A DNA stretch of 64,000 nucleotides from Ignavibacteria bacterium (GTDB lineage: Bacteria > Bacteroidota > Ignavibacteria > Ch128b): NCBI GenBank assembly GCA_013177855.1, contig JABLYA010000001.1:915231-979230 (forward strand). The letters are read 5' to 3'. Position numbers and translations under genes: made by a program. Positions 1-64,000 of the stretch are shown piece after piece. The notes beneath the pieces were generated by a model. The model saw only the letters and a list, made by a program, of their open reading frames with translations. It did no database searches and was not told where the DNA came from. Within the stretch, counting starts at the first letter, position 1; each line of letters starts with the position of its first letter.

Positions 1-1092
1 AATTGAAAATGCTTTTCTCACCGAAGCAGTATCCATTGATCTTGAAAACCGTATACCAATGTAATTTGTAACCCTAAAAGTTGTATCATTATTAACTGGT
101 TGAGTTGCTGTAATTACTGGTGGAACGTTTACAATTAAATTTTTATCAACAAAATGAAGACCATTTACAGAAACATTCAGGTTCGTTGAATCAGGAACAT
201 AATTAGGTGTTTCAAATTTTATAGTGTGTGATGTTGGCGGGACAAAATCAAACATGTAAAATCCATTATTATAATAATCACCATAATAAACCCGATTCGC
301 TGGAAGTAGTCTAACTATTGTTCCATTTTTTGGTTTTAATGAATCTGCATCCGTTTGAATTCCAGCTATGATTGCAAAAGTATCGGAGACTACATTATAG
401 AATTGCATAAAAGCTTTCATTATTGCAAACGCTTCCATTTTACGATAAGCCTGATTCATCAATCTTCTTGTCTCTGGGAAATAATCATGAAACGAGCCCT
501 CAGAAAGTTGGCCAGGCATTTGAAGCGGCCTCAACACACCAAGCCCAGCAGTTCCCCAATCAGGATAAAATGACCAATCACCTCGAACATAATAAGTAGA
601 AGTTCTTAAATGATTTTTTATCTGTGGTGCAATGTATGAACTCATAGTTTTTGCGTCGGGAAATACAGGTTGATTATCGTAACCTCTAAAAAGAATTAGT
701 GTGTAGTTAGTCCCGCTATTTGTTCCACCCGTTGCATTGCTGTGAATTGAGTGAAAGAAATGAACATTGTTAGCATTTGCAATTGCAGCGCGAGCTGAAA
801 GGCTTGGTTCCTGACTGTCGTCTGGATAATCATTGGTGTATCTTGTCAGAATCACCCAAGCATTTTTTTGCTTAAGAAGAGTATCAAGAAGAAGAGCCTT
901 TTGAAAATTACTTTCCGATTCCCAGAAATCTATTCCAGGATCAGGGACAACATGACGATCATTTGCTGGATTATGTCCACCATGGCCTGGATCAATGCAA
1001 AATTTTAATCCTGAAAAATCGGTCCTCTGTTGAGAAAATAAAACTAAAGGGAAAAAGAGTAATGCGATTAAAAAATTATTCTTGACTTTCAT
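1..1092 (-). CDS. N-acetylmuramoyl-L-alanine amidase (Amidase_3), 3' end cut by window edge
   Basis: Reverse-strand reading frame open from an ATG at 1092 to base 1 without a stop (364 codons), so the C-terminus lies outside the window. The first 20 residues form a signal peptide ending in a Phe-Ser-Gln-Gln stretch, so the protein is exported. The zinc amidase signature is visible: IDPGHGG (His37), a Glu in WESESN, HSIHSNA, and a later LSEGSFHD segment that fits the catalytic Glu. These are the hallmarks of the Amidase_3 family, which cuts the bond between N-acetylmuramic acid and the stem peptide. After about residue 230 the sequence becomes beta-rich and ends in an Ig-like segment (IRFSRSMDTAS), typical of FCB surface proteins; a T9SS tail may follow beyond the edge. 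Its start overlaps the end of the upstream propeller gene by 17 nt, suggesting co-transcription. Confidence 0.85.
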   Translation of the reverse strand, partial: MKVKNNFLIALLFFPLVLFSQQRTDFSGLKFCIDPGHGGHNPANDRHVVPDPGIDFWESESNFQKALLLDTLLKQKNAWVILTRYTNDYPDDSQEPSLSARAAIANANNVHFFHSIHSNATGGTNSGTNYTLILFRGYDNQPVFPDAKTMSSYIAPQIKNHLRTSTYYVRGDWSFYPDWGTAGLGVLRPLQMPGQLSEGSFHDYFPETRRLMNQAYRKMEAFAIMKAFMQFYNVVSDTFAIIAGIQTDADSLKPKNGTIVRLLPANRVYYGDYYNNGFYMFDFVPPTSHTIKFETPNYVPDSTNLNVSVNGLHFVDKNLIVNVPPVITATQPVNNDTTFRVTNYIGIRFSRSMDTASVRKAFSI

Positions 1093-2008
1093 CTATTTTT
1101 CTCTCACCATAGTTATAGTTAATAATAAAGATTTCACCACCAATAGATGAACAAACAATTTTGTTTTCTGTTGGTGAAGTATGGGGATACATTTCAATTA
1201 CATTTGGTGTTGAAGTTAACTGAAATTTTTCTTTTCCATCTGGTGTAATTGCCATAATCTCTGATGATAGAATGAAATGTCCATCGTCTCGATCATCCAT
1301 ATAAATAATGTACTTGCCATCCCTTGTCCAGACTGGTGCATCAATTCTTCCGAGCCTTGCAATGATATTTCCATCAAGATCACAAACAAATGCACCACGA
1401 TCAGCTTCATAAGCAACCAGTTTTGTTTTATCGGGCGAAAGTGAGGGCCATATGTAACTGCCATTTCCAAATGGATCTAAGACTTTTCTTTCTCCGTTAT
1501 GAAGAATGACAATTTTTGTGTTTTCGATACCTATTATTTTTGTCTCACCTGATAACTTTGCTTTTTCTGAAATTACTGTTTCAAAGCCAGAAGTATACAC
1601 AACACTCGATTTCACAAAAGTTGGATTAGAAATATCCGAACCTGAAGCAATTTTTTTCTCAGATAAGGTTTTGAGATTTATTTGATAAAGTTCTTGAGTT
1701 CTTTCTCTTGTTTTTTCATCGTAAGTAGTTTTTCTATAAACAAGTTGACTCCCATCATCCGATATTATAAAACCGTAACCAGAACCAGGCGCATCTGTAA
1801 TTTGTCTTAATTTATTTGAAGATAAAGTGTATTCCCAAATTCCATTAAAAGTTGAATTGGTGAAATAAATCTTTTTTCCATCTGGTGAAAAAACAGGATT
1901 CGACCATTCCTGATTCGTTGGCAGCGGGAGTTTCTCAATTTTTTCAGTGAATATTTGAGCTATTCCAACCGAATAAATTAAAAGTATAATTAAAATTGGT
2001 CTCCTCAC
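1076..2008 (-). CDS. Exported TolB-like beta-propeller protein (PD40 repeats)
   Basis: 310 residues starting at a GTG that is preceded by an AAAGGAA ribosome site. A short signal peptide (about residues 1-18) is followed by repeated SPDGKKIYF / SDDGSQLVY / SPDKTKLVAY / TRDGKYIIYMDD / TPDGKEKFQLT blades, the PD40 (WD40-like) pattern of TolB and related periplasmic propellers. Family members bind proteins or peptidoglycan-associated partners; no catalytic residues are visible, so a specific role cannot be given. It is transcribed ahead of, and overlaps, the amidase, so the pair may act together in the cell wall. A TAnnTTTG-type -7 element (TAATTTTG on the minus strand, plus-strand 2043-2050) sits upstream, without a clear TTG at -33. 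Confidence 0.75.
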   Translation of the reverse strand: MRRPILIILLIYSVGIAQIFTEKIEKLPLPTNQEWSNPVFSPDGKKIYFTNSTFNGIWEYTLSSNKLRQITDAPGSGYGFIISDDGSQLVYRKTTYDEKTRERTQELYQINLKTLSEKKIASGSDISNPTFVKSSVVYTSGFETVISEKAKLSGETKIIGIENTKIVILHNGERKVLDPFGNGSYIWPSLSPDKTKLVAYEADRGAFVCDLDGNIIARLGRIDAPVWTRDGKYIIYMDDRDDGHFILSSEIMAITPDGKEKFQLTSTPNVIEMYPHTSPTENKIVCSSIGGEIFIINYNYGERKIDESQE

Positions 2009-2216
2009 AGCGGGTTCCTTTCATTTTTGTTTATTTCATTTACAAAATTAAATGATTTGAATTTAAAAATTGCTGAAAAAGTTTGTCGCATATCAAAAAT
2101 CTTTCACTTATTAAAACATAGGTGCATTTAAATTACTATTAAACTTTTTGGTTAATTCTGTCAATTTCAAATGATACAATAAAAATTTAACTTCGAAATA
2201 AAAAACTAAGAAAAAA

Positions 2217-3110
2217 ATGTATAGACTTGCACCAATTGCTATAATCGTTGCAGCTGCACTCTGGGGACTCGATGGAATTGTTCTTCGTCCATCGCTCTAT
2301 ACTCTTCCAGTTCCACTTGTAGTTTTAATTGAAAGTTCAATTGTCGCATTGCTTCTCACTCCATTCTTTATTAAAAAAATTCAATTTCTTAAAAATTTGA
2401 AATTGCGAGATTGGCTCTCATTTTTTGCAGTTGCACTTTTTGGTGGTGCACTTGGGACAATGGCAATTACAAAAGCTCTATTCTTTGTAAATTATGCAAA
2501 TCTTTCTGTTGTAGTCTTGATTCAAAAACTTCAACCTGTATTTGCAATCTCTCTTGCAGCAATTCTTTTGAAAGAAAAACTTCAAACTGAATTTTACCTC
2601 TGGGCGGGAATCGCATTAATCGGTGCTTATTTGATGACATTTGGCTTTCATTTACCTGCTCTTAGTTCTGGTGATAAAACACCAATTGCCGTTTTGTTCT
2701 CACTCATTGCTGCAATCAGTTTTGGATCTTCGACGGTTTTCAGCAAAAGAGCCTTAAAGAATGTTGGTTTTGAAATGGGAACCTATCTTAGATTTTTAAT
2801 TTCTTCAGTAGTGATGATAATTATCGTTTTATCAACCGGCGATTATCAAAGCATTTTGAAAGTTAGTCAGATGCAATGGATTGTATTTCTAATTATTGCA
2901 TTTACAACTGGTGGACCAGCTATTTTTCTTTATTATTATGGATTAAAATCTGTACCCGCATCGGTAAGCGCAATTTGCGAACTTTCATTCCCATTAACGG
3001 CGGTCTTACTTGAATATTTTGTTCATGGCAATATGCTTGATTTAGTTCAATGGGTGGGTGTAATACTTTTAATTGGCGGAATCTTAAAAGTATCTTCTCT
3101 TTCTAAGTAA
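2217..3110 (+). CDS. DMT-superfamily (EamA) transporter
   Basis: 297 residues, almost entirely hydrophobic, with about ten predicted membrane segments arranged as two five-helix EamA repeats (roughly 5-140 and 155-293). The second half of each repeat carries the usual pattern: a long helix pair followed by a Pro/Gly-containing helix such as ELSFPLTAVLLEY and the terminal GVILLIGGILK. EamA proteins are inner-membrane exporters or importers of amino acids, nucleotides or other small metabolites; the substrate cannot be read from sequence. It stands alone, divergent from the propeller gene and convergent with the cyclase gene. Confidence 0.85.
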   Translation: MYRLAPIAIIVAAALWGLDGIVLRPSLYTLPVPLVVLIESSIVALLLTPFFIKKIQFLKNLKLRDWLSFFAVALFGGALGTMAITKALFFVNYANLSVVVLIQKLQPVFAISLAAILLKEKLQTEFYLWAGIALIGAYLMTFGFHLPALSSGDKTPIAVLFSLIAAISFGSSTVFSKRALKNVGFEMGTYLRFLISSVVMIIIVLSTGDYQSILKVSQMQWIVFLIIAFTTGGPAIFLYYYGLKSVPASVSAICELSFPLTAVLLEYFVHGNMLDLVQWVGVILLIGGILKVSSLSK

Positions 3111-3298
3111 AATTACAAGTTTGTGATTTCTTCTATCAGATGTTTTGAATTAACAATTCAATTATATTTTTCAAAGGATTTCAGAAAACCTTAAACCTTT
3201 CTAAAATTTTTATACTGCCCAAACGCTGAATTTAAAGACAATGTTCTTTCAATACAATTTTTGCAATGCACTTTGATCAAGCAAAAGCAACATCATAA

Positions 3299-5530
3299 TC
3301 ATTTTATTTTGGATTCAAAAACCCCATTCCAATCGTCAGGTGGCGGGGAATTTAAAAATTCAAAACATCTGTCAATAAAAACTCGAGTGGGATAATCATC
3401 GGGATTTACGAGAAGAACTTTTTCAAATTCTTCAATTGCCCTACTAAACATTTTTTCACGATATAAATTCAATCCAGTTTCGAAGTATTCTATAAGTTTC
3501 AATATTTCTTTTTGGTCATCATTCGAAAAGATTAATCCTTCTTTTAAATCAATAAGTTCAAAGATCCTGACAGGAATAGTTTTACCTTTTACAAGTATTA
3601 AATCAAGTTCACGAGCAATTACTCTATCTTTGATTTTATTATAAATGCTTTCACTTATAACTATATCGGTTCCATAAATTTTATTGATTCCTTCAAGCCT
3701 TGATGCAAGATTTACGTTATCACCCATCACGGTATAATCAAATTTTTTCTTACCTCCCATATTACCGACAATCATTTCACCTGAATTTATTCCAATTCGA
3801 ATACTAAATTCCTGACCAATGATAGCTTTCCAATCAAGCTTTAGTTCGTTTACTTTCTTTTTCATCTTAAGCGCACACAGTGCAGAATTGAAATGATGTT
3901 CTGGATCATCAAGGGGTGCATTCCAGAAAGCCATTATTGCATCACCTTCAAACTTATCCAGAGTTCCATTGGTTTCAAAAATTATTTCAGTCATCTCATC
4001 AAAGTAATGATTTAGAAGCTCAACTAAAGTTTCTGGATCTATTTTCTCTGAAATTGTTGTAAAGTTTGCCAGATCAGAAAAGAGAACTGACATTTCTTTT
4101 CTTATTCCACCGAGTTTTAATTTCTCAGGGTGCACAACAAGTTCATCGACAAGTTTAGGATTCAAGTACTGACTGAACATAGCTTTTATGATTAATTTTT
4201 GTTTTCTCTCTTTTAGATAGTTTGAAACTGAACTAACTGTGTATGCACTTACTACCGCCAGAGCAGGTGGAATAAACATCCTGATTAAATGGAGTTTTAA
4301 AAATAGATAATAATAAATTTCATAGATACCGACGATAAATAAAATTAAAATCAAAAAGTTTATTAACTCACCAATTAGACTGGTCTTAAATTTAATCGAA
4401 CGTATAAATTCGAATAAATTCATACAAAGAAAAATTAAAACAAAAATTATGGCAAATCTCACCGTTAATGAACCGCGATGTAGAAAATTTTTATCAAGTA
4501 TCATTTGAACAACATTAGCGTGAACTTCAACTCCAAACATCAAATTTCCAGAAATGGATTTACTTTCTTTCGGTGCAATACTCACGGGAAATAGATCTTT
4601 ATCCTCTGGTTCAATAGAACCAATTAAAACAACTTTATTTCTAAAAATATCTGAATACAATAATCCAGTTAATGAGTCATTAAAAGTATTAATGTCTACT
4701 CCTGTCTCAAGTTCTGTCAAAGTTTGGAATTTTGAATCATCAATTATATCGATAAAATTGATCGTCTTGAATGTGCCCGAAGGTCCATAAAAATTTATTA
4801 AAAATGAGTTTGATGTAAATTCAGGGATTTTGAAGAAACCATAATCAAAAGATTTTTCAATCTTTTGGGGAGTAAAAAACATATCTAGATTATAGTAACG
4901 ATTAATAACTGCCAGAGAGAATGTTGGTATTTTAGTTTTCGTTCTTGCGTCAAAGTAATAAGGAAAATATCGTCTTAAGACTCCATCATCATCTGGCAAA
5001 ACATTGACAATCCCGATAGAAGAATCACTTTTTAAATAAACATTACCAAAATTTTGTCTTGGAGATTCTTCTGCTTCATATCGCCAATCGAATTGTTCAA
5101 TTTTTCCAGCAAGGATAACATTTTTATATTTCTTAATTACACTTACCAGAGCGCTGTCATTCTTTTTTGAATATTTATCAAATTCGTTGAAAAGCAAATC
5201 AATCCCAATAACTTTCGCACCAGCTTTATTTAAATTTTCAATCGCTTTAGCAAATAAATTTCTTGGAAGAGGCCAAACATTAAATGGTGGTGGAAGTTCA
5301 TTTAGTGTCTCGTTGGAAATTCCAATGATTATCACATCAAGGGAATCGGGATTATTGATAATTCCCCTCCGATTAAAATTTAAATCAATAATCTTGTTTT
5401 CGAGTGATGTAAAAGGTTTGAAATTAATTATTTCTGACGAAGAAAAAATAAAAATCAATAGAGCAAAAATTATTGAAGAAACTAGATGATATTTATCTTG
5501 ACCAAAATATTTCTGAATCTTATTCAGCAT
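3299..5530 (-). CDS. CHASE2-domain class III adenylate cyclase
   Basis: 743 residues. After an N-terminal membrane helix (about 15-33) comes an extracytoplasmic CHASE2 sensor region (about 40-330, with the DVIIIGI...LPRNLFAKAIENLNKAGAKVIGIDLLF core), three further membrane helices (about 350-440), then a class III nucleotide cyclase domain (about 465-660). The two metal-binding aspartates are in FSDLANFT and KFEGDAIMAFW. The Lys in LDKFEGD and the Thr in DYTVMGDNVNLASRLE sit where adenine is recognised, so ATP is the likely substrate and cAMP the product. The C-terminal 80 residues look like a TPR-type helical hairpin. It would convert a periplasmic signal into cAMP. CHASE2 cyclases often partner FecR-domain proteins; one lies at 53856-54554, but is not adjacent. 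Confidence 0.88.
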   Translation of the reverse strand: MLNKIQKYFGQDKYHLVSSIIFALLIFIFSSSEIINFKPFTSLENKIIDLNFNRRGIINNPDSLDVIIIGISNETLNELPPPFNVWPLPRNLFAKAIENLNKAGAKVIGIDLLFNEFDKYSKKNDSALVSVIKKYKNVILAGKIEQFDWRYEAEESPRQNFGNVYLKSDSSIGIVNVLPDDDGVLRRYFPYYFDARTKTKIPTFSLAVINRYYNLDMFFTPQKIEKSFDYGFFKIPEFTSNSFLINFYGPSGTFKTINFIDIIDDSKFQTLTELETGVDINTFNDSLTGLLYSDIFRNKVVLIGSIEPEDKDLFPVSIAPKESKSISGNLMFGVEVHANVVQMILDKNFLHRGSLTVRFAIIFVLIFLCMNLFEFIRSIKFKTSLIGELINFLILILFIVGIYEIYYYLFLKLHLIRMFIPPALAVVSAYTVSSVSNYLKERKQKLIIKAMFSQYLNPKLVDELVVHPEKLKLGGIRKEMSVLFSDLANFTTISEKIDPETLVELLNHYFDEMTEIIFETNGTLDKFEGDAIMAFWNAPLDDPEHHFNSALCALKMKKKVNELKLDWKAIIGQEFSIRIGINSGEMIVGNMGGKKKFDYTVMGDNVNLASRLEGINKIYGTDIVISESIYNKIKDRVIARELDLILVKGKTIPVRIFELIDLKEGLIFSNDDQKEILKLIEYFETGLNLYREKMFSRAIEEFEKVLLVNPDDYPTRVFIDRCFEFLNSPPPDDWNGVFESKIK

Positions 5531-5660
5531 AATTAATTAACTCTTTGTGGATTAAGTTAAAAAATTAATATGATTGTTTCGAGTTGTTCATAGCTCATTG
5601 ACATTTTCTATATATTTTATTTATTTATAAATAAATCTTAAACAAATTAGTGAGGGACCT

Positions 5661-7067
5661 ATGAAAAAAATCTTTTACTTTCTCTTTCTTATAAGTTCTA
5701 TAATATATTCGCAAAACGAGTATCATTTAACATGGAAGTTAAGTCAACTTCCTTTTATGGCTCCGCAGGCTGCTTCGGAAGTCGCAATTGTTAAAGCTGG
5801 TTTTGACACTGATAACGACGGCAAGAAAGAATTTCTAATCGCCTGGACAGATATGGATGAAAACTACATTATAATGTATGAAGCAAATGGGGATAATACA
5901 TTTGATACAGTCTGGACTTGGAAATTTCCAGTACAATCGAATTCATTTGCAGGCATTGCTATTACCGATCTTGATGGCAATGGAAAACAGGAAATAATTG
6001 TTACTCTACCTTCAGTAGTAGGAACAATTCCAAATCCGCCTAGATTATGGGGGTTTGAATGGAATGGTACTGTTGGAGAAAACAAGTATGGAATTTACAC
6101 TTCTGGTGCTGGACCACTTCCTCATTTGGAATGGAATTTTAACTTACCAGATAATATCGATTTTAGACCTTATTCACTTGTCGCTGAAGATATTGATAAC
6201 GACGGTAAACAAGAGCTAATTGTTGGGGTTCGACAGGGAGGAAGGGAAAGAGAAGTTTTTGTTTGTTCACTTGAGGGTGAAGTTGCTGGTTTTTCTTCCT
6301 GGATAATTGAATACAACTTGCAGGGACTTACCGGTGGTTCACTTTATAGTGTAACAACTGGTGATCTTGATAGTGACGGTAAAAAAGAAATTTATGCGTT
6401 TATATGGAATCGTTTTACTCTTTATATAATTGAATGTACTGGACCAAATCAATTTCAGGTGGTAGACAGTTTGAAACAATTATTTACTATAGATTATGGT
6501 GCACTCGACGGTGTCCGTGTCGCTGATGTTAATAACGATGGAGTAAAAGAAATGTATATAGCTGGTACTGAAGGAGACAACACAATATTTGTTATATCAA
6601 ATATAAATGATGTTTCTCAAATTGATTCTTCAAATGTAAAAATTTTAATGCAAATTCCACCTAAAGCAGGTACTCTCGGACGATTAAGAGCAATGTATAT
6701 AGCTGATATGGATGGAGATGGAAAACTTAGTTTAATGATAGCAGGTGAAAGAAATGGTCAAATCTTTGATGTTGAATATAAAGGAACAGGTGATCCAACT
6801 GACAGCTCAAGCTGGGATGTAAAAGTTGCATTTGATATTTATGAGTATTCTGGCATTTCTCCAACTGGTAGCCCGACTATCACTCCACGTCTATTTTATG
6901 GTTATCCTGGCGGTGACTTGGATGGTGACGGCAAGAATGAATATGCCTTTGTTAACTACTCATCGGATTTCTCAGTTTGGCAAGACGATGGATATGCATT
7001 TATAATTGAAAATCAAACAGTAACAAGTGCAGATGATGATTTTGAATTGAAGAATTATGCTCTGTAG
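5661..7067 (+). CDS. Secreted FG-GAP/VCBS beta-propeller protein, truncated before its T9SS tail
   Basis: 468 residues with a signal peptide (about 1-18, ending IIYSQ) and a good ribosome site (GTGAGGGACCT). At least seven calcium-loop type repeats are visible: DTDNDGKKE, DLDGNGKQE, DIDNDGKQE, DLDSDGKKE, DVNNDGVKE, DMDGDGKLS and DLDGDGKNE. This is the FG-GAP/VCBS propeller of secreted FCB proteins. The frame stops at TAG (7065-7067) right after ELKNYAL. The same frame continues for another 81 codons with a complete T9SS sorting domain (7068-7313, listed separately), so the intact protein should be about 550 residues. As it stands the product would reach the periplasm but lack its signal for export through the T9SS. 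Function of the propeller is unknown. Confidence 0.85.
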   Translation: MKKIFYFLFLISSIIYSQNEYHLTWKLSQLPFMAPQAASEVAIVKAGFDTDNDGKKEFLIAWTDMDENYIIMYEANGDNTFDTVWTWKFPVQSNSFAGIAITDLDGNGKQEIIVTLPSVVGTIPNPPRLWGFEWNGTVGENKYGIYTSGAGPLPHLEWNFNLPDNIDFRPYSLVAEDIDNDGKQELIVGVRQGGREREVFVCSLEGEVAGFSSWIIEYNLQGLTGGSLYSVTTGDLDSDGKKEIYAFIWNRFTLYIIECTGPNQFQVVDSLKQLFTIDYGALDGVRVADVNNDGVKEMYIAGTEGDNTIFVISNINDVSQIDSSNVKILMQIPPKAGTLGRLRAMYIADMDGDGKLSLMIAGERNGQIFDVEYKGTGDPTDSSSWDVKVAFDIYEYSGISPTGSPTITPRLFYGYPGGDLDGDGKNEYAFVNYSSDFSVWQDDGYAFIIENQTVTSADDDFELKNYAL

Positions 7068-7313
7068 CAAAACTATCCAAATCCTTTTAACCCCTTAACA
7101 AATATTGAATTTCAAATTGCCCAAGATGGATTTGTGAATATTGCTCTTTACGATTTAATGGGACAAAAAATTAAAGATATTGTAAATGATTTCAGAAAAG
7201 CTGGGAAATATTTAATCCAGCTCAATGCTTCGGATTTATCAAGCGGCGTTTATTTCTACAAAATGAATGTCAATAATTTTTCACAAACCAGGAAACTTAT
7301 CGTTATTAAGTAA
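7068..7313 (+). pseudogene. T9SS type A sorting domain separated from its gene by an in-frame TAG
   Basis: Reading on in the same frame past the TAG at 7065-7067 gives 81 codons beginning QNYPNPFNPLTNIEFQI and ending TRKLIVIK before TAA (7311-7313). This is a textbook C-terminal T9SS sorting domain: the QNYPNPFNP start, the LYDLMGQKIKDI strand, the LSSGVYFYKM strand and a basic end. No start codon or ribosome site precedes it, so it is not a separate gene. The TAG occupies the position where relatives have Leu or Ser, one base away (TTG or TCG). Confidence 0.85.
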
Positions 7314-7376
7314 TTATGATTTTGAAACTAAATTCAATAGTTTGCATCAAACTCAATAAAACAAGGAAAGGAAAAT

Positions 7377-7745
7377 ATGTTAGAACATTTAACTAAAGAA
7401 ACTTTTTTGCAAAAAGTCTTTGATTATGAAAATAAACAGGAATGGGAATATCAGGGTGAATTGCCAGCGATAATTGATTTTTATGCTGATTGGTGTCAAC
7501 CCTGTAAAATTGTTGCACCAATTTTAGAAGAACTTGCTGAAGAGTATAAAGACAAAATCGTAATTTACAAAGTGGATACAGAAGAAGAGCAAGAACTTGC
7601 TGCCGTTTTTGGTATTCGAAGCATTCCTTCACTATTATTCATCCCAATGAATGATAGGCCACAAATGGCAGTTGGTGCACTTCCCAAGGAAGCATTCAAA
7701 GAAATAATTGAAGATATTCTTTTAAAGAATAACTCTCTGAACTAA
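7377..7745 (+). CDS. Thioredoxin-like protein with WCQPC active site
   Basis: 122 residues with a strong ribosome site (AAGGAAAGG). The thioredoxin fold is clear: DFYADWCQPCK with the redox cysteines at 40 and 43, KVDTEEEQELAAVFGIRSIPSLLF with the cis-proline, and a final helix. The dipeptide between the cysteines is Gln-Pro rather than the usual Gly-Pro, which may shift the redox potential; the rest is normal. There is no signal peptide, so it is cytosolic. A general dithiol reductant is the simplest reading. It is followed by a strong terminator, so it is a single-gene unit. Confidence 0.85.
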   Translation: MLEHLTKETFLQKVFDYENKQEWEYQGELPAIIDFYADWCQPCKIVAPILEELAEEYKDKIVIYKVDTEEEQELAAVFGIRSIPSLLFIPMNDRPQMAVGALPKEAFKEIIEDILLKNNSLN

Positions 7746-7772
7746 GTTAAATTCAAATCTTTGAGAATTTAG

Positions 7773-7814
7773 AACGGAATCTTCGTTGATGTAATTCGAC
7801 GAAGATTCCGTTTT
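7773..7814 (+). terminator. Rho-independent terminator after the thioredoxin gene
   Basis: Perfect 14-bp inverted repeat: AACGGAATCTTCGT (7773-7786) and ACGAAGATTCCGTT (7799-7812), 12-nt loop, followed by a short T run. It separates the thioredoxin gene from the GntR cluster. Confidence 0.85.
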
Positions 7815-7930
7815 GCATTTTAAAATTCCTCACTTTATCTACCATTTTTTTAGTAGCTGCAAACAGCATTAATTAAACAGACTGTTAGACGTTTTGAAAA
7901 TATCATTATAATTTGATAATTTTGGATTGA

Positions 7931-7946
7931 ATATTGTATACAATAT
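7931..7946. promoter_or_regulatory. Palindromic operator in the GntR gene promoter
   Basis: Perfect 16-bp palindrome ATATTGTATACAATAT, ending 12 nt before the start codon of the FadR-type regulator. Its core TTGTATACAA contains the half-sites GT and AC seen in FCD-domain GntR operators. It lies between a TTG (7927-7929) and a TATAAT (7951-7956), so binding would block the promoter. Autoregulation and control of the following catabolic genes is inferred. Confidence 0.65.
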
Positions 7947-7958
7947 ACAGTATAATTT

Positions 7959-8654
7959 ATGAATGAAAATTCACAAGTAAACATTTCATTAAATCTCGAA
8001 GACTTAAAACCACTTAGAGATAAGATCGCCTCTTCAATAAGAGAATCAATACTTACTGGTAAATTGAAACCTGGCGAACGATTGATGGAATTAGACCTTG
8101 CCAATCAACTTGGGATCAGTCGTACACCAGTTAGAGAAGCATTTCTTCAGCTCGAATCCGAAGGTTTCGTTCAAGTGATTCCACGAAAAGGAGCTGTTGT
8201 AACTGAAACTTCTTTTAATGATGCTAAAGAAACTTATGAAATTAAAAGCGTTCTTGAGGGACTTGCCGCTAAACTTGCAACCTCATTTTTAACTGAAGAA
8301 CAAATTGACGAACTCGTAGAATTAAACAATCAGATGAAGAAAATCTCAAAAACAAAAGAAAAAGATTATCAAAAGTTTTTACAGCTTAACTCAAAATTTC
8401 ACAAAATAATTAACGAAAGCTGCGGCAATTCAAAACTTATAAAATTAATCCATAACCTGCGACATCAAACTTTCCGCTATAACTATTTATTCCTTTCTCT
8501 TATTTCCCATCTTGAACATTCCGTTCAAGAGCATGAAAAAATAATTATGGCTATAAAAAAACGAAATCAAAATCTGGTTGAAGAACTGGTCAAAAGGCAT
8601 AATGAAAACGCAAAAGAAGCATTAATCAAGTTTATTAAAAACAAAAATCCATAA
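7959..8654 (+). CDS. GntR-family regulator (FadR subfamily, FCD domain)
   Basis: 231 residues. An N-terminal winged helix (about 18-82) carries the GntR signature GERLMELDLANQLGISRTPVREAF; an all-helical FCD ligand domain (about 90-225) follows, with the three histidines that usually bind a metal at 148 (KFHKI), 192 (QEHEK) and 214 (KRHNEN). Such regulators sense small acids or amino-acid metabolites. The start ATG lies only 2 nt after a TATAAT box and has no Shine-Dalgarno, so the mRNA may be leaderless or nearly so. A perfect palindrome just upstream is the likely operator. It precedes the amino-acid catabolic genes with 17 nt spacing, so it probably controls that pathway. Confidence 0.88.
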   Translation: MNENSQVNISLNLEDLKPLRDKIASSIRESILTGKLKPGERLMELDLANQLGISRTPVREAFLQLESEGFVQVIPRKGAVVTETSFNDAKETYEIKSVLEGLAAKLATSFLTEEQIDELVELNNQMKKISKTKEKDYQKFLQLNSKFHKIINESCGNSKLIKLIHNLRHQTFRYNYLFLSLISHLEHSVQEHEKIIMAIKKRNQNLVEELVKRHNENAKEALIKFIKNKNP

Positions 8655-8671
8655 AACCATAGAGGTGAGGT

Positions 8672-9595
8672 ATGAGCAAAATTAAAGTTGCTCTTGTGGG
8701 GTTTGGTAATGTTGGATGCATGGCTTTAGATGCAATTACAAATGAACCTGATATGGAGCTCGCAGGAATTGTCGAAATTCAGAATATTGAGAAAATAAGA
8801 TCGACACTGACTCCACAAAAATGTTGTCAATTCGGGAAAACCAAAATTGTTAGTGATGTCCGCGATCTTGATGAAGTTGATGTTGCTTTAATTTGTGCTC
8901 CATCGAGAAAAGTAAAGGAAATTGTATCACAATATTTAAGGTTTGGAATCAACACAGTTGATAGTTTTGATATACATTCTGAAATTCCTCAACTAAGAAA
9001 ATATCTTGATCCAATAGCAAAAGAAAACAACAAAGTTTCAATTATTTCAGCTGGCTGGGATCCTGGAATTGATTCGGTAATTCGCGGTTTATTTTTGACA
9101 ATGGCGCCAAGAGGGATCACTCACACCAATTTCGGTCCCGGTATGTCAATGGGACACACTTGCGCAGTAAAGGAAATTCCAGGTGTAAAAAATGCGCTTT
9201 CAATTACAGTACCTGCTGGAATGGGAATTCATCGCAGAATGGTCTATGTAGAACTTGAACCCGACGCTAACTTTGATGAAGTTGAAAAAGCAATTAAAAC
9301 TGATCCTTATTTTATCAAAGACAGAACCTATGTTTTTCAAGTTGATGATGTTCAAAAACTAATTGATATGGGTCACGGTGTCGTGATGGAAAGGAAGGGT
9401 GTCTCTGGTGCAACTCACAATCAAATCTTCAAATTCGAAATGAGAATTAATAACCCAGCACTGACGGGACAGATAATGGTTTCGGCTGCAAGAGCAGCAA
9501 TGAAACAAAGACCGGGATGTTATACTATGATTGAAGTTCCTGTTATCGATTTCCTTTATGGCGAACTCGAAGATTTTATACAAACTTTAGTTTAA
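8672..9595 (+). CDS. meso-Diaminopimelate-dehydrogenase-like amino-acid dehydrogenase
   Basis: 307 residues with ribosome site GAGGTGAGGT. An N-terminal Rossmann fold (VALVGFGNVG, residues 5-14) binds NAD(P). The family pattern of meso-diaminopimelate dehydrogenase is then followed closely: VDSFDIHSEIP, SAGWDPGIDSVIR, FGPGMSMGHTCAVKEIPGV, and a basic IHRRMVYVEL segment in the substrate pocket. The family oxidatively deaminates a D-configured amino-acid centre, releasing ammonia. A biosynthetic role in lysine synthesis is possible, but the position between a GntR regulator and a B12 mutase operon argues that it oxidises the amine produced by the mutase, the step done by Ord or Kdd in ornithine and lysine fermentation. 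Substrate unknown. Confidence 0.75.
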   Translation: MSKIKVALVGFGNVGCMALDAITNEPDMELAGIVEIQNIEKIRSTLTPQKCCQFGKTKIVSDVRDLDEVDVALICAPSRKVKEIVSQYLRFGINTVDSFDIHSEIPQLRKYLDPIAKENNKVSIISAGWDPGIDSVIRGLFLTMAPRGITHTNFGPGMSMGHTCAVKEIPGVKNALSITVPAGMGIHRRMVYVELEPDANFDEVEKAIKTDPYFIKDRTYVFQVDDVQKLIDMGHGVVMERKGVSGATHNQIFKFEMRINNPALTGQIMVSAARAAMKQRPGCYTMIEVPVIDFLYGELEDFIQTLV

Positions 9596-9609
9596 TTAAA
9601 GGTGAAATT

Positions 9610-10041
9610 ATGTCCGACCCTTACTCAAGAAATTTAATTCAAAAAGATTTTTATTTCAGCAAAACGGAGATAAAAGGAAAATTTGTAGTCGTACTTGATG
9701 GTAAATTGGAAAATCGTGCATTGAATGTGATACCTCAAATGTCTCGTGCTTTCCCACAAAATTCAATCATAGAATTAATAGGAACAGACGAAGAAAATAT
9801 TCAGCAAGGCTCAATCGTTAATAAAATTGCATACATAGGTTTTGTTGAACTTTTAAATGGAGGAGTTTTACTTGTCGGTGACAGAATTTTATGGAATGAT
9901 AAAGAAATTGGAGTGATAGCAGGATTTGATGATACTCATATGCCTAACCATCAAAATGTAATTGTGAAGATGAAAGAAAGAATTTCAGGGAAAGAATTTG
10001 GAATAAAACTAAACGATCAAATTACACTTCCAGGATTTTAA
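9610..10041 (+). CDS. Unknown beta-rich protein of the aminomutase cluster
   Basis: 143 residues, start supported by AAAGGTGAAATT upstream. I do not recognise the family. It has no signal peptide, no cysteine and no membrane segment. The pattern is of alternating short strands (GKFVVVLDGKL, GSIVNKIAYIGFVELLNGGVLLVGDRILW, EIGVIAGFDDTHMPNHQNVIVKM), suggesting a small beta-barrel; the conserved-looking FDDTHMPNHQN carries two His. A very loose resemblance to the small OrtA subunit of 2-amino-4-oxopentanoate thiolase (a GD...G...H pattern) can be seen but is not convincing. It lies 14 nt after the dehydrogenase and 29 nt before the PLP enzyme, so it is surely co-transcribed. Confidence 0.7.
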   Translation: MSDPYSRNLIQKDFYFSKTEIKGKFVVVLDGKLENRALNVIPQMSRAFPQNSIIELIGTDEENIQQGSIVNKIAYIGFVELLNGGVLLVGDRILWNDKEIGVIAGFDDTHMPNHQNVIVKMKERISGKEFGIKLNDQITLPGF

Positions 10042-10070
10042 AAAAGAAATAAATGAAAGGACAAAGAACA

Positions 10071-11537
10071 ATGGCAAAGCCTAGATTTAAATTTGAAATG
10101 TATAAAAGACTTCAGCAAAGAATCCCTCAAATTTATGCTGACGCAAAAAAGGCAGCTGAAAAACTAAATATTCCCAGTGAATTAAAAGGAGCCTTCGGTT
10201 TAACCGGCGCAATTTCAGGTTGTCCCTCACCTTTGAGAGATGACATTGAACATTTTCTTGCACAAGAATCAAAGAAAGTAGTTCCTCTCTCAGTTTACGT
10301 TGAAGAAATTCGAGCGATTATCAAAGAAGTTTACGGAGATGAATTTGACGCAGCACCAGTTAATACTTGCGAAGGAGGCCTCTGGATTACATTTGATACT
10401 TTGTTTACTCCACCAATGCAAGGCCGCGGTGATAATTACAGAACAAGATACATCGCTCCACTCGAACGACATATTCATCATCAGGCTGGATATGGAAGAC
10501 CATTTCCACCAAAATATAAAGACATCTTAGCTGACAGAGGCTGTACAGCTGGTGAACTTGGATTTTACGGTAAAAGACAAAACAACCTTGATACAGTTTT
10601 TGTCCCACTTGAAGGTGCAAAATACCCTGTGCATGGAATTAATTATCATCCTGTCCCGCTATTAAAAAATGTTGATGTTGAAGCTTCGTTGAAAAAAATT
10701 GAAGAAGTAGCTGAAAGACATCAAACTTTACTTTCGGGATTCGCATCTCTTGGTTACGACACACCCGGCTACGGTTATGGCGATAAAGATGAAAATGGAA
10801 TACCAAAGCTTCAAAAAGGAATCGCTCAAATCGCCAAAAAATACAATGTACCTTATGTAATTGATAATGCCTGGGGAATTCCAATAATTGGTAATAATAT
10901 TAAACTAATCGATGCTGATGTGATGATTTACAGTATGGACAAAGCAACAGGTTCTGCAACATCAGGATTGATAATTGGAAAAGAAGAAGTAATGGTGCCT
11001 ATTCGTAGAGCTCTCGGTTATCACGGCAATCGATATGGTACAACGGCATCTTATGGAAAAGCTGCTTATGTAACAATGGATCCAGGTAAAGAAGGATTAT
11101 GTGGTCAACTCGCTGCTCTTAGAGCTCTTAAAGAAAAACCTGAAATCATCAAAAAGCCAATTGACGATTTATATGAAATAGTTGTTGATGAGTTTTCCAG
11201 AATTGACGAACGAATTCGCAATTACTTCGAGATTTATAAGAGTTATAATTCCGGAGCAATTGAAGTCAATTATGAGGAAAGCTGGGAAAGTGGAAAACTC
11301 GGTATCCCAATTTTTACAATTGAAGATATGTATTCTGGTTCAAACTTATTCCAGGATGGATTAACTCAGATGGGAATTATTCCAACAATTGGATATGATG
11401 CGAATATCTTCATTTCTCCAGGATTAGGAACTACAGATAACAATGGTCAAATTATCGAAGAAAGAGCTCGAATGGTTGTTCGTGGATTGGTAATGTTAAT
11501 CGAAATAGTCTGCGAGCATGCTGGAATATTTGAGTAA
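10071..11537 (+). CDS. Fold-type-I PLP-dependent enzyme of the aminomutase cluster
   Basis: 488 residues. I chose the ATG at 10071 because GAAAGG lies 10 nt upstream; an in-frame ATG at 10053 has no ribosome site. The PLP site is readable: PYVIDNAWG with Asp265 for the pyridine nitrogen and YSMDKATGSATSG with Lys291 as the Schiff-base lysine. The SMDK context recalls SepSecS/SelA-type and class V aminotransferase-like enzymes rather than transaminases proper. Other marked segments are GLTGAISGCPSP near the N-terminus, EGGLWITFDTLF, and RRALGYHGNRYG after the lysine. The reaction is unknown; in this operon a racemase, lyase or beta-elimination step on the mutase substrate or product is plausible. 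No named family assigned. Confidence 0.75.
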   Translation: MAKPRFKFEMYKRLQQRIPQIYADAKKAAEKLNIPSELKGAFGLTGAISGCPSPLRDDIEHFLAQESKKVVPLSVYVEEIRAIIKEVYGDEFDAAPVNTCEGGLWITFDTLFTPPMQGRGDNYRTRYIAPLERHIHHQAGYGRPFPPKYKDILADRGCTAGELGFYGKRQNNLDTVFVPLEGAKYPVHGINYHPVPLLKNVDVEASLKKIEEVAERHQTLLSGFASLGYDTPGYGYGDKDENGIPKLQKGIAQIAKKYNVPYVIDNAWGIPIIGNNIKLIDADVMIYSMDKATGSATSGLIIGKEEVMVPIRRALGYHGNRYGTTASYGKAAYVTMDPGKEGLCGQLAALRALKEKPEIIKKPIDDLYEIVVDEFSRIDERIRNYFEIYKSYNSGAIEVNYEESWESGKLGIPIFTIEDMYSGSNLFQDGLTQMGIIPTIGYDANIFISPGLGTTDNNGQIIEERARMVVRGLVMLIEIVCEHAGIFE

Positions 11538-11561
11538 AAGGATATTCGATATTTTCTCTAA

Positions 11562-11594
11562 GCTGCCGTACTTACTTAGCTACGGCAGCCCTTT
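11562..11594 (+). terminator. Hairpin between the PLP-enzyme gene and the mutase genes
   Basis: Perfect 9-bp inverted repeat GCTGCCGTA (11562-11570) and TACGGCAGC (11581-11589), 10-nt loop, followed by a weak T stretch (CCTTTATAATTT). It could be a terminator or an RNA-stabilising or attenuating hairpin inside a longer operon. Confidence 0.55.
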
Positions 11595-11660
11595 ATAATT
11601 TGAAATTTTTTATCAGACGCATAAAGTTCACAAAATTTTTCAGAATGATGGTCAATCTTT

Positions 11661-11683
11661 AGGTTGCTTAATTTAATCAACCT
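11661..11683. promoter_or_regulatory. Inverted repeat upstream of the mutase genes
   Basis: AGGTTG (11661-11666) and CAACCT (11678-11683) flank an AT-rich 11-nt centre, 30 nt before the 79-codon gene. The TGTATTTG directly after it resembles a Bacteroidota -7 element, but the spacing to TTG is short. It is a candidate operator or promoter for the mutase genes; weak evidence. Confidence 0.3.
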
Positions 11684-11712
11684 GTATTTGAAAATAATAT
11701 AAAGGTAAAATT

Positions 11713-11952
11713 ATGAATTCAGCTCTTGATCATATTTTAGATGCTATTGACATTGAAACATATCTTGTTTGCAGCGACGAGAATGAAGGAAAAAATCTTG
11801 CCCTTCAACTCGGCAAAGAATTAAATCTTGGTGAAATTGATATAATGTATCAGGAGTTTGATGGTTACGGTATCAGAGTTCGTCTTCGAAAATACATTTA
11901 CAAACCTGGAAATCATTATAAATATCTGACCAATAAAAATTCTGAACTGTGA
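11713..11952 (+). CDS. Small protein resembling the OraE/KamE dimerisation domain
   Basis: 79 residues with ribosome site AAAGGTAAAATT. Its pattern, NEGKNLALQLGKELNLGEIDIMYQ followed by a strand IRVRLRKYI, resembles the segment that precedes the B12 domain in lysine 5,6-aminomutase beta subunit (KamE) and lies inside ornithine 4,5-aminomutase (OraE), the so-called OAM dimerisation domain. This is judged from remembered family sequences, not a search. Here it would be a free-standing subunit rather than fused. The next gene, encoding a B12-domain mutase, begins 2 nt after its stop (an alternative GTG overlaps it by 4 nt), so the two are translated together and probably form one enzyme. Confidence 0.5.
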   Translation: MNSALDHILDAIDIETYLVCSDENEGKNLALQLGKELNLGEIDIMYQEFDGYGIRVRLRKYIYKPGNHYKYLTNKNSEL

Positions 11953-11954
11953 AA

Positions 11955-13760
11955 ATGAAAAAACGAATTTTATGTGTACCTCTCGATCCTGTTCACGATG
12001 TTGGAATTAAAATTATTAAAAATGAACTTGACAAGAGAGGTTATTTAACGGAACTTCTCCCGCCCGATTTACCACTCGAATCGATCGTGAAAATTGCTGC
12101 TCAGGGAAATTATGATTTCATTCTGGTGAGTAGAACAATTGGTTATGGTGTTGCTGAAATGTTGGCTCGCTTTATTGATATGCTTGATGCCGCAGGAGTA
12201 AGAGAAAAATCTAAGATTGTTATTGGCGGTAAACCAATTACTCCTGAATTGGCCGCTGAGCTCGGTTTTGATAAAGGTTTCGGTGAACACTCCACAATCG
12301 AAGATTTAATTTCTTACATCGAAGGTAAAGAGGTCTCTGCTAAAATCACTGGTCTTAATCGAAATAAAAAAGATATTACATCAAAATATGATTACAAATT
12401 TTTGAACAAAGAAATAGAAGAACTCTTAGAAATTATTACTGATAAATTTCTGAAATTTATTTCCAATAAAACTTCTGCTGGTATTGAGCGTGCAAAAATA
12501 CGCGAAGAAATATTCCAGACGGAAGATGAAGCAAAGAAAATCTCTCTGAAAGAAAAATACTTATCATACTGCGATACTGAAATTATCAGAAGTGTAAAAG
12601 ACAAGCATTTTATAAAAAATGTTCGGGAAGTTACTTCAGAAGAATTAGAATATTTGAAAAATTATCTGAGCCACCATCTTCCTCTGTATCCTAAAACAAT
12701 TCAACATAATGAAGAACAGCCAATTGTATTTAAGTTTCTAGGAAGTGGATGTCCTATAATGGATTTAATTCACGGAAAAATTTGCGAGCGTTATGGAATT
12801 AATGGATTTCTAATAATCAATCCATCGTGGGAAGCAAGGTATGAAGGATTGCTTGAAGGTTATCTGACACACGAAAATGACGGCACAATCACTTCGTTTG
12901 ATAATGTAAAATTAATTCGAGATAATCTTGATAAAAGCACATTGCTTTCAATCAGAGCACATCGTGGATTAAATACACCCGAGACTGTTTTAATTGCCGG
13001 CGAAGCAAATGCTGATCTTGTTAAAATAAATCTTGTGTATGGTTCGCTCGGTGCTGGAACTGATCCTTTACGACTTGCCGTCGATGGTGTTGAAGCAATA
13101 AAACTTGCAGCAAAATACAATCTTCCATTTGATATTCCAGGTAATGATGAGTTAAGTGGTGTCCCCGCTTATAAAACTCTCGCAGGACTTCTAATCAATT
13201 TGATGATTGGAATTAAATTAAATGCAAAGCCAATCTTAAAACCACTTTTCTGTTATGGTCCTCATATTGTCATCAATGATTTAATGAAACAAAATTTTAT
13301 TGATTACAACGCAGCAAAAATTTTTGCACTCAGACAAATAGTGAATGCACCAATTTGGCCCGGTGAACCAATTGCTTTTATGACTCAATCAGAAGAAAGA
13401 GTTCAATCAGCAAACTCAACTTCTTACCATGCGGCACTTGCTGCATCATTAAAAGTTGATGCAATAACAGTTGCGTCAACAGATGAAGCATATTCAAGAG
13501 GACCGATTGCAATAACTTCACGAATTGATACAATTAATGCCGTCTCAGATGCATTCAAGTTCATTGGTAATAGTGGCTTTCAACCCACTCCGCAGGCTCA
13601 AGAATTTACCGAGGATTTGATTAAAAAAATTACAAATATTTTGAAAGAAGTTTCTCAAAAAGAAAATCTTCCTCAAGCTATTTATGATGGAGTGCTCGGG
13701 AATAAAGAAGATGGGGCTTATCCAGGAATTTTTGGCAGAGGCACAGTTAAAGAAAAATGA
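11955..13760 (+). CDS. B12-dependent mutase: N-terminal cobalamin domain plus TIM barrel (aminomutase-like)
   Basis: 601 residues from ATG 11955; an in-frame GTG at 11949 is an alternative. Residues 1-120 are a cobalamin-binding Rossmann domain: DPVHDVGIKII gives the lower-ligand His14 and HxxG, with the Asp one place earlier than in canonical DxHxxG, and the domain ends KIVIGG...LGFDKGFGEHS. After a helical linker (about 130-240) a TIM barrel (about 250-560) includes ARYEGLLEG, SIRAHRGLNTPETV, VKINLVYGSLGAGTDPLRLAVDG and VASTDEAYSRGPIAITSRIDT. The last segment resembles the TPDEGRNVP region of OraE. OraE has TIM barrel then B12 domain; here the order is reversed. The lysine-bearing insertion that holds PLP in KamE/OraE seems absent. 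Reaction: adenosylcobalamin radical rearrangement of an amino acid, substrate unknown. Confidence 0.75.
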   Translation: MKKRILCVPLDPVHDVGIKIIKNELDKRGYLTELLPPDLPLESIVKIAAQGNYDFILVSRTIGYGVAEMLARFIDMLDAAGVREKSKIVIGGKPITPELAAELGFDKGFGEHSTIEDLISYIEGKEVSAKITGLNRNKKDITSKYDYKFLNKEIEELLEIITDKFLKFISNKTSAGIERAKIREEIFQTEDEAKKISLKEKYLSYCDTEIIRSVKDKHFIKNVREVTSEELEYLKNYLSHHLPLYPKTIQHNEEQPIVFKFLGSGCPIMDLIHGKICERYGINGFLIINPSWEARYEGLLEGYLTHENDGTITSFDNVKLIRDNLDKSTLLSIRAHRGLNTPETVLIAGEANADLVKINLVYGSLGAGTDPLRLAVDGVEAIKLAAKYNLPFDIPGNDELSGVPAYKTLAGLLINLMIGIKLNAKPILKPLFCYGPHIVINDLMKQNFIDYNAAKIFALRQIVNAPIWPGEPIAFMTQSEERVQSANSTSYHAALAASLKVDAITVASTDEAYSRGPIAITSRIDTINAVSDAFKFIGNSGFQPTPQAQEFTEDLIKKITNILKEVSQKENLPQAIYDGVLGNKEDGAYPGIFGRGTVKEK

Positions 13761-14800
13761 AAACTCTCGGAATAGTCGGTACCGCAAAGAATACTGGAAA
13801 AACCACTACCCTTTCTTACATTTTGAATGGATTTCAATCACAAAAATTAAAAGTTGCCGTAACTGGAATTGGTTACGATGGCGAAGAATTTGATAATATA
13901 ACCAACCTTCCAAAACCAAGAATTTTCTTCAAAGAAAATTCAGTAATTATCACTTCAGAAAAATGTATTCAATCATCGAAATTAGACTTTGAGTTAATTG
14001 AGAAAACTCCTTTCCGCACTGCTCTCGGGGAAATTCTAATTGTTCGTTTAATCGAAGCTGGAAAAGTTGTGATAGCTGGACCTAACACGACAAAAGGCTT
14101 AACGGAAATTAAATCTTTAATTGAAAGAAAAACTGACACAGAATTGTTAATCGTTGATGGCTCTCTCAATCGAATTACACCTATGTCGATTGTCGATAGA
14201 TTAATCTTTACAACAGGTGCTTCGAGAAGTCAAAACATAGATCAGCTTGTAAAAGAAATGATAATTATCGAAAGGCTTTTTAATTATCCAAAATATTCCT
14301 TTGACTTTTTTCAAGGTGAATTTGTTCAGATTTCAACTTTGAACGGATTGATAAAATTAAATCTTAACTCACTTGTTGATAAGAGTGATTTTTTGGAAAT
14401 CAAAAAATTTTTAGACCACTCTGCCGACAAAATTTTTATCCCCGGCTTAACTTCCACAAAAATTCTTATTGAATTAATTGATACGATTAAATTAAGCTTG
14501 AATAGACCAATCCAATTAATTTTTTATTCTCCTCTACAGATCTTATTGACCGATGATCTTTTTAAAATTTCTGAATTAATCGAAAGATGTGAAATAAACA
14601 AAATTGATATAGCTTACATTTACAAACCAGAACTTGCAGCAATTACAATAAATCCATTTTATCCAAAATCTGAGAATTTTTCATTTAAACCAGCCTACAT
14701 AAATAAAGATGAATTATTTGAAAAAATGTCAACCAACCTCAGAACTCCTGTGTTCAATATTCTTGAAGCTAACGCAAATAAAATTTTTGAATTGATTTGA
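13757..14800 (+). CDS. P-loop NTPase, possible mutase reactivase
   Basis: 347 residues; its ATG overlaps the mutase stop (ATGA), so translation is coupled. The N-terminus is a clear nucleotide site: GIVGTAKNTGKTTTLSYIL (Walker A at about 8-16, of the MobB/SIMIBI kind), with TELLIVDGSLNR as probable Walker B region at about 130-140. The remainder is unfamiliar. B12-dependent mutases are inactivated during turnover and usually come with an ATP- or GTP-driven chaperone that swaps damaged cobalamin (MeaB/ArgK, MutL, diol dehydratase reactivase, KamB/KamC). Position and coupling suggest such a role here. That function is inference; the P-loop itself is seen directly. Confidence 0.7.
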   Translation: MKTLGIVGTAKNTGKTTTLSYILNGFQSQKLKVAVTGIGYDGEEFDNITNLPKPRIFFKENSVIITSEKCIQSSKLDFELIEKTPFRTALGEILIVRLIEAGKVVIAGPNTTKGLTEIKSLIERKTDTELLIVDGSLNRITPMSIVDRLIFTTGASRSQNIDQLVKEMIIIERLFNYPKYSFDFFQGEFVQISTLNGLIKLNLNSLVDKSDFLEIKKFLDHSADKIFIPGLTSTKILIELIDTIKLSLNRPIQLIFYSPLQILLTDDLFKISELIERCEINKIDIAYIYKPELAAITINPFYPKSENFSFKPAYINKDELFEKMSTNLRTPVFNILEANANKIFELI

Positions 14801-14849
14801 TTTAAGGATCAAAGCGAGTTAAACTTTATCATGAATTAATCAATTCAAA

Positions 14850-16220
14850 TCATACATAATCAAATTTTGCAGTGAAATGCCTTAAAACTGGAGCTTCCTC
14901 AATAATTTTCATTCCTCTTAATTTGTCTCTTTTTGCATATACTTCTTGAATAACTTCAATTACATAATCAATATGGCTTTGAGTGTACACTCTTCTTGGG
15001 ATAGCAAGTCGGACAAGTTCAAGTTTTGCAGGAATGAGTTTTCCATCTTTATCATATTTACCAAACATCACACTTCCAATTTCTACAGCACGAATTCCGC
15101 CTTCGAGATAAAGTTCACAAACAATTGATTGACCAGGATATTGTTCAGGTGGAATATGAGGAGCAAATCTTTTTGCATCGAGATAAATAGCGTGACCGCC
15201 CGGTGGTTCAAGAATTGGAACTCCGGATTGAACTAATTTCTCACCGAGATATTCAACTGAACGAATTCGATATTTCAAATAGTCTTCTTCTAAAACTTCT
15301 TCCAGACCTTGAGCGATTGCCTCAAGATCTCTTCCAGCAAGTCCGCCGTATGTTGGAAAACCTTCAGTTACTATCAAAACATTTCTACATTTCATTGCAA
15401 GTTCATCATCATTCATTGCAAGGAAACCGCCAATATTAACGAGTCCATCTTTTTTTGCGCTCATTGTGCATCCATCGGCATAAGAAAACATTTCTTGAGC
15501 AATCTCTAAGACTGATTTATTCTCGTAACCTTTTTCTCTCTTTTTGATAAAATATGCATTTTCAGCAAATCGACAGGCATCTAAGAAAAGTTTTAAGCCA
15601 TACTTGTCACAAACTTTCCTTGTCTGACGAATATTTTCCATTGAAACAGGTTGTCCTCCGCCAGAATTATTTGTAACAGTTAACATTACCAAAGGTATGT
15701 TCTCTGGCCCAACTTGATTAATAAATTTCTCAAGCTGTTCAATGTCCATATTACCTTTGAAATCAGCTCGAATTTCTGGATGAAGTCCAATTTCGTTTAA
15801 TAAATCAACTGCTTCCGAACCAACAAATTCGATGTTCGCTCTGGTTGTATCGAAATGTGTATTGCTTGGAAAATATTTTCCTTCTCCACCTAAAACACTA
15901 AATAAAATTTTTTCAGCTGCTCTTCCTTGATGAGTTGGAATAATGTGCTTAAAGCCGGTGATCTTTTTTACAACTCTTTCGAATCTAAAAAAGCTTTGTG
16001 AACCGGCATATGCTTCATCGCCTCTCATAATTCCAGCCCACTGCTCTGAACTCATTGCAGAAGTACCGCTGTCGGTCAATAAATCAATAATCACATCTCT
16101 TGAATGAATGTTAAAAGGATTGTAAAAAGCTTCTTTAAGAATTTTTTCCCTCTGTTCTCGCGTTGTAAAGCGGATAGTTTCAACAGATTTGATTTTGAAA
16201 GGTTCAATGATAGTTTTCAT
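14850..16220 (-). CDS. tnaA: Tryptophanase (tryptophan indole-lyase)
   Basis: 456 residues. The enzyme splits L-tryptophan into indole, pyruvate and ammonia with PLP. The family is shared with tyrosine phenol-lyase, and three positions decide: Asp124 in HFDTTR (Thr in the tyrosine enzyme, Asp in tryptophanase), Ile381 in GIRAVEIGS (Arg in the tyrosine enzyme), and His448 in RHFTAKF (Phe in the tyrosine enzyme, His in tryptophanase). EGFPTYGG also matches tryptophanase. The PLP lysine is Lys257 in SAKKD and the Asp is in LFLDACRF. The start is fixed by alignment of EPFKIKSVE with both families. It converges on the aminomutase operon, extending an amino-acid catabolic region. No TnaC-like leader peptide is visible; the promoter abuts the start codon. 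Confidence 0.92.
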   Translation of the reverse strand: MKTIIEPFKIKSVETIRFTTREQREKILKEAFYNPFNIHSRDVIIDLLTDSGTSAMSSEQWAGIMRGDEAYAGSQSFFRFERVVKKITGFKHIIPTHQGRAAEKILFSVLGGEGKYFPSNTHFDTTRANIEFVGSEAVDLLNEIGLHPEIRADFKGNMDIEQLEKFINQVGPENIPLVMLTVTNNSGGGQPVSMENIRQTRKVCDKYGLKLFLDACRFAENAYFIKKREKGYENKSVLEIAQEMFSYADGCTMSAKKDGLVNIGGFLAMNDDELAMKCRNVLIVTEGFPTYGGLAGRDLEAIAQGLEEVLEEDYLKYRIRSVEYLGEKLVQSGVPILEPPGGHAIYLDAKRFAPHIPPEQYPGQSIVCELYLEGGIRAVEIGSVMFGKYDKDGKLIPAKLELVRLAIPRRVYTQSHIDYVIEVIQEVYAKRDKLRGMKIIEEAPVLRHFTAKFDYV

Positions 16221-16224
16221 AGTT

Positions 16225-16255
16225 CAAAGTTATTTTTTGTTATTTGAAGTTGCAA
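16225..16255 (-). promoter_or_regulatory. Bacteroidota-type promoter of tnaA
   Basis: On the minus strand: TTG (16255-16253), exactly 20 nt, then TAACTTTG (16232-16225). This matches the -33 TTG / -7 TAnnTTTG consensus of FCB sigma factors. Only 4 nt lie between the -7 box and the ATG at 16220, so transcription should begin at or next to the start codon. Confidence 0.75.
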
Positions 16256-16350
16256 GAAAATACAAACCATTATTCAGAATAAATGGAAGAAATTAACCAC
16301 TGATAAACATCAACAATTTTTTTAACTTGCAAGAAATTTTGGAAAGAAAA

Positions 16351-17709
16351 ATGATAGATACTCACTGCCATTTATTTTTTGATGAACTTTACAATGACCT
16401 GGACAATGTTATCAGGGAAGCTAAAGAAGCTGGAATAAAATATTTCATTTGTCCTTCTACAAATCTTGAGACCGCAAAGAAAACACTCGAAATTGCCGAT
16501 GCATATCCGAAGGTTTATGCTGCAATTGGTGTCCATCCTCATGATACTTCAAACTTTGATGAAAATACTCTGATTGAATTAGAAAAACTATTAAGCCATC
16601 CAAAAGTTGTAGCAATCGGTGAAATAGGACTTGATTATTATTACGATTTTTCTCCAAAAGATAAACAGCAATTCGCTTTCAGAGAGCAATTGAAACTCGC
16701 AAAAAAATATAAACTTCCAGTTATCATACACAATAGAGATTCAAGCGAAGATCTAATGAAAATATTTGAAGAAGAAGCTGATGGAACACTTTACGGTCAA
16801 TTTCATTGTTTCAATGGTGATTACGAAATGGCTTATAGAATTGTTGAACTGAGATCATTTTTATCTTTTACAGGAAATATAACTTATCCTAAGAACGAAG
16901 AGCTAAGAAAAATTTTGAGTCGGATTGAACCTGAAAATCTTTTGCTTGAAACTGATTCACCTTTTATGTCCCCAGTTCCATTTCGAGGAAAAAAGAACAG
17001 GCCTGCTTATTTGAAATATACTGTTGAAAAAATCGCTGAAGTTCAAGGACTAACAGTTGATGACATAATTCGCTCTACCAATTTCAGCGTTTATAAACTT
17101 TTTAAGATTGGACAAATTCCAGAGGTTTCGTTTACCTATCAAATTGGTCGAGCTCTCTACATCAATGTGACCAATCGTTGTAATGCAGATTGCGTTTTTT
17201 GCGATCGAAAAGGTTATGCATCCGTTGTTGGATACAATCTCAAAATGCCGAAAAGTATGGAGCCACCAGCGGAAGTTTATATAAAAGAAATTGGTGATCC
17301 TAAAAATTATTCAGAGATAGTCTTTTGCGGATTTGGTGAGCCGACTATCCGTATGGACATTATCAAAGAAGTCGCAAAATATGTAAAAGAAAATGGCGGA
17401 AGAACAAGACTCAACACCGATGGCCACGGAAATTACATTAACAAACGAAACATCTTACCAGAACTTCAAGGTTTAATTGACTCAGTTTCAATTAGCTTGA
17501 ACACTGCAGATCCAGATCAATATGCAAGACTTATGCAGGTTGATAAATCTCTCTTTTATGAAATGGTTAATTTTACTAAAGAAGCTAAAAAATATATACC
17601 TGAAGTAGTTGTAACGATTGTTGATTTAAGAGAAGTAGATAAAGAAAAAGCTCGCAAATTTGCTGAGGAAGAATTAGGAGTAAAATTTAGAGCAAGAGAA
17701 TACTTCTGA
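16351..17709 (+). CDS. TatD-family hydrolase fused to a TatD-linked radical SAM domain
   Basis: 452 residues from ATG 16351, which has GGAAAG 5 nt upstream; an in-frame TTG at 16327 lies before that site and is rejected. Residues 1-255 are a complete TatD metal-dependent deoxyribonuclease/hydrolase: MIDTHCHL, GVHPHD, GEIGLDYYY, VIIHNRDS, HCFNG and ETDSPFM hold the metal ligands. From about 270 a radical SAM domain begins, with the iron-sulfur cysteines in NRCNADCVFC and the glycine-rich FCGFGEPT motif. The TatD-linked radical SAM family is known both as separate neighbours and as fusions; its substrate is not established. The stop is directly followed by the stop of the opposite-strand gene (0 nt gap). 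Confidence 0.88.
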   Translation: MIDTHCHLFFDELYNDLDNVIREAKEAGIKYFICPSTNLETAKKTLEIADAYPKVYAAIGVHPHDTSNFDENTLIELEKLLSHPKVVAIGEIGLDYYYDFSPKDKQQFAFREQLKLAKKYKLPVIIHNRDSSEDLMKIFEEEADGTLYGQFHCFNGDYEMAYRIVELRSFLSFTGNITYPKNEELRKILSRIEPENLLLETDSPFMSPVPFRGKKNRPAYLKYTVEKIAEVQGLTVDDIIRSTNFSVYKLFKIGQIPEVSFTYQIGRALYINVTNRCNADCVFCDRKGYASVVGYNLKMPKSMEPPAEVYIKEIGDPKNYSEIVFCGFGEPTIRMDIIKEVAKYVKENGGRTRLNTDGHGNYINKRNILPELQGLIDSVSISLNTADPDQYARLMQVDKSLFYEMVNFTKEAKKYIPEVVVTIVDLREVDKEKARKFAEEELGVKFRAREYF

Positions 17710-18456
17710 TTAAAACTGCGATTTGATTGAGTTGAAATCTTTCATATAACCTACATTAAACCTGATTGTCGTTGGAATATAACCTATCCAGAAAATATTA
17801 GAACCCGATTGATATGATAAAACTGGTGAAATTCCTCCGGGTAAACCCAAACTTACCTGAAATGCAATTAATTTATTCTTATCAAAATAATAAGAAAGAT
17901 AAGGGAACACATTAACTAACAAATTAGCAAACCCATCTTCATTACTTATTACACCTTGTTCAGCTGCATCAATTCGAAATGAATAATAGTCACCAAATTC
18001 AAGGATAAACATCGGCTCTAAACCAATTCCAAGCCTGAAATCACTAAAGTTGAAATTAATTCCCGACTTAAAGCTTGCAGTTGCACCAAAAGCCCATTTA
18101 AATCCATCGTAATTAATTGCAGTAAAATTACCGCCAGAATATGGCCCTAATCCAGAAACTAAATATCTACCAGCGTAAGCTGATAAATGCAAATTAAAAA
18201 TTGAATGTTTCTTTGTTGATGTTGAAGTGTAATAAACTCTGAAAATATCAACCTTTTCACCTTCAAACTGACCCCGAATATAGCCATAATCAATTCCGCC
18301 GAAGGTTTTAATTTTTGAAGTATCTATTTCAACTTCGTAAACTAAAGGTGTTGCCGAATCGAGTTTCATTAAATTATAATAAGCTCTTTTGCAACCACTT
18401 CCAAAAATAAAAAGTACAGATAAAGCAATCAGACTTAGATGACTAAAATAACACAT
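17710..18456 (-). CDS. Putative lipoprotein, outer-membrane beta-rich, unknown function
   Basis: 248 residues from the ATG at 18456, chosen because GGGAGGTTGTA directly precedes it; the frame is open further upstream without a ribosome site. A signal peptide ends in FGSGCKR, so Cys22 is a likely lipidation site. The rest alternates short strands rich in aromatic residues and Gly (YLVSGLGPYSGGNF, FRLGIGLEPMFILEFGDYYSFRI, IRFNVGYMKDF) as in small outer-membrane barrels. I recognise no family. It is transcribed alone, converging on the TatD-radical SAM gene. Confidence 0.65.
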   Translation of the reverse strand: MCYFSHLSLIALSVLFIFGSGCKRAYYNLMKLDSATPLVYEVEIDTSKIKTFGGIDYGYIRGQFEGEKVDIFRVYYTSTSTKKHSIFNLHLSAYAGRYLVSGLGPYSGGNFTAINYDGFKWAFGATASFKSGINFNFSDFRLGIGLEPMFILEFGDYYSFRIDAAEQGVISNEDGFANLLVNVFPYLSYYFDKNKLIAFQVSLGLPGGISPVLSYQSGSNIFWIGYIPTTIRFNVGYMKDFNSIKSQF

Positions 18457-18540
18457 TACAACCTCCCATAGACTTTTATTTTTGTTCAAAATTCAATTCA
18501 GTGTTTTTTGTTTTTAATAAAATTTTTTTAAGCACCTTTT

Positions 18541-18583
18541 CAAAAAAATAAAAAAGTCAGGTTTGATTCTTTCAAACCTGACT
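18541..18583 (-). terminator. Rho-independent terminator after DPP IV gene
   Basis: Perfect 12-bp inverted repeat (AGTCAGGTTTGA, 18555-18566; TCAAACCTGACT, 18572-18583) with a 5-nt loop, followed on the minus strand by TTTTTATTTTTTT. It ends the DPP IV transcript before the lipoprotein gene. Confidence 0.92.
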
Positions 18584-18621
18584 GTGAACATCAATTATTA
18601 GCAATGAAGTTTTAATAAAGA

Positions 18622-20808
18622 TTATAAATTTTCTTTAATGAAATTTGTAATTAATGTAAATAGCTGCAATCTTGTTTTACCGCCGGCTATTCCATGATCT
18701 TTACCAGGATAAAACATCACATTGAATTGCTTGTTTGCCTTTATCAATTCATCTACTAATACAACAGTATTCTGAAAATGAACATTGTCATCAGCCGTAC
18801 CGTGTATTAAAAGTAATTTTCCTTTCAGTTTATCAGCTTTGTTTGTCACAGCACTTTTTTCATAACCTTCAGGATTTAATTCTGGAGTCGACATATATCT
18901 TTCAGTGTAGATTGTATCATAAAATTTCCAGTGAGTTACTGGAGCTACCGAAACTGCACATTTGAAATATTCATTTCCTTCAAGAATAGTCAATGCTGAA
19001 ATGTATCCGCCATAACTCCAGCCCCATATACCGATTCTTTCAGGATCAACATAAGGCAATGACATTAAATATTTAGCTGCTTCAACAAGATCATTAACTT
19101 CCCAATGACCTAAATTTTTATAAACAATATTTTTGAAAGCTTTACCACGTCCGCCAGTTCCACGATTGTCAATCATAAAAATAATATATCCCTCTTGTGC
19201 GAGCATCTGATGCCAGAGATATTGTGTCCCGCCCCAAATATCTCGCACTATTTGACTGCCAGGTCCTGAATAATTATAAAACAGAACTGGATATTTTTTC
19301 TCAGGATCAAAATCGGCTGGTTTGATCATCATCGCATTTAAAACTACACCATCACTGGTAGTGAAGGTAATAAATTCGGGAGTTGAAAAATTATATTCAG
19401 TCAGAACTTTCTCAAGGTTTAAGTTATTTATTAAAGTATCTAAAATTTTGCCTTTATTATCCATTAAAAAAGTTTTTGAGACAGATTTAACCGATGAATT
19501 AGTGACAATGAAATATTTAAAATTTGGTGATGAATTAATGAAACTTGTCCCCTCAAATGGAGTCAATCTTGTTAGCCCTTTACCATCGAGACTAACTCTA
19601 TAAAGATTTCTGATTAATGGATTTCCAAGTCCTGATGTGAAATAAAGAAGATTATTTTTTTCATCCACTTCGACTAATCTATCAGCTTCCCATTGACCTG
19701 AAGTGATTTGCCTGATCAATTTCCCCGAATAATCATATAAATAAAAATGCTTAAATCCGTTTCGTTCCGATGAGATCAAAAAATTCTTTTTGTTATTGAA
19801 GAAATAAAGATCCATAAATTCGACATCAACCCAGCAAGAATCGGTATCTGTGTAAATCACTTTTGAATTTCCTGTACGTGTATCAGCAAGCAAAAGTTCA
19901 AGTTTATTTTGAAGTCTATTCAAACGAATTATAGCCAGTTCATTTTCTCGTGTAGTCCAATAAATTCTTGGAATGTAAATATCTTTTTCATCACCAATAT
20001 TCATCCATTTAATTTCACCTGAGCTTAAATCAACAACTCCAATTTTTACAATTGAGTTGTGCGCCCCTGCTTTTGGATATCTCATTTTTATTGAATTAAA
20101 ATAAAGCGAGTCAAATTGTTGAATTTCAATTTCAGGAACCGGTGACTGATCAAGCTGCCAGAACGCAATTTGTTTCCCATCGTTTGAAAATCGCCATCCA
20201 TCAATAATTGAAAATTCTTCTTCATAAACCCAGTCAAAGTGGCCATTGATAATTACTCCATTCCCATCGAATGTTAATTGTTTCTCCGTTCGAGTCTCAA
20301 TATCATAGATAAAAAGATTATCATCTTTCACATAACCAAGTTTTTTGCTGTCAGGAGAAAATTTCACATTTATTACTGAATTTTTTGTTTCAACTTGAAA
20401 AAATCCTTTTGTTTTTAAGTTATAAAGGAAGATATTTCCACCCGATTTAATTGATCTCGCAGGAAGAAGTCCGGTAAATAGGATATAATTTTCATCAGGA
20501 GAAAATTCATAATTCATTATCGTAAACTTTGAATCTGAACCATCAGCTTTTAATTCGTCTGAAGAAAGTAAAACTGACTTTGATTTTGTTTTGATATCAT
20601 AGACAATAATATTGGTAGTTCGTTTTTGAAAATCTGGCTCAAGATATGTGAATTTTTCCCCGCCATTTATCCATTTAACCATTCTTAATGATTGAGCTGA
20701 AAATTTTGAGCTACCCCAGATTTCCTCAAGTGTAAATTTTTTAGAATTTGTTTGAGCTAAAACTGTTATGGAAAAAATTAAAATGAACAGAGTGATAAAT
20801 TTTTTCAT
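18622..20808 (-). CDS. Dipeptidyl peptidase IV (S9B family)
   Basis: 728 residues with a signal peptide (1-18, ending VLAQ) and GAGG ribosome site. An eight-bladed propeller domain (about 40-480) contains DWVYEEEF, the double-Glu motif that binds the substrate N-terminus in DPP IV. The alpha/beta-hydrolase domain carries the triad: Ser in GWSYGGY, Asp in HGTADDNVHF and His in GKDHGIAGG. It releases Xaa-Pro or Xaa-Ala dipeptides from peptides, in the periplasm or at the surface, fitting a proteolytic amino-acid-using lifestyle. Length and architecture are normal for the family. Confidence 0.93.
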   Translation of the reverse strand: MKKFITLFILIFSITVLAQTNSKKFTLEEIWGSSKFSAQSLRMVKWINGGEKFTYLEPDFQKRTTNIIVYDIKTKSKSVLLSSDELKADGSDSKFTIMNYEFSPDENYILFTGLLPARSIKSGGNIFLYNLKTKGFFQVETKNSVINVKFSPDSKKLGYVKDDNLFIYDIETRTEKQLTFDGNGVIINGHFDWVYEEEFSIIDGWRFSNDGKQIAFWQLDQSPVPEIEIQQFDSLYFNSIKMRYPKAGAHNSIVKIGVVDLSSGEIKWMNIGDEKDIYIPRIYWTTRENELAIIRLNRLQNKLELLLADTRTGNSKVIYTDTDSCWVDVEFMDLYFFNNKKNFLISSERNGFKHFYLYDYSGKLIRQITSGQWEADRLVEVDEKNNLLYFTSGLGNPLIRNLYRVSLDGKGLTRLTPFEGTSFINSSPNFKYFIVTNSSVKSVSKTFLMDNKGKILDTLINNLNLEKVLTEYNFSTPEFITFTTSDGVVLNAMMIKPADFDPEKKYPVLFYNYSGPGSQIVRDIWGGTQYLWHQMLAQEGYIIFMIDNRGTGGRGKAFKNIVYKNLGHWEVNDLVEAAKYLMSLPYVDPERIGIWGWSYGGYISALTILEGNEYFKCAVSVAPVTHWKFYDTIYTERYMSTPELNPEGYEKSAVTNKADKLKGKLLLIHGTADDNVHFQNTVVLVDELIKANKQFNVMFYPGKDHGIAGGKTRLQLFTLITNFIKENL

Positions 20809-20884
20809 TTCAACCTCATTAATTTATTCATTTAATCTAAATTAAGATTTTTTTAAGTTTGAGTGAAAAAATTTGAGATGAAAA

Positions 20885-21994
20885 ATGGCAACTTATTATT
20901 TACCAGCTGAAACCTTTCCTATTGAGAAAGTTTTAGAGCAAAAATCAAAAATTGAAAAACCTGAAATCTTCAAAGAAATCATAGAAAAAATTCCTTACCC
21001 TATTCTTGTATTAAATTCTTTAAGACAAATCGTTTTTTACAATGAAGCCTTGATTGAAAGTTTTCCAGATATTCGAAATAACCAACTTCTCGGAGCCCGA
21101 CCTGGCGAAGTTTTTCGATGCGAAAATTCAACCATTGAAGAAGGCTGTGGAACCACAATCTTTTGTCGAACCTGCGGAGCGGCTAAAGCCATCGCAACAA
21201 GTTTAGCTGGCCGTGATGACATTCAAGAATGCAGAATTACAACAATAGAGGATGAAGCCTATGACTTCCGAGTCTGGACTTATCCCAAAATTATCGATGG
21301 AGAGAAGTACTCAATTTTTACACTAATTGATATTTCTCATGAAAAAAGAAGACAGATACTTGAAAGAATTTTTTATCATGACATCTTAAACACTGCAAAT
21401 GGAATAATTGGACTATTAGAACTTTATATGCCATCTGAAGGAGATCAAGAGAATTTAATTAAGACCTCATATTCCTTTGCCAAAATTCTAGCTGATGAAA
21501 TTAATTCTCAAAGATTGATTACACTTGCCGAAGCCGGTGAATTGGATATCGAAACATCTAAATTTTCAATAAATGAACTAATAAATGAAATCATAACGCT
21601 TTATTCATCACAACTATCCTTTAAAGATATTAACATACAAATCAATATCCCTGAGGACTTTCATATAATTTCTGATAAAACACTACTTAGAAGAATTGTA
21701 ATCAACTTGCTTAAAAATGCTCTTGAAGCCTCTCAAACTGGCTCTATTATTCGAATAACTGCTCACAAAACTAATAATCTAAATGTTGTAAAGGTCTATA
21801 ACCAGGCTGTTATGCCGGAAGAGGTTAAATTACAGGTTTTCAAACGATCTTTCAGCACAAAAGGTAAAGGCAGAGGATTGGGAACCTACAGCATAAAATT
21901 ACTAACTGAAAAATTTCTAAAAGGAAAAGCCTCTTTCATTTCAGAGAAAGATTATGGAACCGAATTTACAATCGAAATACCTGATTTGATTTAA
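20885..21994 (+). CDS. PAS sensor histidine kinase with cysteine-rich sensor
   Basis: 369 residues, no membrane segment. The PAS domain (about 25-150) contains an unusual cysteine cluster, FRCENSTIEEGCG...FCRTCGAAKAI, with four Cys placed to bind a metal, an iron-sulfur centre, or to sense redox. The kinase core follows: phospho-acceptor His in IFYHDILNTANG, N box RIVINLLKNALEAS, and G box GRGLGTYSIKLL. The DILN context after the His is typical of the HisKA-like kinases often paired with such PAS domains. No response regulator is adjacent. A TAAGTTTG -7-type box at 20854-20861 suggests a start of transcription about 20 nt before the ATG. Confidence 0.85.
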   Translation: MATYYLPAETFPIEKVLEQKSKIEKPEIFKEIIEKIPYPILVLNSLRQIVFYNEALIESFPDIRNNQLLGARPGEVFRCENSTIEEGCGTTIFCRTCGAAKAIATSLAGRDDIQECRITTIEDEAYDFRVWTYPKIIDGEKYSIFTLIDISHEKRRQILERIFYHDILNTANGIIGLLELYMPSEGDQENLIKTSYSFAKILADEINSQRLITLAEAGELDIETSKFSINELINEIITLYSSQLSFKDINIQINIPEDFHIISDKTLLRRIVINLLKNALEASQTGSIIRITAHKTNNLNVVKVYNQAVMPEEVKLQVFKRSFSTKGKGRGLGTYSIKLLTEKFLKGKASFISEKDYGTEFTIEIPDLI

Positions 21995-22100
21995 TCGACT
22001 TGCCAATCAAATTTATTTCACACCAATTAAAATCCTATTCGAATTGAATTAGTGAATTATAATTTGAAATCCTCAATAGTTAATAACCGCAACTAATCTA

Positions 22101-22131
22101 TTGGATATTAGCTCAGCCTTACCTAACTTTG
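22101..22131 (+). promoter_or_regulatory. Bacteroidota-type promoter of rlpA
   Basis: TTG (22101-22103), exactly 20 nt, then TAACTTTG (22124-22131). Identical in spacing and -7 sequence to the tnaA promoter. It predicts a leader of about 50 nt ending in the GGAGG ribosome site. Confidence 0.75.
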
Positions 22132-22187
22132 TATAGCATTGAGGGACATAAGCAAGACAATATCAATAACAAATTAATGGAGGATAC

Positions 22188-22697
22188 TTGAAGTTCGCTG
22201 ATCGAATTATTTTGATACTGGTTTTGATTTCATTGTTAGGATTTTCGTATGTGGTGAATGATACAGAGACGAATGAAGTGCTTAAATCAAAAATAAATTT
22301 GAACTTAAATAACCAGAATAATATGCCTCAATATTCCATGATGGTGCCTGTAATCACATACAAGCCGATTGGTTTAATGAAGGCAAGCTGGTATGGACCC
22401 AATTTTCACGGAAAGCAAACTGCAAACGGTGAAATTTATAATCAATATGAACTAACTGCCGCACATAAAACTTTTAAATTCGGAACTCTTCTACGATTGA
22501 CCAATCCTGAAAATAACAAATCAATAATTGTCCGAATTAACGATCGGGGTCCATACATCGAAGGCAGAGAATTAGATTTATCGTATGGTTCTGCAAAAGC
22601 TCTTGGCATTATTAAGCCTGGGGTGAAAAAACTAAAGGTAGAATTAGTTCAGATTACTGACTCTTTAGAAATTGTTGAGAATAATTCCAATCTTTAA
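22188..22697 (+). CDS. rlpA: RlpA-like septal ring protein (double-psi beta-barrel)
   Basis: 169 residues starting at TTG, which is decided by GGAGG 4 nt upstream; the only nearby ATG runs into a stop. A membrane anchor or signal peptide (about 8-23) is followed by a linker and a DPBB domain (about 60-155) with MKASWYGPNFHGKQTANGE and VRINDRGPY, the RlpA signature. RlpA proteins bind denuded glycan strands and some cleave them during cell separation. There is no lipobox Cys and no SPOR domain, so this is a short form. It ends just before a strong bidirectional terminator. Confidence 0.85.
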   Translation: MKFADRIILILVLISLLGFSYVVNDTETNEVLKSKINLNLNNQNNMPQYSMMVPVITYKPIGLMKASWYGPNFHGKQTANGEIYNQYELTAAHKTFKFGTLLRLTNPENNKSIIVRINDRGPYIEGRELDLSYGSAKALGIIKPGVKKLKVELVQITDSLEIVENNSNL

Positions 22698-22701
22698 AAC
22701 A

Positions 22702-22730
22702 AAAACTGCCCTTTTCAAGGGCAGTTTTTT
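22702..22730. terminator. Bidirectional terminator between rlpA and the DJ-1/PfpI gene
   Basis: AAAACTGCCCTT (22702-22713), 3-nt loop, AAGGGCAGTTTT (22717-22728) with T6 on the plus strand and an A-rich flank giving T5 on the minus strand. It serves both converging genes. Confidence 0.92.
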
Positions 22731-22749
22731 GTAACTCACCTTAACAAAA

Positions 22750-23331
22750 TCAATGCGTTATTTTCGTCCCTAAAACTTCAAGGAATTTAGCAAGCCACTC
22801 AGGATGAGCGGGCCAGGCTGGTGCAGTAACAAGATTTCCGTCAACAAAAGCTTTATCGACTGGGATATCCTGATATTCTCCTCCAGCAGCATTAACTTCG
22901 GGTCCAACTGCAGGATAGCAGGAAACCTTTCTTCCCTTTACTCCGCCGGCAGCAGCCAAAAGCTGGGCACCATGACAAATTGCTGCTATTGGTTTCTTAT
23001 TTTCAACAAAATGTTTTGTGATTTCAATAACCTTTGGATTTAATCTGATATATTCTGGTGCTCTACCACCTGGAATTACAAGAGCATCATAATCAGCTGG
23101 ATTTATATTATCAAAAGTTGCATTCAAGGTAAAGTTATGTCCCAACTTTTCACTATAAGTTTGGTCACCTTCAAAATCATGGACAGCTGTTCTTACTTTT
23201 TCTCCTGCTTTCTTACCGGGACACACAGCATGAACTGTATGACCGACCATTTGCAGGGCTTGAAAAGGTACCATGACTTCGTAATCTTCAACGAAGTCTC
23301 CAACTAACATTAGAATTTTTTTAGCTGCCAT
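22750..23331 (-). CDS. DJ-1/PfpI family protein
   Basis: 193 residues from the ATG at 23331, preceded by GGGAG; longer readings have no ribosome site and run through the promoter. The class I glutamine-amidotransferase-like fold has the nucleophile elbow [10 protein letters not shown] (Cys119, His120) and an acid in FVEDYE. Members are called intracellular proteases, glyoxalases or deglycases; the exact activity here cannot be told. Length is normal for the family. It is a single-gene unit with its own promoter and terminator. Confidence 0.88.
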
Positions 23332-23348
23332 AATGACTCCCTTTTTTT

Positions 23349-23379
23349 CAAAAATAAATTTAGAGAACCAGAAGGTCAA
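23349..23379 (-). promoter_or_regulatory. Bacteroidota-type promoter of the DJ-1/PfpI gene
   Basis: On the minus strand: TTG (23379-23377), exactly 20 nt, then TATTTTTG (23356-23349). It predicts a very short leader that contains only the GGGAG ribosome site. Confidence 0.72.
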
Positions 23380-23458
23380 TAATTAAACTACTAATCTTAG
23401 ATAATGAAAAGTTGATCGAACTCATTAATATCGTAATGTAAAATCTTTGGTTAAACTT

Positions 23459-24304
23459 ATGAAAAAATTTATTCCTTTTAAGCTGATTGCTTTAATTACT
23501 ATCATTATGACATTTTCAGATGTAAAAATTCTATCTTGCCAGGAAATAAATACAAACCGGACATATCAATTACAAAATGGCGAACTTTTTATTCCAGCTG
23601 TTTCTGAATTAAATAAAGACAAAATTACACTTATAATCCACCTCCACGGAAAAACAAAATTTATCGAAGAATTATATTTAAGGACCAACCTACCCTATCC
23701 TTTAATTTCATTGCATCTCGGAATGTTATCCGGTCCATATCGAATTGCCTTTTCGGATACAAACTTTTTAAGAAAAATTTTAGATGAAGCACTTGGTATA
23801 ATTAAAAAGGAAACACAGAAAGAAGTGAGTTCTTTCAAACTAAATCTGATCTTTACATCATTTAGCGCAGGTTATGGAGGCATCAGAGAAATTCTAAAAA
23901 CTAAAACTTACTATGAGATGACTTCCGCCATTATTCTCCTCGATGGTTTACATACAGATTATGTTTATGATAATGGAGAGAAAATTGTAAATCCAGAACA
24001 AATGAAAGATTTCTTAAGATTTGCAAGAGATGCAGTAAAGTTTACGAAGCAATTTATAATAACCCATTCCGAGATTATTCCAGAAGGATATTCAAGCACC
24101 ACAGAGACTGCACAATATTTAATTGACTCTACATTTACAGAAAAAATTTCAGCTGAAAGAAAATGGGCTGATGATTTTATTCAAAAATATTATGCCTTTA
24201 ATGGCAATTTCAGAGTTTTTGGATTTTACGGCAATACAGCTAAAGATCATATGCAGCATCTTTATAACCTGCCCCAATTTTTAAAGATGATAAATTTCAA
24301 ATAA
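23459..24304 (+). CDS. Exported alpha/beta-hydrolase-like protein, unknown substrate
   Basis: 281 residues from ATG 23459. A signal peptide or anchor (about 6-27) precedes a sequence with alpha/beta-hydrolase order: strand TLIIHLHGKT (oxyanion HG), a nucleophile elbow LIFTSFSAGYGGI (Ser in SFSAG), an acid in ILLDGLH and His in DHMQHLY near the end. The hydrolase assignment rests on this pattern only; I cannot name a family or substrate. It is likely periplasmic. Confidence 0.6.
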   Translation: MKKFIPFKLIALITIIMTFSDVKILSCQEINTNRTYQLQNGELFIPAVSELNKDKITLIIHLHGKTKFIEELYLRTNLPYPLISLHLGMLSGPYRIAFSDTNFLRKILDEALGIIKKETQKEVSSFKLNLIFTSFSAGYGGIREILKTKTYYEMTSAIILLDGLHTDYVYDNGEKIVNPEQMKDFLRFARDAVKFTKQFIITHSEIIPEGYSSTTETAQYLIDSTFTEKISAERKWADDFIQKYYAFNGNFRVFGFYGNTAKDHMQHLYNLPQFLKMINFK

Positions 24305-24393
24305 AATCAATGATAACTCAATTTCAATTTCGATTTACAACAATCTTAATCATATTCATTTAATTAAATTTGTATGATAAATGGATTGTTTTA

Positions 24394-25359
24394 ATGAAAA
24401 AGAAAAAATTCATAATCGGAATTGATGTCGGTGGAACATCAATAAAATTTGGTTTAGTTGAAAAGAACATCATCCGTAAAGAATTTTCATTACCGACTTA
24501 TGCTTTTGAAAATCCTCAGAAAGTTTTGGGTCAAATTGAATTAGGTCTTAAACAATTACTGAATAAAATTTCTAATGAAGATATTGAAGGAATTGGTATT
24601 GGTTTTCCCGGAAAAGTCAATGCAGAGAAAGGAATTGTAACCTCTGCACCTAATTTTAATAATTGGAAAAATATTCAGGTCAGGAAAAAACTTTTAAAGT
24701 TTGGTTTTCCTGTTTTCATTGATAATGATGCAAATTGTGCAGCTCTCGGGGAACTATATTATGGACGCGGAAGAAAACTTAATAATTTTATAATGGTTAC
24801 TCTTGGAACTGGCGTGGGTGGAGGGATTATCATTAACAAAAAATTATTTCATGGAGATAGCGGCGGTGCCGGTGAAATTGGTCACATCACGATTGATTAT
24901 TCTGGACCATTCTGTAAATGTGGTAAACGAGGTTGTGTCGAAGCCTATGCAGGTAATAGTTACATTAAGCAAAGAACAATTCAAAAACTTCACGAATATC
25001 CCGAATCATTAATTCTTAAACTTGTAGATCATAACTTAGATAACATCGAACCAAAAATTATAAACGAAGCTGCTCAGAAAGGTGATGAACTCGCTATTAA
25101 AATTTTAAAAGAAACAGGTTTTTATATCGGAATTGGTCTCGCCAATATTGCGAATACTTTAGATATAAAGAATTTTGTGATAGGCGGTGGAATTTCAAAC
25201 GCTGGTCCGATTTTGCTTAAGTCAATTGAAAACTCAATTAAAGAACATGGAATTAGGGATATTGTAAAAGATGTAAAAGTTTATTCGGCCCAATTAAAAA
25301 ATAAAGCAGGAATACTTGGTGCTGCATCACTTGTTTTAGGTAATATGAGTAAAAAATGA
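24394..25359 (+). CDS. ROK-family sugar kinase (glucokinase-like)
   Basis: 321 residues from ATG 24394. The ASKHA phosphate motif GIDVGGTSIKFGLV is at the N-terminus, the catalytic Asp is in FIDNDANCAALGE, and the ROK zinc motif appears as CKCGKRGCVEAYA. These indicate phosphorylation of glucose or a related hexose or amino-sugar in the cytosol. No DNA-binding domain, so it is an enzyme and not a repressor. The stop overlaps the start of the LptD gene (ATGA, 4 nt), so the two are translationally coupled although functionally unrelated. A TAAATTTG -7-type box (24365-24372) lies 21 nt before the start. Confidence 0.88.
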   Translation: MKKKKFIIGIDVGGTSIKFGLVEKNIIRKEFSLPTYAFENPQKVLGQIELGLKQLLNKISNEDIEGIGIGFPGKVNAEKGIVTSAPNFNNWKNIQVRKKLLKFGFPVFIDNDANCAALGELYYGRGRKLNNFIMVTLGTGVGGGIIINKKLFHGDSGGAGEIGHITIDYSGPFCKCGKRGCVEAYAGNSYIKQRTIQKLHEYPESLILKLVDHNLDNIEPKIINEAAQKGDELAIKILKETGFYIGIGLANIANTLDIKNFVIGGGISNAGPILLKSIENSIKEHGIRDIVKDVKVYSAQLKNKAGILGAASLVLGNMSKK

Positions 25360-27878
25360 GAAAAGTTTTTTTCGCTTTCATTTTTTTAGCTTTTGCTTCA
25401 AATTTAATTTCACAACAGGATACAACTGCAATTTCAGATTCAACAAGAAAAAAATCTTCTGTTGATGATATTATTTTTTATTCTTCCTCTGATTCAATTA
25501 TTTACAACATTAAAAATCGAAAAATGTTTTTGTATGGCAATTCCGAGATTAAATACAAAACAATGGACTTAAAATCTGCTCAAATTGATATAGATTGGAA
25601 CTCAAGCATTTTAAGAGCCTATGGAATTTATGACAGAGATTCGGTTGATACAAATAAACAGGTATTGATTAATCCACCAATTCTAAATGACGCAGGCGAA
25701 GAGTATAAAGGCACAGAAATAAAATACAACTTTCGGACTCAGCAAGGTTCAATCTCACATGCAAAATCTGAAAATGATGGACAGGTTTATTATGGTGAGA
25801 AAATTAAGAAAATAGAAAGCAAGGTATATTTAGTTCGAGACGGAGTTTATACAACCTGTAATGCCGACGAACCGCATTTCTATTTCTTCAGTCCTGAAAT
25901 GAAAATAATTCACCAACAACAAATCATTGCTAAGTGGATTTGGTTCTATGTAGAAAATATTCCTTTCCCGGTTCCCCTCCCCTTTGCTGTATTCCCAAAT
26001 CAATCTGGAAGACGAAGCGGAATTATCACACCAGCATTTGGATATCGTGAAGATCTCGGCAGATATCTTTCGCACCTTGGTTACTTCTGGGCTATCAGCG
26101 ATTATATGGATTTAGCTGTGTTTGGAGATTTTTACACAAAAGGCGGTTATGCAATCAATTCAAGATATCGTTATATCAAACGATATGATTTTAATGGTCA
26201 GCTCGAACTTTCCTATGTTGATAATGATTATGGAGAACCGACAGATCCCGATTACAACCGAAGAAAGGAATACAGAATTTATTTTGGCCACAATCAAGAA
26301 ATTGATCCGACTTCAAGAATTAACATTAATCTTAATTTTTTATCAAATAGTTTTTATCAAAACAAAAGCTCAACATTATCCGAAATACTAAACGATCAGG
26401 TAAACTCTTCTGCAAGCTACACTAAAAATTTTGAAGATGAAGGAATTAATCTCTCTCTCTATTACAATCGGAATCAAAATCTCAGAACCGGAGACATAAG
26501 AGAAAACCTTCCCGATTTGAGAGTTTCTTTTCAACCATTTTATCCATTCAAAAAAGACATTAAGAAAAAAATTAAAGAAGGGAAATTACTCGAAGAAGCC
26601 TGGTATGAAAAGATTGGAATTAACTATGGACTTCAATTCTCAAATAGACGAGAAGTTTTAAATCGCAACTTAAAAATTAGAGGCGGTGTTAATCATAATG
26701 CTTCAGTCTTTATTTCAAATAAATGGGGATATTTCAACATTACTAATTCAATCGGTTACACTGAAAATTGGTACAACAAGAGAATTGAAAAAATTGCTTA
26801 TATAAGTTCTACAGGGCAGGACTCGATAGTTACGAATGATGTAAAAAAATTAAGTGCAGTCAGAACTTTTAGATTTAGCACCGGCATAAACACAAAAATT
26901 TACGGAATAATGAGACCAAACATTCTTGGAATAACTGCATTCAGACACACTCTAACTCCATCATTAAACTATTCTTACCAACCAGATTTTTCAAAACCAT
27001 CTTGGGGATATTACGGAACTTACATTAACTCAAAAGGACAGGTGGTTAAATACAGTTTCTATGAGAGAGAAATTTTTGGCGGTCCAGGAATTGGCGAAGT
27101 ACAAAGTCTCGGATTAAATATTGGCAATAACTTTGAGATGAAAATTAAACCATCAAGAACTGATACATCTCAGCAGGAACGAAAAATACAACTAATGAAT
27201 GTGAACGCAAGCATTGCTTACAATTTCGCTGCGAGTGAGTTTCGGCTTTCAAACATTAACGTCAGTTTTTATTCAAATGTTGGAACATTTTTCAGTATCA
27301 ATGGCGGTTTAACTTATGATCCTTATGTTTATGATAAAAACTTAAAACAAAGAATTAACAAATTAATGATCAGTGAAGGTAAAGGACTTGCCCGATTAAC
27401 TAATATGAATTTAAGTTTTAATCTTAATCTTACAGGTGAACAACTCAAATCAAAGAAGAAAGAAGAACAAACCGATACAACTGAGAGCATACAAGAACTG
27501 CCGGTTGGATTTTATTCATCAACAAGAAGAGAAGAGATCCCTGATTACTCAATCCCGTGGAATTTATCGCTTGGATTTTCCTATTCTGTGAACAAACCGA
27601 CTCCTGATATTTCTTACAGAACTGCCAATATGAATTTTGCTTTGAGTTTTAATCTTACTTCGCAATGGAAATTCTCCATCAATGGAGGTTATGATTTTGA
27701 GCAAAAGAAATTAACTGCCCCATCGGTTAGGATATCGAGAGATTTACATTGCTGGAATATGAATTTTGATTGGTATCCTACTGGATTTTACCGTGGTTAT
27801 AGATTGGAAATCAGAGTTAAAGCACCACAACTTCAAGACTTAAAAATTACCAAACAGGGTGGAATATTTACTCGTTAG
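25356..27878 (+). CDS. lptD: LptD-like outer-membrane LPS assembly protein
   Basis: 840 residues with a signal peptide (1-19). An N-terminal OstA-like beta-jellyroll (about 30-170; IIYNIKNRKMFLYGNSEIKY, GTEIKYNFRTQQGSISHAKS) is followed by a conserved LptD core (VPLPFAVFPNQSGRRSGIITPAFGYRED) and a long C-terminal barrel with many aromatic-ended strands. This is the FCB form of LptD that puts lipopolysaccharide into the outer leaflet. It starts within the ROK kinase stop and ends 8 nt before the NYN nuclease gene. The stop is TAG, which shows that TAG is an ordinary stop in this genome. Confidence 0.85.
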   Translation: MRKVFFAFIFLAFASNLISQQDTTAISDSTRKKSSVDDIIFYSSSDSIIYNIKNRKMFLYGNSEIKYKTMDLKSAQIDIDWNSSILRAYGIYDRDSVDTNKQVLINPPILNDAGEEYKGTEIKYNFRTQQGSISHAKSENDGQVYYGEKIKKIESKVYLVRDGVYTTCNADEPHFYFFSPEMKIIHQQQIIAKWIWFYVENIPFPVPLPFAVFPNQSGRRSGIITPAFGYREDLGRYLSHLGYFWAISDYMDLAVFGDFYTKGGYAINSRYRYIKRYDFNGQLELSYVDNDYGEPTDPDYNRRKEYRIYFGHNQEIDPTSRININLNFLSNSFYQNKSSTLSEILNDQVNSSASYTKNFEDEGINLSLYYNRNQNLRTGDIRENLPDLRVSFQPFYPFKKDIKKKIKEGKLLEEAWYEKIGINYGLQFSNRREVLNRNLKIRGGVNHNASVFISNKWGYFNITNSIGYTENWYNKRIEKIAYISSTGQDSIVTNDVKKLSAVRTFRFSTGINTKIYGIMRPNILGITAFRHTLTPSLNYSYQPDFSKPSWGYYGTYINSKGQVVKYSFYEREIFGGPGIGEVQSLGLNIGNNFEMKIKPSRTDTSQQERKIQLMNVNASIAYNFAASEFRLSNINVSFYSNVGTFFSINGGLTYDPYVYDKNLKQRINKLMISEGKGLARLTNMNLSFNLNLTGEQLKSKKKEEQTDTTESIQELPVGFYSSTRREEIPDYSIPWNLSLGFSYSVNKPTPDISYRTANMNFALSFNLTSQWKFSINGGYDFEQKKLTAPSVRISRDLHCWNMNFDWYPTGFYRGYRLEIRVKAPQLQDLKITKQGGIFTR

Positions 27879-27886
27879 GATAAAAT

Positions 27887-28366
27887 ATGAAAACTTATCT
27901 TATCGATGGCAATAATGTAATTAGAGCTGAAAAAGAATGGAACAAATTATTTCTTGAAGATCCCGAAAGAGCAAAAAATTTGCTGGTTCAAAAAGTAATC
28001 GATTATTTCTCCAATAAAAACAATAATGCAATAATTTTTTTCGATGGATTTAATTTTATTCATTCTCATTCGAAAGTAAGCAGGAATGTTGAAATTAAAC
28101 ATGCAAAGAATAAGACAGCTGATGAAACAATTCTGATAACAATTGAAAAAAACAACAATAAAAAAAATTTAATCATTGTAAGCAATGATCAAGCATTAAG
28201 GAATAAGGCAAGATTATATCAATGTGGAGTTGAATCTTCCGAGGATTTCATCATCAAACTGCATAACCAAAAATTTTTTTCAGGTGAAGACTCCAAACCT
28301 GAACCGACTCCTGATGAAATTAATGAACTGTTGAATTTATTCAAGCGAGGAAATAAAGAAGAATAA
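27887..28366 (+). CDS. NYN-domain protein (YacP/Rae1-like ribonuclease)
   Basis: 159 residues. The PIN-like NYN fold has acidic residues in TYLIDGNNVI, IIFFDGFNF, KTADETIL and LIIVSNDQALR. YacP/Rae1 proteins are ribonucleases; in Bacillus Rae1 cuts mRNA on the ribosome. The C-terminal 35 residues are a charged tail. It follows lptD by 8 nt and is the last gene before the repeat-filled gap. Confidence 0.75.
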   Translation: MKTYLIDGNNVIRAEKEWNKLFLEDPERAKNLLVQKVIDYFSNKNNNAIIFFDGFNFIHSHSKVSRNVEIKHAKNKTADETILITIEKNNNKKNLIIVSNDQALRNKARLYQCGVESSEDFIIKLHNQKFFSGEDSKPEPTPDEINELLNLFKRGNKEE

Positions 28367-28630
28367 TTAAGTCTTTGATCAGTCTAAGCCTGACGAAAAC
28401 TTTTAAATTAAAATTCATTGAGGTCACCCTTCTATAGGAGGCTACGTCGCAATTGTCTTAAAGAAATAAAAACTCCGCAATGATTTAATTTGAATAACCC
28501 CAAAATCGCATTGGGTGTAAATTAGAACAAAAAACAAAGAATCCTAAAGAAATTTAATTATTACAGAAATTATTCTAAACGATCTTAAAATTAAATTGCA
28601 GATCAGACATTTAAATAATTTTGAACCTCA

Positions 28631-28722
28631 CATTCAACCCCTTTGGGATTGAAATTTTCTTTTAACGATATTCCCCAAGTGCAACTCGGGGCTAATCATA
28701 TTCAACTCCTTCGGAGTTGGTG
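28631..28722. repeat. Three adjacent hairpins
   Basis: TTCAACCCC-TTT-GGGATTGAA (28633-28653, one mismatch), CCCCAAGT-GCA-ACTCGGGG (28673-28691, one mismatch) and CAACTCC-TTC-GGAGTTG (28703-28719, perfect). On the minus strand the first and third read as AAA- or GAA-loop hairpins like family A. Confidence 0.65.
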
Positions 28723-28770
28723 AAAATCAATCAGAATAAGATATTGATTCAATTTCGATTAATTGAAAAC

Positions 28771-28803
28771 CTAATCCAGAATGGATAAAATTATTATAGA
28801 AAA
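28771..28803 (+). repeat. Family A hairpin repeat, copy 1
   Basis: ATCCA-GAA-TGGAT hairpin followed by the conserved tail AAAATTATTATAG. Nearly identical to the copy at 29421-29453 (one mismatch over 33 nt). Confidence 0.75.
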
Positions 28804-28820
28804 ACAAGCGTCCACAAAAA

Positions 28821-28855
28821 AACAAAATCCTGAAGAGCTGACACTGTCTTAAAAC
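28821..28855 (+). repeat. Family A repeat, degenerate copy 2
   Basis: AAAATCCTGAAGAGCTGACACTGTCTT-like copy in which the hairpin pairing has decayed; the flank ACAAAATCC and tail TGACA are kept. Confidence 0.5.
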
Positions 28856-28880
28856 AAATAAAAATAATTTCACATAAAAC

Positions 28881-28914
28881 AACAAAATCCCAAAGGGATG
28901 AAATTATTATAGAT
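28881..28914 (+). repeat. Family A hairpin repeat, copy 3
   Basis: ATCCC-AAA-GGGAT hairpin with tail GAAATTATTATAG. Confidence 0.75.
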
Positions 28915-28935
28915 AAAATCGCAGGCCCACCAAAA

Positions 28936-28970
28936 ATCAAAATCCCGAAGGGATGACATTATCTCAAAAT
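28936..28970 (+). repeat. Family A hairpin repeat, copy 4
   Basis: ATCCC-GAA-GGGAT hairpin with tail GACATTATCTC. Confidence 0.75.
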
Positions 28971-29010
28971 TATAATTTGATTAAAATATATGATTGATTT
29001 TTCATTGATC

Positions 29011-29037
29011 CTAAAATGTCACTCCTTTGGAGTTTTT
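29011..29037 (-). repeat. Family A hairpin repeat, reverse copy
   Basis: Read on the minus strand: ACTCC-AAA-GGAGT hairpin with tail GACATTTTAG. Arms differ from the other copies but still pair. Confidence 0.65.
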
Positions 29038-29060
29038 ATTTTTTTCTGCGCAACTTTAAT

Positions 29061-29088
29061 TCTATAATAATTTCACCACTTCGTGGTT
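29061..29088 (-). repeat. Family A hairpin repeat, reverse copy
   Basis: Read on the minus strand: ACCAC-GAA-GTGGT hairpin with tail GAAATTATTATAGA. The tail is that of copy 3 while the arms are completely different and fully paired. Confidence 0.72.
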
Positions 29089-29093
29089 AATTA

Positions 29094-29122
29094 TACAAAT
29101 AGGTCGCTCCGATGGAGCTTTG
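29094..29122 (+). repeat. Family B hairpin repeat, copy 1
   Basis: TACAAATAGGTC followed by hairpin GCTCC-GAT-GGAGC (29106-29118) and TTT. Confidence 0.72.
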
Positions 29123-29147
29123 ATGTTCTTTCGCATGTTTCCTTCTC

Positions 29148-29177
29148 TACAAATAGGTCGCTTCTAACGAAGCTTTT
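29148..29177 (+). repeat. Family B hairpin repeat, copy 2
   Basis: CTACAAATAGGTC followed by hairpin GCTTC-TAAC-GAAGC (29160-29173) and a T run. Confidence 0.72.
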
Positions 29178-29311
29178 TTAAGTTCAATAAAAACGAAAAA
29201 TTACCTATAGACTTTTAAAATAAATTGTATAAAAATTGTAAAAATAATTCATGAAAGAAATCGCATATCGCTGAAACAATTGTAGAAATATTTTAATGTG
29301 ACCTAGAAAAC

Positions 29312-29341
29312 TAAAGTTGCGTAGCAACGACCTAATTGTAG
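29312..29341 (-). repeat. Family B hairpin repeat, copy 3 (reverse)
   Basis: On the minus strand: CTACAATTAGGTC then GTTGC-TAC-GCAAC and TTT. Confidence 0.72.
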
Positions 29342-29365
29342 GTAAAATAGTCAAGAGCAAAAATA

Positions 29366-29395
29366 AAAGTCACGTAGCGACGACCTATTTGTAGA
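29366..29395 (-). repeat. Family B hairpin repeat, copy 4 (reverse)
   Basis: On the minus strand: CTACAAATAGGTC then GTCGC-TAC-GTGAC (one mispair) and TTTT. Confidence 0.72.
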
Positions 29396-29420
29396 AAGAA
29401 ATATGTGCCGCACAAAAAAT

Positions 29421-29453
29421 CTAATCCAGAATGGATGAAATTATTATAGAAAA
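29421..29453 (+). repeat. Family A hairpin repeat, copy 5
   Basis: ATCCA-GAA-TGGAT with tail GAAATTATTATAG; almost identical to 28771-28803. Confidence 0.75.
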
Positions 29454-29470
29454 GACAATCAAACATAGAA

Positions 29471-29500
29471 GACAAAATCCTGAAAGGATGACATTATCTT
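29471..29500 (+). repeat. Family A hairpin repeat, copy 6
   Basis: ATCCT-GAA-AGGAT with tail GACATTATCTT. Confidence 0.75.
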
Positions 29501-29520
29501 TGACAAGCTAAGTATTACAT

Positions 29521-29638
29521 TCCCTTTGTCGAGGTTCAAGATGACATTTCATTGTAAGGCTGAGCATGTTGAAACCTAACAGCAATGAAATTTAAAACGT
29601 TCTTTTGGGTCACCCTTCGACAAAGGCTCAGGATGAAA
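29521..29638. repeat. Family C GTCACCCTGAGC-type repeats
   Basis: GGGTCACCCTTCGACAAAGG followed by CTCAGGATGA (29608-29636) is a clear copy of a repeat very common in FCB genomes (on the minus strand TCATCCTGAGCCTTTGTCGAAGG). Two worn copies precede it, around 29522-29547 and 29555-29578. Confidence 0.6.
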
Positions 29639-29733
29639 ATGCCTTAGATAGCTCTGTAAGCACACTTAAATTGAATTGAATTAAAATAATGCAGGTAAGG
29701 TCGAACAATAATCTTATAAATGATAATTAAAAC

Positions 29734-31311
29734 TCAATAATCAGTCGTTATATCCTTACCAGTTACTGGATCAAAAAATCTAAATTCATCAACTTTCAAC
29801 GAAACATCCAATTCGACATTAAGACGAACTCTGAATTTAAAGCTCCATCGAATATATCTTGGAATAAAACCTTTTAGAATTTCGTTTTCTAAAAAAGGAT
29901 TGATCTTCAAAGTAACTTTGGGTAAAAATTTCCCAAGCTTGAATCTTCTCAACCAATGTTCAATATCTTTGAGAAGACTCTCTTTTGAAATTAAAATTCC
30001 TGTCCCGCCGCAGGTTGGACAAACATCCCTTGTACGCTGAAAAATACTTTTTCTAACTCTTTGTCTTGTGATCTGAACAAGTCCAAATTCTGTCATTGGT
30101 AGAATTGAAACTTTAGCTCGATCTTTTCTAAACTCTTTCTTTAATTCATCAAAAACTTTCTTTTTATTTTTTTCTTCCTCAAGGTCGATGAAATCAATAA
30201 TTATAATTCCGCCTATATCACGCAATCTTACCTGACGGCAAATTTCTCTTGCAGCTTCCAGATCAATTTTTAGAGAATTTAATTCCTGATGCATCGAGGC
30301 AGCGTATTTGCCAGTATTTACATCTATTACCGTCATTGCTTCTGTTTGATCAATTACAATATGTCCACCGCTGGGCAAAGGGACTTTCCGGGACATTGCA
30401 ATTCTTAACTGAGGCTCTATCCCAAATACATCAAAAATTGGTTCCTTACCTTTATAAAGTTCTATTCTATCCTCAAGCTCTGGATGAACCTGATGTAAAT
30501 AATCTCTCAACTGCTTATAAACTTTTTTCGAATCAACTATAATCTTAGAAACTTCGTAGTTAAATAAATCTCGAATCACGCTCGATGTGGTACTTGCATC
30601 TTTATAGACAAGTGCGGGAGCTTTTTCGTTTTTAATTGTTTGTTCAATTTCTTTCCATGTATTTAACAAACGATTGAGTTCTTCTTTTATTGTTTCTTCA
30701 TCTTCGTTGGCAGCTACTGTCCTAACGATTACTCCAAATCCTTCGGGAATTATTGAGCGGACAATTTTTCTCAGTCTTTTTCGTTTTCTCGGATCGTGTA
30801 TTTTTTTTGAAACTCCAATCTTATTATCAAAAGGAAGAAGAACTAAAAATCTTCCAGGTAAAGTTATTCTTGTAGTTACTCTGAAACCTTTATTGCCAAC
30901 TGGTTCTTTTGTAACCTGAACAATTATTTCTTTCCCTTTTTCAAGCTTTGGAAGATTTTGAATTGACCTTTGATAATTAGAATTAGTTTGAATTGGAATT
31001 TTATCGAGATTTGATTCTTCCTCTTCTTCTTCTAAATCGACATCTGTGTCTTCGTCACCAATTAATGCATTTAACTCTTCTATTTTAGGATCGATATCTG
31101 AAAAGTGAAGGAATGCATCCTGTTTGTGCCCGACATCAATAAATGCAGCTTTAATACCGGGAATAATTTTAGCTACACGCCCAAGATAAATATCCCCTAC
31201 CGACCTTTGGGCATCGGCATGCTCGACAAAATATTCTGTAAGCAAGCCATCTTCTGTAATCGCAATACGCGTCTCGTCGCCAATTGTGTTTATAATTATT
31301 TCTTTGTTCAT
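29734..31311 (-). CDS. rng: Ribonuclease G/E family endoribonuclease
   Basis: 525 residues. An N-terminal S1 RNA-binding domain (about 35-130, interrupted by an acidic stretch LEEEEEESN) is followed by the RNase E/G catalytic region: GFRVTTRITLPGRFLVLLP, IVRTVAANE, the DNase I-like site IDQTEAMTVIDVNTGKY and IIIIDFIDLEEEKN with the metal-binding Asp residues, and the zinc-link CPTCGGTG. It lacks the long C-terminal scaffold of E. coli RNase E, so it is RNase G-like. It makes 5'-end-dependent cuts in rRNA and mRNA. It lies downstream of pnp after a 410-nt structured gap. Confidence 0.9.
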   Translation of the reverse strand: MNKEIIINTIGDETRIAITEDGLLTEYFVEHADAQRSVGDIYLGRVAKIIPGIKAAFIDVGHKQDAFLHFSDIDPKIEELNALIGDEDTDVDLEEEEEESNLDKIPIQTNSNYQRSIQNLPKLEKGKEIIVQVTKEPVGNKGFRVTTRITLPGRFLVLLPFDNKIGVSKKIHDPRKRKRLRKIVRSIIPEGFGVIVRTVAANEDEETIKEELNRLLNTWKEIEQTIKNEKAPALVYKDASTTSSVIRDLFNYEVSKIIVDSKKVYKQLRDYLHQVHPELEDRIELYKGKEPIFDVFGIEPQLRIAMSRKVPLPSGGHIVIDQTEAMTVIDVNTGKYAASMHQELNSLKIDLEAAREICRQVRLRDIGGIIIIDFIDLEEEKNKKKVFDELKKEFRKDRAKVSILPMTEFGLVQITRQRVRKSIFQRTRDVCPTCGGTGILISKESLLKDIEHWLRRFKLGKFLPKVTLKINPFLENEILKGFIPRYIRWSFKFRVRLNVELDVSLKVDEFRFFDPVTGKDITTDY

Positions 31312-31721
31312 AAATCAATAAAAACCCTTTGCTTGTTTGACTTCTAAAATTCTTTTGAAAAACTCTTTGACTAATTGTTAAAAAAACTTGCAAATCTCTT
31401 TTTTGAAGCTCAATTAACCTCTGAAACGCTGAAAGTAATTTCAACTTTTCAGAGGATAAAAATTTGTGAAAAACTCTGTGTAAAAAACCTGTAAGTTTTG
31501 AATTAAGAATTCTCTTTTTCAAAAATCCTCTAAAAATTTTAGAGATTAAATAAGAATTTGAATTGCAAACCCCTTTACAAATAATTGAAGAGAGAGCAGC
31601 TAAAAGCTCTCCCATCAATTGAAAAGAATTGAACTTCGATTTTATTTTTTCTAAAACGAAAAAATGATGCGCTATTTTAATAGTAAGCTTTTCATTTACA
31701 ACCATAAAGTAAAATCATTTT
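31312..31721 (-). other. Structured non-coding gap between pnp and rng
   Basis: 410 nt without a credible gene. Visible inverted repeats include CCTCTGAA (31418-31425) with TTCAGAGG (31448-31455) and GAGAGC...GCTCTC around 31592-31611. It may be a long leader of rng, since RNase E/G genes are often autoregulated through their own 5' untranslated region, or an RNase processing site. No Bacteroidota-type promoter box was found in it. Confidence 0.5.
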
Positions 31722-33851
31722 TTACTTTTTTGGTGGTTGTGATTTGGGCGCTTCAGGTGGTGGAATTAAAATTTTTCTGCTGAAAACTAATCGACCATTA
31801 TCTTCAATCTTGATTAGCTTTACTTCAATTTTTTCACCAACCTTAAAGTAATCTTCTATCTTATTTACTTTTTTGTGATCAATCTGCGAAATGTGAAGTA
31901 ATCCCTCCACACCTGGAGCAATTTCCACAAACGCACCAAAGTCAACAATTCTTTTGACTGTTGCTTTATAAACTTTGCCTATCTGCGGTGGTTCAGTCAA
32001 TAATCTGATTCTCGAAATTGCCTCTTCAATTCCTTCTTCATTCGTTGATGCAATATTTACAACGCCATTTTCTTCAATTGCAATTTCTGTCTTTGTATCT
32101 CTTTGAATTGACTGAATAATTTTCCCGCTTGGTCCAATTACTGCACCAATTTTATCAATTGGTATTTTAATTTGAACAAGATGAGGAGCATATTTAGAAA
32201 TTTGTGATCTTGGAGCCGAAAGAGTTTCATTCATCTTGGAGAGAATAAACAATCTTCCTTCTTTCGCTTGAGCTAAAGCTTCAGCCATAATCTCATAAGA
32301 AATACCTTTAACTTTTATATCCATCTGAAAGCCAGTAATTCCATCTTCCGTTCCAGCGACTTTAAAGTCCATATCTCCAAGATGATCTTCATCACCAAGA
32401 ATATCGCTTAAGATTTTATATTTACCATTTTCGAGTATTAATCCCATTGCAATACCTGCAACAGGTTTTTTAAGAGGAACTCCGCCATCCATCAATGCAA
32501 GTGAACCAGCGCATACAGTTGCCATTGATGATGAGCCGTTCGATTCAAGAATATCTGAAACTACTCGAATTGTGTATGGGAACTCTTCATCCTTTGGCAA
32601 TAAATTCTTCAAAGATCTTTCAGCCAAGTTTCCATGACCAATTTCTCTTCTACCCGGACCAGTATATCTTCCAATCTCGCCAACGCTAAACGCTGGGAAA
32701 TTATAGTGAAGCATAAATTTCTTTGTCGTTTCTTCGGGTAAAAGACCCTCAACAAGCTGCTCATCAAGCTTAGTTCCGAGAGTTAGAGTTGTCAAGCTTT
32801 GAGTCTCGCCTCTTGTGAAGAGAGCCGAACCATGAGTTCGAGGTAGAAGTCCAACTTCACAATAAATTGGTCTAATGTCTCTTGTACCTCTTCCATCAAG
32901 TCTTACACCTTCTTCAAGGATCATTTTTCGCATCAACTCACGCTCAAGATCATGAATTGCGGATTTAATAAGAAATTCTCTTTCAGGGAATTTTTCTTTT
33001 AAGGCTTCAATTGTTTCAAGATTGATTTGTTTTAAGCTGTTCCTTCGTACTTCTTTTGTTGAAGGAGTGTGAATTACTTGATTAATTTTATCATAACAAA
33101 GCTCACGAACAGCTTTGATAATTTCTTCTTCTTCAGGGAATAACTGAACAGCTCTTTTGGTTTTTCCAACTTCTTCAACTAATTCTTTCTGCAATGCTAC
33201 TAACTGTTTGATGTACTCGTGACCAAATTTGATAGCTTCGAGCATTGTTTCTTCGGAAACTTCCTTCGCTTCACCTTCAACCATCAAAATTGAGTCTTCC
33301 GTACCTGCGACAACAATCTCAAGTTTAGCTTCTTCAATTTCTTTATAAGTTGGATTTACAACAAATTGATCGCCAATAAGGCAAACACGAACTTCACCTA
33401 TTGGACCTTCAAATGGTATATCTGAAATTGCAAGTGCGGCTGAGGCACCAACCGCACCAATTACATCAGGATCATGTTCCTGATCGGAGGAATAAACCTG
33501 AACAATCACCTGAGTTTCTGTCATATAACCTTTTGGGAAGAGAGGTCGAATAGGTCTATCAATCAATCTTGCAGAAAGAATTTCTTTCTCGGTTGGTTTT
33601 CCTTCTCTTTTAATAAAGCCGCCGGGAATTTTTCCGACTGCTGAATATTTTTCTCTGTATTCAACTGAAAGCGGAAGAAAATCCTGTCCTTCAACCTGTT
33701 CATCAGCAGCTACAGCAACAGCAAGAACTTTGGTATCACCAAAACTTACCATTACAGCGCCATTTGCCTGACGCGCAAATCTTCCTGCTTCGAGTGAAAA
33801 TGTCTTTCCATTTATTTCAATTTCTTTAAGAACGATCATACTTTTAACCAT
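31722..33851 (-). CDS. pnp: Polyribonucleotide nucleotidyltransferase (PNPase)
   Basis: 709 residues: two RNase PH domains (about 10-225 and 310-550), KH domain (about 560-620; KIPIDKIGAVIGPSGKIIQSI) and S1 domain (about 625-695; GKVYKATVKRIVDFGAFVEIAPG). Motifs FFPKGY-like LFPKGY, GRREIGHGNLAERSL and SDILGDEDHLGDMDFKVAG are diagnostic. It degrades RNA 3' to 5' using phosphate. It begins 2 nt after rpsO stops, the classical rpsO-pnp pair; a second in-frame ATG at 33839 is an alternative start. Confidence 0.97.
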   Translation of the reverse strand: MVKSMIVLKEIEINGKTFSLEAGRFARQANGAVMVSFGDTKVLAVAVAADEQVEGQDFLPLSVEYREKYSAVGKIPGGFIKREGKPTEKEILSARLIDRPIRPLFPKGYMTETQVIVQVYSSDQEHDPDVIGAVGASAALAISDIPFEGPIGEVRVCLIGDQFVVNPTYKEIEEAKLEIVVAGTEDSILMVEGEAKEVSEETMLEAIKFGHEYIKQLVALQKELVEEVGKTKRAVQLFPEEEEIIKAVRELCYDKINQVIHTPSTKEVRRNSLKQINLETIEALKEKFPEREFLIKSAIHDLERELMRKMILEEGVRLDGRGTRDIRPIYCEVGLLPRTHGSALFTRGETQSLTTLTLGTKLDEQLVEGLLPEETTKKFMLHYNFPAFSVGEIGRYTGPGRREIGHGNLAERSLKNLLPKDEEFPYTIRVVSDILESNGSSSMATVCAGSLALMDGGVPLKKPVAGIAMGLILENGKYKILSDILGDEDHLGDMDFKVAGTEDGITGFQMDIKVKGISYEIMAEALAQAKEGRLFILSKMNETLSAPRSQISKYAPHLVQIKIPIDKIGAVIGPSGKIIQSIQRDTKTEIAIEENGVVNIASTNEEGIEEAISRIRLLTEPPQIGKVYKATVKRIVDFGAFVEIAPGVEGLLHISQIDHKKVNKIEDYFKVGEKIEVKLIKIEDNGRLVFSRKILIPPPEAPKSQPPKK

Positions 33852-33852
33852 T

Positions 33853-34119
33853 TTACTTTCTTAAGTTTAGTTCTTCGACTATCTTTCGATATCTTTCAAT
33901 GTCTTTGTTTTGTAAATATCTGAGAAGTCTTCTTCTTTTACCAACCATTTTGATTAATCCCATTCGGGAATGTTTATCTTTTTTATGTTCCTCAAAATGT
34001 TGAGTTAATTCGTTAATTCGTGCAGTAAGAATTGCAATTTGAACTTCTGGTGCACCAGTGTTTTTTTCACTTCCACCGTATTTCAAAATGATTTCTCTTT
34101 TTTGTTCTTTAGTTAACAT
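33853..34119 (-). CDS. rpsO: 30S ribosomal protein S15
   Basis: 88 residues with ribosome site AAAGGAG. The family sequence is obvious: [52 protein letters not shown]. It binds the central domain of 16S rRNA early in 30S assembly. It sits between ribF and pnp. Confidence 0.98.
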
Positions 34120-34185
34120 ATCTTTACTCCTTTCTTTTAATATAATACCAGAATTAACCAGTATTAATTTTTAGTGATTCATTAA

Positions 34186-35130
34186 TTACTTAATTGAGTG
34201 TAGTTCATCAATTCGTTTGAAACACTCCTGTTTATCAAATTGAAGTTGACTTTTTAACTCTTCAATAGTATTAAATTTCTTTTCATCCCTTAATCTTTCA
34301 ATAAAACGAATGGTAATTGGTTCATCATATATATTCCCATCAAAATAAAAAATATGAACTTCAAGCATAAGTTCACTCGTATTATTGAAAGTAGGTCTAT
34401 AACCAATGTTCATCATTCCATAGAAACTTTTTTCAACCAGATCAACTTCAACAAAATAGACACCACGAGCAGGAATTAATTTATCTTTACTATTAACTTC
34501 AATATTAGCAGTTGGGAATCCAATGGTTGCCCCTCTTTGATTACCTTTTACGACTTTACCCTTCAAAACATACTTTTTGCCAAGCATCTCATTAGCAAAT
34601 TTGACATTTCCATTCATCAGTGCTTTTCGAATTCGTGTACTGCTAATTTTTTGACCGTCTAAAATCAATGGCTCAACTTTTACAACATTGAAGTCAAAAG
34701 CTCGTCCGAGCTCAGTTAAAATTTCTGGATTGCCTTCACGATTTTTTCCAAAGTGATGATCAGTTCCTACAACAACCGTATGTAATCCAATTTTATTCAC
34801 AAGATAATCTTCAACAAATGCCCTGAAGTCTAATTGAGAAAATTCTTTTGTGAAATTGATTACCAGGACATTCTGCACAGCCAGATAATTCAAGTATTCT
34901 AATTTTTCATCAAGAGTTGTTAATATCCTGATAGAATTTTCTTTTGAAAGAACAATTTGTGGATGCGGGTCGAAAGTGATTACTAAATTCCTGCAATTGT
35001 TCTCAACTGATTGATAAATCATTTCATTAATAATTTTTTGATGTCCAAGATGAACACCATCAAAAGTACCAACCGTCAAAATCGTATTCTTATCTTTATT
35101 TATTTCATTTATATCGTAATAGACATTCAT
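34186..35130 (-). CDS. ribF: Bifunctional riboflavin kinase / FAD synthetase
   Basis: 314 residues. The N-terminal FAD synthetase has TVGTFDGVHLGHQKII (nucleotidyltransferase HxGH) and ISSTRIRKAL; the C-terminal riboflavin kinase has KGNQRGATIGFPTANI. It converts riboflavin to FMN and FAD. The ATG follows the truB stop directly (TAA-ATG), so translation is coupled. Confidence 0.96.
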   Translation of the reverse strand: MNVYYDINEINKDKNTILTVGTFDGVHLGHQKIINEMIYQSVENNCRNLVITFDPHPQIVLSKENSIRILTTLDEKLEYLNYLAVQNVLVINFTKEFSQLDFRAFVEDYLVNKIGLHTVVVGTDHHFGKNREGNPEILTELGRAFDFNVVKVEPLILDGQKISSTRIRKALMNGNVKFANEMLGKKYVLKGKVVKGNQRGATIGFPTANIEVNSKDKLIPARGVYFVEVDLVEKSFYGMMNIGYRPTFNNTSELMLEVHIFYFDGNIYDEPITIRFIERLRDEKKFNTIEELKSQLQFDKQECFKRIDELHSIK

Positions 35131-35847
35131 TTAATTCAAACTCTTTTGAATTAGATTTTGTAATTCACTTATATTCAATGCATCATCAACACTAAAATTA
35201 CCAATTTTGGTTCTTTCGAGCTGATACAAGAATGCACCGCATCCGAGTTTCTGACCAAGATCATTTGCAAGAGAACGGATATAAGTCCCCTTTGAACAAA
35301 CAACTTCAAATTCTGCAATGGGCGGATTAAAATTCAAAATTTCAAATTTAAAAACCTGAACTTTTCTTGGTTTAAGATTAAAATCCTTGCCTTTCCTTGC
35401 CAGTTCGTATGCTCTTTTGCCATCAACCCAGATGGCAGAATAACTCGGCGGAACCTGTTCAATTTCTCCAATAAATTCTTTTGCTTTTTCTCGAATAAGA
35501 TCAATATTAAGATAAGAGATGTCTTTTTCTTCACTCGCCTGTTCTATCGATTCCATATCCATAGTTGGTGTGGTTTTGCCAAAATAAATTTTACCTCGAT
35601 ACTCTTTAATCTGATTCTGAAACTCTTCAATATTTTTTGTCAATTTACCCGTGCATAAAATTAAAAGTCCCGTTGCCTTTGGGTCGAGAGTTCCGGCGTG
35701 TCCGACCTTTTTAATTTTTAAGATTCTTCTAACTTTATCAACAACTTTAAACGATGTCCAGCCTTCGGGTTTATTTATAAGGATAACAGCGCCTTCATTA
35801 AAATTCACACCATCTAAATCAATTGTTTTCTTCGTTATCATTTTCAT
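35131..35847 (-). CDS. truB: tRNA pseudouridine(55) synthase
   Basis: 238 residues. INKPEGWTSFKVVDKVR, then GHAGTLDPKATGLLILCTGKLTK with the catalytic Asp, then KGTYIRSLANDLG; all standard TruB motifs. It makes pseudouridine 55 in the T loop of tRNA. The C-terminal PUA domain is missing, as in short TruB forms. Its start overlaps the end of rbfA by 29 nt. Confidence 0.95.
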   Translation of the reverse strand: MKMITKKTIDLDGVNFNEGAVILINKPEGWTSFKVVDKVRRILKIKKVGHAGTLDPKATGLLILCTGKLTKNIEEFQNQIKEYRGKIYFGKTTPTMDMESIEQASEEKDISYLNIDLIREKAKEFIGEIEQVPPSYSAIWVDGKRAYELARKGKDFNLKPRKVQVFKFEILNFNPPIAEFEVVCSKGTYIRSLANDLGQKLGCGAFLYQLERTKIGNFSVDDALNISELQNLIQKSLN

Positions 35848-36175
35848 GAATTTTCTTAATCAATCGGTTAATATTATCAACATAATCAAGTGTATCGTCA
35901 TAGAAGAAAGAGAGTTCAGGTACTCTTCTAATTTTAATTCTTCCAGCAAGTTTAGAACGAAAATGTCCTTTCGCGTGATTTAATCTTTCAAGAGTAATTT
36001 TTCGTTTTTCTTGATCAAAGATGGAAATGTATACCTTTGCATTTTGCAAATCACCCGAAACTTTAACTGAAGTAATAGTCACAAATCCAAGAGCGGGGTC
36101 ATTTGTTTCCCGCAGTAAAATCATACTTAATTCTTTTTTAATAAGTTCAGCAACTTTTTCAGTTCTTACCGACAT
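35819..36175 (-). CDS. rbfA: Ribosome-binding factor A
   Basis: 118 residues. RTEKVAELIKKELSMIL, DPALGFVTITSVKVSGDLQNAKVYIS and RRVPELSFFYDDTLDY are the RbfA KH-like signature. It helps mature the 5' end of 16S rRNA and cold adaptation. Its start overlaps infB by 17 nt, as usual in nusA-infB operons. Confidence 0.95.
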   Translation of the reverse strand: MSVRTEKVAELIKKELSMILLRETNDPALGFVTITSVKVSGDLQNAKVYISIFDQEKRKITLERLNHAKGHFRSKLAGRIKIRRVPELSFFYDDTLDYVDNINRLIKKIHENDNEENN

Positions 36176-38933
36176 TTTCTAATGTTCTCTGTTTTTCTAC
36201 AATCTTAAACGCTTCGATTATATCGCCTACTTTAATATCGTTGAAGTTTGCGATTTTAATACCGCATTCCTTGTTAGCTTCAACTTCTCTCACATCGTCT
36301 TTGAAACGTTTCAAGCTTTCGATATCGCCTGTGAAAATAGTAATTCCGTTTCTTACGACACGTACTTTATTATTTCTTTGAATTTTTCCATCCTTAACAA
36401 AACAACCAGCAACAGTTCCAACACCTGAGATTTTGAAGACATCCCGCACTTCAACGGTTGCAGTTATTTCTTCACTTATTTCAGGTTCGAGCATTCCAGC
36501 AATAGCGCTCTTAATTTCATTAATTGCATCATAGATAATGTCATAAGTTTTAATTTCAACTTTTTCTTTTTCAACTAATTTTCTTGCTTCAAGATTTGGG
36601 CGGACATGAAAACCAATTATAATTGCTTCAGATGCAAGGGCAAGATTTACATCTGTCTCTGTGATTGCTCCTACACCTTTATGAATTACATGAATTTTAA
36701 CTTCATCATTGGAAAGTTTAAGCAAAGAATCTGAGAGAGCTTCAACTGAACCATCCACATCACCTTTGACAATCAGTCTAAGATCTTTAATCTGTCCAAG
36801 TTTTGCGCTCTTGGAAATATCTTCAAGTGTAATATGTCGAACAGCTCTTAGTTCCTGCTCACGTTTAATTTGCATTCGTTTATTTGCGATCTCTCGGGCT
36901 ATTTTTTCTGATTCTACACAAACAAATTCATCTCCAGCTTGAGGCATTTCATCGAAACCAAGGATCTGGACTGGAGTTGAAGGAGGCGCTTCGTTTATTC
37001 GATTCATTCGTTCATCAAACATTGCACGAACGCGGCCGAAACCTACTCCAGCAACAAATGGATCGTTAATTCTTAATGTTCCTTTCAATATCAAAACATT
37101 GGCTACAATTCCTCGTCCTTTTTCGAGTTTAACTTCTAAAACATAACCTCGAGCTTTACGATTTGGATTTGCTTTTAAGTCTAGTAATTCAGCTTCGATC
37201 AAAATTTTTTCAAGTAACAGGTCAACGTTTTTACCGGTTTTAGCTGAAATTTCAACCGATTGATATCTACCGCCATACTCTTCAACCAAAACATTCTTTT
37301 CAGCTAATTGTTGTCGAATTCTCTCGGGGTTTGCTGTCGGTTTATCAATTTTATTTATTGCAACGATAATTGGAACACCAGCAGCTTGAGCGTGATTAAT
37401 TGCTTCAACAGTTTGAGGCATTACTGCATCATCAGCTGCTACAACCAATACAACAATATCTGTTACTTTTGCACCTCGAGCGCGCATTGCAGTAAATGCT
37501 TCGTGACCAGGTGTATCGATAAATGTAATTTGTTTTCCATCTGGAAGTTCAACTTTATAAGCACCAATGTGCTGAGTAATTCCGCCAGCTTCACCAGCAA
37601 CAACTTGAGTATTTCTTATATAATCGAGCAAAGATGTTTTACCATGGTCAACATGACCCATTATTGTAACAATTGGCGGTCTTGGTTTTAATGTTTCTGG
37701 CGGATCGGGTTCATCATCAATTACCGTGGTTATTGCTTCATCTTGAAATTCGACACTGTATCCGAAATCATCTGCTACTAATTGAATTGTATCTTTTTCA
37801 AGGCGCTGGTTAATTGTTGCGACAATTCCATAACTGAAAAGCTTTTTAATAATCTCTGATGCTGGGACATTAATTAAATTAGCCAGTTCACCGACAGTTA
37901 CAAATTCAGAAACTTTTAAAATTGTCTTTTCTTTTTCTAAAATCTCTTCCTGCTTTTTCATCTCTTCGAGTCGTTCTTTCTTTTTCTTTTTTCTTAGAGC
38001 AGCTCTGAGTGAAAGAGACGACTCATCCATAGCTTCAAGAGTTTTACGAATGCTTATTTCAATCTCTTTCTCATCAATATTTTTAATTTTACTTTTTTTA
38101 GCCTTCTTTGCTTTAGCAGGTTCTTCTTCAACAACCGATTTTTTCTTTAGTTGTTCTCTGAGTTGTTTTTTCTTTGGCTTCTTCGGTTTCTTCTTTTTGC
38201 CATCCGACTTTTCTTCTTTTTCTGCTGGTATAACTTCCTGAGCTACTTTTTCCTCTGGTATTTCACCTTCTTCGGGTTCAGTTATGGAAACTTTGCCGAT
38301 TATCTTTGGACCTTTTCTTTGAGTCTTTAATTCATCCAGAGTAGTATGAGCCCTTTCAGTTTCTTCTTTTTTCTCAATTACTTCTTTTGGCGGTTCTTTT
38401 TCTTCTGATTTAGTTGTCTGCTGAGTAACTTCTACAGCTTTCTCTATTGTTTCTTGAACTTGTTGTAATTGTTCTGTTTTAATTTCTTCGCTGGTTGAAA
38501 TTTCTTGAGGTTCTAATTTTTCTGTTTGAGCTATTGGTTGAACTAATTCAGATTCAATGACAGGTTTCTCTTCTACCTCTATTTGTTCTATAGCAGGTTC
38601 TTCAATTTTTTCTTTTTCAATTTCAGGTTCTTCAACCTTCTTCTTAGTTCTTATAGTGAAACCATCTGGTTTCTTCTCTTTTGGTTTTTGAGTTTTATCA
38701 TCTTTCTTAACTTTTAGCTCAGCAAGCTTTTTATCTTTTGCTTCAGCAGACTGTTTTTCTTTTTTGAATTTTTGGAGAATTTTTTGATAAGCATCCTCAT
38801 CAATTTTAGAGGCAGGAGACTTTACATCAAGTCCTAAATCTTTCTTACAAAATTCAATTAGTCGTTCAACGCCGACATTAAGCTCAGAAGCTACCTTAAA
38901 AAGCTGATATTTTTTTGGTACTTGTTCAGACAT
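36159..38933 (-). CDS. infB: Translation initiation factor IF-2
   Basis: 924 residues. An N-terminal IF2_N module is followed by a long Lys/Glu-rich disordered region (about 60-330). The second IF2_N (VSEFVTVGELANLINVPASEIIKKLF) and G domain follow: GHVDHGKTSLLDYIR (G1), DTPGHEAFTAMRARG (G3), NKIDKP (G4). Domains II, III and IV complete the protein. It brings fMet-tRNA to the 30S subunit. Length and order are normal for FCB bacteria. The antisense frames in the repetitive N-terminal part are composition artefacts. Confidence 0.97.
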   Translation of the reverse strand: MSEQVPKKYQLFKVASELNVGVERLIEFCKKDLGLDVKSPASKIDEDAYQKILQKFKKEKQSAEAKDKKLAELKVKKDDKTQKPKEKKPDGFTIRTKKKVEEPEIEKEKIEEPAIEQIEVEEKPVIESELVQPIAQTEKLEPQEISTSEEIKTEQLQQVQETIEKAVEVTQQTTKSEEKEPPKEVIEKKEETERAHTTLDELKTQRKGPKIIGKVSITEPEEGEIPEEKVAQEVIPAEKEEKSDGKKKKPKKPKKKQLREQLKKKSVVEEEPAKAKKAKKSKIKNIDEKEIEISIRKTLEAMDESSLSLRAALRKKKKKERLEEMKKQEEILEKEKTILKVSEFVTVGELANLINVPASEIIKKLFSYGIVATINQRLEKDTIQLVADDFGYSVEFQDEAITTVIDDEPDPPETLKPRPPIVTIMGHVDHGKTSLLDYIRNTQVVAGEAGGITQHIGAYKVELPDGKQITFIDTPGHEAFTAMRARGAKVTDIVVLVVAADDAVMPQTVEAINHAQAAGVPIIVAINKIDKPTANPERIRQQLAEKNVLVEEYGGRYQSVEISAKTGKNVDLLLEKILIEAELLDLKANPNRKARGYVLEVKLEKGRGIVANVLILKGTLRINDPFVAGVGFGRVRAMFDERMNRINEAPPSTPVQILGFDEMPQAGDEFVCVESEKIAREIANKRMQIKREQELRAVRHITLEDISKSAKLGQIKDLRLIVKGDVDGSVEALSDSLLKLSNDEVKIHVIHKGVGAITETDVNLALASEAIIIGFHVRPNLEARKLVEKEKVEIKTYDIIYDAINEIKSAIAGMLEPEISEEITATVEVRDVFKISGVGTVAGCFVKDGKIQRNNKVRVVRNGITIFTGDIESLKRFKDDVREVEANKECGIKIANFNDIKVGDIIEAFKIVEKQRTLENVGKN

Positions 38934-38944
38934 AAATTTCCTAA

Positions 38945-40201
38945 TTAAGTTTCTTCTTCAAATCCTTCTTTCAAGATAGTGAAAATTTCTTCAACTTTTT
39001 CATCATCAAAACCTTCAATCTCTTTAATTTTTTCTTTACCTGCTTTCAGAACATCTACAGCAGTATCATAACCAGCATTAATCAATTTTTCATAAACTTC
39101 CTGTCCAAGCTCTTCTTTGAAGTCAATGAGTTCGATATCAATTTCATATTCTTCAATTGGTTTTTCAACACGAATAACTTCGATATCCATTCCAATTAAC
39201 TTTCCAATTAATCTAACATTCTGCCCGCCCTTACCAACAATCATAGAAACCTGATCAGCATCTGCCCAAACAAATATTTTTTTGTTGGCTTCATCAATTT
39301 CAACTTTTTTGATTTTAGCAGGATAAAATGCTCTCTTTAAGAATTGCTCTTTGTCGTCGTACCAGGGAATTACATCTATATTTTCATTATTTAATTCTTT
39401 TACAATTGAATGAATTCTAACGCCTTTCATTCCGACACAGGCACCAACTGGATCAATTCTTTCATCGTTAGAAATCACTGCTACTTTTGCTCTTTCACCT
39501 GGTTCACGAGCTATAGCTTTAATTTCAACAACTCCATCGAAGATCTCTGGAATTTCCATTTCAAACAGACGAGCTAAAAACATATTATCAGCACGGGAGA
39601 TAATGATCTTTGGACCTTTCTTATCTTTAATAACCTCTTTTACAACCGCACGAATTACGTCGCCTTTACGATATTTTTCTTTTGGAATTTGTTCTTCCCT
39701 TGGCAAAATCAATTCATTCTTATTGTGATTGACTAAAATCTCATCTTTTCGAAGTTGATAAATATCACCGACAACAATGTCCCCAATTTTCTGCGAATAT
39801 TCTTTATAAATGATTTCTTTCTCTATTTCTCTCAGTTTCTGATTAAATAATTGTTTTGCCTGATTGATTAACCTTCTATCGAAAAATTTACCAAACTGAG
39901 ACACATCAATTTCTTCGGGATAAATATCACCAATTTCAAAATCTTCATCAGTCTTTTTTCTAACTTCTTCCAGCGATATTTGAGTCTTTGGATCTTTAAC
40001 TTTTTCTACAATCTCTTTTTCGAGAAAGATCTGTATTTCGCCTCTCTCGAGGTTCACAATAATTTCAAATTGAGCCTTATCACCAAATTTTTTTCGTAAC
40101 AATGCGGCAAAGACTTCTTCGAAAATTCCTACCAGAATATCTTTATCAACACCTTTCCCTTTTACCAACTGCGTAAAGGCTTCAACAATTTCTTGACTCA
40201 T
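38945..40201 (-). CDS. nusA: Transcription termination/antitermination factor NusA
   Basis: 418 residues: N-terminal RNA-polymerase-binding domain, S1 domain (about 135-200; VVGDIYQLRKDEILVNHNKNELILP), and two KH domains (DPVGACVGMKGVRIHSIVKEL; VGKGGQNVRLIGKLIGMDIEVI). The end holds one helix-hairpin-helix-like repeat (YEKLINAGYDTAVDVLKAGKEKI). It modulates pausing, termination and antitermination. Possible feedback on its own operon through the leader hairpin is noted separately. Confidence 0.96.
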   Translation of the reverse strand: MSQEIVEAFTQLVKGKGVDKDILVGIFEEVFAALLRKKFGDKAQFEIIVNLERGEIQIFLEKEIVEKVKDPKTQISLEEVRKKTDEDFEIGDIYPEEIDVSQFGKFFDRRLINQAKQLFNQKLREIEKEIIYKEYSQKIGDIVVGDIYQLRKDEILVNHNKNELILPREEQIPKEKYRKGDVIRAVVKEVIKDKKGPKIIISRADNMFLARLFEMEIPEIFDGVVEIKAIAREPGERAKVAVISNDERIDPVGACVGMKGVRIHSIVKELNNENIDVIPWYDDKEQFLKRAFYPAKIKKVEIDEANKKIFVWADADQVSMIVGKGGQNVRLIGKLIGMDIEVIRVEKPIEEYEIDIELIDFKEELGQEVYEKLINAGYDTAVDVLKAGKEKIKEIEGFDDEKVEEIFTILKEGFEEET

Positions 40202-40213
40202 AATATTAACCTC

Positions 40214-40669
40214 TCACTTAAATTTTATTAATGTTTTTGCTTTGATAATGTCTGAAAAATTAATTTCTAAAATATTACCTCGATCATCAAAAATTAATGT
40301 TTCGTTGACTACATCTTTCAGAACCAGTTCTTTTGTCAAAGTCAAATCATTTTTCTTGAAGGTTACAGAAAAAAGTTTTTCTTTATGCTTGGGATATTGT
40401 CTTAAGTATTTCAATGGTCTATCAACCCCGGGCGAAGAAACCTCAATTTGATCGCTTTGCGAAATCAAGTTTTCATCCACCAAAACTTTTTCTAATTCCC
40501 GACTTACAACTGAGCAATCTTCAACAGTTACATAAGTATCTTTATCAATATAAAAAATGTATTTATTTGCATTCTTGACTTTCGATAAAGTCAGGTCAAT
40601 TAAATAAACATTAAGTTTATCTAAAACTGGTTCAATTCGTTCTTTTATTTTTTCTAACATTTCGTTCAT
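40214..40669 (-). CDS. rimP: Ribosome maturation factor RimP
   Basis: 151 residues from the ATG at 40669; MLEK at 40660 is also possible. The reading frame is open to 40711 but the extension runs through the promoter and hairpin and has no ribosome site. Family motifs are VEDCSVVSRELEKVL, EVSSPGVDRPLK and the FIVTKEL-like strand. RimP is needed for 30S maturation and is the usual first gene before nusA. No clear Shine-Dalgarno precedes either start. Confidence 0.92.
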   Translation of the reverse strand: MNEMLEKIKERIEPVLDKLNVYLIDLTLSKVKNANKYIFYIDKDTYVTVEDCSVVSRELEKVLVDENLISQSDQIEVSSPGVDRPLKYLRQYPKHKEKLFSVTFKKNDLTLTKELVLKDVVNETLIFDDRGNILEINFSDIIKAKTLIKFK

Positions 40670-40675
40670 AGATAA

Positions 40676-40698
40676 AAAAAATTGCCCATTAAGGGCAA
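40676..40698 (-). terminator. Intrinsic terminator/attenuator directly before rimP
   Basis: On the minus strand: TTGCCC, loop TTAAT, GGGCAA, then T8. It lies between the predicted promoter (40709-40739) and the rimP start at 40669, so it would be within the leader of the rimP-nusA-infB operon and also at the end of any sprA read-through. Confidence 0.8.
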
Positions 40699-40708
40699 AA
40701 ATTCTACA

Positions 40709-40739
40709 CAATAATACGGAAAAATTTGAGGTTATTCAA
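40709..40739 (-). promoter_or_regulatory. Promoter of the rimP-nusA-infB operon
   Basis: On the minus strand: TTG (40739-40737), exactly 20 nt, then TATTATTG (40716-40709), one base off TAnnTTTG. It lies in the sprA-rimP gap and is followed after about 10 nt by the hairpin. Confidence 0.6.
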
Positions 40740-40755
40740 GCTGACTAAAAAGTGA

Positions 40756-43700
40756 TCAAATTGTCAAATTGATATTTAATCCAGCCTCGTTTGTTGTAGT
40801 TGGAGGAATTTTTGAAGCTCCTTCAGGCTCTACTTTAGTCCTTCGGTAATAGATTGCAATAGTCAATCTTGAACTGATTACATAACGAATCCTTGGTTCA
40901 AGCGTGGTTCTAATTGTCCCATCCTGCGGAATACCTTCTTCTTTAAAATTCAACATATCATAAAGGACTGTGGAGTTTCTCATTTGAGTGTAAGAAATAG
41001 AAATATTCAAATCATTTTTAAGAGAGATTCCTAAGAATGGCAAATCAAAACCGCTTTTAGTGTAATTGATTGAAAACGAAATATCCCTTGAAAAAGTTTG
41101 AGTAATATTTTTAGACTGAATTCCCATATCATAGGAGACCGTATTTCCAATTTTAAATTGTCCGCCAAGATTTCCCCCGCCCCATGGTTTGAAAGTAATG
41201 CTCATTCCAATCAAAGGTTGGAAACCATAAGTTATTTTTTGACTTTGAGTTTCTTCAATTCCATCTGGATTTAATCGCCAGGCTCTTGCAAAGGATGATT
41301 GATAACTATGCTGTAGTGAGACTCTATTGGCAAAAGAACTAAAGATGGAATATTTTTCTAATCCATCCCAGGTAATACTCCAATTTGGTCGCGGAATGTA
41401 TTTAGCAAATTTTTTAACCAATGGAAGTTTTCCAAGAATAGGTAAAGTTTCAAATCCTTCAATAAAAGCAGCTGACAAATTTTCTTTTGGATTTGGCGAA
41501 GCGGGATCGTAAAGTTCATGAACTTTTTTAATATCATTTTTGAAGAAGCTGAAGATTAAAAATGGTGGTAATGTCAAAAATGATCTGTCAATTGTTCCTG
41601 CTGCTGCAATATTGGTGACTTTTACATTTCCGAGCGAGTCGGTCTGAATGGTTGTAGTTCGATTGAAACTCCAGTTCAATTTCCACGAGAGGTCAATTCT
41701 TGCACCCTCCCAGAGCGGTCGGGATGTTCTTAAATCAATTGAGTTTGATTGAGTAATTTGATCAGAAAGATTTCCATTTTTAGCTCTTCTGCCAGGATTA
41801 GAACTTAACCCAAGTTGATATAATCTTGGTGGACCGTTTTCATCTTTATTTGGAATAAAGAAATTCCAGAAATTGGTAATACCGCTGTTCATTCCAGCCA
41901 GACCGTTATTCATTGAAGTATTTCTCTGCGAGAAGTTGATTGTGAAATTATCATAGTCAAAGAAAATCCATCTCACACCCGATTTGAATGCCGAGAATAA
42001 AATTTTTAATGAGGATGGTTTGGCAGTAACTGTATCCGATTTTGCTTGCTGTGTTTTTTCCTGCTGAACCATACCTGGATATTCGCTTGGTTTAGCATCA
42101 TCTGGAATATCTTTTATTTGTCTTCGACTTCTTGGATCGACAGATGGTGCACGAGGAGTTGTTGGTGATGTAGTTTCCTGAAATAGTGGATCCCATATTT
42201 GTTTCCAACGAATAGTTAAGCCTGTAGTGATATTATTAGCAAAGCTTGCTGAACGGCCTAATTCAACTTGCTGGAAATTATTCTGCCATCGATAATCGAC
42301 TGAATATCCGAGTTGAAGTGTGAGATAATTATTAAGATTTAAGACCGAAGGGAATCTCGGTTGTGTTCTAAACTCAACCCTTTGACTGAATGAAAAATCT
42401 CTTCCGAATAGATTTGATTTGAAGATATCTCTAAAAATTTCTCTGTCAGTTCTTTGCACTTCAAAGACGCTATCTCTGCCTGATGCAGTTTTAACTGAAT
42501 CGAGGTAAGTTTCAAGATGCGCGTAACTGCTTCCAAAATCAATTGAATAGAGGAATGAAGGATTTAAAAATCCTCCTTCTGTGATTTTCCAGCCAAATTG
42601 AAAACCTCGGCTTGCTCTAAAATCTCTTTGAACATTTGGTCTTGTTGGATCTGTCCTGTAAACACTAACAGCCCTGTTTCTACTTAAATTGAAATTCATT
42701 CCTAAGTTTGAAGGAGAATAGAAAAATCTCCAATTCTTCAAATCGGGAATTATCTCAAACAGATCACCAATGAACGGAATACTTGTTCCCTGAACATAAT
42801 TTGTGGGCGAGAACATATAAGAGTACTGAGCAGTGAAATTCCATTGCCAATCTTTTTGTGATTCAAGCGCTGGTGATCTTGCAAACCTTCTGCTGAAATT
42901 AAAACCAAAACCAAGATTATTCCAAACATCTCTTATTAAGAAAAATTGAGAAGGAATAAAAAGTTTAATAGAAGGAATTGACCAGGTTTCATTTTGTGAA
43001 AATGTTTGAGATGCTGTTTTTAAGCCATCTGCCGCTCTTCTTGCACTTTGCTCATCATAACCTTTTTCAAGATATCTCTGGTAAGTCTGTTCAACTGCTT
43101 CATCCACTACAATATCAGTGCTCGGTAAGTAAAGTGGTTTATCAATTTGCTCATTTCTTGAATAATTAAGAGTTAATGAACTGTTCTTCATTTCTGATGG
43201 AAGAAACTTCGTGAAATCAATTGAACCGGAGAATCCCCAATTTGTTCTTAAAACTCTGTCACCAAATCTGCTTTCAAGCGAATGGAAAAATGGATTTCTC
43301 CTGCTATAATTAAAATTAAGTCTTACGAAATCACCGAAGTTCAATGCGAAACTTGTTGTATATGCCCAGCCTTCTCTGTCATCAGCGCCAATAAGACGAA
43401 GTTCATTAACCCACAGTTCACCATTTAAGGTATTCAAAGTATCGGATGGATTTTCAGCTCTTTCGTGCACAACTCCAATTAAAAACATCTGTACTTGGGT
43501 TAAACTCGGATTCCCCTTAAGTCCATAAAACGATCCTTCAGGGCCATCGGGAACAGGAATTCTAATAATTTGAGTGAGCGAGTCTCTTTTTTGTTTGATT
43601 GCAGTTAAATCTGAAAATTTAATTGCGATATTATTCCAGTCTTCTTTGATTGGTTCTCGATATTCATAGTAATTATTTGAGTCAATACCAAATCTTACAA

Positions 43701-46700
43701 CGATGTCCCCATTTTTTAATTCCTTTTCTCCGTGATAGTACAATTTCATTTCACGATAATTGAAGACATCCATTGGACGATATAAAACTTTAACAGCAAA
43801 AACAGACTCCTTATATTTCAAATTATTTATTCGCATTGCCAGAGATTGTTCATTTTTATAAATCTTTTCTGTTCCTGTTGTCTGCTGAGTTCTATCAAGT
43901 TCTCTACCAACATCTGGTGGACTGTAATAGTATGGCGAGTTATCCTCAATGTTTACAACAGAAAGATTTATTCTTTGATCGTCTTTAATTGCTTTTCTCC
44001 ATTGATTACCGACGAGATTGAACTCAGCAATCCTGATATGCATTGAATCATCAATACCTGTAAACCATAATCTAATCATATCAATATTGGTAAAACTTGG
44101 ATCACCGATTTTCTTTTTAAAATCATTTAAAGGTATTCTGAACTGATACCATCTAGTTTCAACGCCGCCGCCAACAATGTAAGGGTTGGTTGCTGTATTC
44201 GTATCGAGTGGAATTTCATATTGAAAATATGAATTAACAATATCCAGAACACCATTTCGATTTAAATCTTCAGTATCTGGAAATCTTCCCGCTTCGGTCA
44301 AAGATGCATTTCCTTCTGTTCCATTTATTCCAGAGTAATTTTGTGTTCCAAGATTAAAGTAAAAATTATCGCCGCTCGGATCGGCTCCTAATTCTGGATA
44401 TAGCTGCCTTTCAATTTCGTCAGGAATTCCATCAAGACCAACATCTTCTCCCTGATCGATTAATTCGTTGAAGTTTTTATCTTCAGTATCAAGTTTTTTG
44501 TTTGGTATTACATCTTCAGAGATTTTTCCAAGATCGATGTAAAGCTTTGCGTTTTGCGGAACTTTAGTGGGTAAAATCCAGAATTCAATAAATTCAATAT
44601 TTTGATCCAGAAAGTTGCTCGCTGTTGAAGAAAGCAACTTCATTAAACCGCCCCAATTCATATCTGGAAAGGCAAGATCAGGATAATAATTAAATTCACC
44701 TCTTAAAAATGGTGAGTAAATTACATCAAGCACTGTTACTTGTTCATTACCGCGTGCAACTGTCTTTTTAGGCCAGATTTGCTGAACAAGTACATCACTG
44801 GGCAAACGGTTATACCAGAAAGTTTTTGCTTTGCGCTTCATTATCAAAGTATCAACATCGGTATAAGGATAACCCTTTGGCGGTGATGCATATTTCCAGC
44901 TTGTATAATTTACACCAATTGACATTATTTGTTTTGAACCTTCAAAGTCATCGATATACGCAACGCTTTGACCACGATCACTTGCAATTGTACTTTTCTT
45001 TGTATTAGGATCAGGATTGATGTATGCCGCCTCACCTTTGATTGAAAGAATTGACATTTCCTTTGTAGAAATGAAATAATTCAAAAAGTTTGTTAAGAAT
45101 GGCAACTCAAATGAAGTCTGAGCATCAATACCATAAATGGTATTGAGAATTGGTTCTTCTCCTACTCTAACTTTATCGGAAAGAGTTTGCTGGTTCAATG
45201 TAAGCATTGAGAAGCCGAGTTTGGTTTTTGGATTAATATCGAGCTCGCCTCTCAAACCGAAAAGTGACTTAGCTGCAAGCTGGAATAAAGTATTTTCTTC
45301 GTAAGAAATTCTTAAATCAGCATTTGGAAGCAAAGCTTGTTCATTTCGAATTATTAATTGACCTGTATTGTAATCAACAATGTAATCAACATTTGGAACA
45401 AGTTCTCTTCCACCAAGTCTTACTTTTACACTTCCTTCAACAATGTTAAAACCAAGGTTAAAAGTTGATGCAGAAGTACCAGATGATTTTCCAACAATCA
45501 CAAATTTATCTCTTGCACTGTTCAATCTTGCAATGCTTGCTAAAGTATCATAAACATCAAGATACATTAGTGAGTCGGGTAAGTTGGAAGGAAGATTTCG
45601 ACCAAATGGCTGAAGAACTGGAAAGATAACTTCACCTGTTTCAGTATTGATTGTTAGTGAAGGGCGAAAATCAAATTTTCCATCAGGGCGTGGATTATCA
45701 GAATCATCAACTTTATCTAATCCAAATGCATTTAAAAATTTGATTCCATTCCAGTCATTTCTTGGTTCCTGGCCTGGAATCTCGTATTGAATATCAAGCT
45801 CAAATCCTTCTTTCTTAATATTTCTAATACCGAGAGGATAAATATTTCTCAACTGAAGTTTCCAGGCGGTTTTGTATTGCGGTTGAAGATTTGCAGGTTT
45901 GATTAATTTCAAAATCAAAGTGACTGTATCAGGTACATCAGCTACAAATTCACCATAGAAAATATCATTCTCATTACCCGGATCACCTTCAATTCGATAA
46001 GCAACTGCAATTGCGTCTGTCTCATTTATTTGAGTTTTGAAAGTAATGTAACCTGTTTCGTAATGAACAACATATTCTGAAGGATCAAGTTTGATAAATC
46101 TACCAACTTCAATTTGTCCGGGTACTGCATCAATATTTGCTCGAAGATTTTCAGGATAAGATTGATTTCTCTGTCTTGGATTTAGATAAATGTAAGCATT
46201 TACTCTTCGTTCTTTCGGATTAGGTAATCCGGTAATTGTTTTCCACACTTCAATATCTTTAATACGATAATAATCAACTGGAATTGGTGTTGGATTACCA
46301 TACCATTTATTAAAGATATTCAGATTTTCAGAAGTATCAGCATAGACAGTGTCGACAAAGTAATGATTGGTTGAATACTCATAAACTCGCTTCTTAAATT
46401 GCTGGGCTTCTGCACCACCAGATAATACTTTTTCTTTTACTTCACCTTTCTTTTGACTTGCAATAGCTGTTAACCATAAGGGGCCAAGCTGCAATCTTGC
46501 TTTGACGCCAAATAAAGCTTCACCACCACCAACTAATGGTGAAGTTTGAAGCGAGACATTACCAGCTTCTACACTTTGAACAATTTCATCAGGATAACCA
46601 GTATATTTTATTTTTAGTTGATTTTCATATTCAAAAGTATTTTGTGTATTCCAATCTGCCATAATGGTGAGTTTATCACCAATTGTACCGCTGATGTTTA

Positions 46701-47721
46701 TCTGAACATCTTGTTTGAAATTAGGTTCATTTCGAACATTTCCGAGCAACGAAGCAGTTACGCCTTCAGTCTTTTCATTCCTCCAGCTTCCATCAATTGT
46801 AACTGCACCATTAATTCTGAGATTAATCTTCGGCGGACCAAAAATACTTAAAACAGGATTCGAAGGAATTGGAATATCGATATTAGTGATCTGAGCTAAT
46901 ACATCACCGAGTTCTTTTTTACCGAGCTTTACATCATATTTATATGCAAGCTCTTCCCAATTTTTGCGTTGTATATAAGCAAGCCTGAGATTAATGTATT
47001 GTTCAATAGGAATAGTTGCTCTTACTTTCCATTCTTTTCCGTCAATGGTTTCTTTAATTATTACAAATTGTCCGGTCGAATCGAGAGAGACACTTCTGCT
47101 AACAAGTGCATCAGGTACTTTCAAAAAGTACGGATTTTTTCTTTTTTCAAATAAATTAACGAAAGGATAATCTTTTCTCTTATATTGAAAATGTTTTATT
47201 CGAGCGGTTGAATCAATTGCAAGCGAATCAACTGAAAGCAGGGAATCTTTAATGGTTAAAGAGTCTGTAATAATTTGGGAAGTCTTTTGTTGTTCAAGAA
47301 TTTTATTTCTTTCTTCTTCTTCCTGTATCCATTTTTCAAGGTCATTTGTATCCGCTTGTTGAATTGAATAATCGGTAAAACTTGAACCAAATGATTTATC
47401 ATCGTTAAGATTTATGTTTTGTTTTTTTATAAAATCCAATGGAAGCGAAATGTTTTTTCCCGCTGATGAAATTTCTGTTAACGCATTATTGTCAGTTTCG
47501 TTATTTTCTGAAGAACTTTGATTAAGAGAACCTGGCATTACTTGATGAAATGCATCAGAAAATCTAAAATCTTCGGGGTTGTTAAACTTACTAAGATCAA
47601 AAAAGTAAGATCGGGCAACGCTTTGATGCTTATCGTTATCAGAAAATAATATCATAAACCCGCTGAAAAGCAGGGCACTTAACAATAGAAACACGGAAAA
47701 GAATGACGACTTAATCTTCAT
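40756..47721 (-). CDS. sprA: SprA, T9SS outer-membrane translocon
   Basis: 2321 residues, the size expected for SprA. An N-terminal signal or anchor (about 6-26) is followed by repeated SprA-type regions: INLRINGAVTIDGSWRNE, IKYTGYPDEIVQSVEAGNVSL, GGGEALFGVKARLQLGPLWLTAIASQKKGE, GELWVNELRLIGADDREGWA, and a long barrel rich in aromatic-ended strands to the last LNINLTI. SprA is the 36-strand pore through which T9SS cargo leaves the cell. It explains the sorting tail at 7068-7313. The gene stands alone; a 12-bp inverted repeat lies between its start and the upstream gene. Confidence 0.95.
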   Translation of the reverse strand: MKIKSSFFSVFLLLSALLFSGFMILFSDNDKHQSVARSYFFDLSKFNNPEDFRFSDAFHQVMPGSLNQSSSENNETDNNALTEISSAGKNISLPLDFIKKQNINLNDDKSFGSSFTDYSIQQADTNDLEKWIQEEEERNKILEQQKTSQIITDSLTIKDSLLSVDSLAIDSTARIKHFQYKRKDYPFVNLFEKRKNPYFLKVPDALVSRSVSLDSTGQFVIIKETIDGKEWKVRATIPIEQYINLRLAYIQRKNWEELAYKYDVKLGKKELGDVLAQITNIDIPIPSNPVLSIFGPPKINLRINGAVTIDGSWRNEKTEGVTASLLGNVRNEPNFKQDVQINISGTIGDKLTIMADWNTQNTFEYENQLKIKYTGYPDEIVQSVEAGNVSLQTSPLVGGGEALFGVKARLQLGPLWLTAIASQKKGEVKEKVLSGGAEAQQFKKRVYEYSTNHYFVDTVYADTSENLNIFNKWYGNPTPIPVDYYRIKDIEVWKTITGLPNPKERRVNAYIYLNPRQRNQSYPENLRANIDAVPGQIEVGRFIKLDPSEYVVHYETGYITFKTQINETDAIAVAYRIEGDPGNENDIFYGEFVADVPDTVTLILKLIKPANLQPQYKTAWKLQLRNIYPLGIRNIKKEGFELDIQYEIPGQEPRNDWNGIKFLNAFGLDKVDDSDNPRPDGKFDFRPSLTINTETGEVIFPVLQPFGRNLPSNLPDSLMYLDVYDTLASIARLNSARDKFVIVGKSSGTSASTFNLGFNIVEGSVKVRLGGRELVPNVDYIVDYNTGQLIIRNEQALLPNADLRISYEENTLFQLAAKSLFGLRGELDINPKTKLGFSMLTLNQQTLSDKVRVGEEPILNTIYGIDAQTSFELPFLTNFLNYFISTKEMSILSIKGEAAYINPDPNTKKSTIASDRGQSVAYIDDFEGSKQIMSIGVNYTSWKYASPPKGYPYTDVDTLIMKRKAKTFWYNRLPSDVLVQQIWPKKTVARGNEQVTVLDVIYSPFLRGEFNYYPDLAFPDMNWGGLMKLLSSTASNFLDQNIEFIEFWILPTKVPQNAKLYIDLGKISEDVIPNKKLDTEDKNFNELIDQGEDVGLDGIPDEIERQLYPELGADPSGDNFYFNLGTQNYSGINGTEGNASLTEAGRFPDTEDLNRNGVLDIVNSYFQYEIPLDTNTATNPYIVGGGVETRWYQFRIPLNDFKKKIGDPSFTNIDMIRLWFTGIDDSMHIRIAEFNLVGNQWRKAIKDDQRINLSVVNIEDNSPYYYSPPDVGRELDRTQQTTGTEKIYKNEQSLAMRINNLKYKESVFAVKVLYRPMDVFNYREMKLYYHGEKELKNGDIVVRFGIDSNNYYEYREPIKEDWNNIAIKFSDLTAIKQKRDSLTQIIRIPVPDGPEGSFYGLKGNPSLTQVQMFLIGVVHERAENPSDTLNTLNGELWVNELRLIGADDREGWAYTTSFALNFGDFVRLNFNYSRRNPFFHSLESRFGDRVLRTNWGFSGSIDFTKFLPSEMKNSSLTLNYSRNEQIDKPLYLPSTDIVVDEAVEQTYQRYLEKGYDEQSARRAADGLKTASQTFSQNETWSIPSIKLFIPSQFFLIRDVWNNLGFGFNFSRRFARSPALESQKDWQWNFTAQYSYMFSPTNYVQGTSIPFIGDLFEIIPDLKNWRFFYSPSNLGMNFNLSRNRAVSVYRTDPTRPNVQRDFRASRGFQFGWKITEGGFLNPSFLYSIDFGSSYAHLETYLDSVKTASGRDSVFEVQRTDREIFRDIFKSNLFGRDFSFSQRVEFRTQPRFPSVLNLNNYLTLQLGYSVDYRWQNNFQQVELGRSASFANNITTGLTIRWKQIWDPLFQETTSPTTPRAPSVDPRSRRQIKDIPDDAKPSEYPGMVQQEKTQQAKSDTVTAKPSSLKILFSAFKSGVRWIFFDYDNFTINFSQRNTSMNNGLAGMNSGITNFWNFFIPNKDENGPPRLYQLGLSSNPGRRAKNGNLSDQITQSNSIDLRTSRPLWEGARIDLSWKLNWSFNRTTTIQTDSLGNVKVTNIAAAGTIDRSFLTLPPFLIFSFFKNDIKKVHELYDPASPNPKENLSAAFIEGFETLPILGKLPLVKKFAKYIPRPNWSITWDGLEKYSIFSSFANRVSLQHSYQSSFARAWRLNPDGIEETQSQKITYGFQPLIGMSITFKPWGGGNLGGQFKIGNTVSYDMGIQSKNITQTFSRDISFSINYTKSGFDLPFLGISLKNDLNISISYTQMRNSTVLYDMLNFKEEGIPQDGTIRTTLEPRIRYVISSRLTIAIYYRRTKVEPEGASKIPPTTTNEAGLNINLTI

Positions 47722-47724
47722 TTA

Positions 47725-47790
47725 GAGTATCTTATCAAATTTTTCAAATGTAAATTTAATAATCTGTAGAGTTTACTCGATAAGATACTC
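47725..47790. promoter_or_regulatory. Inverted repeat in the sprA upstream region
   Basis: Perfect 12-bp arms GAGTATCTTATC (47725-47736) and GATAAGATACTC (47779-47790) separated by 42 nt; the nearer arm ends 3 nt before the sprA ATG. Between them on the minus strand is TACATTTG, a Bacteroidota -7 element. It is either a pair of operator half-sites around the promoter or a 5' leader hairpin hiding the start. Confidence 0.65.
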
Positions 47791-47851
47791 CTCTTTACTA
47801 TGGTGGGTGATTGAGGTGTTTAGTAAAATTTTATTTATTGAATTTTTCATT

Positions 47852-48553
47852 TTAGCTCTGCATAATATCTTCTGGGAAAACTGGAACTTGAATTTGATCA
47901 ATAACTTTGTTGTCATTTACAATCACTGCTGTTAATTTGTTTCCATAAGCGCAACCAGTATCAATATAGTAAACATTTGAGTTTTTTTCATAAAGAGTTT
48001 CAAACCTACGCGTATGCCCTACAACTTGAAGTTTTCCAATATTTATCAAATTATCCCTTACCCATATTATTGAATGATCTTTTTCAAGATCAGGAGATAA
48101 TAATTTTTCAATAAAAGCATCATGTGAACCATCGAGCTTATATTGAGCAAAATATTTTCTATAAACTTTTGAAATTCCTGCATGACAAACAAATGCATCT
48201 GGAGTATTGTAGAACAATTTTAATTTTTCAACAAAATCCAGGTGAGGCTCAAGTGATTCGGGATTATTCTTGTAAGAATTTATTGTTGTGATATGACCAT
48301 TATAAACCCAAACTCTTGCCATTGCAGAGAACGGCTCACGGAAATATTGCAGAAACATAAAATCATGATTGCCCAAACAAACTTTAATATTATTTGAAAT
48401 ACAGAAGTGAATTGTCTCGCAAGCAAAATTTCCTCTATCGACAAGATCACCGACTGAATATACCTCAATATCAGAATATTTTGCCTTAATTTGTGCGTAG
48501 AGTTCCTTCAGTGTATTAAAGCAACCGTGTATATCTCCAATAACTGCTATCAT
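47852..48553 (-). CDS. PPP-type metallophosphatase
   Basis: 233 residues. Signature GDIHGCFNTL, VGDLVDRG and LGNHDFM with later His residues in VCHAGIS and VVGHTRR form the two-metal site of the PPP family. Close relatives are serine/threonine phosphatases or bis(5'-nucleosyl)-tetraphosphatases; the substrate is not clear. Its start overlaps the CoA-transferase stop (ATGA), so it is the third gene of the alanine dehydrogenase operon and may regulate or clean up after it. Confidence 0.88.
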   Translation of the reverse strand: MIAVIGDIHGCFNTLKELYAQIKAKYSDIEVYSVGDLVDRGNFACETIHFCISNNIKVCLGNHDFMFLQYFREPFSAMARVWVYNGHITTINSYKNNPESLEPHLDFVEKLKLFYNTPDAFVCHAGISKVYRKYFAQYKLDGSHDAFIEKLLSPDLEKDHSIIWVRDNLINIGKLQVVGHTRRFETLYEKNSNVYYIDTGCAYGNKLTAVIVNDNKVIDQIQVPVFPEDIMQS

Positions 48554-49899
48554 ATGTAATTATTTTTCTTTGCGTAAAATTTCAGCTCATCTCTGAAGTC
48601 AGGGTGAGCGATGTTAATTAATTGATGTACTCTTTCTCGAATACTTTTACCATGCAAATAAGCAACGCCATATTCAGTCACTACATAATGTACATCAGCA
48701 CGATTTGTAACAACACCAGCTCCCGGCTTTAAAGTCGACACAATTCTTGAAATTTTAAAGTCCTTTGTCGTAGATGGAAGCGCAATAATTGGTTTACCAC
48801 CTTCTGATCTTGCAGCTCCGCGAATAAAATCTACCTGACCGCCAAATCCAGAATAGAATCTTGAACCTATAGAATCTGAACAGACCTGACCTGTGATATC
48901 TACTTCAAGGGCTGAATTGATTGCAACCATTTTGTAATTCTGAGCAATTACAAATGGATCGTTTACATATTCCTGAGGATGAAATTCAATTGATGGGTTG
49001 TTATCTATGTAATCATAAAGTTTTCGACTGCCTAAAACAAATCCAGCGATCGTTTTACCAACATGAAGTTTTTTTCTTTTATTAGTAATGATCCCTTTAT
49101 TGACTAAATCGATAATACCATCAGAGAACATTTCTGAGTGAATGCCGAGATCTTTTTTAGTATCCAGAAACCTTGTAACCGAATCAGGAATTGCACCAAT
49201 ACCCATTTGAAGCGTAGATCCATCTTCAATTAGCTCAGCAATGTTTTCACCAATTTTTCGATATACTTCCATCATCTCGGGGGTTGTGTCTTCTTTAATC
49301 TGTGGTAATTCGGCAATTGGTTCATCAACTTCAACAATGTATGTTAATTTGTTAATATGTATAAAGCTATCACCCAGAGCTCTTGGCATTTGTGGATTTA
49401 TTTGAGCAATAATTATTTCAGAATTTTCAGCAGCTGTTTTTATCAATCCAACTTCAACCCCAAAGCTGCAAAAACCATGTTCATCTGGAGGTGAAAGATG
49501 AACGAAAGCAATATTTGGTTTGATAATGCCTTTTGCAAAAAGTAAAGGATATTCGAAAAGATAGATTGGTGTAAAATCTGCTCTGCCTTCATTTACAGCT
49601 TTTCTTGCAGCCGCACCCATAAAGAATGAAACGTGTTTAAAAGATTTTTCCATTCCAGGATTCAGATAAGGCAAATCACCAACTGTCAATGCGTGAAGAA
49701 TTTGAACATTTTCAAGTTCGTCTTTTCTGGCAACAAGTGCATTAATCAAAGTCATCGGGAATGCACAATTTCCATGCATTACAATTTTATCACCGGATTT
49801 AACAACACTAACAGCTTCTTCCGGTGTTCGTAATTTTGATTTATAATTCTGCAACCAGAATGATGATTTAATATTTTTAGTAATTATATCCTGCATCAC
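48550..49899 (-). CDS. Acetyl-CoA hydrolase/transferase family (4-hydroxybutyrate CoA-transferase-like)
   Basis: 449 residues. The two-half CoA-transferase fold shows the catalytic Glu in GIHSEMFSDG, the oxyanion segment QMGIGAIPDSVTRF, and SGFGGQVDFIRGAARSEGG near the end. It moves CoA between acetyl-CoA and another short acid such as propionate, butyrate, succinate or 4-hydroxybutyrate. With alanine dehydrogenase upstream it fits fermentation of amino acids with acetate release. It lies 9 nt after ald. Confidence 0.85.
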   Translation of the reverse strand: MMQDIITKNIKSSFWLQNYKSKLRTPEEAVSVVKSGDKIVMHGNCAFPMTLINALVARKDELENVQILHALTVGDLPYLNPGMEKSFKHVSFFMGAAARKAVNEGRADFTPIYLFEYPLLFAKGIIKPNIAFVHLSPPDEHGFCSFGVEVGLIKTAAENSEIIIAQINPQMPRALGDSFIHINKLTYIVEVDEPIAELPQIKEDTTPEMMEVYRKIGENIAELIEDGSTLQMGIGAIPDSVTRFLDTKKDLGIHSEMFSDGIIDLVNKGIITNKRKKLHVGKTIAGFVLGSRKLYDYIDNNPSIEFHPQEYVNDPFVIAQNYKMVAINSALEVDITGQVCSDSIGSRFYSGFGGQVDFIRGAARSEGGKPIIALPSTTKDFKISRIVSTLKPGAGVVTNRADVHYVVTEYGVAYLHGKSIRERVHQLINIAHPDFRDELKFYAKKNNYI

Positions 49900-49908
49900 A
49901 AATCCACC

Positions 49909-51030
49909 CTAATTTTTTGAGAAGAAAAACAACTTTTTAAATTCAATATCAAATAATTCAGACAGCGTTTCATTTGTACAATTACCTTCAAAAGTACAAA
50001 CACCTTTTGACAAACCATTATTGGATTTCAATGCTTCTTCAATTCCTTTTTCTGCAATCTCGAGCACATAACCAATAATCGCATTATTTAATCCATAACT
50101 CGCTGTTCTCGATACAAGTGCTGGAATATTAGGTACACAATAATGAATTACATTGTGTGCAATATAAACAGGATTTGAAATAGTCGTTGGACGACTTGTC
50201 TCAACACAACCGCCCTGATCAATCGAGACATCAATTATTACTGAACCGGGCTTCATCGTTTTAACCATTTCTTCGGTAACTATATGTGGAGTTTTTTCAC
50301 CTTTGATTAGAACTGCACCTATCAAAACATCTGCAAATTTAACAGCTCTTTCTATCGTGTATGGATTTAGAACGACAGTCGTAATTGATTTACCAAGAAG
50401 ATCCTCAATTCTTTTTAATTTCTTAATATCTTTATCGAGCACAATTACCTGAGCGCCAACTCCAAGTGCAGTACGAGCAGCATTAGTACCAACTGTTCCT
50501 GCTCCAAGAATAACTACAGCAGCTGGTGCAACACCTGAGATACCACCAAGCAACATTCCTCGACTGATATCAAAACTTTTCTCCAGATATCTTGCAGCAA
50601 TTTGAATAGACATCTGTCCCGCTATTTCGCTCATAACGCTTAAAATTGGCAAGTTTCCGTCTTCATCTTCTACAAGTTCAAAACCAATTGATGTAACTTT
50701 TTTTTCCAAAAACAATTCTAAAATTTTCTTTCTCATAAAAAGATGGAGAAACGAAAAAACAATTTGATCGGGATTTAATTTCGAAGCTTCATCTTCTGTA
50801 AAAGGAGCAACTTTTACGATTAATTCAGAGCGATTTATTGCTTCATCAGAGGAATAGACAATTTTAGCTCCAACTTTTTCATAATCATCATTTGTAAATC
50901 TGCTTTGCAATCCCGCATCTTTTTCAATAAAAACCTGATGACCATGATCAACAAGTAACTTAACCCCAGCAGGAGTTAGGGCAACTCTTTTTTCTTCAAG
51001 TTGAGTTTCCTTTAAAATCCCAATTCTCAT
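49909..51030 (-). CDS. ald: Alanine dehydrogenase
   Basis: 373 residues. MRIGILKETQLEEKRVALTPAGV, the catalytic region FSFLHLF (Lys in ELIVKVAP), and the Rossmann motif VVILGAGTVGTNAART are diagnostic. It interconverts L-alanine and pyruvate plus ammonia with NAD. It is the first gene of a three-gene operon with a CoA-transferase and a phosphatase, and complements tryptophanase in feeding pyruvate. Confidence 0.94.
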   Translation of the reverse strand: MRIGILKETQLEEKRVALTPAGVKLLVDHGHQVFIEKDAGLQSRFTNDDYEKVGAKIVYSSDEAINRSELIVKVAPFTEDEASKLNPDQIVFSFLHLFMRKKILELFLEKKVTSIGFELVEDEDGNLPILSVMSEIAGQMSIQIAARYLEKSFDISRGMLLGGISGVAPAAVVILGAGTVGTNAARTALGVGAQVIVLDKDIKKLKRIEDLLGKSITTVVLNPYTIERAVKFADVLIGAVLIKGEKTPHIVTEEMVKTMKPGSVIIDVSIDQGGCVETSRPTTISNPVYIAHNVIHYCVPNIPALVSRTASYGLNNAIIGYVLEIAEKGIEEALKSNNGLSKGVCTFEGNCTNETLSELFDIEFKKLFFFSKN

Positions 51031-51312
51031 TTTTTATCTCAATTTTGTTTTGCTTTGCGTTCAATTTAAATAAAATTTAATATTCTTAGAACTTGTAAAA
51101 TTCACAGTTGAAGTAATTAAAAATTTAGATTATCAGCATAAATAATTTTGAATTACACAGATGAAAGAGGAATGAACTTATTGGAGTCTTATGAATGATC
51201 AGGTTTTTCCTTAACCAATTTTGAAACAATTAATTTAATAAGAACCGAATTGTTAGTTAAATAATTTTTTTTCTGACAAATCCACATAAGACTGACACTT
51301 TAATTACTCAGA

Positions 51313-53697
51313 TTAAAACTCATATTGAGCTGTAAAATTCAGTATGGATTCATTTTTTAATGGTCTTGAATTAAAAAGATATCTCAAGCTAAAAGTAATT
51401 GAGAAATTTTGTCTCAAGTAATATTGATTAAAGAAATCAAAAATTGTTCGCTTGAGATCTCCGAATGATGGATTAATCGAAATGGTCGTTCTTAATCTAT
51501 CCTTAAATGAATTTATTCTTGATCCAGCTGTAAAAGAATAATAACCATACTTATTATTTGAAATTTCAGAGCTATTAATGGTTGTTCCCCAGAAAGTTGA
51601 AAATCTTTTGTTCCAAAAATTCTGAATAGATAAATTTATTGCATAAAACTTAGCAGACAAATTTCGAAAAGAATAATCCTTCTTCCTGCTCGTAATTACA
51701 TTTAATAAAATTCTGTGTAAAACCTGCCAACGCAAATCATAATTTGACGAAAAAGAGATCTGATGAGTTATATCATTAAGATAATTTAGCCGACGAATTG
51801 AGTCTGCAGTAACAGGATCAATATCATTTTTAACTTTATAATTTGAATAGCCAAGTGTGAGATTAGGGAAGTTCTTTCTTAAATAAAGTGAAATTGAGCT
51901 TTCAAAATTTTGAAAGTTGGTTGTGGTAATTTTAGTCTTCTGAAGATTATCATTTAAATTTTCATAACTAACTGAGAAGAAAACTCTGTTTTCAAATAAA
52001 CCAATTCTATCCATCAATTGAAGTCCTTTAATATCATTCCGCAGATAATTCTGGCCAAATGAAGTATATTCATTCCCACGATAAATGTAAGCAGTTCTAA
52101 AATAATTACCGAAATAATTTAAACTCAAACTTGCTTCAGCTGCCAGTGTCGGAAGTTCCTGCGGGTTCAGCGGAATAATAAATTGATTTACCGTTATGAA
52201 ATTTTTCCCAATATCTCTGACTTTTTTTATCAAATCTGGGTCACCACCAAAAGGCTTATCGGGACCGAAAAGTGAATCGATTATTTTATCTGTAAAGTTT
52301 CCTGTTGAGATATCATTATTTAAAAGTGAAAATGCACCTTGAGCTCTAAATAGGATTCTCTGATTATCAATTCCAATCAAAAGATCAGATCCAACTACAA
52401 CATTTTCTTTTGGTCGAGCACCAAACTCAATTGAAGTCATATTATCTTTTGAATGCAAATAAGTAAAACCAAGTTGAAAGTTTTTGCCCTTACCGAAATA
52501 TGGTCTAATTGCAAAAAGTCTCCTCTGATATGTTCCAAGATTTACTCTTGCAAAAGGTTGTCCAAATTTTGCTGAATCAATTGGAATTACATTGCTTCCA
52601 ATTACTGCACTATCTCTTGAATATAATTGAATTAATTCGCCCTCAACTTTTCGTGTAATTTCTCCATAAGAAACTAGCAGATTAAAAAATCCAAGTTCAA
52701 GATTACCCGTCACGCCTCGTAATCTTTTTCCATTCATAATTAAAGTAGGATAGTTAGGATAATGATCACCTAACAATAACTTAAAGACATCGGCATCGAA
52801 ACTTAAAAGAAATCTATTTTGCGGTTGTAAATAACTTTTCTCTTCATTAGTTACAAAGATATTGAGGTTTGAATTGATACTTCCGTAATTACCAGAAAAT
52901 TGGGCATTCAACCGATTAAAATTAAAATTACCTGTCCGCATCGATTCATAGTTTGACTCAAGCTTTGCGATACCGTTGTATTTGAATTTTCTTTTCTCAA
53001 CTACAAATTTCTCTTCGAATGGAATTATTCTAAAATTAAAATTTGAAATGTGTAAAGGTTTGCCGGAAGAATCATACAGAACAATTTTAAGATTATTATT
53101 TCCAACAATTAAATTTTTATAAAATCCCTGAGGGAGATAAATCAAGTCATAATTAAAAGAAAGAAGTGAAGTGATTTCATCATTATTTATCCAAATGCGA
53201 GTAAATTCTTTTTTTACTTTCGGGCTAACTCTAAGTAGAGAAATTGCAAGAAAAAAATCATTTTTCGTTGTTGGCTCTTCCGGATCGGGACTTAATAAAA
53301 TAATTGTTTCATCAGTCTGTTCTTTTTTCTTAACATTTATTCTATAAAAATTACCAGTCTCAACGGCTCTGTACGGATAACTTAAAACATTACCTGTGGT
53401 TGTCAAAACTTTTATATAATACTCAACATAAGGAAACACAACATAATCGGGTGGAATGATTGCAGAAATTGACCTCCCCTGAATGTTCATTTCAACAACT
53501 GAGACTTCAACTCTTCCAAAAGTCCTGTAATATAAAAACGCTTGTTGAATTTCAACATTATCTACAACTTCGAAACTTATTTTTATTGGTTGATTTTCGA
53601 ATACCTCCTGCTGCTCATTTAAATTAAGAAATTCTTGTTGAGCGAAAAGAGAAACGCCCGCACAAAAAAACAACAAAACTAAAACCTGCTTAAACAA
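51313..53697 (-). CDS. Exported outer-membrane beta-barrel-like protein with Ig-like N-terminus
   Basis: 794 residues starting at TTG, decided by AGGAGG 8 nt upstream with no ATG nearby. A signal peptide (1-20, ending LFAQQ) is followed by an Ig-like module (about 30-120; QPIKISFEVVDNVEIQQAFLYYRTFG, resembling the pattern of outer-surface beta sandwiches) and a C-terminal half of alternating aromatic-ended strands (SINPSFGDLKRTIFDFF, SFTAGSRINSFK) ending ILNFTAQYEF, whose final Phe is typical of outer-membrane barrels. No family recognised. The gene follows a FecR-domain protein and an Ig/FN3-like protein. Confidence 0.72.
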   Translation of the reverse strand: MFKQVLVLLFFCAGVSLFAQQEFLNLNEQQEVFENQPIKISFEVVDNVEIQQAFLYYRTFGRVEVSVVEMNIQGRSISAIIPPDYVVFPYVEYYIKVLTTTGNVLSYPYRAVETGNFYRINVKKKEQTDETIILLSPDPEEPTTKNDFFLAISLLRVSPKVKKEFTRIWINNDEITSLLSFNYDLIYLPQGFYKNLIVGNNNLKIVLYDSSGKPLHISNFNFRIIPFEEKFVVEKRKFKYNGIAKLESNYESMRTGNFNFNRLNAQFSGNYGSINSNLNIFVTNEEKSYLQPQNRFLLSFDADVFKLLLGDHYPNYPTLIMNGKRLRGVTGNLELGFFNLLVSYGEITRKVEGELIQLYSRDSAVIGSNVIPIDSAKFGQPFARVNLGTYQRRLFAIRPYFGKGKNFQLGFTYLHSKDNMTSIEFGARPKENVVVGSDLLIGIDNQRILFRAQGAFSLLNNDISTGNFTDKIIDSLFGPDKPFGGDPDLIKKVRDIGKNFITVNQFIIPLNPQELPTLAAEASLSLNYFGNYFRTAYIYRGNEYTSFGQNYLRNDIKGLQLMDRIGLFENRVFFSVSYENLNDNLQKTKITTTNFQNFESSISLYLRKNFPNLTLGYSNYKVKNDIDPVTADSIRRLNYLNDITHQISFSSNYDLRWQVLHRILLNVITSRKKDYSFRNLSAKFYAINLSIQNFWNKRFSTFWGTTINSSEISNNKYGYYSFTAGSRINSFKDRLRTTISINPSFGDLKRTIFDFFNQYYLRQNFSITFSLRYLFNSRPLKNESILNFTAQYEF

Positions 53698-53760
53698 TTT
53701 ATGAACCTCCTTTATTCGAATACAATTTTAGTAAAAATTCAAACAAATTAAATAGAACAT

Positions 53761-53827
53761 CAAAAAATTTGGCTGTCCAAAGAAAATCATAAACTTGTAA
53801 GCATTAAATAACTTTCTTTGAACAGCC
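53761..53827 (-). terminator. Terminator after the FecR-domain gene
   Basis: GGCTGTCCAAAGAAA (53771-53785) and TTTCTTTGAACAGCC (53813-53827), 15-bp arms with one mismatch and a 27-nt loop, followed on the minus strand by AAATTTTTTG. It separates the FecR gene from the barrel gene. Confidence 0.7.
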
Positions 53828-53855
53828 TGATTAATCGTTTAAATATTTTTAATCT

Positions 53856-54554
53856 TTACTCAAAATCCAGATAATAAATTCTAAATGTACCCTGAGGCGT
53901 TTGAATCTGTAAGTATTTCTCATTTGTTCGTAAGGTATTTCGAGATTCATTCTTTTCTTGTTCAGTTGAAGCATTAATAAACACATTACCCTCTCTATTT
54001 ATAAAAGAAGAATTACCTGCACTAACTGAACCTGAGCGTTGAGCACCTAATGTTGCTCTTACATCAACAATACCACTTTCAACCACAAGTAAAGTTTGTC
54101 CATCTTCATCAACATTTATAAAACCTGAAGTGCCCCGTATGGTTGCTACGGCCGTTGGTGTTGTAATAATAAATTCATCCTCTTCTTGCTGCTTTTCAAC
54201 ATCAAATCTCATTTTACCGAGATCAATTTTTGTGTTCTTTATTAATCCTCGATCTTTTTTATCAGCGAAAATTGTAATTGTAGTATTTTCTCTAACTCTT
54301 AAAGTGCTTCCATCAACAAACCTAATTACTGCAACTGATTTATTCCCTGTCTTCAGTTGATCTGCTGTTTCGAGCTGAGTAGCAGGTTTTGTTTGAACCC
54401 AATCAGCAGTAGGCTTTTTATGTTTTACATCCTGAATTACTTTCAAAACAATTGCGGCATTATAAGCCGAAGGACTTTCTGGTAATGGGATAAAACCGGC
54501 AAAAAGTACAAAAGAGAAGATCAAAATAGTAGAAAATAGTTTCAATCGTTTCAT
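53856..54554 (-). CDS. FecR-domain exported protein
   Basis: 232 residues with a signal peptide (about 1-22) and a very strong ribosome site GGAGGAGG. The FecR domain (about 60-190) shows DQLKTGNKSVAVIRFVDGSTLRVRENTTITI, TTPTAVATIRGTSGFINV and VESGIVDVRA. Unlike the FecR anti-sigma proteins it has no cytoplasmic part, so it is a periplasmic or surface FecR. Such proteins are often found with CHASE2 cyclases, one of which is at 3299-5530 here. It follows the Ig/FN3-like gene by 15 nt. Confidence 0.85.
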   Translation of the reverse strand: MKRLKLFSTILIFSFVLFAGFIPLPESPSAYNAAIVLKVIQDVKHKKPTADWVQTKPATQLETADQLKTGNKSVAVIRFVDGSTLRVRENTTITIFADKKDRGLIKNTKIDLGKMRFDVEKQQEEDEFIITTPTAVATIRGTSGFINVDEDGQTLLVVESGIVDVRATLGAQRSGSVSAGNSSFINREGNVFINASTEQEKNESRNTLRTNEKYLQIQTPQGTFRIYYLDFE

Positions 54555-54569
54555 AATTTCCTCCTCCTC

Positions 54570-55595
54570 TTAATCTTTCGTAATTCTTGTAATGTTGTTA
54601 GCATTCATTTCGAGGAAATTAATCAGCTCTTCAAATGTCATAATTGTACCATCCTCGTTTCTGATCTGAATTTTCGAAGGATCAAGCTGACCGCTTTGTA
54701 GCAATTGTAATAATTCATTTTGCCCCAGACGATTGAGGACATTATTCAATCGATTAACTAGTTGTTGGTAATATTGCGACTCTGGATTGAAGATTTTAAA
54801 ATTTATTATCTCGCTGAAAATTCTTCGTCCCCCTGCGGGACCAGAAACATTTGCAGAAACCTGTAAAACAACTTCACTCCCAGGTCTTAACTCTCGCTCG
54901 AGTATATCTCGTAAGTTTATGCTGCTAACTACACCAACATTTCGATTATTTACCAAAGGTGTTCCTCTTTGGAGAGCTTCTTCAAGTGATTGATTTGGAT
55001 CATTTCTCTCACTTGCCTTTATGTAATATTCCGAAGCTCCTGAAATTGGTGTCCACTCAACTAAAATATTTCCTGCATCATAAGATTGATTCGGACGAGG
55101 GTTAATGATTGTAAGTGTCTGAGAAGGATTTAGAAAGACCAAATTCTTAGTATCACTTGATAAAAGATTTTGTCCCGTGCTGTCGTAAAGTTCAACGGTC
55201 AGCCTATATTCTCCAGTTGGCTTGCCATACCTGATATTTTCTTCAATTAGTGGTGTGTTTGCACGATGATCGTAGATTCTGACATCGACCTTACCTATAT
55301 CATCATTACATAAAGTTCTGGCTAAGAAAGGTCTCGTAATGAACCAGGCAACTTCCACAAAATCTGAACTGCCTACTTTTTTCCATTCTATTCTGCCAGC
55401 CATTGTAACTGTTTGATTTGGAGCATAAATCTCAGCACAAAAAATTCTTGGGGCTCCTTGTAAATCATTTAATGTGGCAAACGAAGCAAAATCAGTCGTA
55501 GTTAGTTCGGGAAAAACTATCAATCTTATTGATGGCTGAGCTGAAATGGAAGCAAAGAAGAGGAACATAAACAAACAAATTTTAAGGATTTTCAT
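54570..55595 (-). CDS. Exported protein with FN3/Ig-like segment, unknown function
   Basis: 341 residues with signal peptide (1-19, ending SISAQ) and GGAGGG ribosome site. A beta-sandwich-like central part (about 140-260; LTIINPRPNQSYDAGNILVEWTPISGASEYYIKAS) has the FN3-type pattern of a Trp-containing strand and a YYIK strand. The C-terminal 60 residues are Asn/Gln/Leu-rich helices (LNRLGQNELLQLLQSG). No catalytic residues seen. It is the first gene of the exported group and lies divergent from the GAF kinase. Confidence 0.7.
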   Translation of the reverse strand: MKILKICLFMFLFFASISAQPSIRLIVFPELTTTDFASFATLNDLQGAPRIFCAEIYAPNQTVTMAGRIEWKKVGSSDFVEVAWFITRPFLARTLCNDDIGKVDVRIYDHRANTPLIEENIRYGKPTGEYRLTVELYDSTGQNLLSSDTKNLVFLNPSQTLTIINPRPNQSYDAGNILVEWTPISGASEYYIKASERNDPNQSLEEALQRGTPLVNNRNVGVVSSINLRDILERELRPGSEVVLQVSANVSGPAGGRRIFSEIINFKIFNPESQYYQQLVNRLNNVLNRLGQNELLQLLQSGQLDPSKIQIRNEDGTIMTFEELINFLEMNANNITRITKD

Positions 55596-55744
55596 AAACC
55601 CTCCATTATTTTAATCAAAAATTTTATTAGCTAAATTATATTATAAAGAACAAAGAATTATCAGAAGGATCATTTTTAATATAAATTTTTTCGGTCAATT
55701 TTCAAGAAAAGTTTGTCAGTATAAAAAGAATTTAGAGTAAGAAA

Positions 55745-56962
55745 ATGCTTAAAAAACTAATTGAAATTTCAATTAAACTTACTTCGGAAAAAAATTTAGA
55801 CAAACTACTCGAATTGATAATTAATTCAGCAATTGATTTTCTGCAAGCAGAAAGAGCAACTGTATTTTTACTTGACGAAAAAACAAATGAACTTTATTCA
55901 AGAGTTGGTACAGGATTAAATTTTTGTGAAATAAGGTTCCCCATTGATAAAGGAATTGCTGGTTATGTTGCAAAGTCTGGCGAAAGTTTAATAATTGAAA
56001 ATCCTCAAGATCATCCGCTATTTAATAAAGAGATTGATTCAAAGACTGGCTTCGTAACTCGAGATATACTAACCGCTCCTATGAAAAATATAGAAGGTAA
56101 GGTTATCGGAGTTTTTCAGGTTCTCAACAAACTCAATGGTAAATTTACTGAGGAAGATAACGAATACGCATTAGCATTTGCATCAATTTCTGCAATCGCA
56201 ATTGAAAACGCAAAACTAATAGAAGAACAAAAAAGACAGTACGAATTACTTCAAAAAGCATATAAAGAACTTCAAGCCGCTCAAGAGACAATAATCAAAC
56301 AGGAAAAATTTGCGACTATCGGACAGCTGGCGTCGGGAATTAATCACGAAATAAAAAATCAGCTCGGCGTTGTTATGGCAGTTGAAGCAATTAGAAAAAT
56401 GTATCCAGATAATCATAAAGTTCAAATGTATACTGAACTGATACTTGAAGCTCGTAATCGAATTGTAAGTTTACTTGATGAAATTCGTGATTTCTCGAAA
56501 AAGAAAGATTACGAAAAAACTGAAATTAATTTAATCGACTTAATCAATCATACATTAAATATCTGTCGTTTTGATAAAGATTTAGATACGATGAAGCTTA
56601 TCTTTCAACCAGCTGAAAATATTAAGCCAATGGTAATGGTAAATGCAGATAAAATTCAACAGGTTTTAATTAATCTAATTAGAAATGCAGGTCATGCTTC
56701 TGAACCTCGAAGTAAAATTGAAATTGAGATTGAAAGTCAGGAGAATTTCTGGCTAATCAAAATAAGAGATTATGGAAAAGGCATACCTGATGATATAAAG
56801 GAAAAAGTTTGGGAACCATTTTTCACTACTAAATTATCTGGAACCGGACTTGGATTAGATATTTGTAAAAAAATAATAGAAAATCATAATGGCGAAATCT
56901 GGTTCGAATCTGAATTAGGGAAAGGGACAACTTTCTTTATCAAATTACCGGCAATAAACTAA
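55745..56962 (+). CDS. GAF-domain sensor histidine kinase
   Basis: 405 residues, cytosolic. An N-terminal GAF domain (about 10-155; AERATVFLLDEKTNELYSRVG, IPDKGIAGYVA-like pattern) precedes a coiled region and kinase core: H box ASGINHEIKNQLGVV, N box QQVLINLIRNAGHAS, G1 RDYGKGIPD and G2 GTGLGLDICKKII. It senses an unknown ligand and autophosphorylates on the His. Two nt later comes a GAF-PP2C phosphatase with a similar GAF, so they probably respond to the same signal. No response regulator is adjacent. Confidence 0.9.
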   Translation: MLKKLIEISIKLTSEKNLDKLLELIINSAIDFLQAERATVFLLDEKTNELYSRVGTGLNFCEIRFPIDKGIAGYVAKSGESLIIENPQDHPLFNKEIDSKTGFVTRDILTAPMKNIEGKVIGVFQVLNKLNGKFTEEDNEYALAFASISAIAIENAKLIEEQKRQYELLQKAYKELQAAQETIIKQEKFATIGQLASGINHEIKNQLGVVMAVEAIRKMYPDNHKVQMYTELILEARNRIVSLLDEIRDFSKKKDYEKTEINLIDLINHTLNICRFDKDLDTMKLIFQPAENIKPMVMVNADKIQQVLINLIRNAGHASEPRSKIEIEIESQENFWLIKIRDYGKGIPDDIKEKVWEPFFTTKLSGTGLGLDICKKIIENHNGEIWFESELGKGTTFFIKLPAIN

Positions 56963-56964
56963 TT

Positions 56965-58260
56965 ATGCATAAAGCAATTCAAAAACTTTCTCGTAAAAGT
57001 CTTGAGGCTTTAATTGAAGCTTTTGAATATATCTCATCTCCGCTTAACCCTGATGAGATTTTAAAGCTGGTTCTGGAACAAATTTCAAATCTCTTAAATG
57101 CCGAAGCTGGATCAATTTTTTTAATCAATGAAAAAACTAAAATGCTGGAACTTAAAGTTGCAACAAATTTGAATTCCGATGAGATTGAAAAAATTAAAGT
57201 GCCAATTGGAAAAGGACTTGCAGGATATGTAGCCGGGCACGATGTACTTGTTAACATAAAAGATGTAGAAAAAGACGATCGATTTTATTCGAACATTGAT
57301 TCAATTACGGGTTTCAAAACTAAAAATATTCTCACGGTTCCTCTTAAAACTTCACAGAAGTTAGTTGGTGTAATTCAAGCATTGAACAAGAAAAACGGAG
57401 AAAATTTTTCAGAAGAAGATGAAATTCTTTTAACTGAATTTTCAAGATTGGTAGGTTTGACACTCGAAAAAGCCTGGTTTCTTTCACAATTAATTGAAAA
57501 ACAAACAATAGAAGCTGATCTTGAAATCGCCAGCAAAATTCAAGAATCACTTTTGCCAAAACACGAATTACGCATTGATGATAATCTTGTCAAAGGTTAT
57601 TATAAACCAGCGAGATACATAAGTGGTGATTATTATGATTTTTTTGTTCTGAACGATGACGAAATTTTAATTGTATTAGGCGATGTCGCCGGCAAAGGAG
57701 CTCAAGCTTCATTGATAATGGCATCTGTTAAAGCTTATCTTTCTGCTGCAATTGAATCTCATCTTAACTTCACAACAATCTCAAATAATCTTAATAAATT
57801 TTTAGCTCAGAATACACCCAATGATAAATTTATCACAATCTTTCTTGGTTTAATTAATCTAAAAGAAAATAAAATTACTTACATAAACAGCGGGCATGAA
57901 CCAGGAATAATTTTAACTCAAGAAGGAAAACTAATTTACCTTCATTCAAACAATATAATGATGGGTGTACTTGAAGATTTCGAATATATTCCAACAGAGC
58001 AAGAATTTCCGAAAAACTCTTTCCTTTTTATCTATACCGATGGAGTAACTGAAGCAAACAATAAAGAAGATAACAGATTCGGAAATGAGAGATTAATCGA
58101 ATTAATCTTCAAAAATTCAAAATCCCCTTTAAATATTTTTGATGAACTCCCCCAGGCCATTATTGAATTCGCTAACGGGAAAGAGCAATTCGATGATATT
58201 ACATTCCTTATGGTTGTAAGAGGTAATTATTTAATCAATCCCAAAAGCAGCGTTAACTGA
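56965..58260 (+). CDS. GAF-domain PP2C-like (RsbU/SpoIIE) phosphatase
   Basis: 431 residues. GAF domain (about 15-170; AEAGSIFLINEKTKMLELKVAT, GIGKGLAGYVA-type) followed by the PPM phosphatase: GDYYDFF, GDVAGKGAQASLIMASVKAYL, INSGHEPG, YTDGVTEANN and DDITFLMVV, which hold the metal-binding Asp residues. RsbU-type enzymes dephosphorylate STAS proteins in partner-switching systems, and a STAS protein is encoded 70 nt downstream. Confidence 0.92.
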   Translation: MHKAIQKLSRKSLEALIEAFEYISSPLNPDEILKLVLEQISNLLNAEAGSIFLINEKTKMLELKVATNLNSDEIEKIKVPIGKGLAGYVAGHDVLVNIKDVEKDDRFYSNIDSITGFKTKNILTVPLKTSQKLVGVIQALNKKNGENFSEEDEILLTEFSRLVGLTLEKAWFLSQLIEKQTIEADLEIASKIQESLLPKHELRIDDNLVKGYYKPARYISGDYYDFFVLNDDEILIVLGDVAGKGAQASLIMASVKAYLSAAIESHLNFTTISNNLNKFLAQNTPNDKFITIFLGLINLKENKITYINSGHEPGIILTQEGKLIYLHSNNIMMGVLEDFEYIPTEQEFPKNSFLFIYTDGVTEANNKEDNRFGNERLIELIFKNSKSPLNIFDELPQAIIEFANGKEQFDDITFLMVVRGNYLINPKSSVN

Positions 58261-58330
58261 GTAGTTAGCTCACTTTTAAGCAATTAAAATTTTAGAATAT
58301 TAAATTAGAATAAACAATTCAGAGTTATTT

Positions 58331-58681
58331 ATGAATGAACAAATTAATGTAGTTCAATTACAAAATTACTGCAGGATAGAAGTCCTCGCACATATGGCAA
58401 CAGCACCATTAACTATTGAATTTAAAAAATTGATTGATGAAGTAATCCAGAAAAACAAATGCAAAAAAATTTTATTTGATTTAAGTCGAGTTGAGTTCGT
58501 TGATAGTTCATTTATTGGAGCGATTGTTTATGCTTATAAAAACCTAAATGATATTGGTGGTAAAATTGCTGTTTTAATTAAATCATCAATGGTGTATGAT
58601 CGATTCTTAGTTTCACAACTCGATAAAATTTTTAGAATATTTTCAAACTCTGAAGAAGCAGAAACTTACATCGCAGAATGA
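58331..58681 (+). CDS. STAS-domain protein (anti-sigma factor antagonist-like)
   Basis: 116 residues. DLSRVEFVDSSFIGAIVYAYK is the STAS core with the phosphorylatable Ser in DSSF. In partner-switching systems such a protein is phosphorylated by an RsbW-type kinase and reactivated by the RsbU-type phosphatase. The phosphatase is upstream; no RsbW-like kinase or sigma factor is in the window, so the partner is elsewhere or the upstream GAF histidine kinase takes that role. Confidence 0.88.
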   Translation: MNEQINVVQLQNYCRIEVLAHMATAPLTIEFKKLIDEVIQKNKCKKILFDLSRVEFVDSSFIGAIVYAYKNLNDIGGKIAVLIKSSMVYDRFLVSQLDKIFRIFSNSEEAETYIAE

Positions 58682-58698
58682 AAGATTTGAATAAATGA

Positions 58699-60030
58699 AT
58701 GGATGAATTATTTCGAGATTTTAACATCATTATCAAGGAGGCTCTAAGGTCAATCTCCCCCGCTGAATTATTCAAAGAAAAAATTTTTATTGACACCAAT
58801 CAAATCATTTGTCAAAATAATTCTTTCCAGTTAGATCAATTTGCAAATATTTATGTAATAGGATTTGGGAAAGCGTCATCGGCAATGGCTTCTGAAATCG
58901 AGAAGTATTTATCAGAAAAAATCACTGATGGAATTGTTATCACTAAATATGGTTTTAAAACCCCGACACAAAAAATTAAAGTCTTTGAAGCTGGACATCC
59001 ATTGCCTGATGAGAATACATTAATTTTTTCAAATGAAATTATGAATTTACTCACCAGAACAGGTAGTAATGATCTTGTGATATGTCTAATCTCTGGAGGC
59101 GGATCTTCACTTTTCGAAGTTCCCCTTGATGGAATTGATTTGCAAACATTACGGCTCTTTAATGAATTTCTTATCAAACAAAAAATACCTATTCATAAAA
59201 TTAATTTTTTTAGAAAAGCCATTTCAAAAGTAAAAGGCGGAAAGCTATTAAAATTTATTTACCCATCAACTTGTATTTCTTTTATCATTTCCGATGTTAT
59301 TGGTAACGACATTTCTGTAATTTCATCTGGACCAACCTGTTTGGATGAAATGGAAAGTTTTATTGAGGATGATGATGTTCCCAAAGTAAAAAAATATTTT
59401 TCCAAAGAGGATGCTCTTCATCAACTTGAAAGATTGATAAAATTCAAAAAATTTTCTAATGAATTGATTGAATATCATAACAACAAAGTTTTTAATTTTA
59501 TAATCTCATCGAATAGAACTGCTGTAGATAAGGCAATCGAAGAAGCCGTAAAACTTGGATATGAGATTCATTCCTTTAAATACGATGTTTCAAAATCTGT
59601 TGAAAAAATGAAGGAAGACTTCATCAATGAATTCCTTAATCTTAAACGAAGCAATGAGAAAATCAAGAAAGCCATAGTGTATGGCGGCGAAACATTTTTA
59701 GAAGTCAAAGGAACAGGCAAAGGCGGCCGAAATTCACATTTAATCCTTTTGATATTAAATGAATTATTAAAGAGCAAAGTCGAAATAAATTTCAAATTTT
59801 TGATTTCATCTTTTGCAACTGACGGTAATGATGGAAATACTGATGCTGCAGGAGCCTATATAAATAACCAAATCATTGAAGAAGTCAAAAATTCTAAATA
59901 CTCACCAGAATCTTATCTTCAAGATTTTGATTCTTATAATTTTTTTGATGCCTTTAACTGCCTCATAAAAACCGGTCCGACATTCAATAATGTGGCTGAT
60001 TTCTTTATTTGCCTGACCTCATTTGAATAG
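58699..60030 (+). CDS. Glycerate 2-kinase (MOFRL family)
   Basis: 443 residues. Family motifs are VIGFGKASSAMASEIEKYL, FEAGHPLPDENTL, VICLISGGGSSLFEVPLDGI, FRKAISKVKGGKLL, the MOFRL segment YGGETFLEVKGTGKGGRNSHLIL and the ending FATDGNDGNTDAAGAYI. It phosphorylates D-glycerate to 2-phosphoglycerate, feeding glycolysis. It starts 17 nt after the STAS gene but is functionally unrelated. Confidence 0.9.
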   Translation: MDELFRDFNIIIKEALRSISPAELFKEKIFIDTNQIICQNNSFQLDQFANIYVIGFGKASSAMASEIEKYLSEKITDGIVITKYGFKTPTQKIKVFEAGHPLPDENTLIFSNEIMNLLTRTGSNDLVICLISGGGSSLFEVPLDGIDLQTLRLFNEFLIKQKIPIHKINFFRKAISKVKGGKLLKFIYPSTCISFIISDVIGNDISVISSGPTCLDEMESFIEDDDVPKVKKYFSKEDALHQLERLIKFKKFSNELIEYHNNKVFNFIISSNRTAVDKAIEEAVKLGYEIHSFKYDVSKSVEKMKEDFINEFLNLKRSNEKIKKAIVYGGETFLEVKGTGKGGRNSHLILLILNELLKSKVEINFKFLISSFATDGNDGNTDAAGAYINNQIIEEVKNSKYSPESYLQDFDSYNFFDAFNCLIKTGPTFNNVADFFICLTSFE

Positions 60031-60065
60031 ATTTCTTTATTCGAATAGATTTCGCATAATTTCGC

Positions 60066-60222
60066 ATTGCCATAAATGGCAATGACTTGCAAACAAATCA
60101 TCATGAATGATGATAAAAGGTGAGGCTTCAAAAGCGATAATTGGAAAAAACAATTTAGCGGTGAAATTTTGTACGCCCGTTTAATTTCTGCAAACAAATC
60201 ATCATAAATGATGATGTTTTGT
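60066..60222. repeat. Three hairpins between the glycerate kinase gene and uvrA
   Basis: ATTGCCAT-AA-ATGGCAAT (60066-60083), then GCAAACAAATCATCATGAATGATGAT (within 60089-60114) and a second near-identical copy CTGCAAACAAATCATCATAAATGATGAT (60189-60215). The unit is a GCAAACAA flank plus an 8-bp palindromic hairpin. They sit at the convergent gene ends, where they could also work as terminators. Confidence 0.7.
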
Positions 60223-60246
60223 GAATTTTTATAATCTAATAATTAA

Positions 60247-63018
60247 TTATAAACCCAAATATCTTTTTAGATATTGCCCCGTGTATGATTTTTCGCATTT
60301 AATTATTTCTTCAGGTGTGCCGGTCACCACAATTTCGCCGCCATTATCACCAGCTTCGGGACCTAAATCAATAATGTAATCTGCGTATTTAATAACATCA
60401 AGATTATGCTCAATTACAAGAACAGAATTCCCACGATCAATTAACGCATCAAAGCATTTCAATAATTTTTGTATATCATGAAAATGTAGACCGGTAGTTG
60501 GTTCATCAAAAATGTACAATATATGTTCATAATTTTCTCGAGGGATTAATTTTTCGGCCAATTTAATTCTTTGAGCTTCACCTCCAGAAAGTGTTGTGGA
60601 TGATTGTCCGAGTTTTAAGTAGCCAAGTCCGACATCATAAAGTGGTTGAAGTCTTTGTATGATTTTCTTTTGATCTTGAAAGAATTCCAGTGCTTCTTCG
60701 ATTGTCATATTTAAAACATCAACGATGCTCTTCCCTTTATAAAGAATTTCCTGAACTTCTTTCTTAAATCTTGTCCCCTTACAATCTTCACAGACAAGAT
60801 AAATATCAGCCAAGAATTGCATTTCAATTTTTACAAAACCTTCGCCCTGACAGGTTTCACATCTGCCGCCAGGAATATTGAATGAAAAATATCCAGGAGT
60901 ATATCCTCTTGATTTTGCAAGAGGCCTTTGCGAATAAAGTTCACGAATGAAATCAAATGCTTTTGTGTATGTTGCTGGATTTGAACGAGAGCTTCTACCA
61001 ATGGGTGATTGATCTACAATTTCAGCATCAGTTATATAGCCTAATCCATCGATGTGAGAATATTTTCCAACAGTTACATTCTCATTATGTTTTAATTTTC
61101 TTATTGCAGGATAAAGAATATCATTCACAAGTGTACTTTTACCTGAACCGCTCACACCTGTAATGCAAACAAAGATACCAAGCGGTATTTCGACATCAAT
61201 ATTTTTCAGATTATTTTCTCTTGCGCCATAAATTTTAATTGATGGGATTTTACGACTTCTCCGTTTTTCAGGAAGTGGAATCTTTAATTCGCCAGAAAGA
61301 TATTTCCCGGTTAATGATTTATTATCTCTTAACAGCTCATTAAATTTCCCAAAGAAGATCACTTCCCCTCCATGAATTCCAGCACCAGGGCCCATATCAA
61401 CAATGTAATCTGCTTCTTTGATCATTTCAGGGTCATGTTCAACAACTAGCACAGTATTGCCAAGATTTTTTAACTGGTGAAGAACTTTTATCAATTTAGA
61501 ATTATCTCTCGGATGCAAACCAATAGATGGCTCATCTAAGATGTAAATTGCACCAACCATCTGAGAGCCTAAAATTGACGCAAGATTAATCCTTTGAGTC
61601 TCTCCACCAGAAAGCGTACTTGAAAGTCTATCAAGAGTCAAATAACCGATACCGACATCAACCAAAAATCTTAATCGCTTGATGATCTCATCAATAATTC
61701 TTCCTCCAACTCGCCAATCATATTCTGAAAGCTCAATTGTTTCAAAAAATTTTAGAACAGAGTCAAGTGAAATTGTCAATAAATCAGAGATTCGTTTTCC
61801 ACCAACGCGGACATTCAAAGCATCTTTTCTTAATCTTGAACCGCCGCAATCGGGGCAGGTAGTATATCCTCGATAACGACTTAAAGTTATTCTGTAATAA
61901 ATTTTATATGATTTTTCTTTGAGCATTTCAAAAAATTTATTTAAGCCAATAAAGCCTCTCGCTCCTTCAAAAATTATTTTCTTCTCTGCGTCTGTTAATT
62001 TCTCAAAAGGAACACTTACTCGAACACCGCTATTCAATGCAGCACGAATTAATTCTCTTTGAAATTGTGAGAAGTGTTTTTTAGTGAAAGGATCAATAGC
62101 GCCATCTTCAATTGATTTCTTTTTATCAGGAATAACGAGATCCCAATCTATTCCTATTGTTTTACCAAATCCCTGGCAGGTTGGGCAGGCACCAAAAGGA
62201 TTATTAAAAGAAAACATTCTTGGTTCTGGTTCTTGATAAACTTTCCCATGACATTCAAAAAATTTTGAAAAGCGAAAGACTTCTTTGGTTTCATAATCTA
62301 CAATTGCAAGTCTGCCTTCACCTTCACTAAAAGCTGTTTCGATTGAGTCAGAATAAGCTGTTTCTACATTGTGGAGGTCGAGAGAAACTCGTTCAACGAT
62401 GACTAAAATTTTTTCTTTTTCTATTTTCAGATTTAGATTTTCGTTCAGGTCAAAGATCTCACCTTCGTAATAAATTCTCTGAAATCCTTTGGAAAGAAGA
62501 TATTTTAATTCTTCTTTAACACTTCTTTTTTCGTGAGGGACTAAAGGAAAAGTGATGAGCAGTCTTTTACCCTCAGGAAATTTTTTTAATTTCTCAATTA
62601 CTGATACCGTTGAGTCTTTCTTAACAACTTCACCACACACTTCGCAATAAGTTTTTCCAATTCTGCCGTAAAGCAAACGAAGGTAATCGTAAATTTCTGT
62701 AGTAGTTCCGACAGTTGATCGTGGATTTCTTGAAGGAGGTTTTTGTTCAATTGCTACTGCTGGAGAAATACCTTGAATATAATCAACATCAGGTCTATTC
62801 ATTCTTTCCAAAAACTGACGAGCGTAAGAAGAAAGACTTTCAACATATCGTCTTTGACCTTCAGCATAGATTGTATCGAATACAAGACTCGATTTGCCTG
62901 AACCGCTAACGCCAGTGAAAACAATTAATTTATTTCTTGGTAGTTCTAAATGAATGTTCTTGAGATTATTCTGCCTTGCACCATGAATTATAATCTTTCT
63001 TTCAACTGGCTTGTTCAT
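60247..63018 (-). CDS. uvrA: Excinuclease ABC subunit A
   Basis: 923 residues. Two ABC ATPase halves are present: first Walker A GVSGSGKSSL (about 36-45) with signature LSGGETQRINLASIL; second Walker A GVSGSGKSTLVNDIL (about 625-640) with signature LSGGEAQRIKLAEKL. Zinc modules CPTCQGFG, CPDCGGSR, CETCQGEG and CEDCKGTR are intact. It recognises DNA damage with UvrB in nucleotide excision repair. No SOS box was seen upstream. Normal length. Confidence 0.98.
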   Translation of the reverse strand: MNKPVERKIIIHGARQNNLKNIHLELPRNKLIVFTGVSGSGKSSLVFDTIYAEGQRRYVESLSSYARQFLERMNRPDVDYIQGISPAVAIEQKPPSRNPRSTVGTTTEIYDYLRLLYGRIGKTYCEVCGEVVKKDSTVSVIEKLKKFPEGKRLLITFPLVPHEKRSVKEELKYLLSKGFQRIYYEGEIFDLNENLNLKIEKEKILVIVERVSLDLHNVETAYSDSIETAFSEGEGRLAIVDYETKEVFRFSKFFECHGKVYQEPEPRMFSFNNPFGACPTCQGFGKTIGIDWDLVIPDKKKSIEDGAIDPFTKKHFSQFQRELIRAALNSGVRVSVPFEKLTDAEKKIIFEGARGFIGLNKFFEMLKEKSYKIYYRITLSRYRGYTTCPDCGGSRLRKDALNVRVGGKRISDLLTISLDSVLKFFETIELSEYDWRVGGRIIDEIIKRLRFLVDVGIGYLTLDRLSSTLSGGETQRINLASILGSQMVGAIYILDEPSIGLHPRDNSKLIKVLHQLKNLGNTVLVVEHDPEMIKEADYIVDMGPGAGIHGGEVIFFGKFNELLRDNKSLTGKYLSGELKIPLPEKRRSRKIPSIKIYGARENNLKNIDVEIPLGIFVCITGVSGSGKSTLVNDILYPAIRKLKHNENVTVGKYSHIDGLGYITDAEIVDQSPIGRSSRSNPATYTKAFDFIRELYSQRPLAKSRGYTPGYFSFNIPGGRCETCQGEGFVKIEMQFLADIYLVCEDCKGTRFKKEVQEILYKGKSIVDVLNMTIEEALEFFQDQKKIIQRLQPLYDVGLGYLKLGQSSTTLSGGEAQRIKLAEKLIPRENYEHILYIFDEPTTGLHFHDIQKLLKCFDALIDRGNSVLVIEHNLDVIKYADYIIDLGPEAGDNGGEIVVTGTPEEIIKCEKSYTGQYLKRYLGL

Positions 63019-63092
63019 TTTTTCTTTTCAAAAAATGTTAAAAAATCTTCTCATTTTGTTTGTGAATAAGAGTCTAAGTTTTTAATCTAATC

Positions 63093-64000
63093 TCAATTAT
63101 CACCAGTAACAAAAGGATAATTCATAATATCCGACGATTTCAATCTAATTATTCGAGTTGAAATCATTTGATCTTCACCAATCATTCCATTTGCACCAAG
63201 GTTGATTGAATACGCATCATAACCAAGAGTTCTGAGATACGCAACAACATACGCTGAAATTTCTCCAGTATCATCATAAACCGCAATAGGTTGATTAACT
63301 GGCAATGTTTGCAAATAAGTTGTACTTCTTAAATCTTCATTAGGTGAATATCTCACAGCGGTTGGCGGATGTCCATTATCTCTGATGTTATATAACCTCG
63401 TCGGTGCATAACAAATAACAAAGTAATTGAGCTTACCAGTCTTTGAATCGTAAGTTTTCATAATTTCATCAATATCAATCCTGACTTTTTCAAAACCCTC
63501 TGCGAGTAATTTTTTAATCCGAGTTTTTACAAGTTCATCAGTTGAACCTGAACCGAGTTCTACATCCGGTAATTTTGTGTAATAAGGTTTCGGATAATTC
63601 TGAAAATTATATCTGCCTACGAGAAAACTATTCTTGACCAATTTATACCATTCATTCGAAAAAACAGAATTCCACGAAGCCATTCCCCATTGCAAAGAAT
63701 AAACATTATTAAATCCTGCAAGTCGAAGAAGTGAAGTTGAATACGCAGCTGATTGGCCTGTCGAACTGATAATCACAATTTTTTGGTATCCCGAATCTTT
63801 TCTGGAATTAACAAAATCGAATAAATCTTTCATTTCAACATTATAAGCACCTTGAATATGCCCCTGAACATATTTTTCTTTTGACCTTATGTCAATGAGT
63901 AAATAGTTCGATAAGTTTTGATATACCTCAGAAGCTTTTACATAAGAAGGGACATTTGTTGAATTTATATAATCACCATTGGTCTCAAAATAAACTAAAA
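63093..64000 (-). CDS. Tandem rhodanese-like protein without catalytic Cys, 5' end cut by window edge
   Basis: The frame is open from 64000 to the stop at 63093; the visible part is about 300 residues. A first rhodanese domain reads LLIDIRSKEKYVQGHIQGAYN, IVIISSTGQSAAYSTSLLRLAGF and YSLQWGMASWNS; a second, shorter one reads IAVYDDTGEISAYVVAYLRTLGYDAYSI. In active rhodaneses the loop is CxxGxxS; here it is SSTGQS and DDTGEIS, so neither domain has the cysteine. It is therefore probably a binding or structural protein rather than a sulfurtransferase. Start codon and any signal peptide lie outside the window. An internal ATG at 63833 is not the true start, because the rhodanese sequence continues upstream of it. 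Confidence 0.75.
   Translation of the reverse strand, partial: LVYFETNGDYINSTNVPSYVKASEVYQNLSNYLLIDIRSKEKYVQGHIQGAYNVEMKDLFDFVNSRKDSGYQKIVIISSTGQSAAYSTSLLRLAGFNNVYSLQWGMASWNSVFSNEWYKLVKNSFLVGRYNFQNYPKPYYTKLPDVELGSGSTDELVKTRIKKLLAEGFEKVRIDIDEIMKTYDSKTGKLNYFVICYAPTRLYNIRDNGHPPTAVRYSPNEDLRSTTYLQTLPVNQPIAVYDDTGEISAYVVAYLRTLGYDAYSINLGANGMIGEDQMISTRIIRLKSSDIMNYPFVTGDN

Follow-up and report, generated by a model that had tools for sequence, protein, structure and literature searches.

The closest described systems are the B12-dependent aminomutases of lysine and ornithine fermentation. In lysine 5,6-aminomutase (5,6-LAM; KamDE, with the reactivase KamB), PLP is held by residues K144b, R184, S189, S238, R268, N299, and Y263 (PMC3958899). 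The ornithine pathway comprises OraS/OraE, Ord, and OrtA/OrtB, and in OraE the barrel is followed by a C-terminal B12 domain. Glutamate mutase (MutE/MutS) uses AdoCbl without PLP and combines a TIM barrel with a B12 Rossmann domain; its MutS is a subunit apart from the MutE barrel. The operon discussed here lies in a 64-kb window (the whole stretch of Ignavibacteria DNA that was analysed) and shares the logic and order of the ornithine pathway, i.e., dehydrogenase, small protein, PLP enzyme, small protein, and B12 mutase. An earlier note had described seven consecutive genes around a B12 mutase, and all seven ORFs are present, in one direction, at positions 7959-14800:

7927..7956, + strand: promoter-like hexamers TTGAAT-18-TATAAT, overlapping the operator (10/12 matches)
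7931..7946, no strand assigned: putative palindromic operator ATATTGTATACAATAT, FCD-GntR type (from motif counts)
7934-7943, within the palindrome: operator core TTGTATACAA
7959..8654, + strand: FCD-family GntR regulator (PF07729 83 bits, PF00392 65 bits)
8672..9595, + strand: type II meso-diaminopimelate dehydrogenase-like enzyme (TIGR01921 314.8 bits, cut-off 180.6)
9610..10041, + strand: DUF6917 protein, probable partner of the PLP enzyme (PF21891 147.6 bits)
10053..11537, + strand: fold-type-I PLP enzyme of a new family (AlphaFold model and Foldseek; predicted PLP lysine K297)
11713..11952, + strand: small protein of 79 aa, probable mutase subunit (beside the mutase in nearly all loci)
11949..13760, + strand: AdoCbl-dependent mutase, 603 aa (B12 domain residues 1-135, TIM barrel about 245-603)
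13757..14800, + strand: KamB-type P-loop reactivase (NF052386 210.8 bits, cut-off 210)

From 5′ to 3′, the gaps between the seven genes are 17, 14, 11, 175, -4, and -4 bases. A tryptophanase-like gene on the opposite strand (14850-16220) was considered as a member of the unit and rejected, being absent from the other loci. The operator core occurs as a single copy in the window and was not found in the 400 kb of host genome sampled; it is found once, near the regulator gene start, in 14 of the 25 regulator-bearing Ignavibacteria loci. These data suggest that a conserved operator precedes the regulator and that the operon has an operator of its own. The promoter-like hexamers are weak evidence alone, because such sites are no commoner in the region than expected by chance. 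An Rfam scan of the window returned neither a B12 riboswitch nor any other Rfam element.

The seven genes form a conserved unit. Collection of neighbourhoods, as the earlier note had proposed, showed that the gene set recurs in 45 + 28 loci. A core of five genes (for DUF6917, the PLP enzyme, the small protein, the mutase, and the reactivase) is also present in MAGs of Sumerlaeota, Omnitrophota, and Bacillota, and Atribacteria hold it in part; the lineages concerned, which include the Halobacteroidaceae, are mainly uncultured and known from metagenomes. Within the host's class (Ignavibacteria, 294 genomes surveyed), the mutase and the PLP enzyme have an identical distribution, covering 19 genomes. 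Above-cut-off dehydrogenase scores were obtained in 18 of the 19, the remaining one holding a 72.6-bit fragment, and in 1 of the 275 genomes without the pair (Fisher p 6e-29, the fragment counted as present). Recurrence on this scale, over the 45 + 28 loci and the 294 genomes, is far beyond chance. The earlier note had named two observations that would refute its proposal, separation of the mutase and PLP genes and orthology of the set to the ornithine or lysine pathway. Neither was made: the two genes are not separated, and five genomes hold a canonical ornithine or lysine pathway besides the cluster.

Comparison with the components of those pathways leads in the same direction. OraS, OrtA, and OrtB (references taken from Bacillota genomes) were rejected as orthologs of the 79-aa protein, DUF6917, and the PLP enzyme, with hhalign probabilities of 0.05-0.2%, in keeping with the earlier statement that OraS and OrtAB are lacking. 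Kdd and Kce, also reported as not visible, were found neither among the window genes by family models nor among the recurrent neighbours. OraE was rejected by family model NF040743 (best 32-34 bits vs the cut-off of 800, B12 domain only), as was KamE, for which only a partial B12-domain match was seen. The dehydrogenase shows weak similarity to Ord (E 1e-5); the operon enzyme is, however, a DAPDH and not Ord. The idea of an undescribed amino acid operon that follows the logic of ornithine and lysine fermentation with other proteins is supported, while the word "catabolic" remains an inference without activity data.

The mutase had been read as a B12-TIM barrel enzyme. Its predicted structure, an N-terminal B12 domain followed by a TIM barrel, agrees with this and can be refined. 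The barrel matches KamD (profile E 3e-6; hhalign probability 95% or 85% depending on settings), the best Foldseek match is 8t0v_A (E 2e-18), and the B12 domain is of KamE type with the DxHxxG motif (hhalign E 4e-23); H16 is present in all 66 homologues that cover the position. In the Foldseek ranking, glutamate mutase follows the two aminomutases (E 7e-10), with much weaker similarity (10% identity), a match of only 16 bits between MutS and the window, and a GlmL-type reactivase where the operon has a KamB-type one. On sequence and fold, the mutase diverges from both lysine 5,6- and ornithine 4,5-aminomutase and forms a third branch of their family. Its domain order is swapped: the B12 domain is fused before the barrel, the reverse of OraE. 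In contrast to KamDE, the PLP lysine and the PLP phosphate site are missing. None of the homologues scored (67-68 per position) retains the residue equivalent to K144b, R184, S189, S238, R268, or N299. At the Schiff-base lysine position, 11 residues past the cobalt-binding His, Leu is found in 67/67, and the R184, S189, S238, and R268 positions hold N/D/C, A/V, R, and A/G, respectively, in 68. The PLP lysine, arginines, and serines are intact in KamD, KamE, and OraE sequences taken from the same phylum. The stacking tyrosine Y263, kept in 68/68, is the sole PLP contact tested that stays. Single matches such as N299/D400 could shift, because the alignment of the barrel with the KamD profile is weak in places. 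As far as these alignments can tell, the PLP site is lost although the enzyme belongs to the aminomutase family, and nonstandard chemistry is therefore probable.

The PLP enzyme fits no named family model. Its assignment to fold type I stands, with the correction that homologues begin at an internal Met (10071). Foldseek places SepCysS, SelA, and DgaE nearest to its model; the surroundings of the PLP lysine are the same as in SelA, SepCysS, and D-glucosaminate-6-phosphate ammonia-lyase, whereas identity is only about 12-15% and the enzyme, at 488-494 aa, has a long N-terminal region of its own. The 143-aa protein upstream, called unknown in the earlier note, has a recognizable family, DUF6917, with the invariant motif GxDxTHxPNHxN; a search of solved structures gave nothing credible (a designed protein matched). 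It is probably a partner of the PLP enzyme. The 79-aa protein has no family match, and its matches among solved structures are at chance level. It is a probable mutase subunit and may correspond to the N-terminal domain of KamE, a weak profile match (hhalign E 7e-4, probability 10%) that is suggestive only. The P-loop NTPase is indeed a P-loop protein, and its family can also be named, as KamB-type reactivase; the homologue at one other locus (L055) scores 204 with NF052386, just below the cut-off.

The substrate, left open in the earlier note, now has a leading candidate. The enzyme at 8672..9595, correctly recognized as DAP-dehydrogenase-like, is 61% identical over its full length to the type II meso-DAP dehydrogenase of Symbiobacterium (StDAPDH, 3wb9), and the catalytic His is kept. 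In contrast to StDAPDH, it is tied to a mutase operon, apparently without a role in DAP synthesis. DapF was found in 41/41 class members tested and the dehydrogenase is almost confined to cluster genomes, which argues against a general DAP-synthesis enzyme. Moreover, a Sumerlaeota cluster (L069) carries a DapL-type transaminase and an Atribacteria cluster (L050) carries DapF. LysA lies beside 5 loci, LD-carboxypeptidase beside 4, asd beside 4, lysC beside 3, amidase and NamZ muramidase beside 3, and AmpG and NagK beside 1. These neighbours derive from related genomes and hence are not independent. They are common in Ignavibacteria and sparse in Bacillota loci (one DapF fragment), so the Bacillota substrate could differ; a D-Ala-D-Ala carboxypeptidase is found nearby in genomes related to the Bacillota loci. 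Meso-diaminopimelate (DAP) is the most likely substrate, an inference made without activity data.

We suggest, with a probability of about 0.5 and no activity data, that this is a dedicated, regulator-controlled operon that breaks down meso-DAP from peptidoglycan as follows. The DAP dehydrogenase (family strongly supported, substrate inferred) would oxidatively deaminate the D-centre, giving L-2-amino-6-oxopimelate, which would close spontaneously to the cyclic imine tetrahydrodipicolinate. In other lineages this step seemingly falls to a DapL-type transaminase, an HcnABC-like oxidase, or an FAD oxidoreductase with RidA; in the neighbourhood comparison, a single core is repeatedly accompanied by RidA and by four non-homologous deaminating enzymes. 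The AdoCbl mutase with its 79-aa subunit, kept active by the reactivase, would then shift a group by one carbon without PLP. The enzyme class is shown by sequence and fold, the reaction is inferred. Our preferred reaction is a 1,2-migration of the ring nitrogen, in which the C=N bond of the substrate stands in for the PLP imine of lysine/ornithine aminomutase and ring contraction leads to 3-amino-6-oxopimelate. Finally, the PLP enzyme with DUF6917 would form an aldimine with the amino group in its new position and cleave the C4-C5 bond beside the ketone, yielding pyruvate and 3-aminocrotonate, a step inferred from chemistry; hydrolysis of the latter (by RidA where present) would give acetoacetate and ammonia. 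As in ornithine fermentation, the mutase would serve to bring two groups to a spacing that the PLP enzyme can cleave. Steps 2 and 3 are chemical reasoning and unproven, and no gene handling acetoacetate or pyruvate recurs in the cluster in the neighbourhood comparison. Also against the model, the host has no identified route to LL-DAP of its own, given that no DapL above cut-off was seen. The further claim, that the cyclic imine itself replaces the PLP aldimine in a PLP-free AdoCbl aminomutase and that this is the first dedicated DAP catabolic pathway, spread over several phyla of anaerobic and sediment bacteria, is tentative and on present evidence less likely than not.

With the same substrate and order of steps, the mutase might instead act on the carbon skeleton. 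A one-carbon shift of the oxalyl group would turn 2-amino-6-oxopimelate into 2-amino-4-methyl-5-oxoadipate, from which the PLP enzyme would produce aminoacrylate (pyruvate and NH3) and 2-oxobutyrate by elimination across C-beta/C-gamma. Loss of the PLP site is common to carbon-skeleton mutases such as glutamate and methylmalonyl-CoA mutase, glutamate mutase is the next Foldseek family, the invariant barrel arginines R336, R339, R375, and R484 suit a dicarboxylate, and RidA fits an aminoacrylate product. The mutase is nearer to KamD than to glutamate mutase in sequence and fold, however, and the reactivase is KamB-like, and we regard this reaction as unlikely.

Alternatively, the dehydrogenase could have drifted in specificity and a PLP-free or otherwise unusual aminomutase pathway could serve another amino acid (lysine, ornithine, proline-type cyclic imines, or a D-amino acid). 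Type II DAPDHs act more broadly on 2-keto acids (StDAPDH, PMC7084900), a second related dehydrogenase in Halobacteroidaceae lies beside amidohydrolase, D-aminopeptidase-like, and tryptophanase-like genes, and one locus (L048) holds amino-acid-oxidase-like and DapA-family genes. Against this, the clusters are surrounded by DapL-, DapF-, and LysA-type genes, LD-carboxypeptidase, and muramidase, and the cluster also occurs in genomes already holding canonical lysine or ornithine pathways; we would not expect such a substrate. More doubtful still is a relocation of the PLP lysine and phosphate site to other parts of the barrel, which would leave the mutase an ordinary PLP-dependent aminomutase. 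Conserved barrel lysines (K359 in 68/68, K457 and K409 in 67/68) and the retained tyrosine leave room for it, but the Schiff-base lysine, both phosphate arginines, the phosphate serine, and the pyridine-N serine are replaced in all homologues scored.

Type II DAPDHs are found in biosynthetic settings in other Bacteroidota. An operon for DAP/lysine synthesis, with an anabolic Ddh and accessory genes, would accord with this, with asd and lysC near the loci listed above, and with a host that has no DapL above cut-off (two aminotransferases matched, far below cut-off), but it is already disfavoured and very improbable given that about 93% of the class lacks a Ddh-type DAPDH scoring above cut-off, that DapF was found in all members tested, and that a dedicated FCD regulator with operator is present.

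This gene set probably breaks down DAP, by what seems to be a previously undescribed route: literature searches found no described anaerobic route for the DAP carbon skeleton, and nothing relevant on DAP catabolism, DUF6917, or orphan B12 mutases. Bacterial peptidoglycan and microbial necromass both contain DAP as a major amino acid, and necromass is a plausible food for the lineages that bear the clusters. The clusters also suggest functions for DUF6917, for a new PLP family, and for a new small subunit. If a third B12-aminomutase branch does lack the PLP site, this fold must be able to work without PLP, and the branch would give a direct experimental handle on how the radical shift works.

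All seven consecutive ORFs claimed in the earlier note (7959-14800) are present as described and lie on the forward strand. Family searches identify the first product as an FCD-type GntR regulator and the second, whose TIGR01921 score clearly exceeds the cut-off, as a diaminopimelate (DAP) dehydrogenase, assign the third product to DUF6917, and find a B12 domain in the mutase and, with a score at the cut-off, a KamB-type reactivase in the last product; they assign no family to the PLP enzyme or the 79-aa protein. The first four genes are spaced by 11-17 bases, and 4-base overlaps (79-aa/mutase and mutase/reactivase) make the last three a translationally tight trio, with a single 175-base gap 5' of the 79-aa gene. 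An inverted repeat, GCTGCCGTA...TACGGCAGC (11560-11592), spotted by eye in this gap downstream of the PLP-enzyme gene, was not called by the terminator scan and is perhaps an attenuator or processing site. Immediately 5' of the regulator gene lies the palindrome ATATTGTATACAATAT (7931-7946). Its core, TTGTATACAA, has one copy in the 64-kb window, is absent from the 400 kb of host DNA sampled, and occurs singly near the regulator gene start in 14 of 25 regulator-bearing Ignavibacteria loci, a distribution that fits an autoregulated, dedicated operon.

The following genes lie nearby:
3299-5530, reverse strand, CHASE2 and adenylate/guanylate cyclase protein
14850-16220, reverse strand, tryptophanase/tyrosine phenol-lyase family gene (NF009709, 713 bits)
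16327-17709, forward strand, TatD-type DNase fused to a radical SAM domain in a single ORF (PF01026 and PF04055)

The tryptophanase-like gene is convergent with the operon and does not adjoin it in other Ignavibacteria loci. A relative of it adjoins a second DAP dehydrogenase-like gene in three Halobacteroidaceae loci:
L144, 3988-8903, second dehydrogenase-like gene cluster
L146, 1231-6205, second dehydrogenase-like gene cluster
L148, 3988-16187, second dehydrogenase-like gene cluster

These neighbourhoods also carry genes for a C39-like peptidase, an amidohydrolase, BCCT-like transporters, peptide ABC transporters and a DppA-like D-aminopeptidase, and possibly represent a D-amino-acid/peptide utilisation cluster.

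The seven-gene cluster is a conserved unit. A mutase alignment, used to scan contigs of GTDB genomes, gave 45 loci; BLAST labelling of these places the PLP enzyme at 40, the 79-aa protein at 42, DUF6917 and the reactivase at 37 each, the dehydrogenase at 27 and the regulator at 25; missing genes mostly reflect contig ends or more distant phyla. Among 294 genomes of the host class, the mutase and PLP enzyme occur in an identical set of 19 (the mutase gene being cut by a contig end in two or three), so that their separate occurrence, which would have refuted the earlier note, was not found. Of these 19, 18 have a dehydrogenase that passes the cut-off and one has a fragment; in the rest of the 294, only a single genome has one that passes (Fisher p 6e-29, counting the fragment as presence and ignoring non-independence of genomes). 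In the phylum containing a Halobacteroidaceae genome, about 28 of 299 genomes have the mutase; the 28 Bacillota loci carry the PLP enzyme (27/28), DUF6917, the 79-aa protein and the reactivase (26/28 each). Two genomes, G350 (L180/L190) and G392 (L182/L195), have the whole cluster twice in divergent copies, which suggests two substrates or two conditions.

The mutase opens with a B12 domain (residues 1-135), a homologue of KamE and OraE (E 4e-23 against KamE by hhalign); its last 360 residues make up a TIM barrel with homology to KamD (E 3e-6 by hmmsearch, E 5e-9 by hhalign). The best structural matches of its AlphaFold model (mean pLDDT 87) are, in order, lysine 5,6-aminomutase (5,6-LAM) alpha (E 2e-18), ornithine aminomutase and glutamate mutase. 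KamD and OraE are far closer to one another than either is to the cluster mutase, in which the two domains stand in the opposite order to those of OraE. In 5,6-LAM, Lys144 forms the Schiff base with PLP, Arg184, Arg268 and Ser189 hold its phosphate, Ser238 contacts the pyridine N and Asn299 the phenol O, and Tyr263 provides stacking (PMC3958899). In up to 68 mutase homologues scored, these positions are Leu for Lys144, Asn/Asp/Cys for Arg184, Ala/Gly for Arg268, Ala/Val for Ser189, Arg for Ser238 and Asp/Glu (one Gln) for Asn299; only the Tyr is retained. KamD, KamE and OraE sequences of the same phylum, in contrast, keep the canonical PLP motifs. With its contacts replaced, the PLP site is, as judged from sequence, lost while the aminomutase fold is retained; the residue mapping depends on profile alignments and is most reliable at dense motifs.

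Profile comparison (hhalign) rejected the PLP enzyme as OrtB, DUF6917 as OrtA and the 79-aa protein as OraS, and the absence of OraS and OrtAB noted earlier thus holds for these three proteins. Moreover, five Bacillota genomes carry the cluster plus canonical mutase genes elsewhere: both ornithine and lysine operons in G585, the ornithine operon in G461 and G562, and the lysine operon in G424 and G428. The simplest reading is that the cluster acts on a third, different substrate.

The dehydrogenase shares 61% identity with StDAPDH, a characterised meso-DAP dehydrogenase from Symbiobacterium. DapF, which serves DAP synthesis via LL-DAP, is present in 41/41 class genomes tested, the host included; since the dehydrogenase is nearly restricted to cluster genomes within this class, it is not the general enzyme of DAP synthesis. 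Clusters without it have other deaminating enzymes in its place: the Sumerlaeota cluster L069 carries a DapL-type aminotransferase, the Atribacteria cluster L048 an HcnABC-like oxidase, and the Bacillota loci an FAD oxidoreductase (25/28) with RidA (16/28). The FAD oxidoreductase, of a GidA-like family and at times in two copies per locus (L172-L198, e.g., L180:6330-7613), may replace the dehydrogenase, its function being unknown. DapF is additionally present in the Atribacteria cluster L050. Among the genes near the Ignavibacteria clusters are LysA (5 loci), LD-carboxypeptidase and asd (4 each), lysC, an amidase-NamZ muramidase fusion, M14 carboxypeptidase and an amidohydrolase of the N-acyl-D-amino-acid deacylase kind (3 each), and AmpG with NagK (1). 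Identity and distribution of the dehydrogenase, the replacement enzymes and the neighbours therefore point, circumstantially, to meso-DAP from peptidoglycan as the substrate. A hydrophobic protein of 460-478 aa in 14 of 28 Bacillota loci (L180:2243-3631 and 13238-14626; L193:5383-6780), with no match in Pfam or NCBIfam for the copy at L180, is a candidate substrate transporter.

The proposed route starts with oxidative deamination of DAP to 2-amino-6-oxopimelate, which cyclises to the imine tetrahydrodipicolinate, as is established for the DAP pathway. During the 5,6-LAM reaction, a PLP imine carries the migrating nitrogen and forms an azacyclopropylcarbinyl radical (PMC3958899). Because the migrating nitrogen of tetrahydrodipicolinate is already an imine, a 1,2-shift could proceed without PLP: with the radical logic of 5,6-LAM the mutase would move the nitrogen from C2 to C3 with ring contraction, yielding 3-amino-6-oxopimelate. 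The invariant Arg339 stands at the pyridine-N serine position, and we infer that it and the retained Tyr suit a dicarboxylate ring. The amine/ketone spacing of this product is such that a PLP quinonoid could expel pyruvate enolate and leave 3-aminocrotonate, an enamine whose hydrolysis, by RidA, would give acetoacetate. Alternatively, the carbon skeleton rather than the nitrogen is rearranged, with pyruvate and 2-oxobutyrate as end products. The nearest folds of the PLP enzyme (Foldseek) are SelA, SepCysS and D-glucosaminate-6-phosphate ammonia-lyase, families that carry out eliminations; such a fold suits either route, and the products of neither have been shown.

A literature search, with most subscription journals outside it, returned no description of the cluster, DUF6917 or catabolism of the DAP carbon skeleton. 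Amino-acid catabolism through B12 mutases is already known; there is a realistic chance that the enzymology of this cluster is of a new type.
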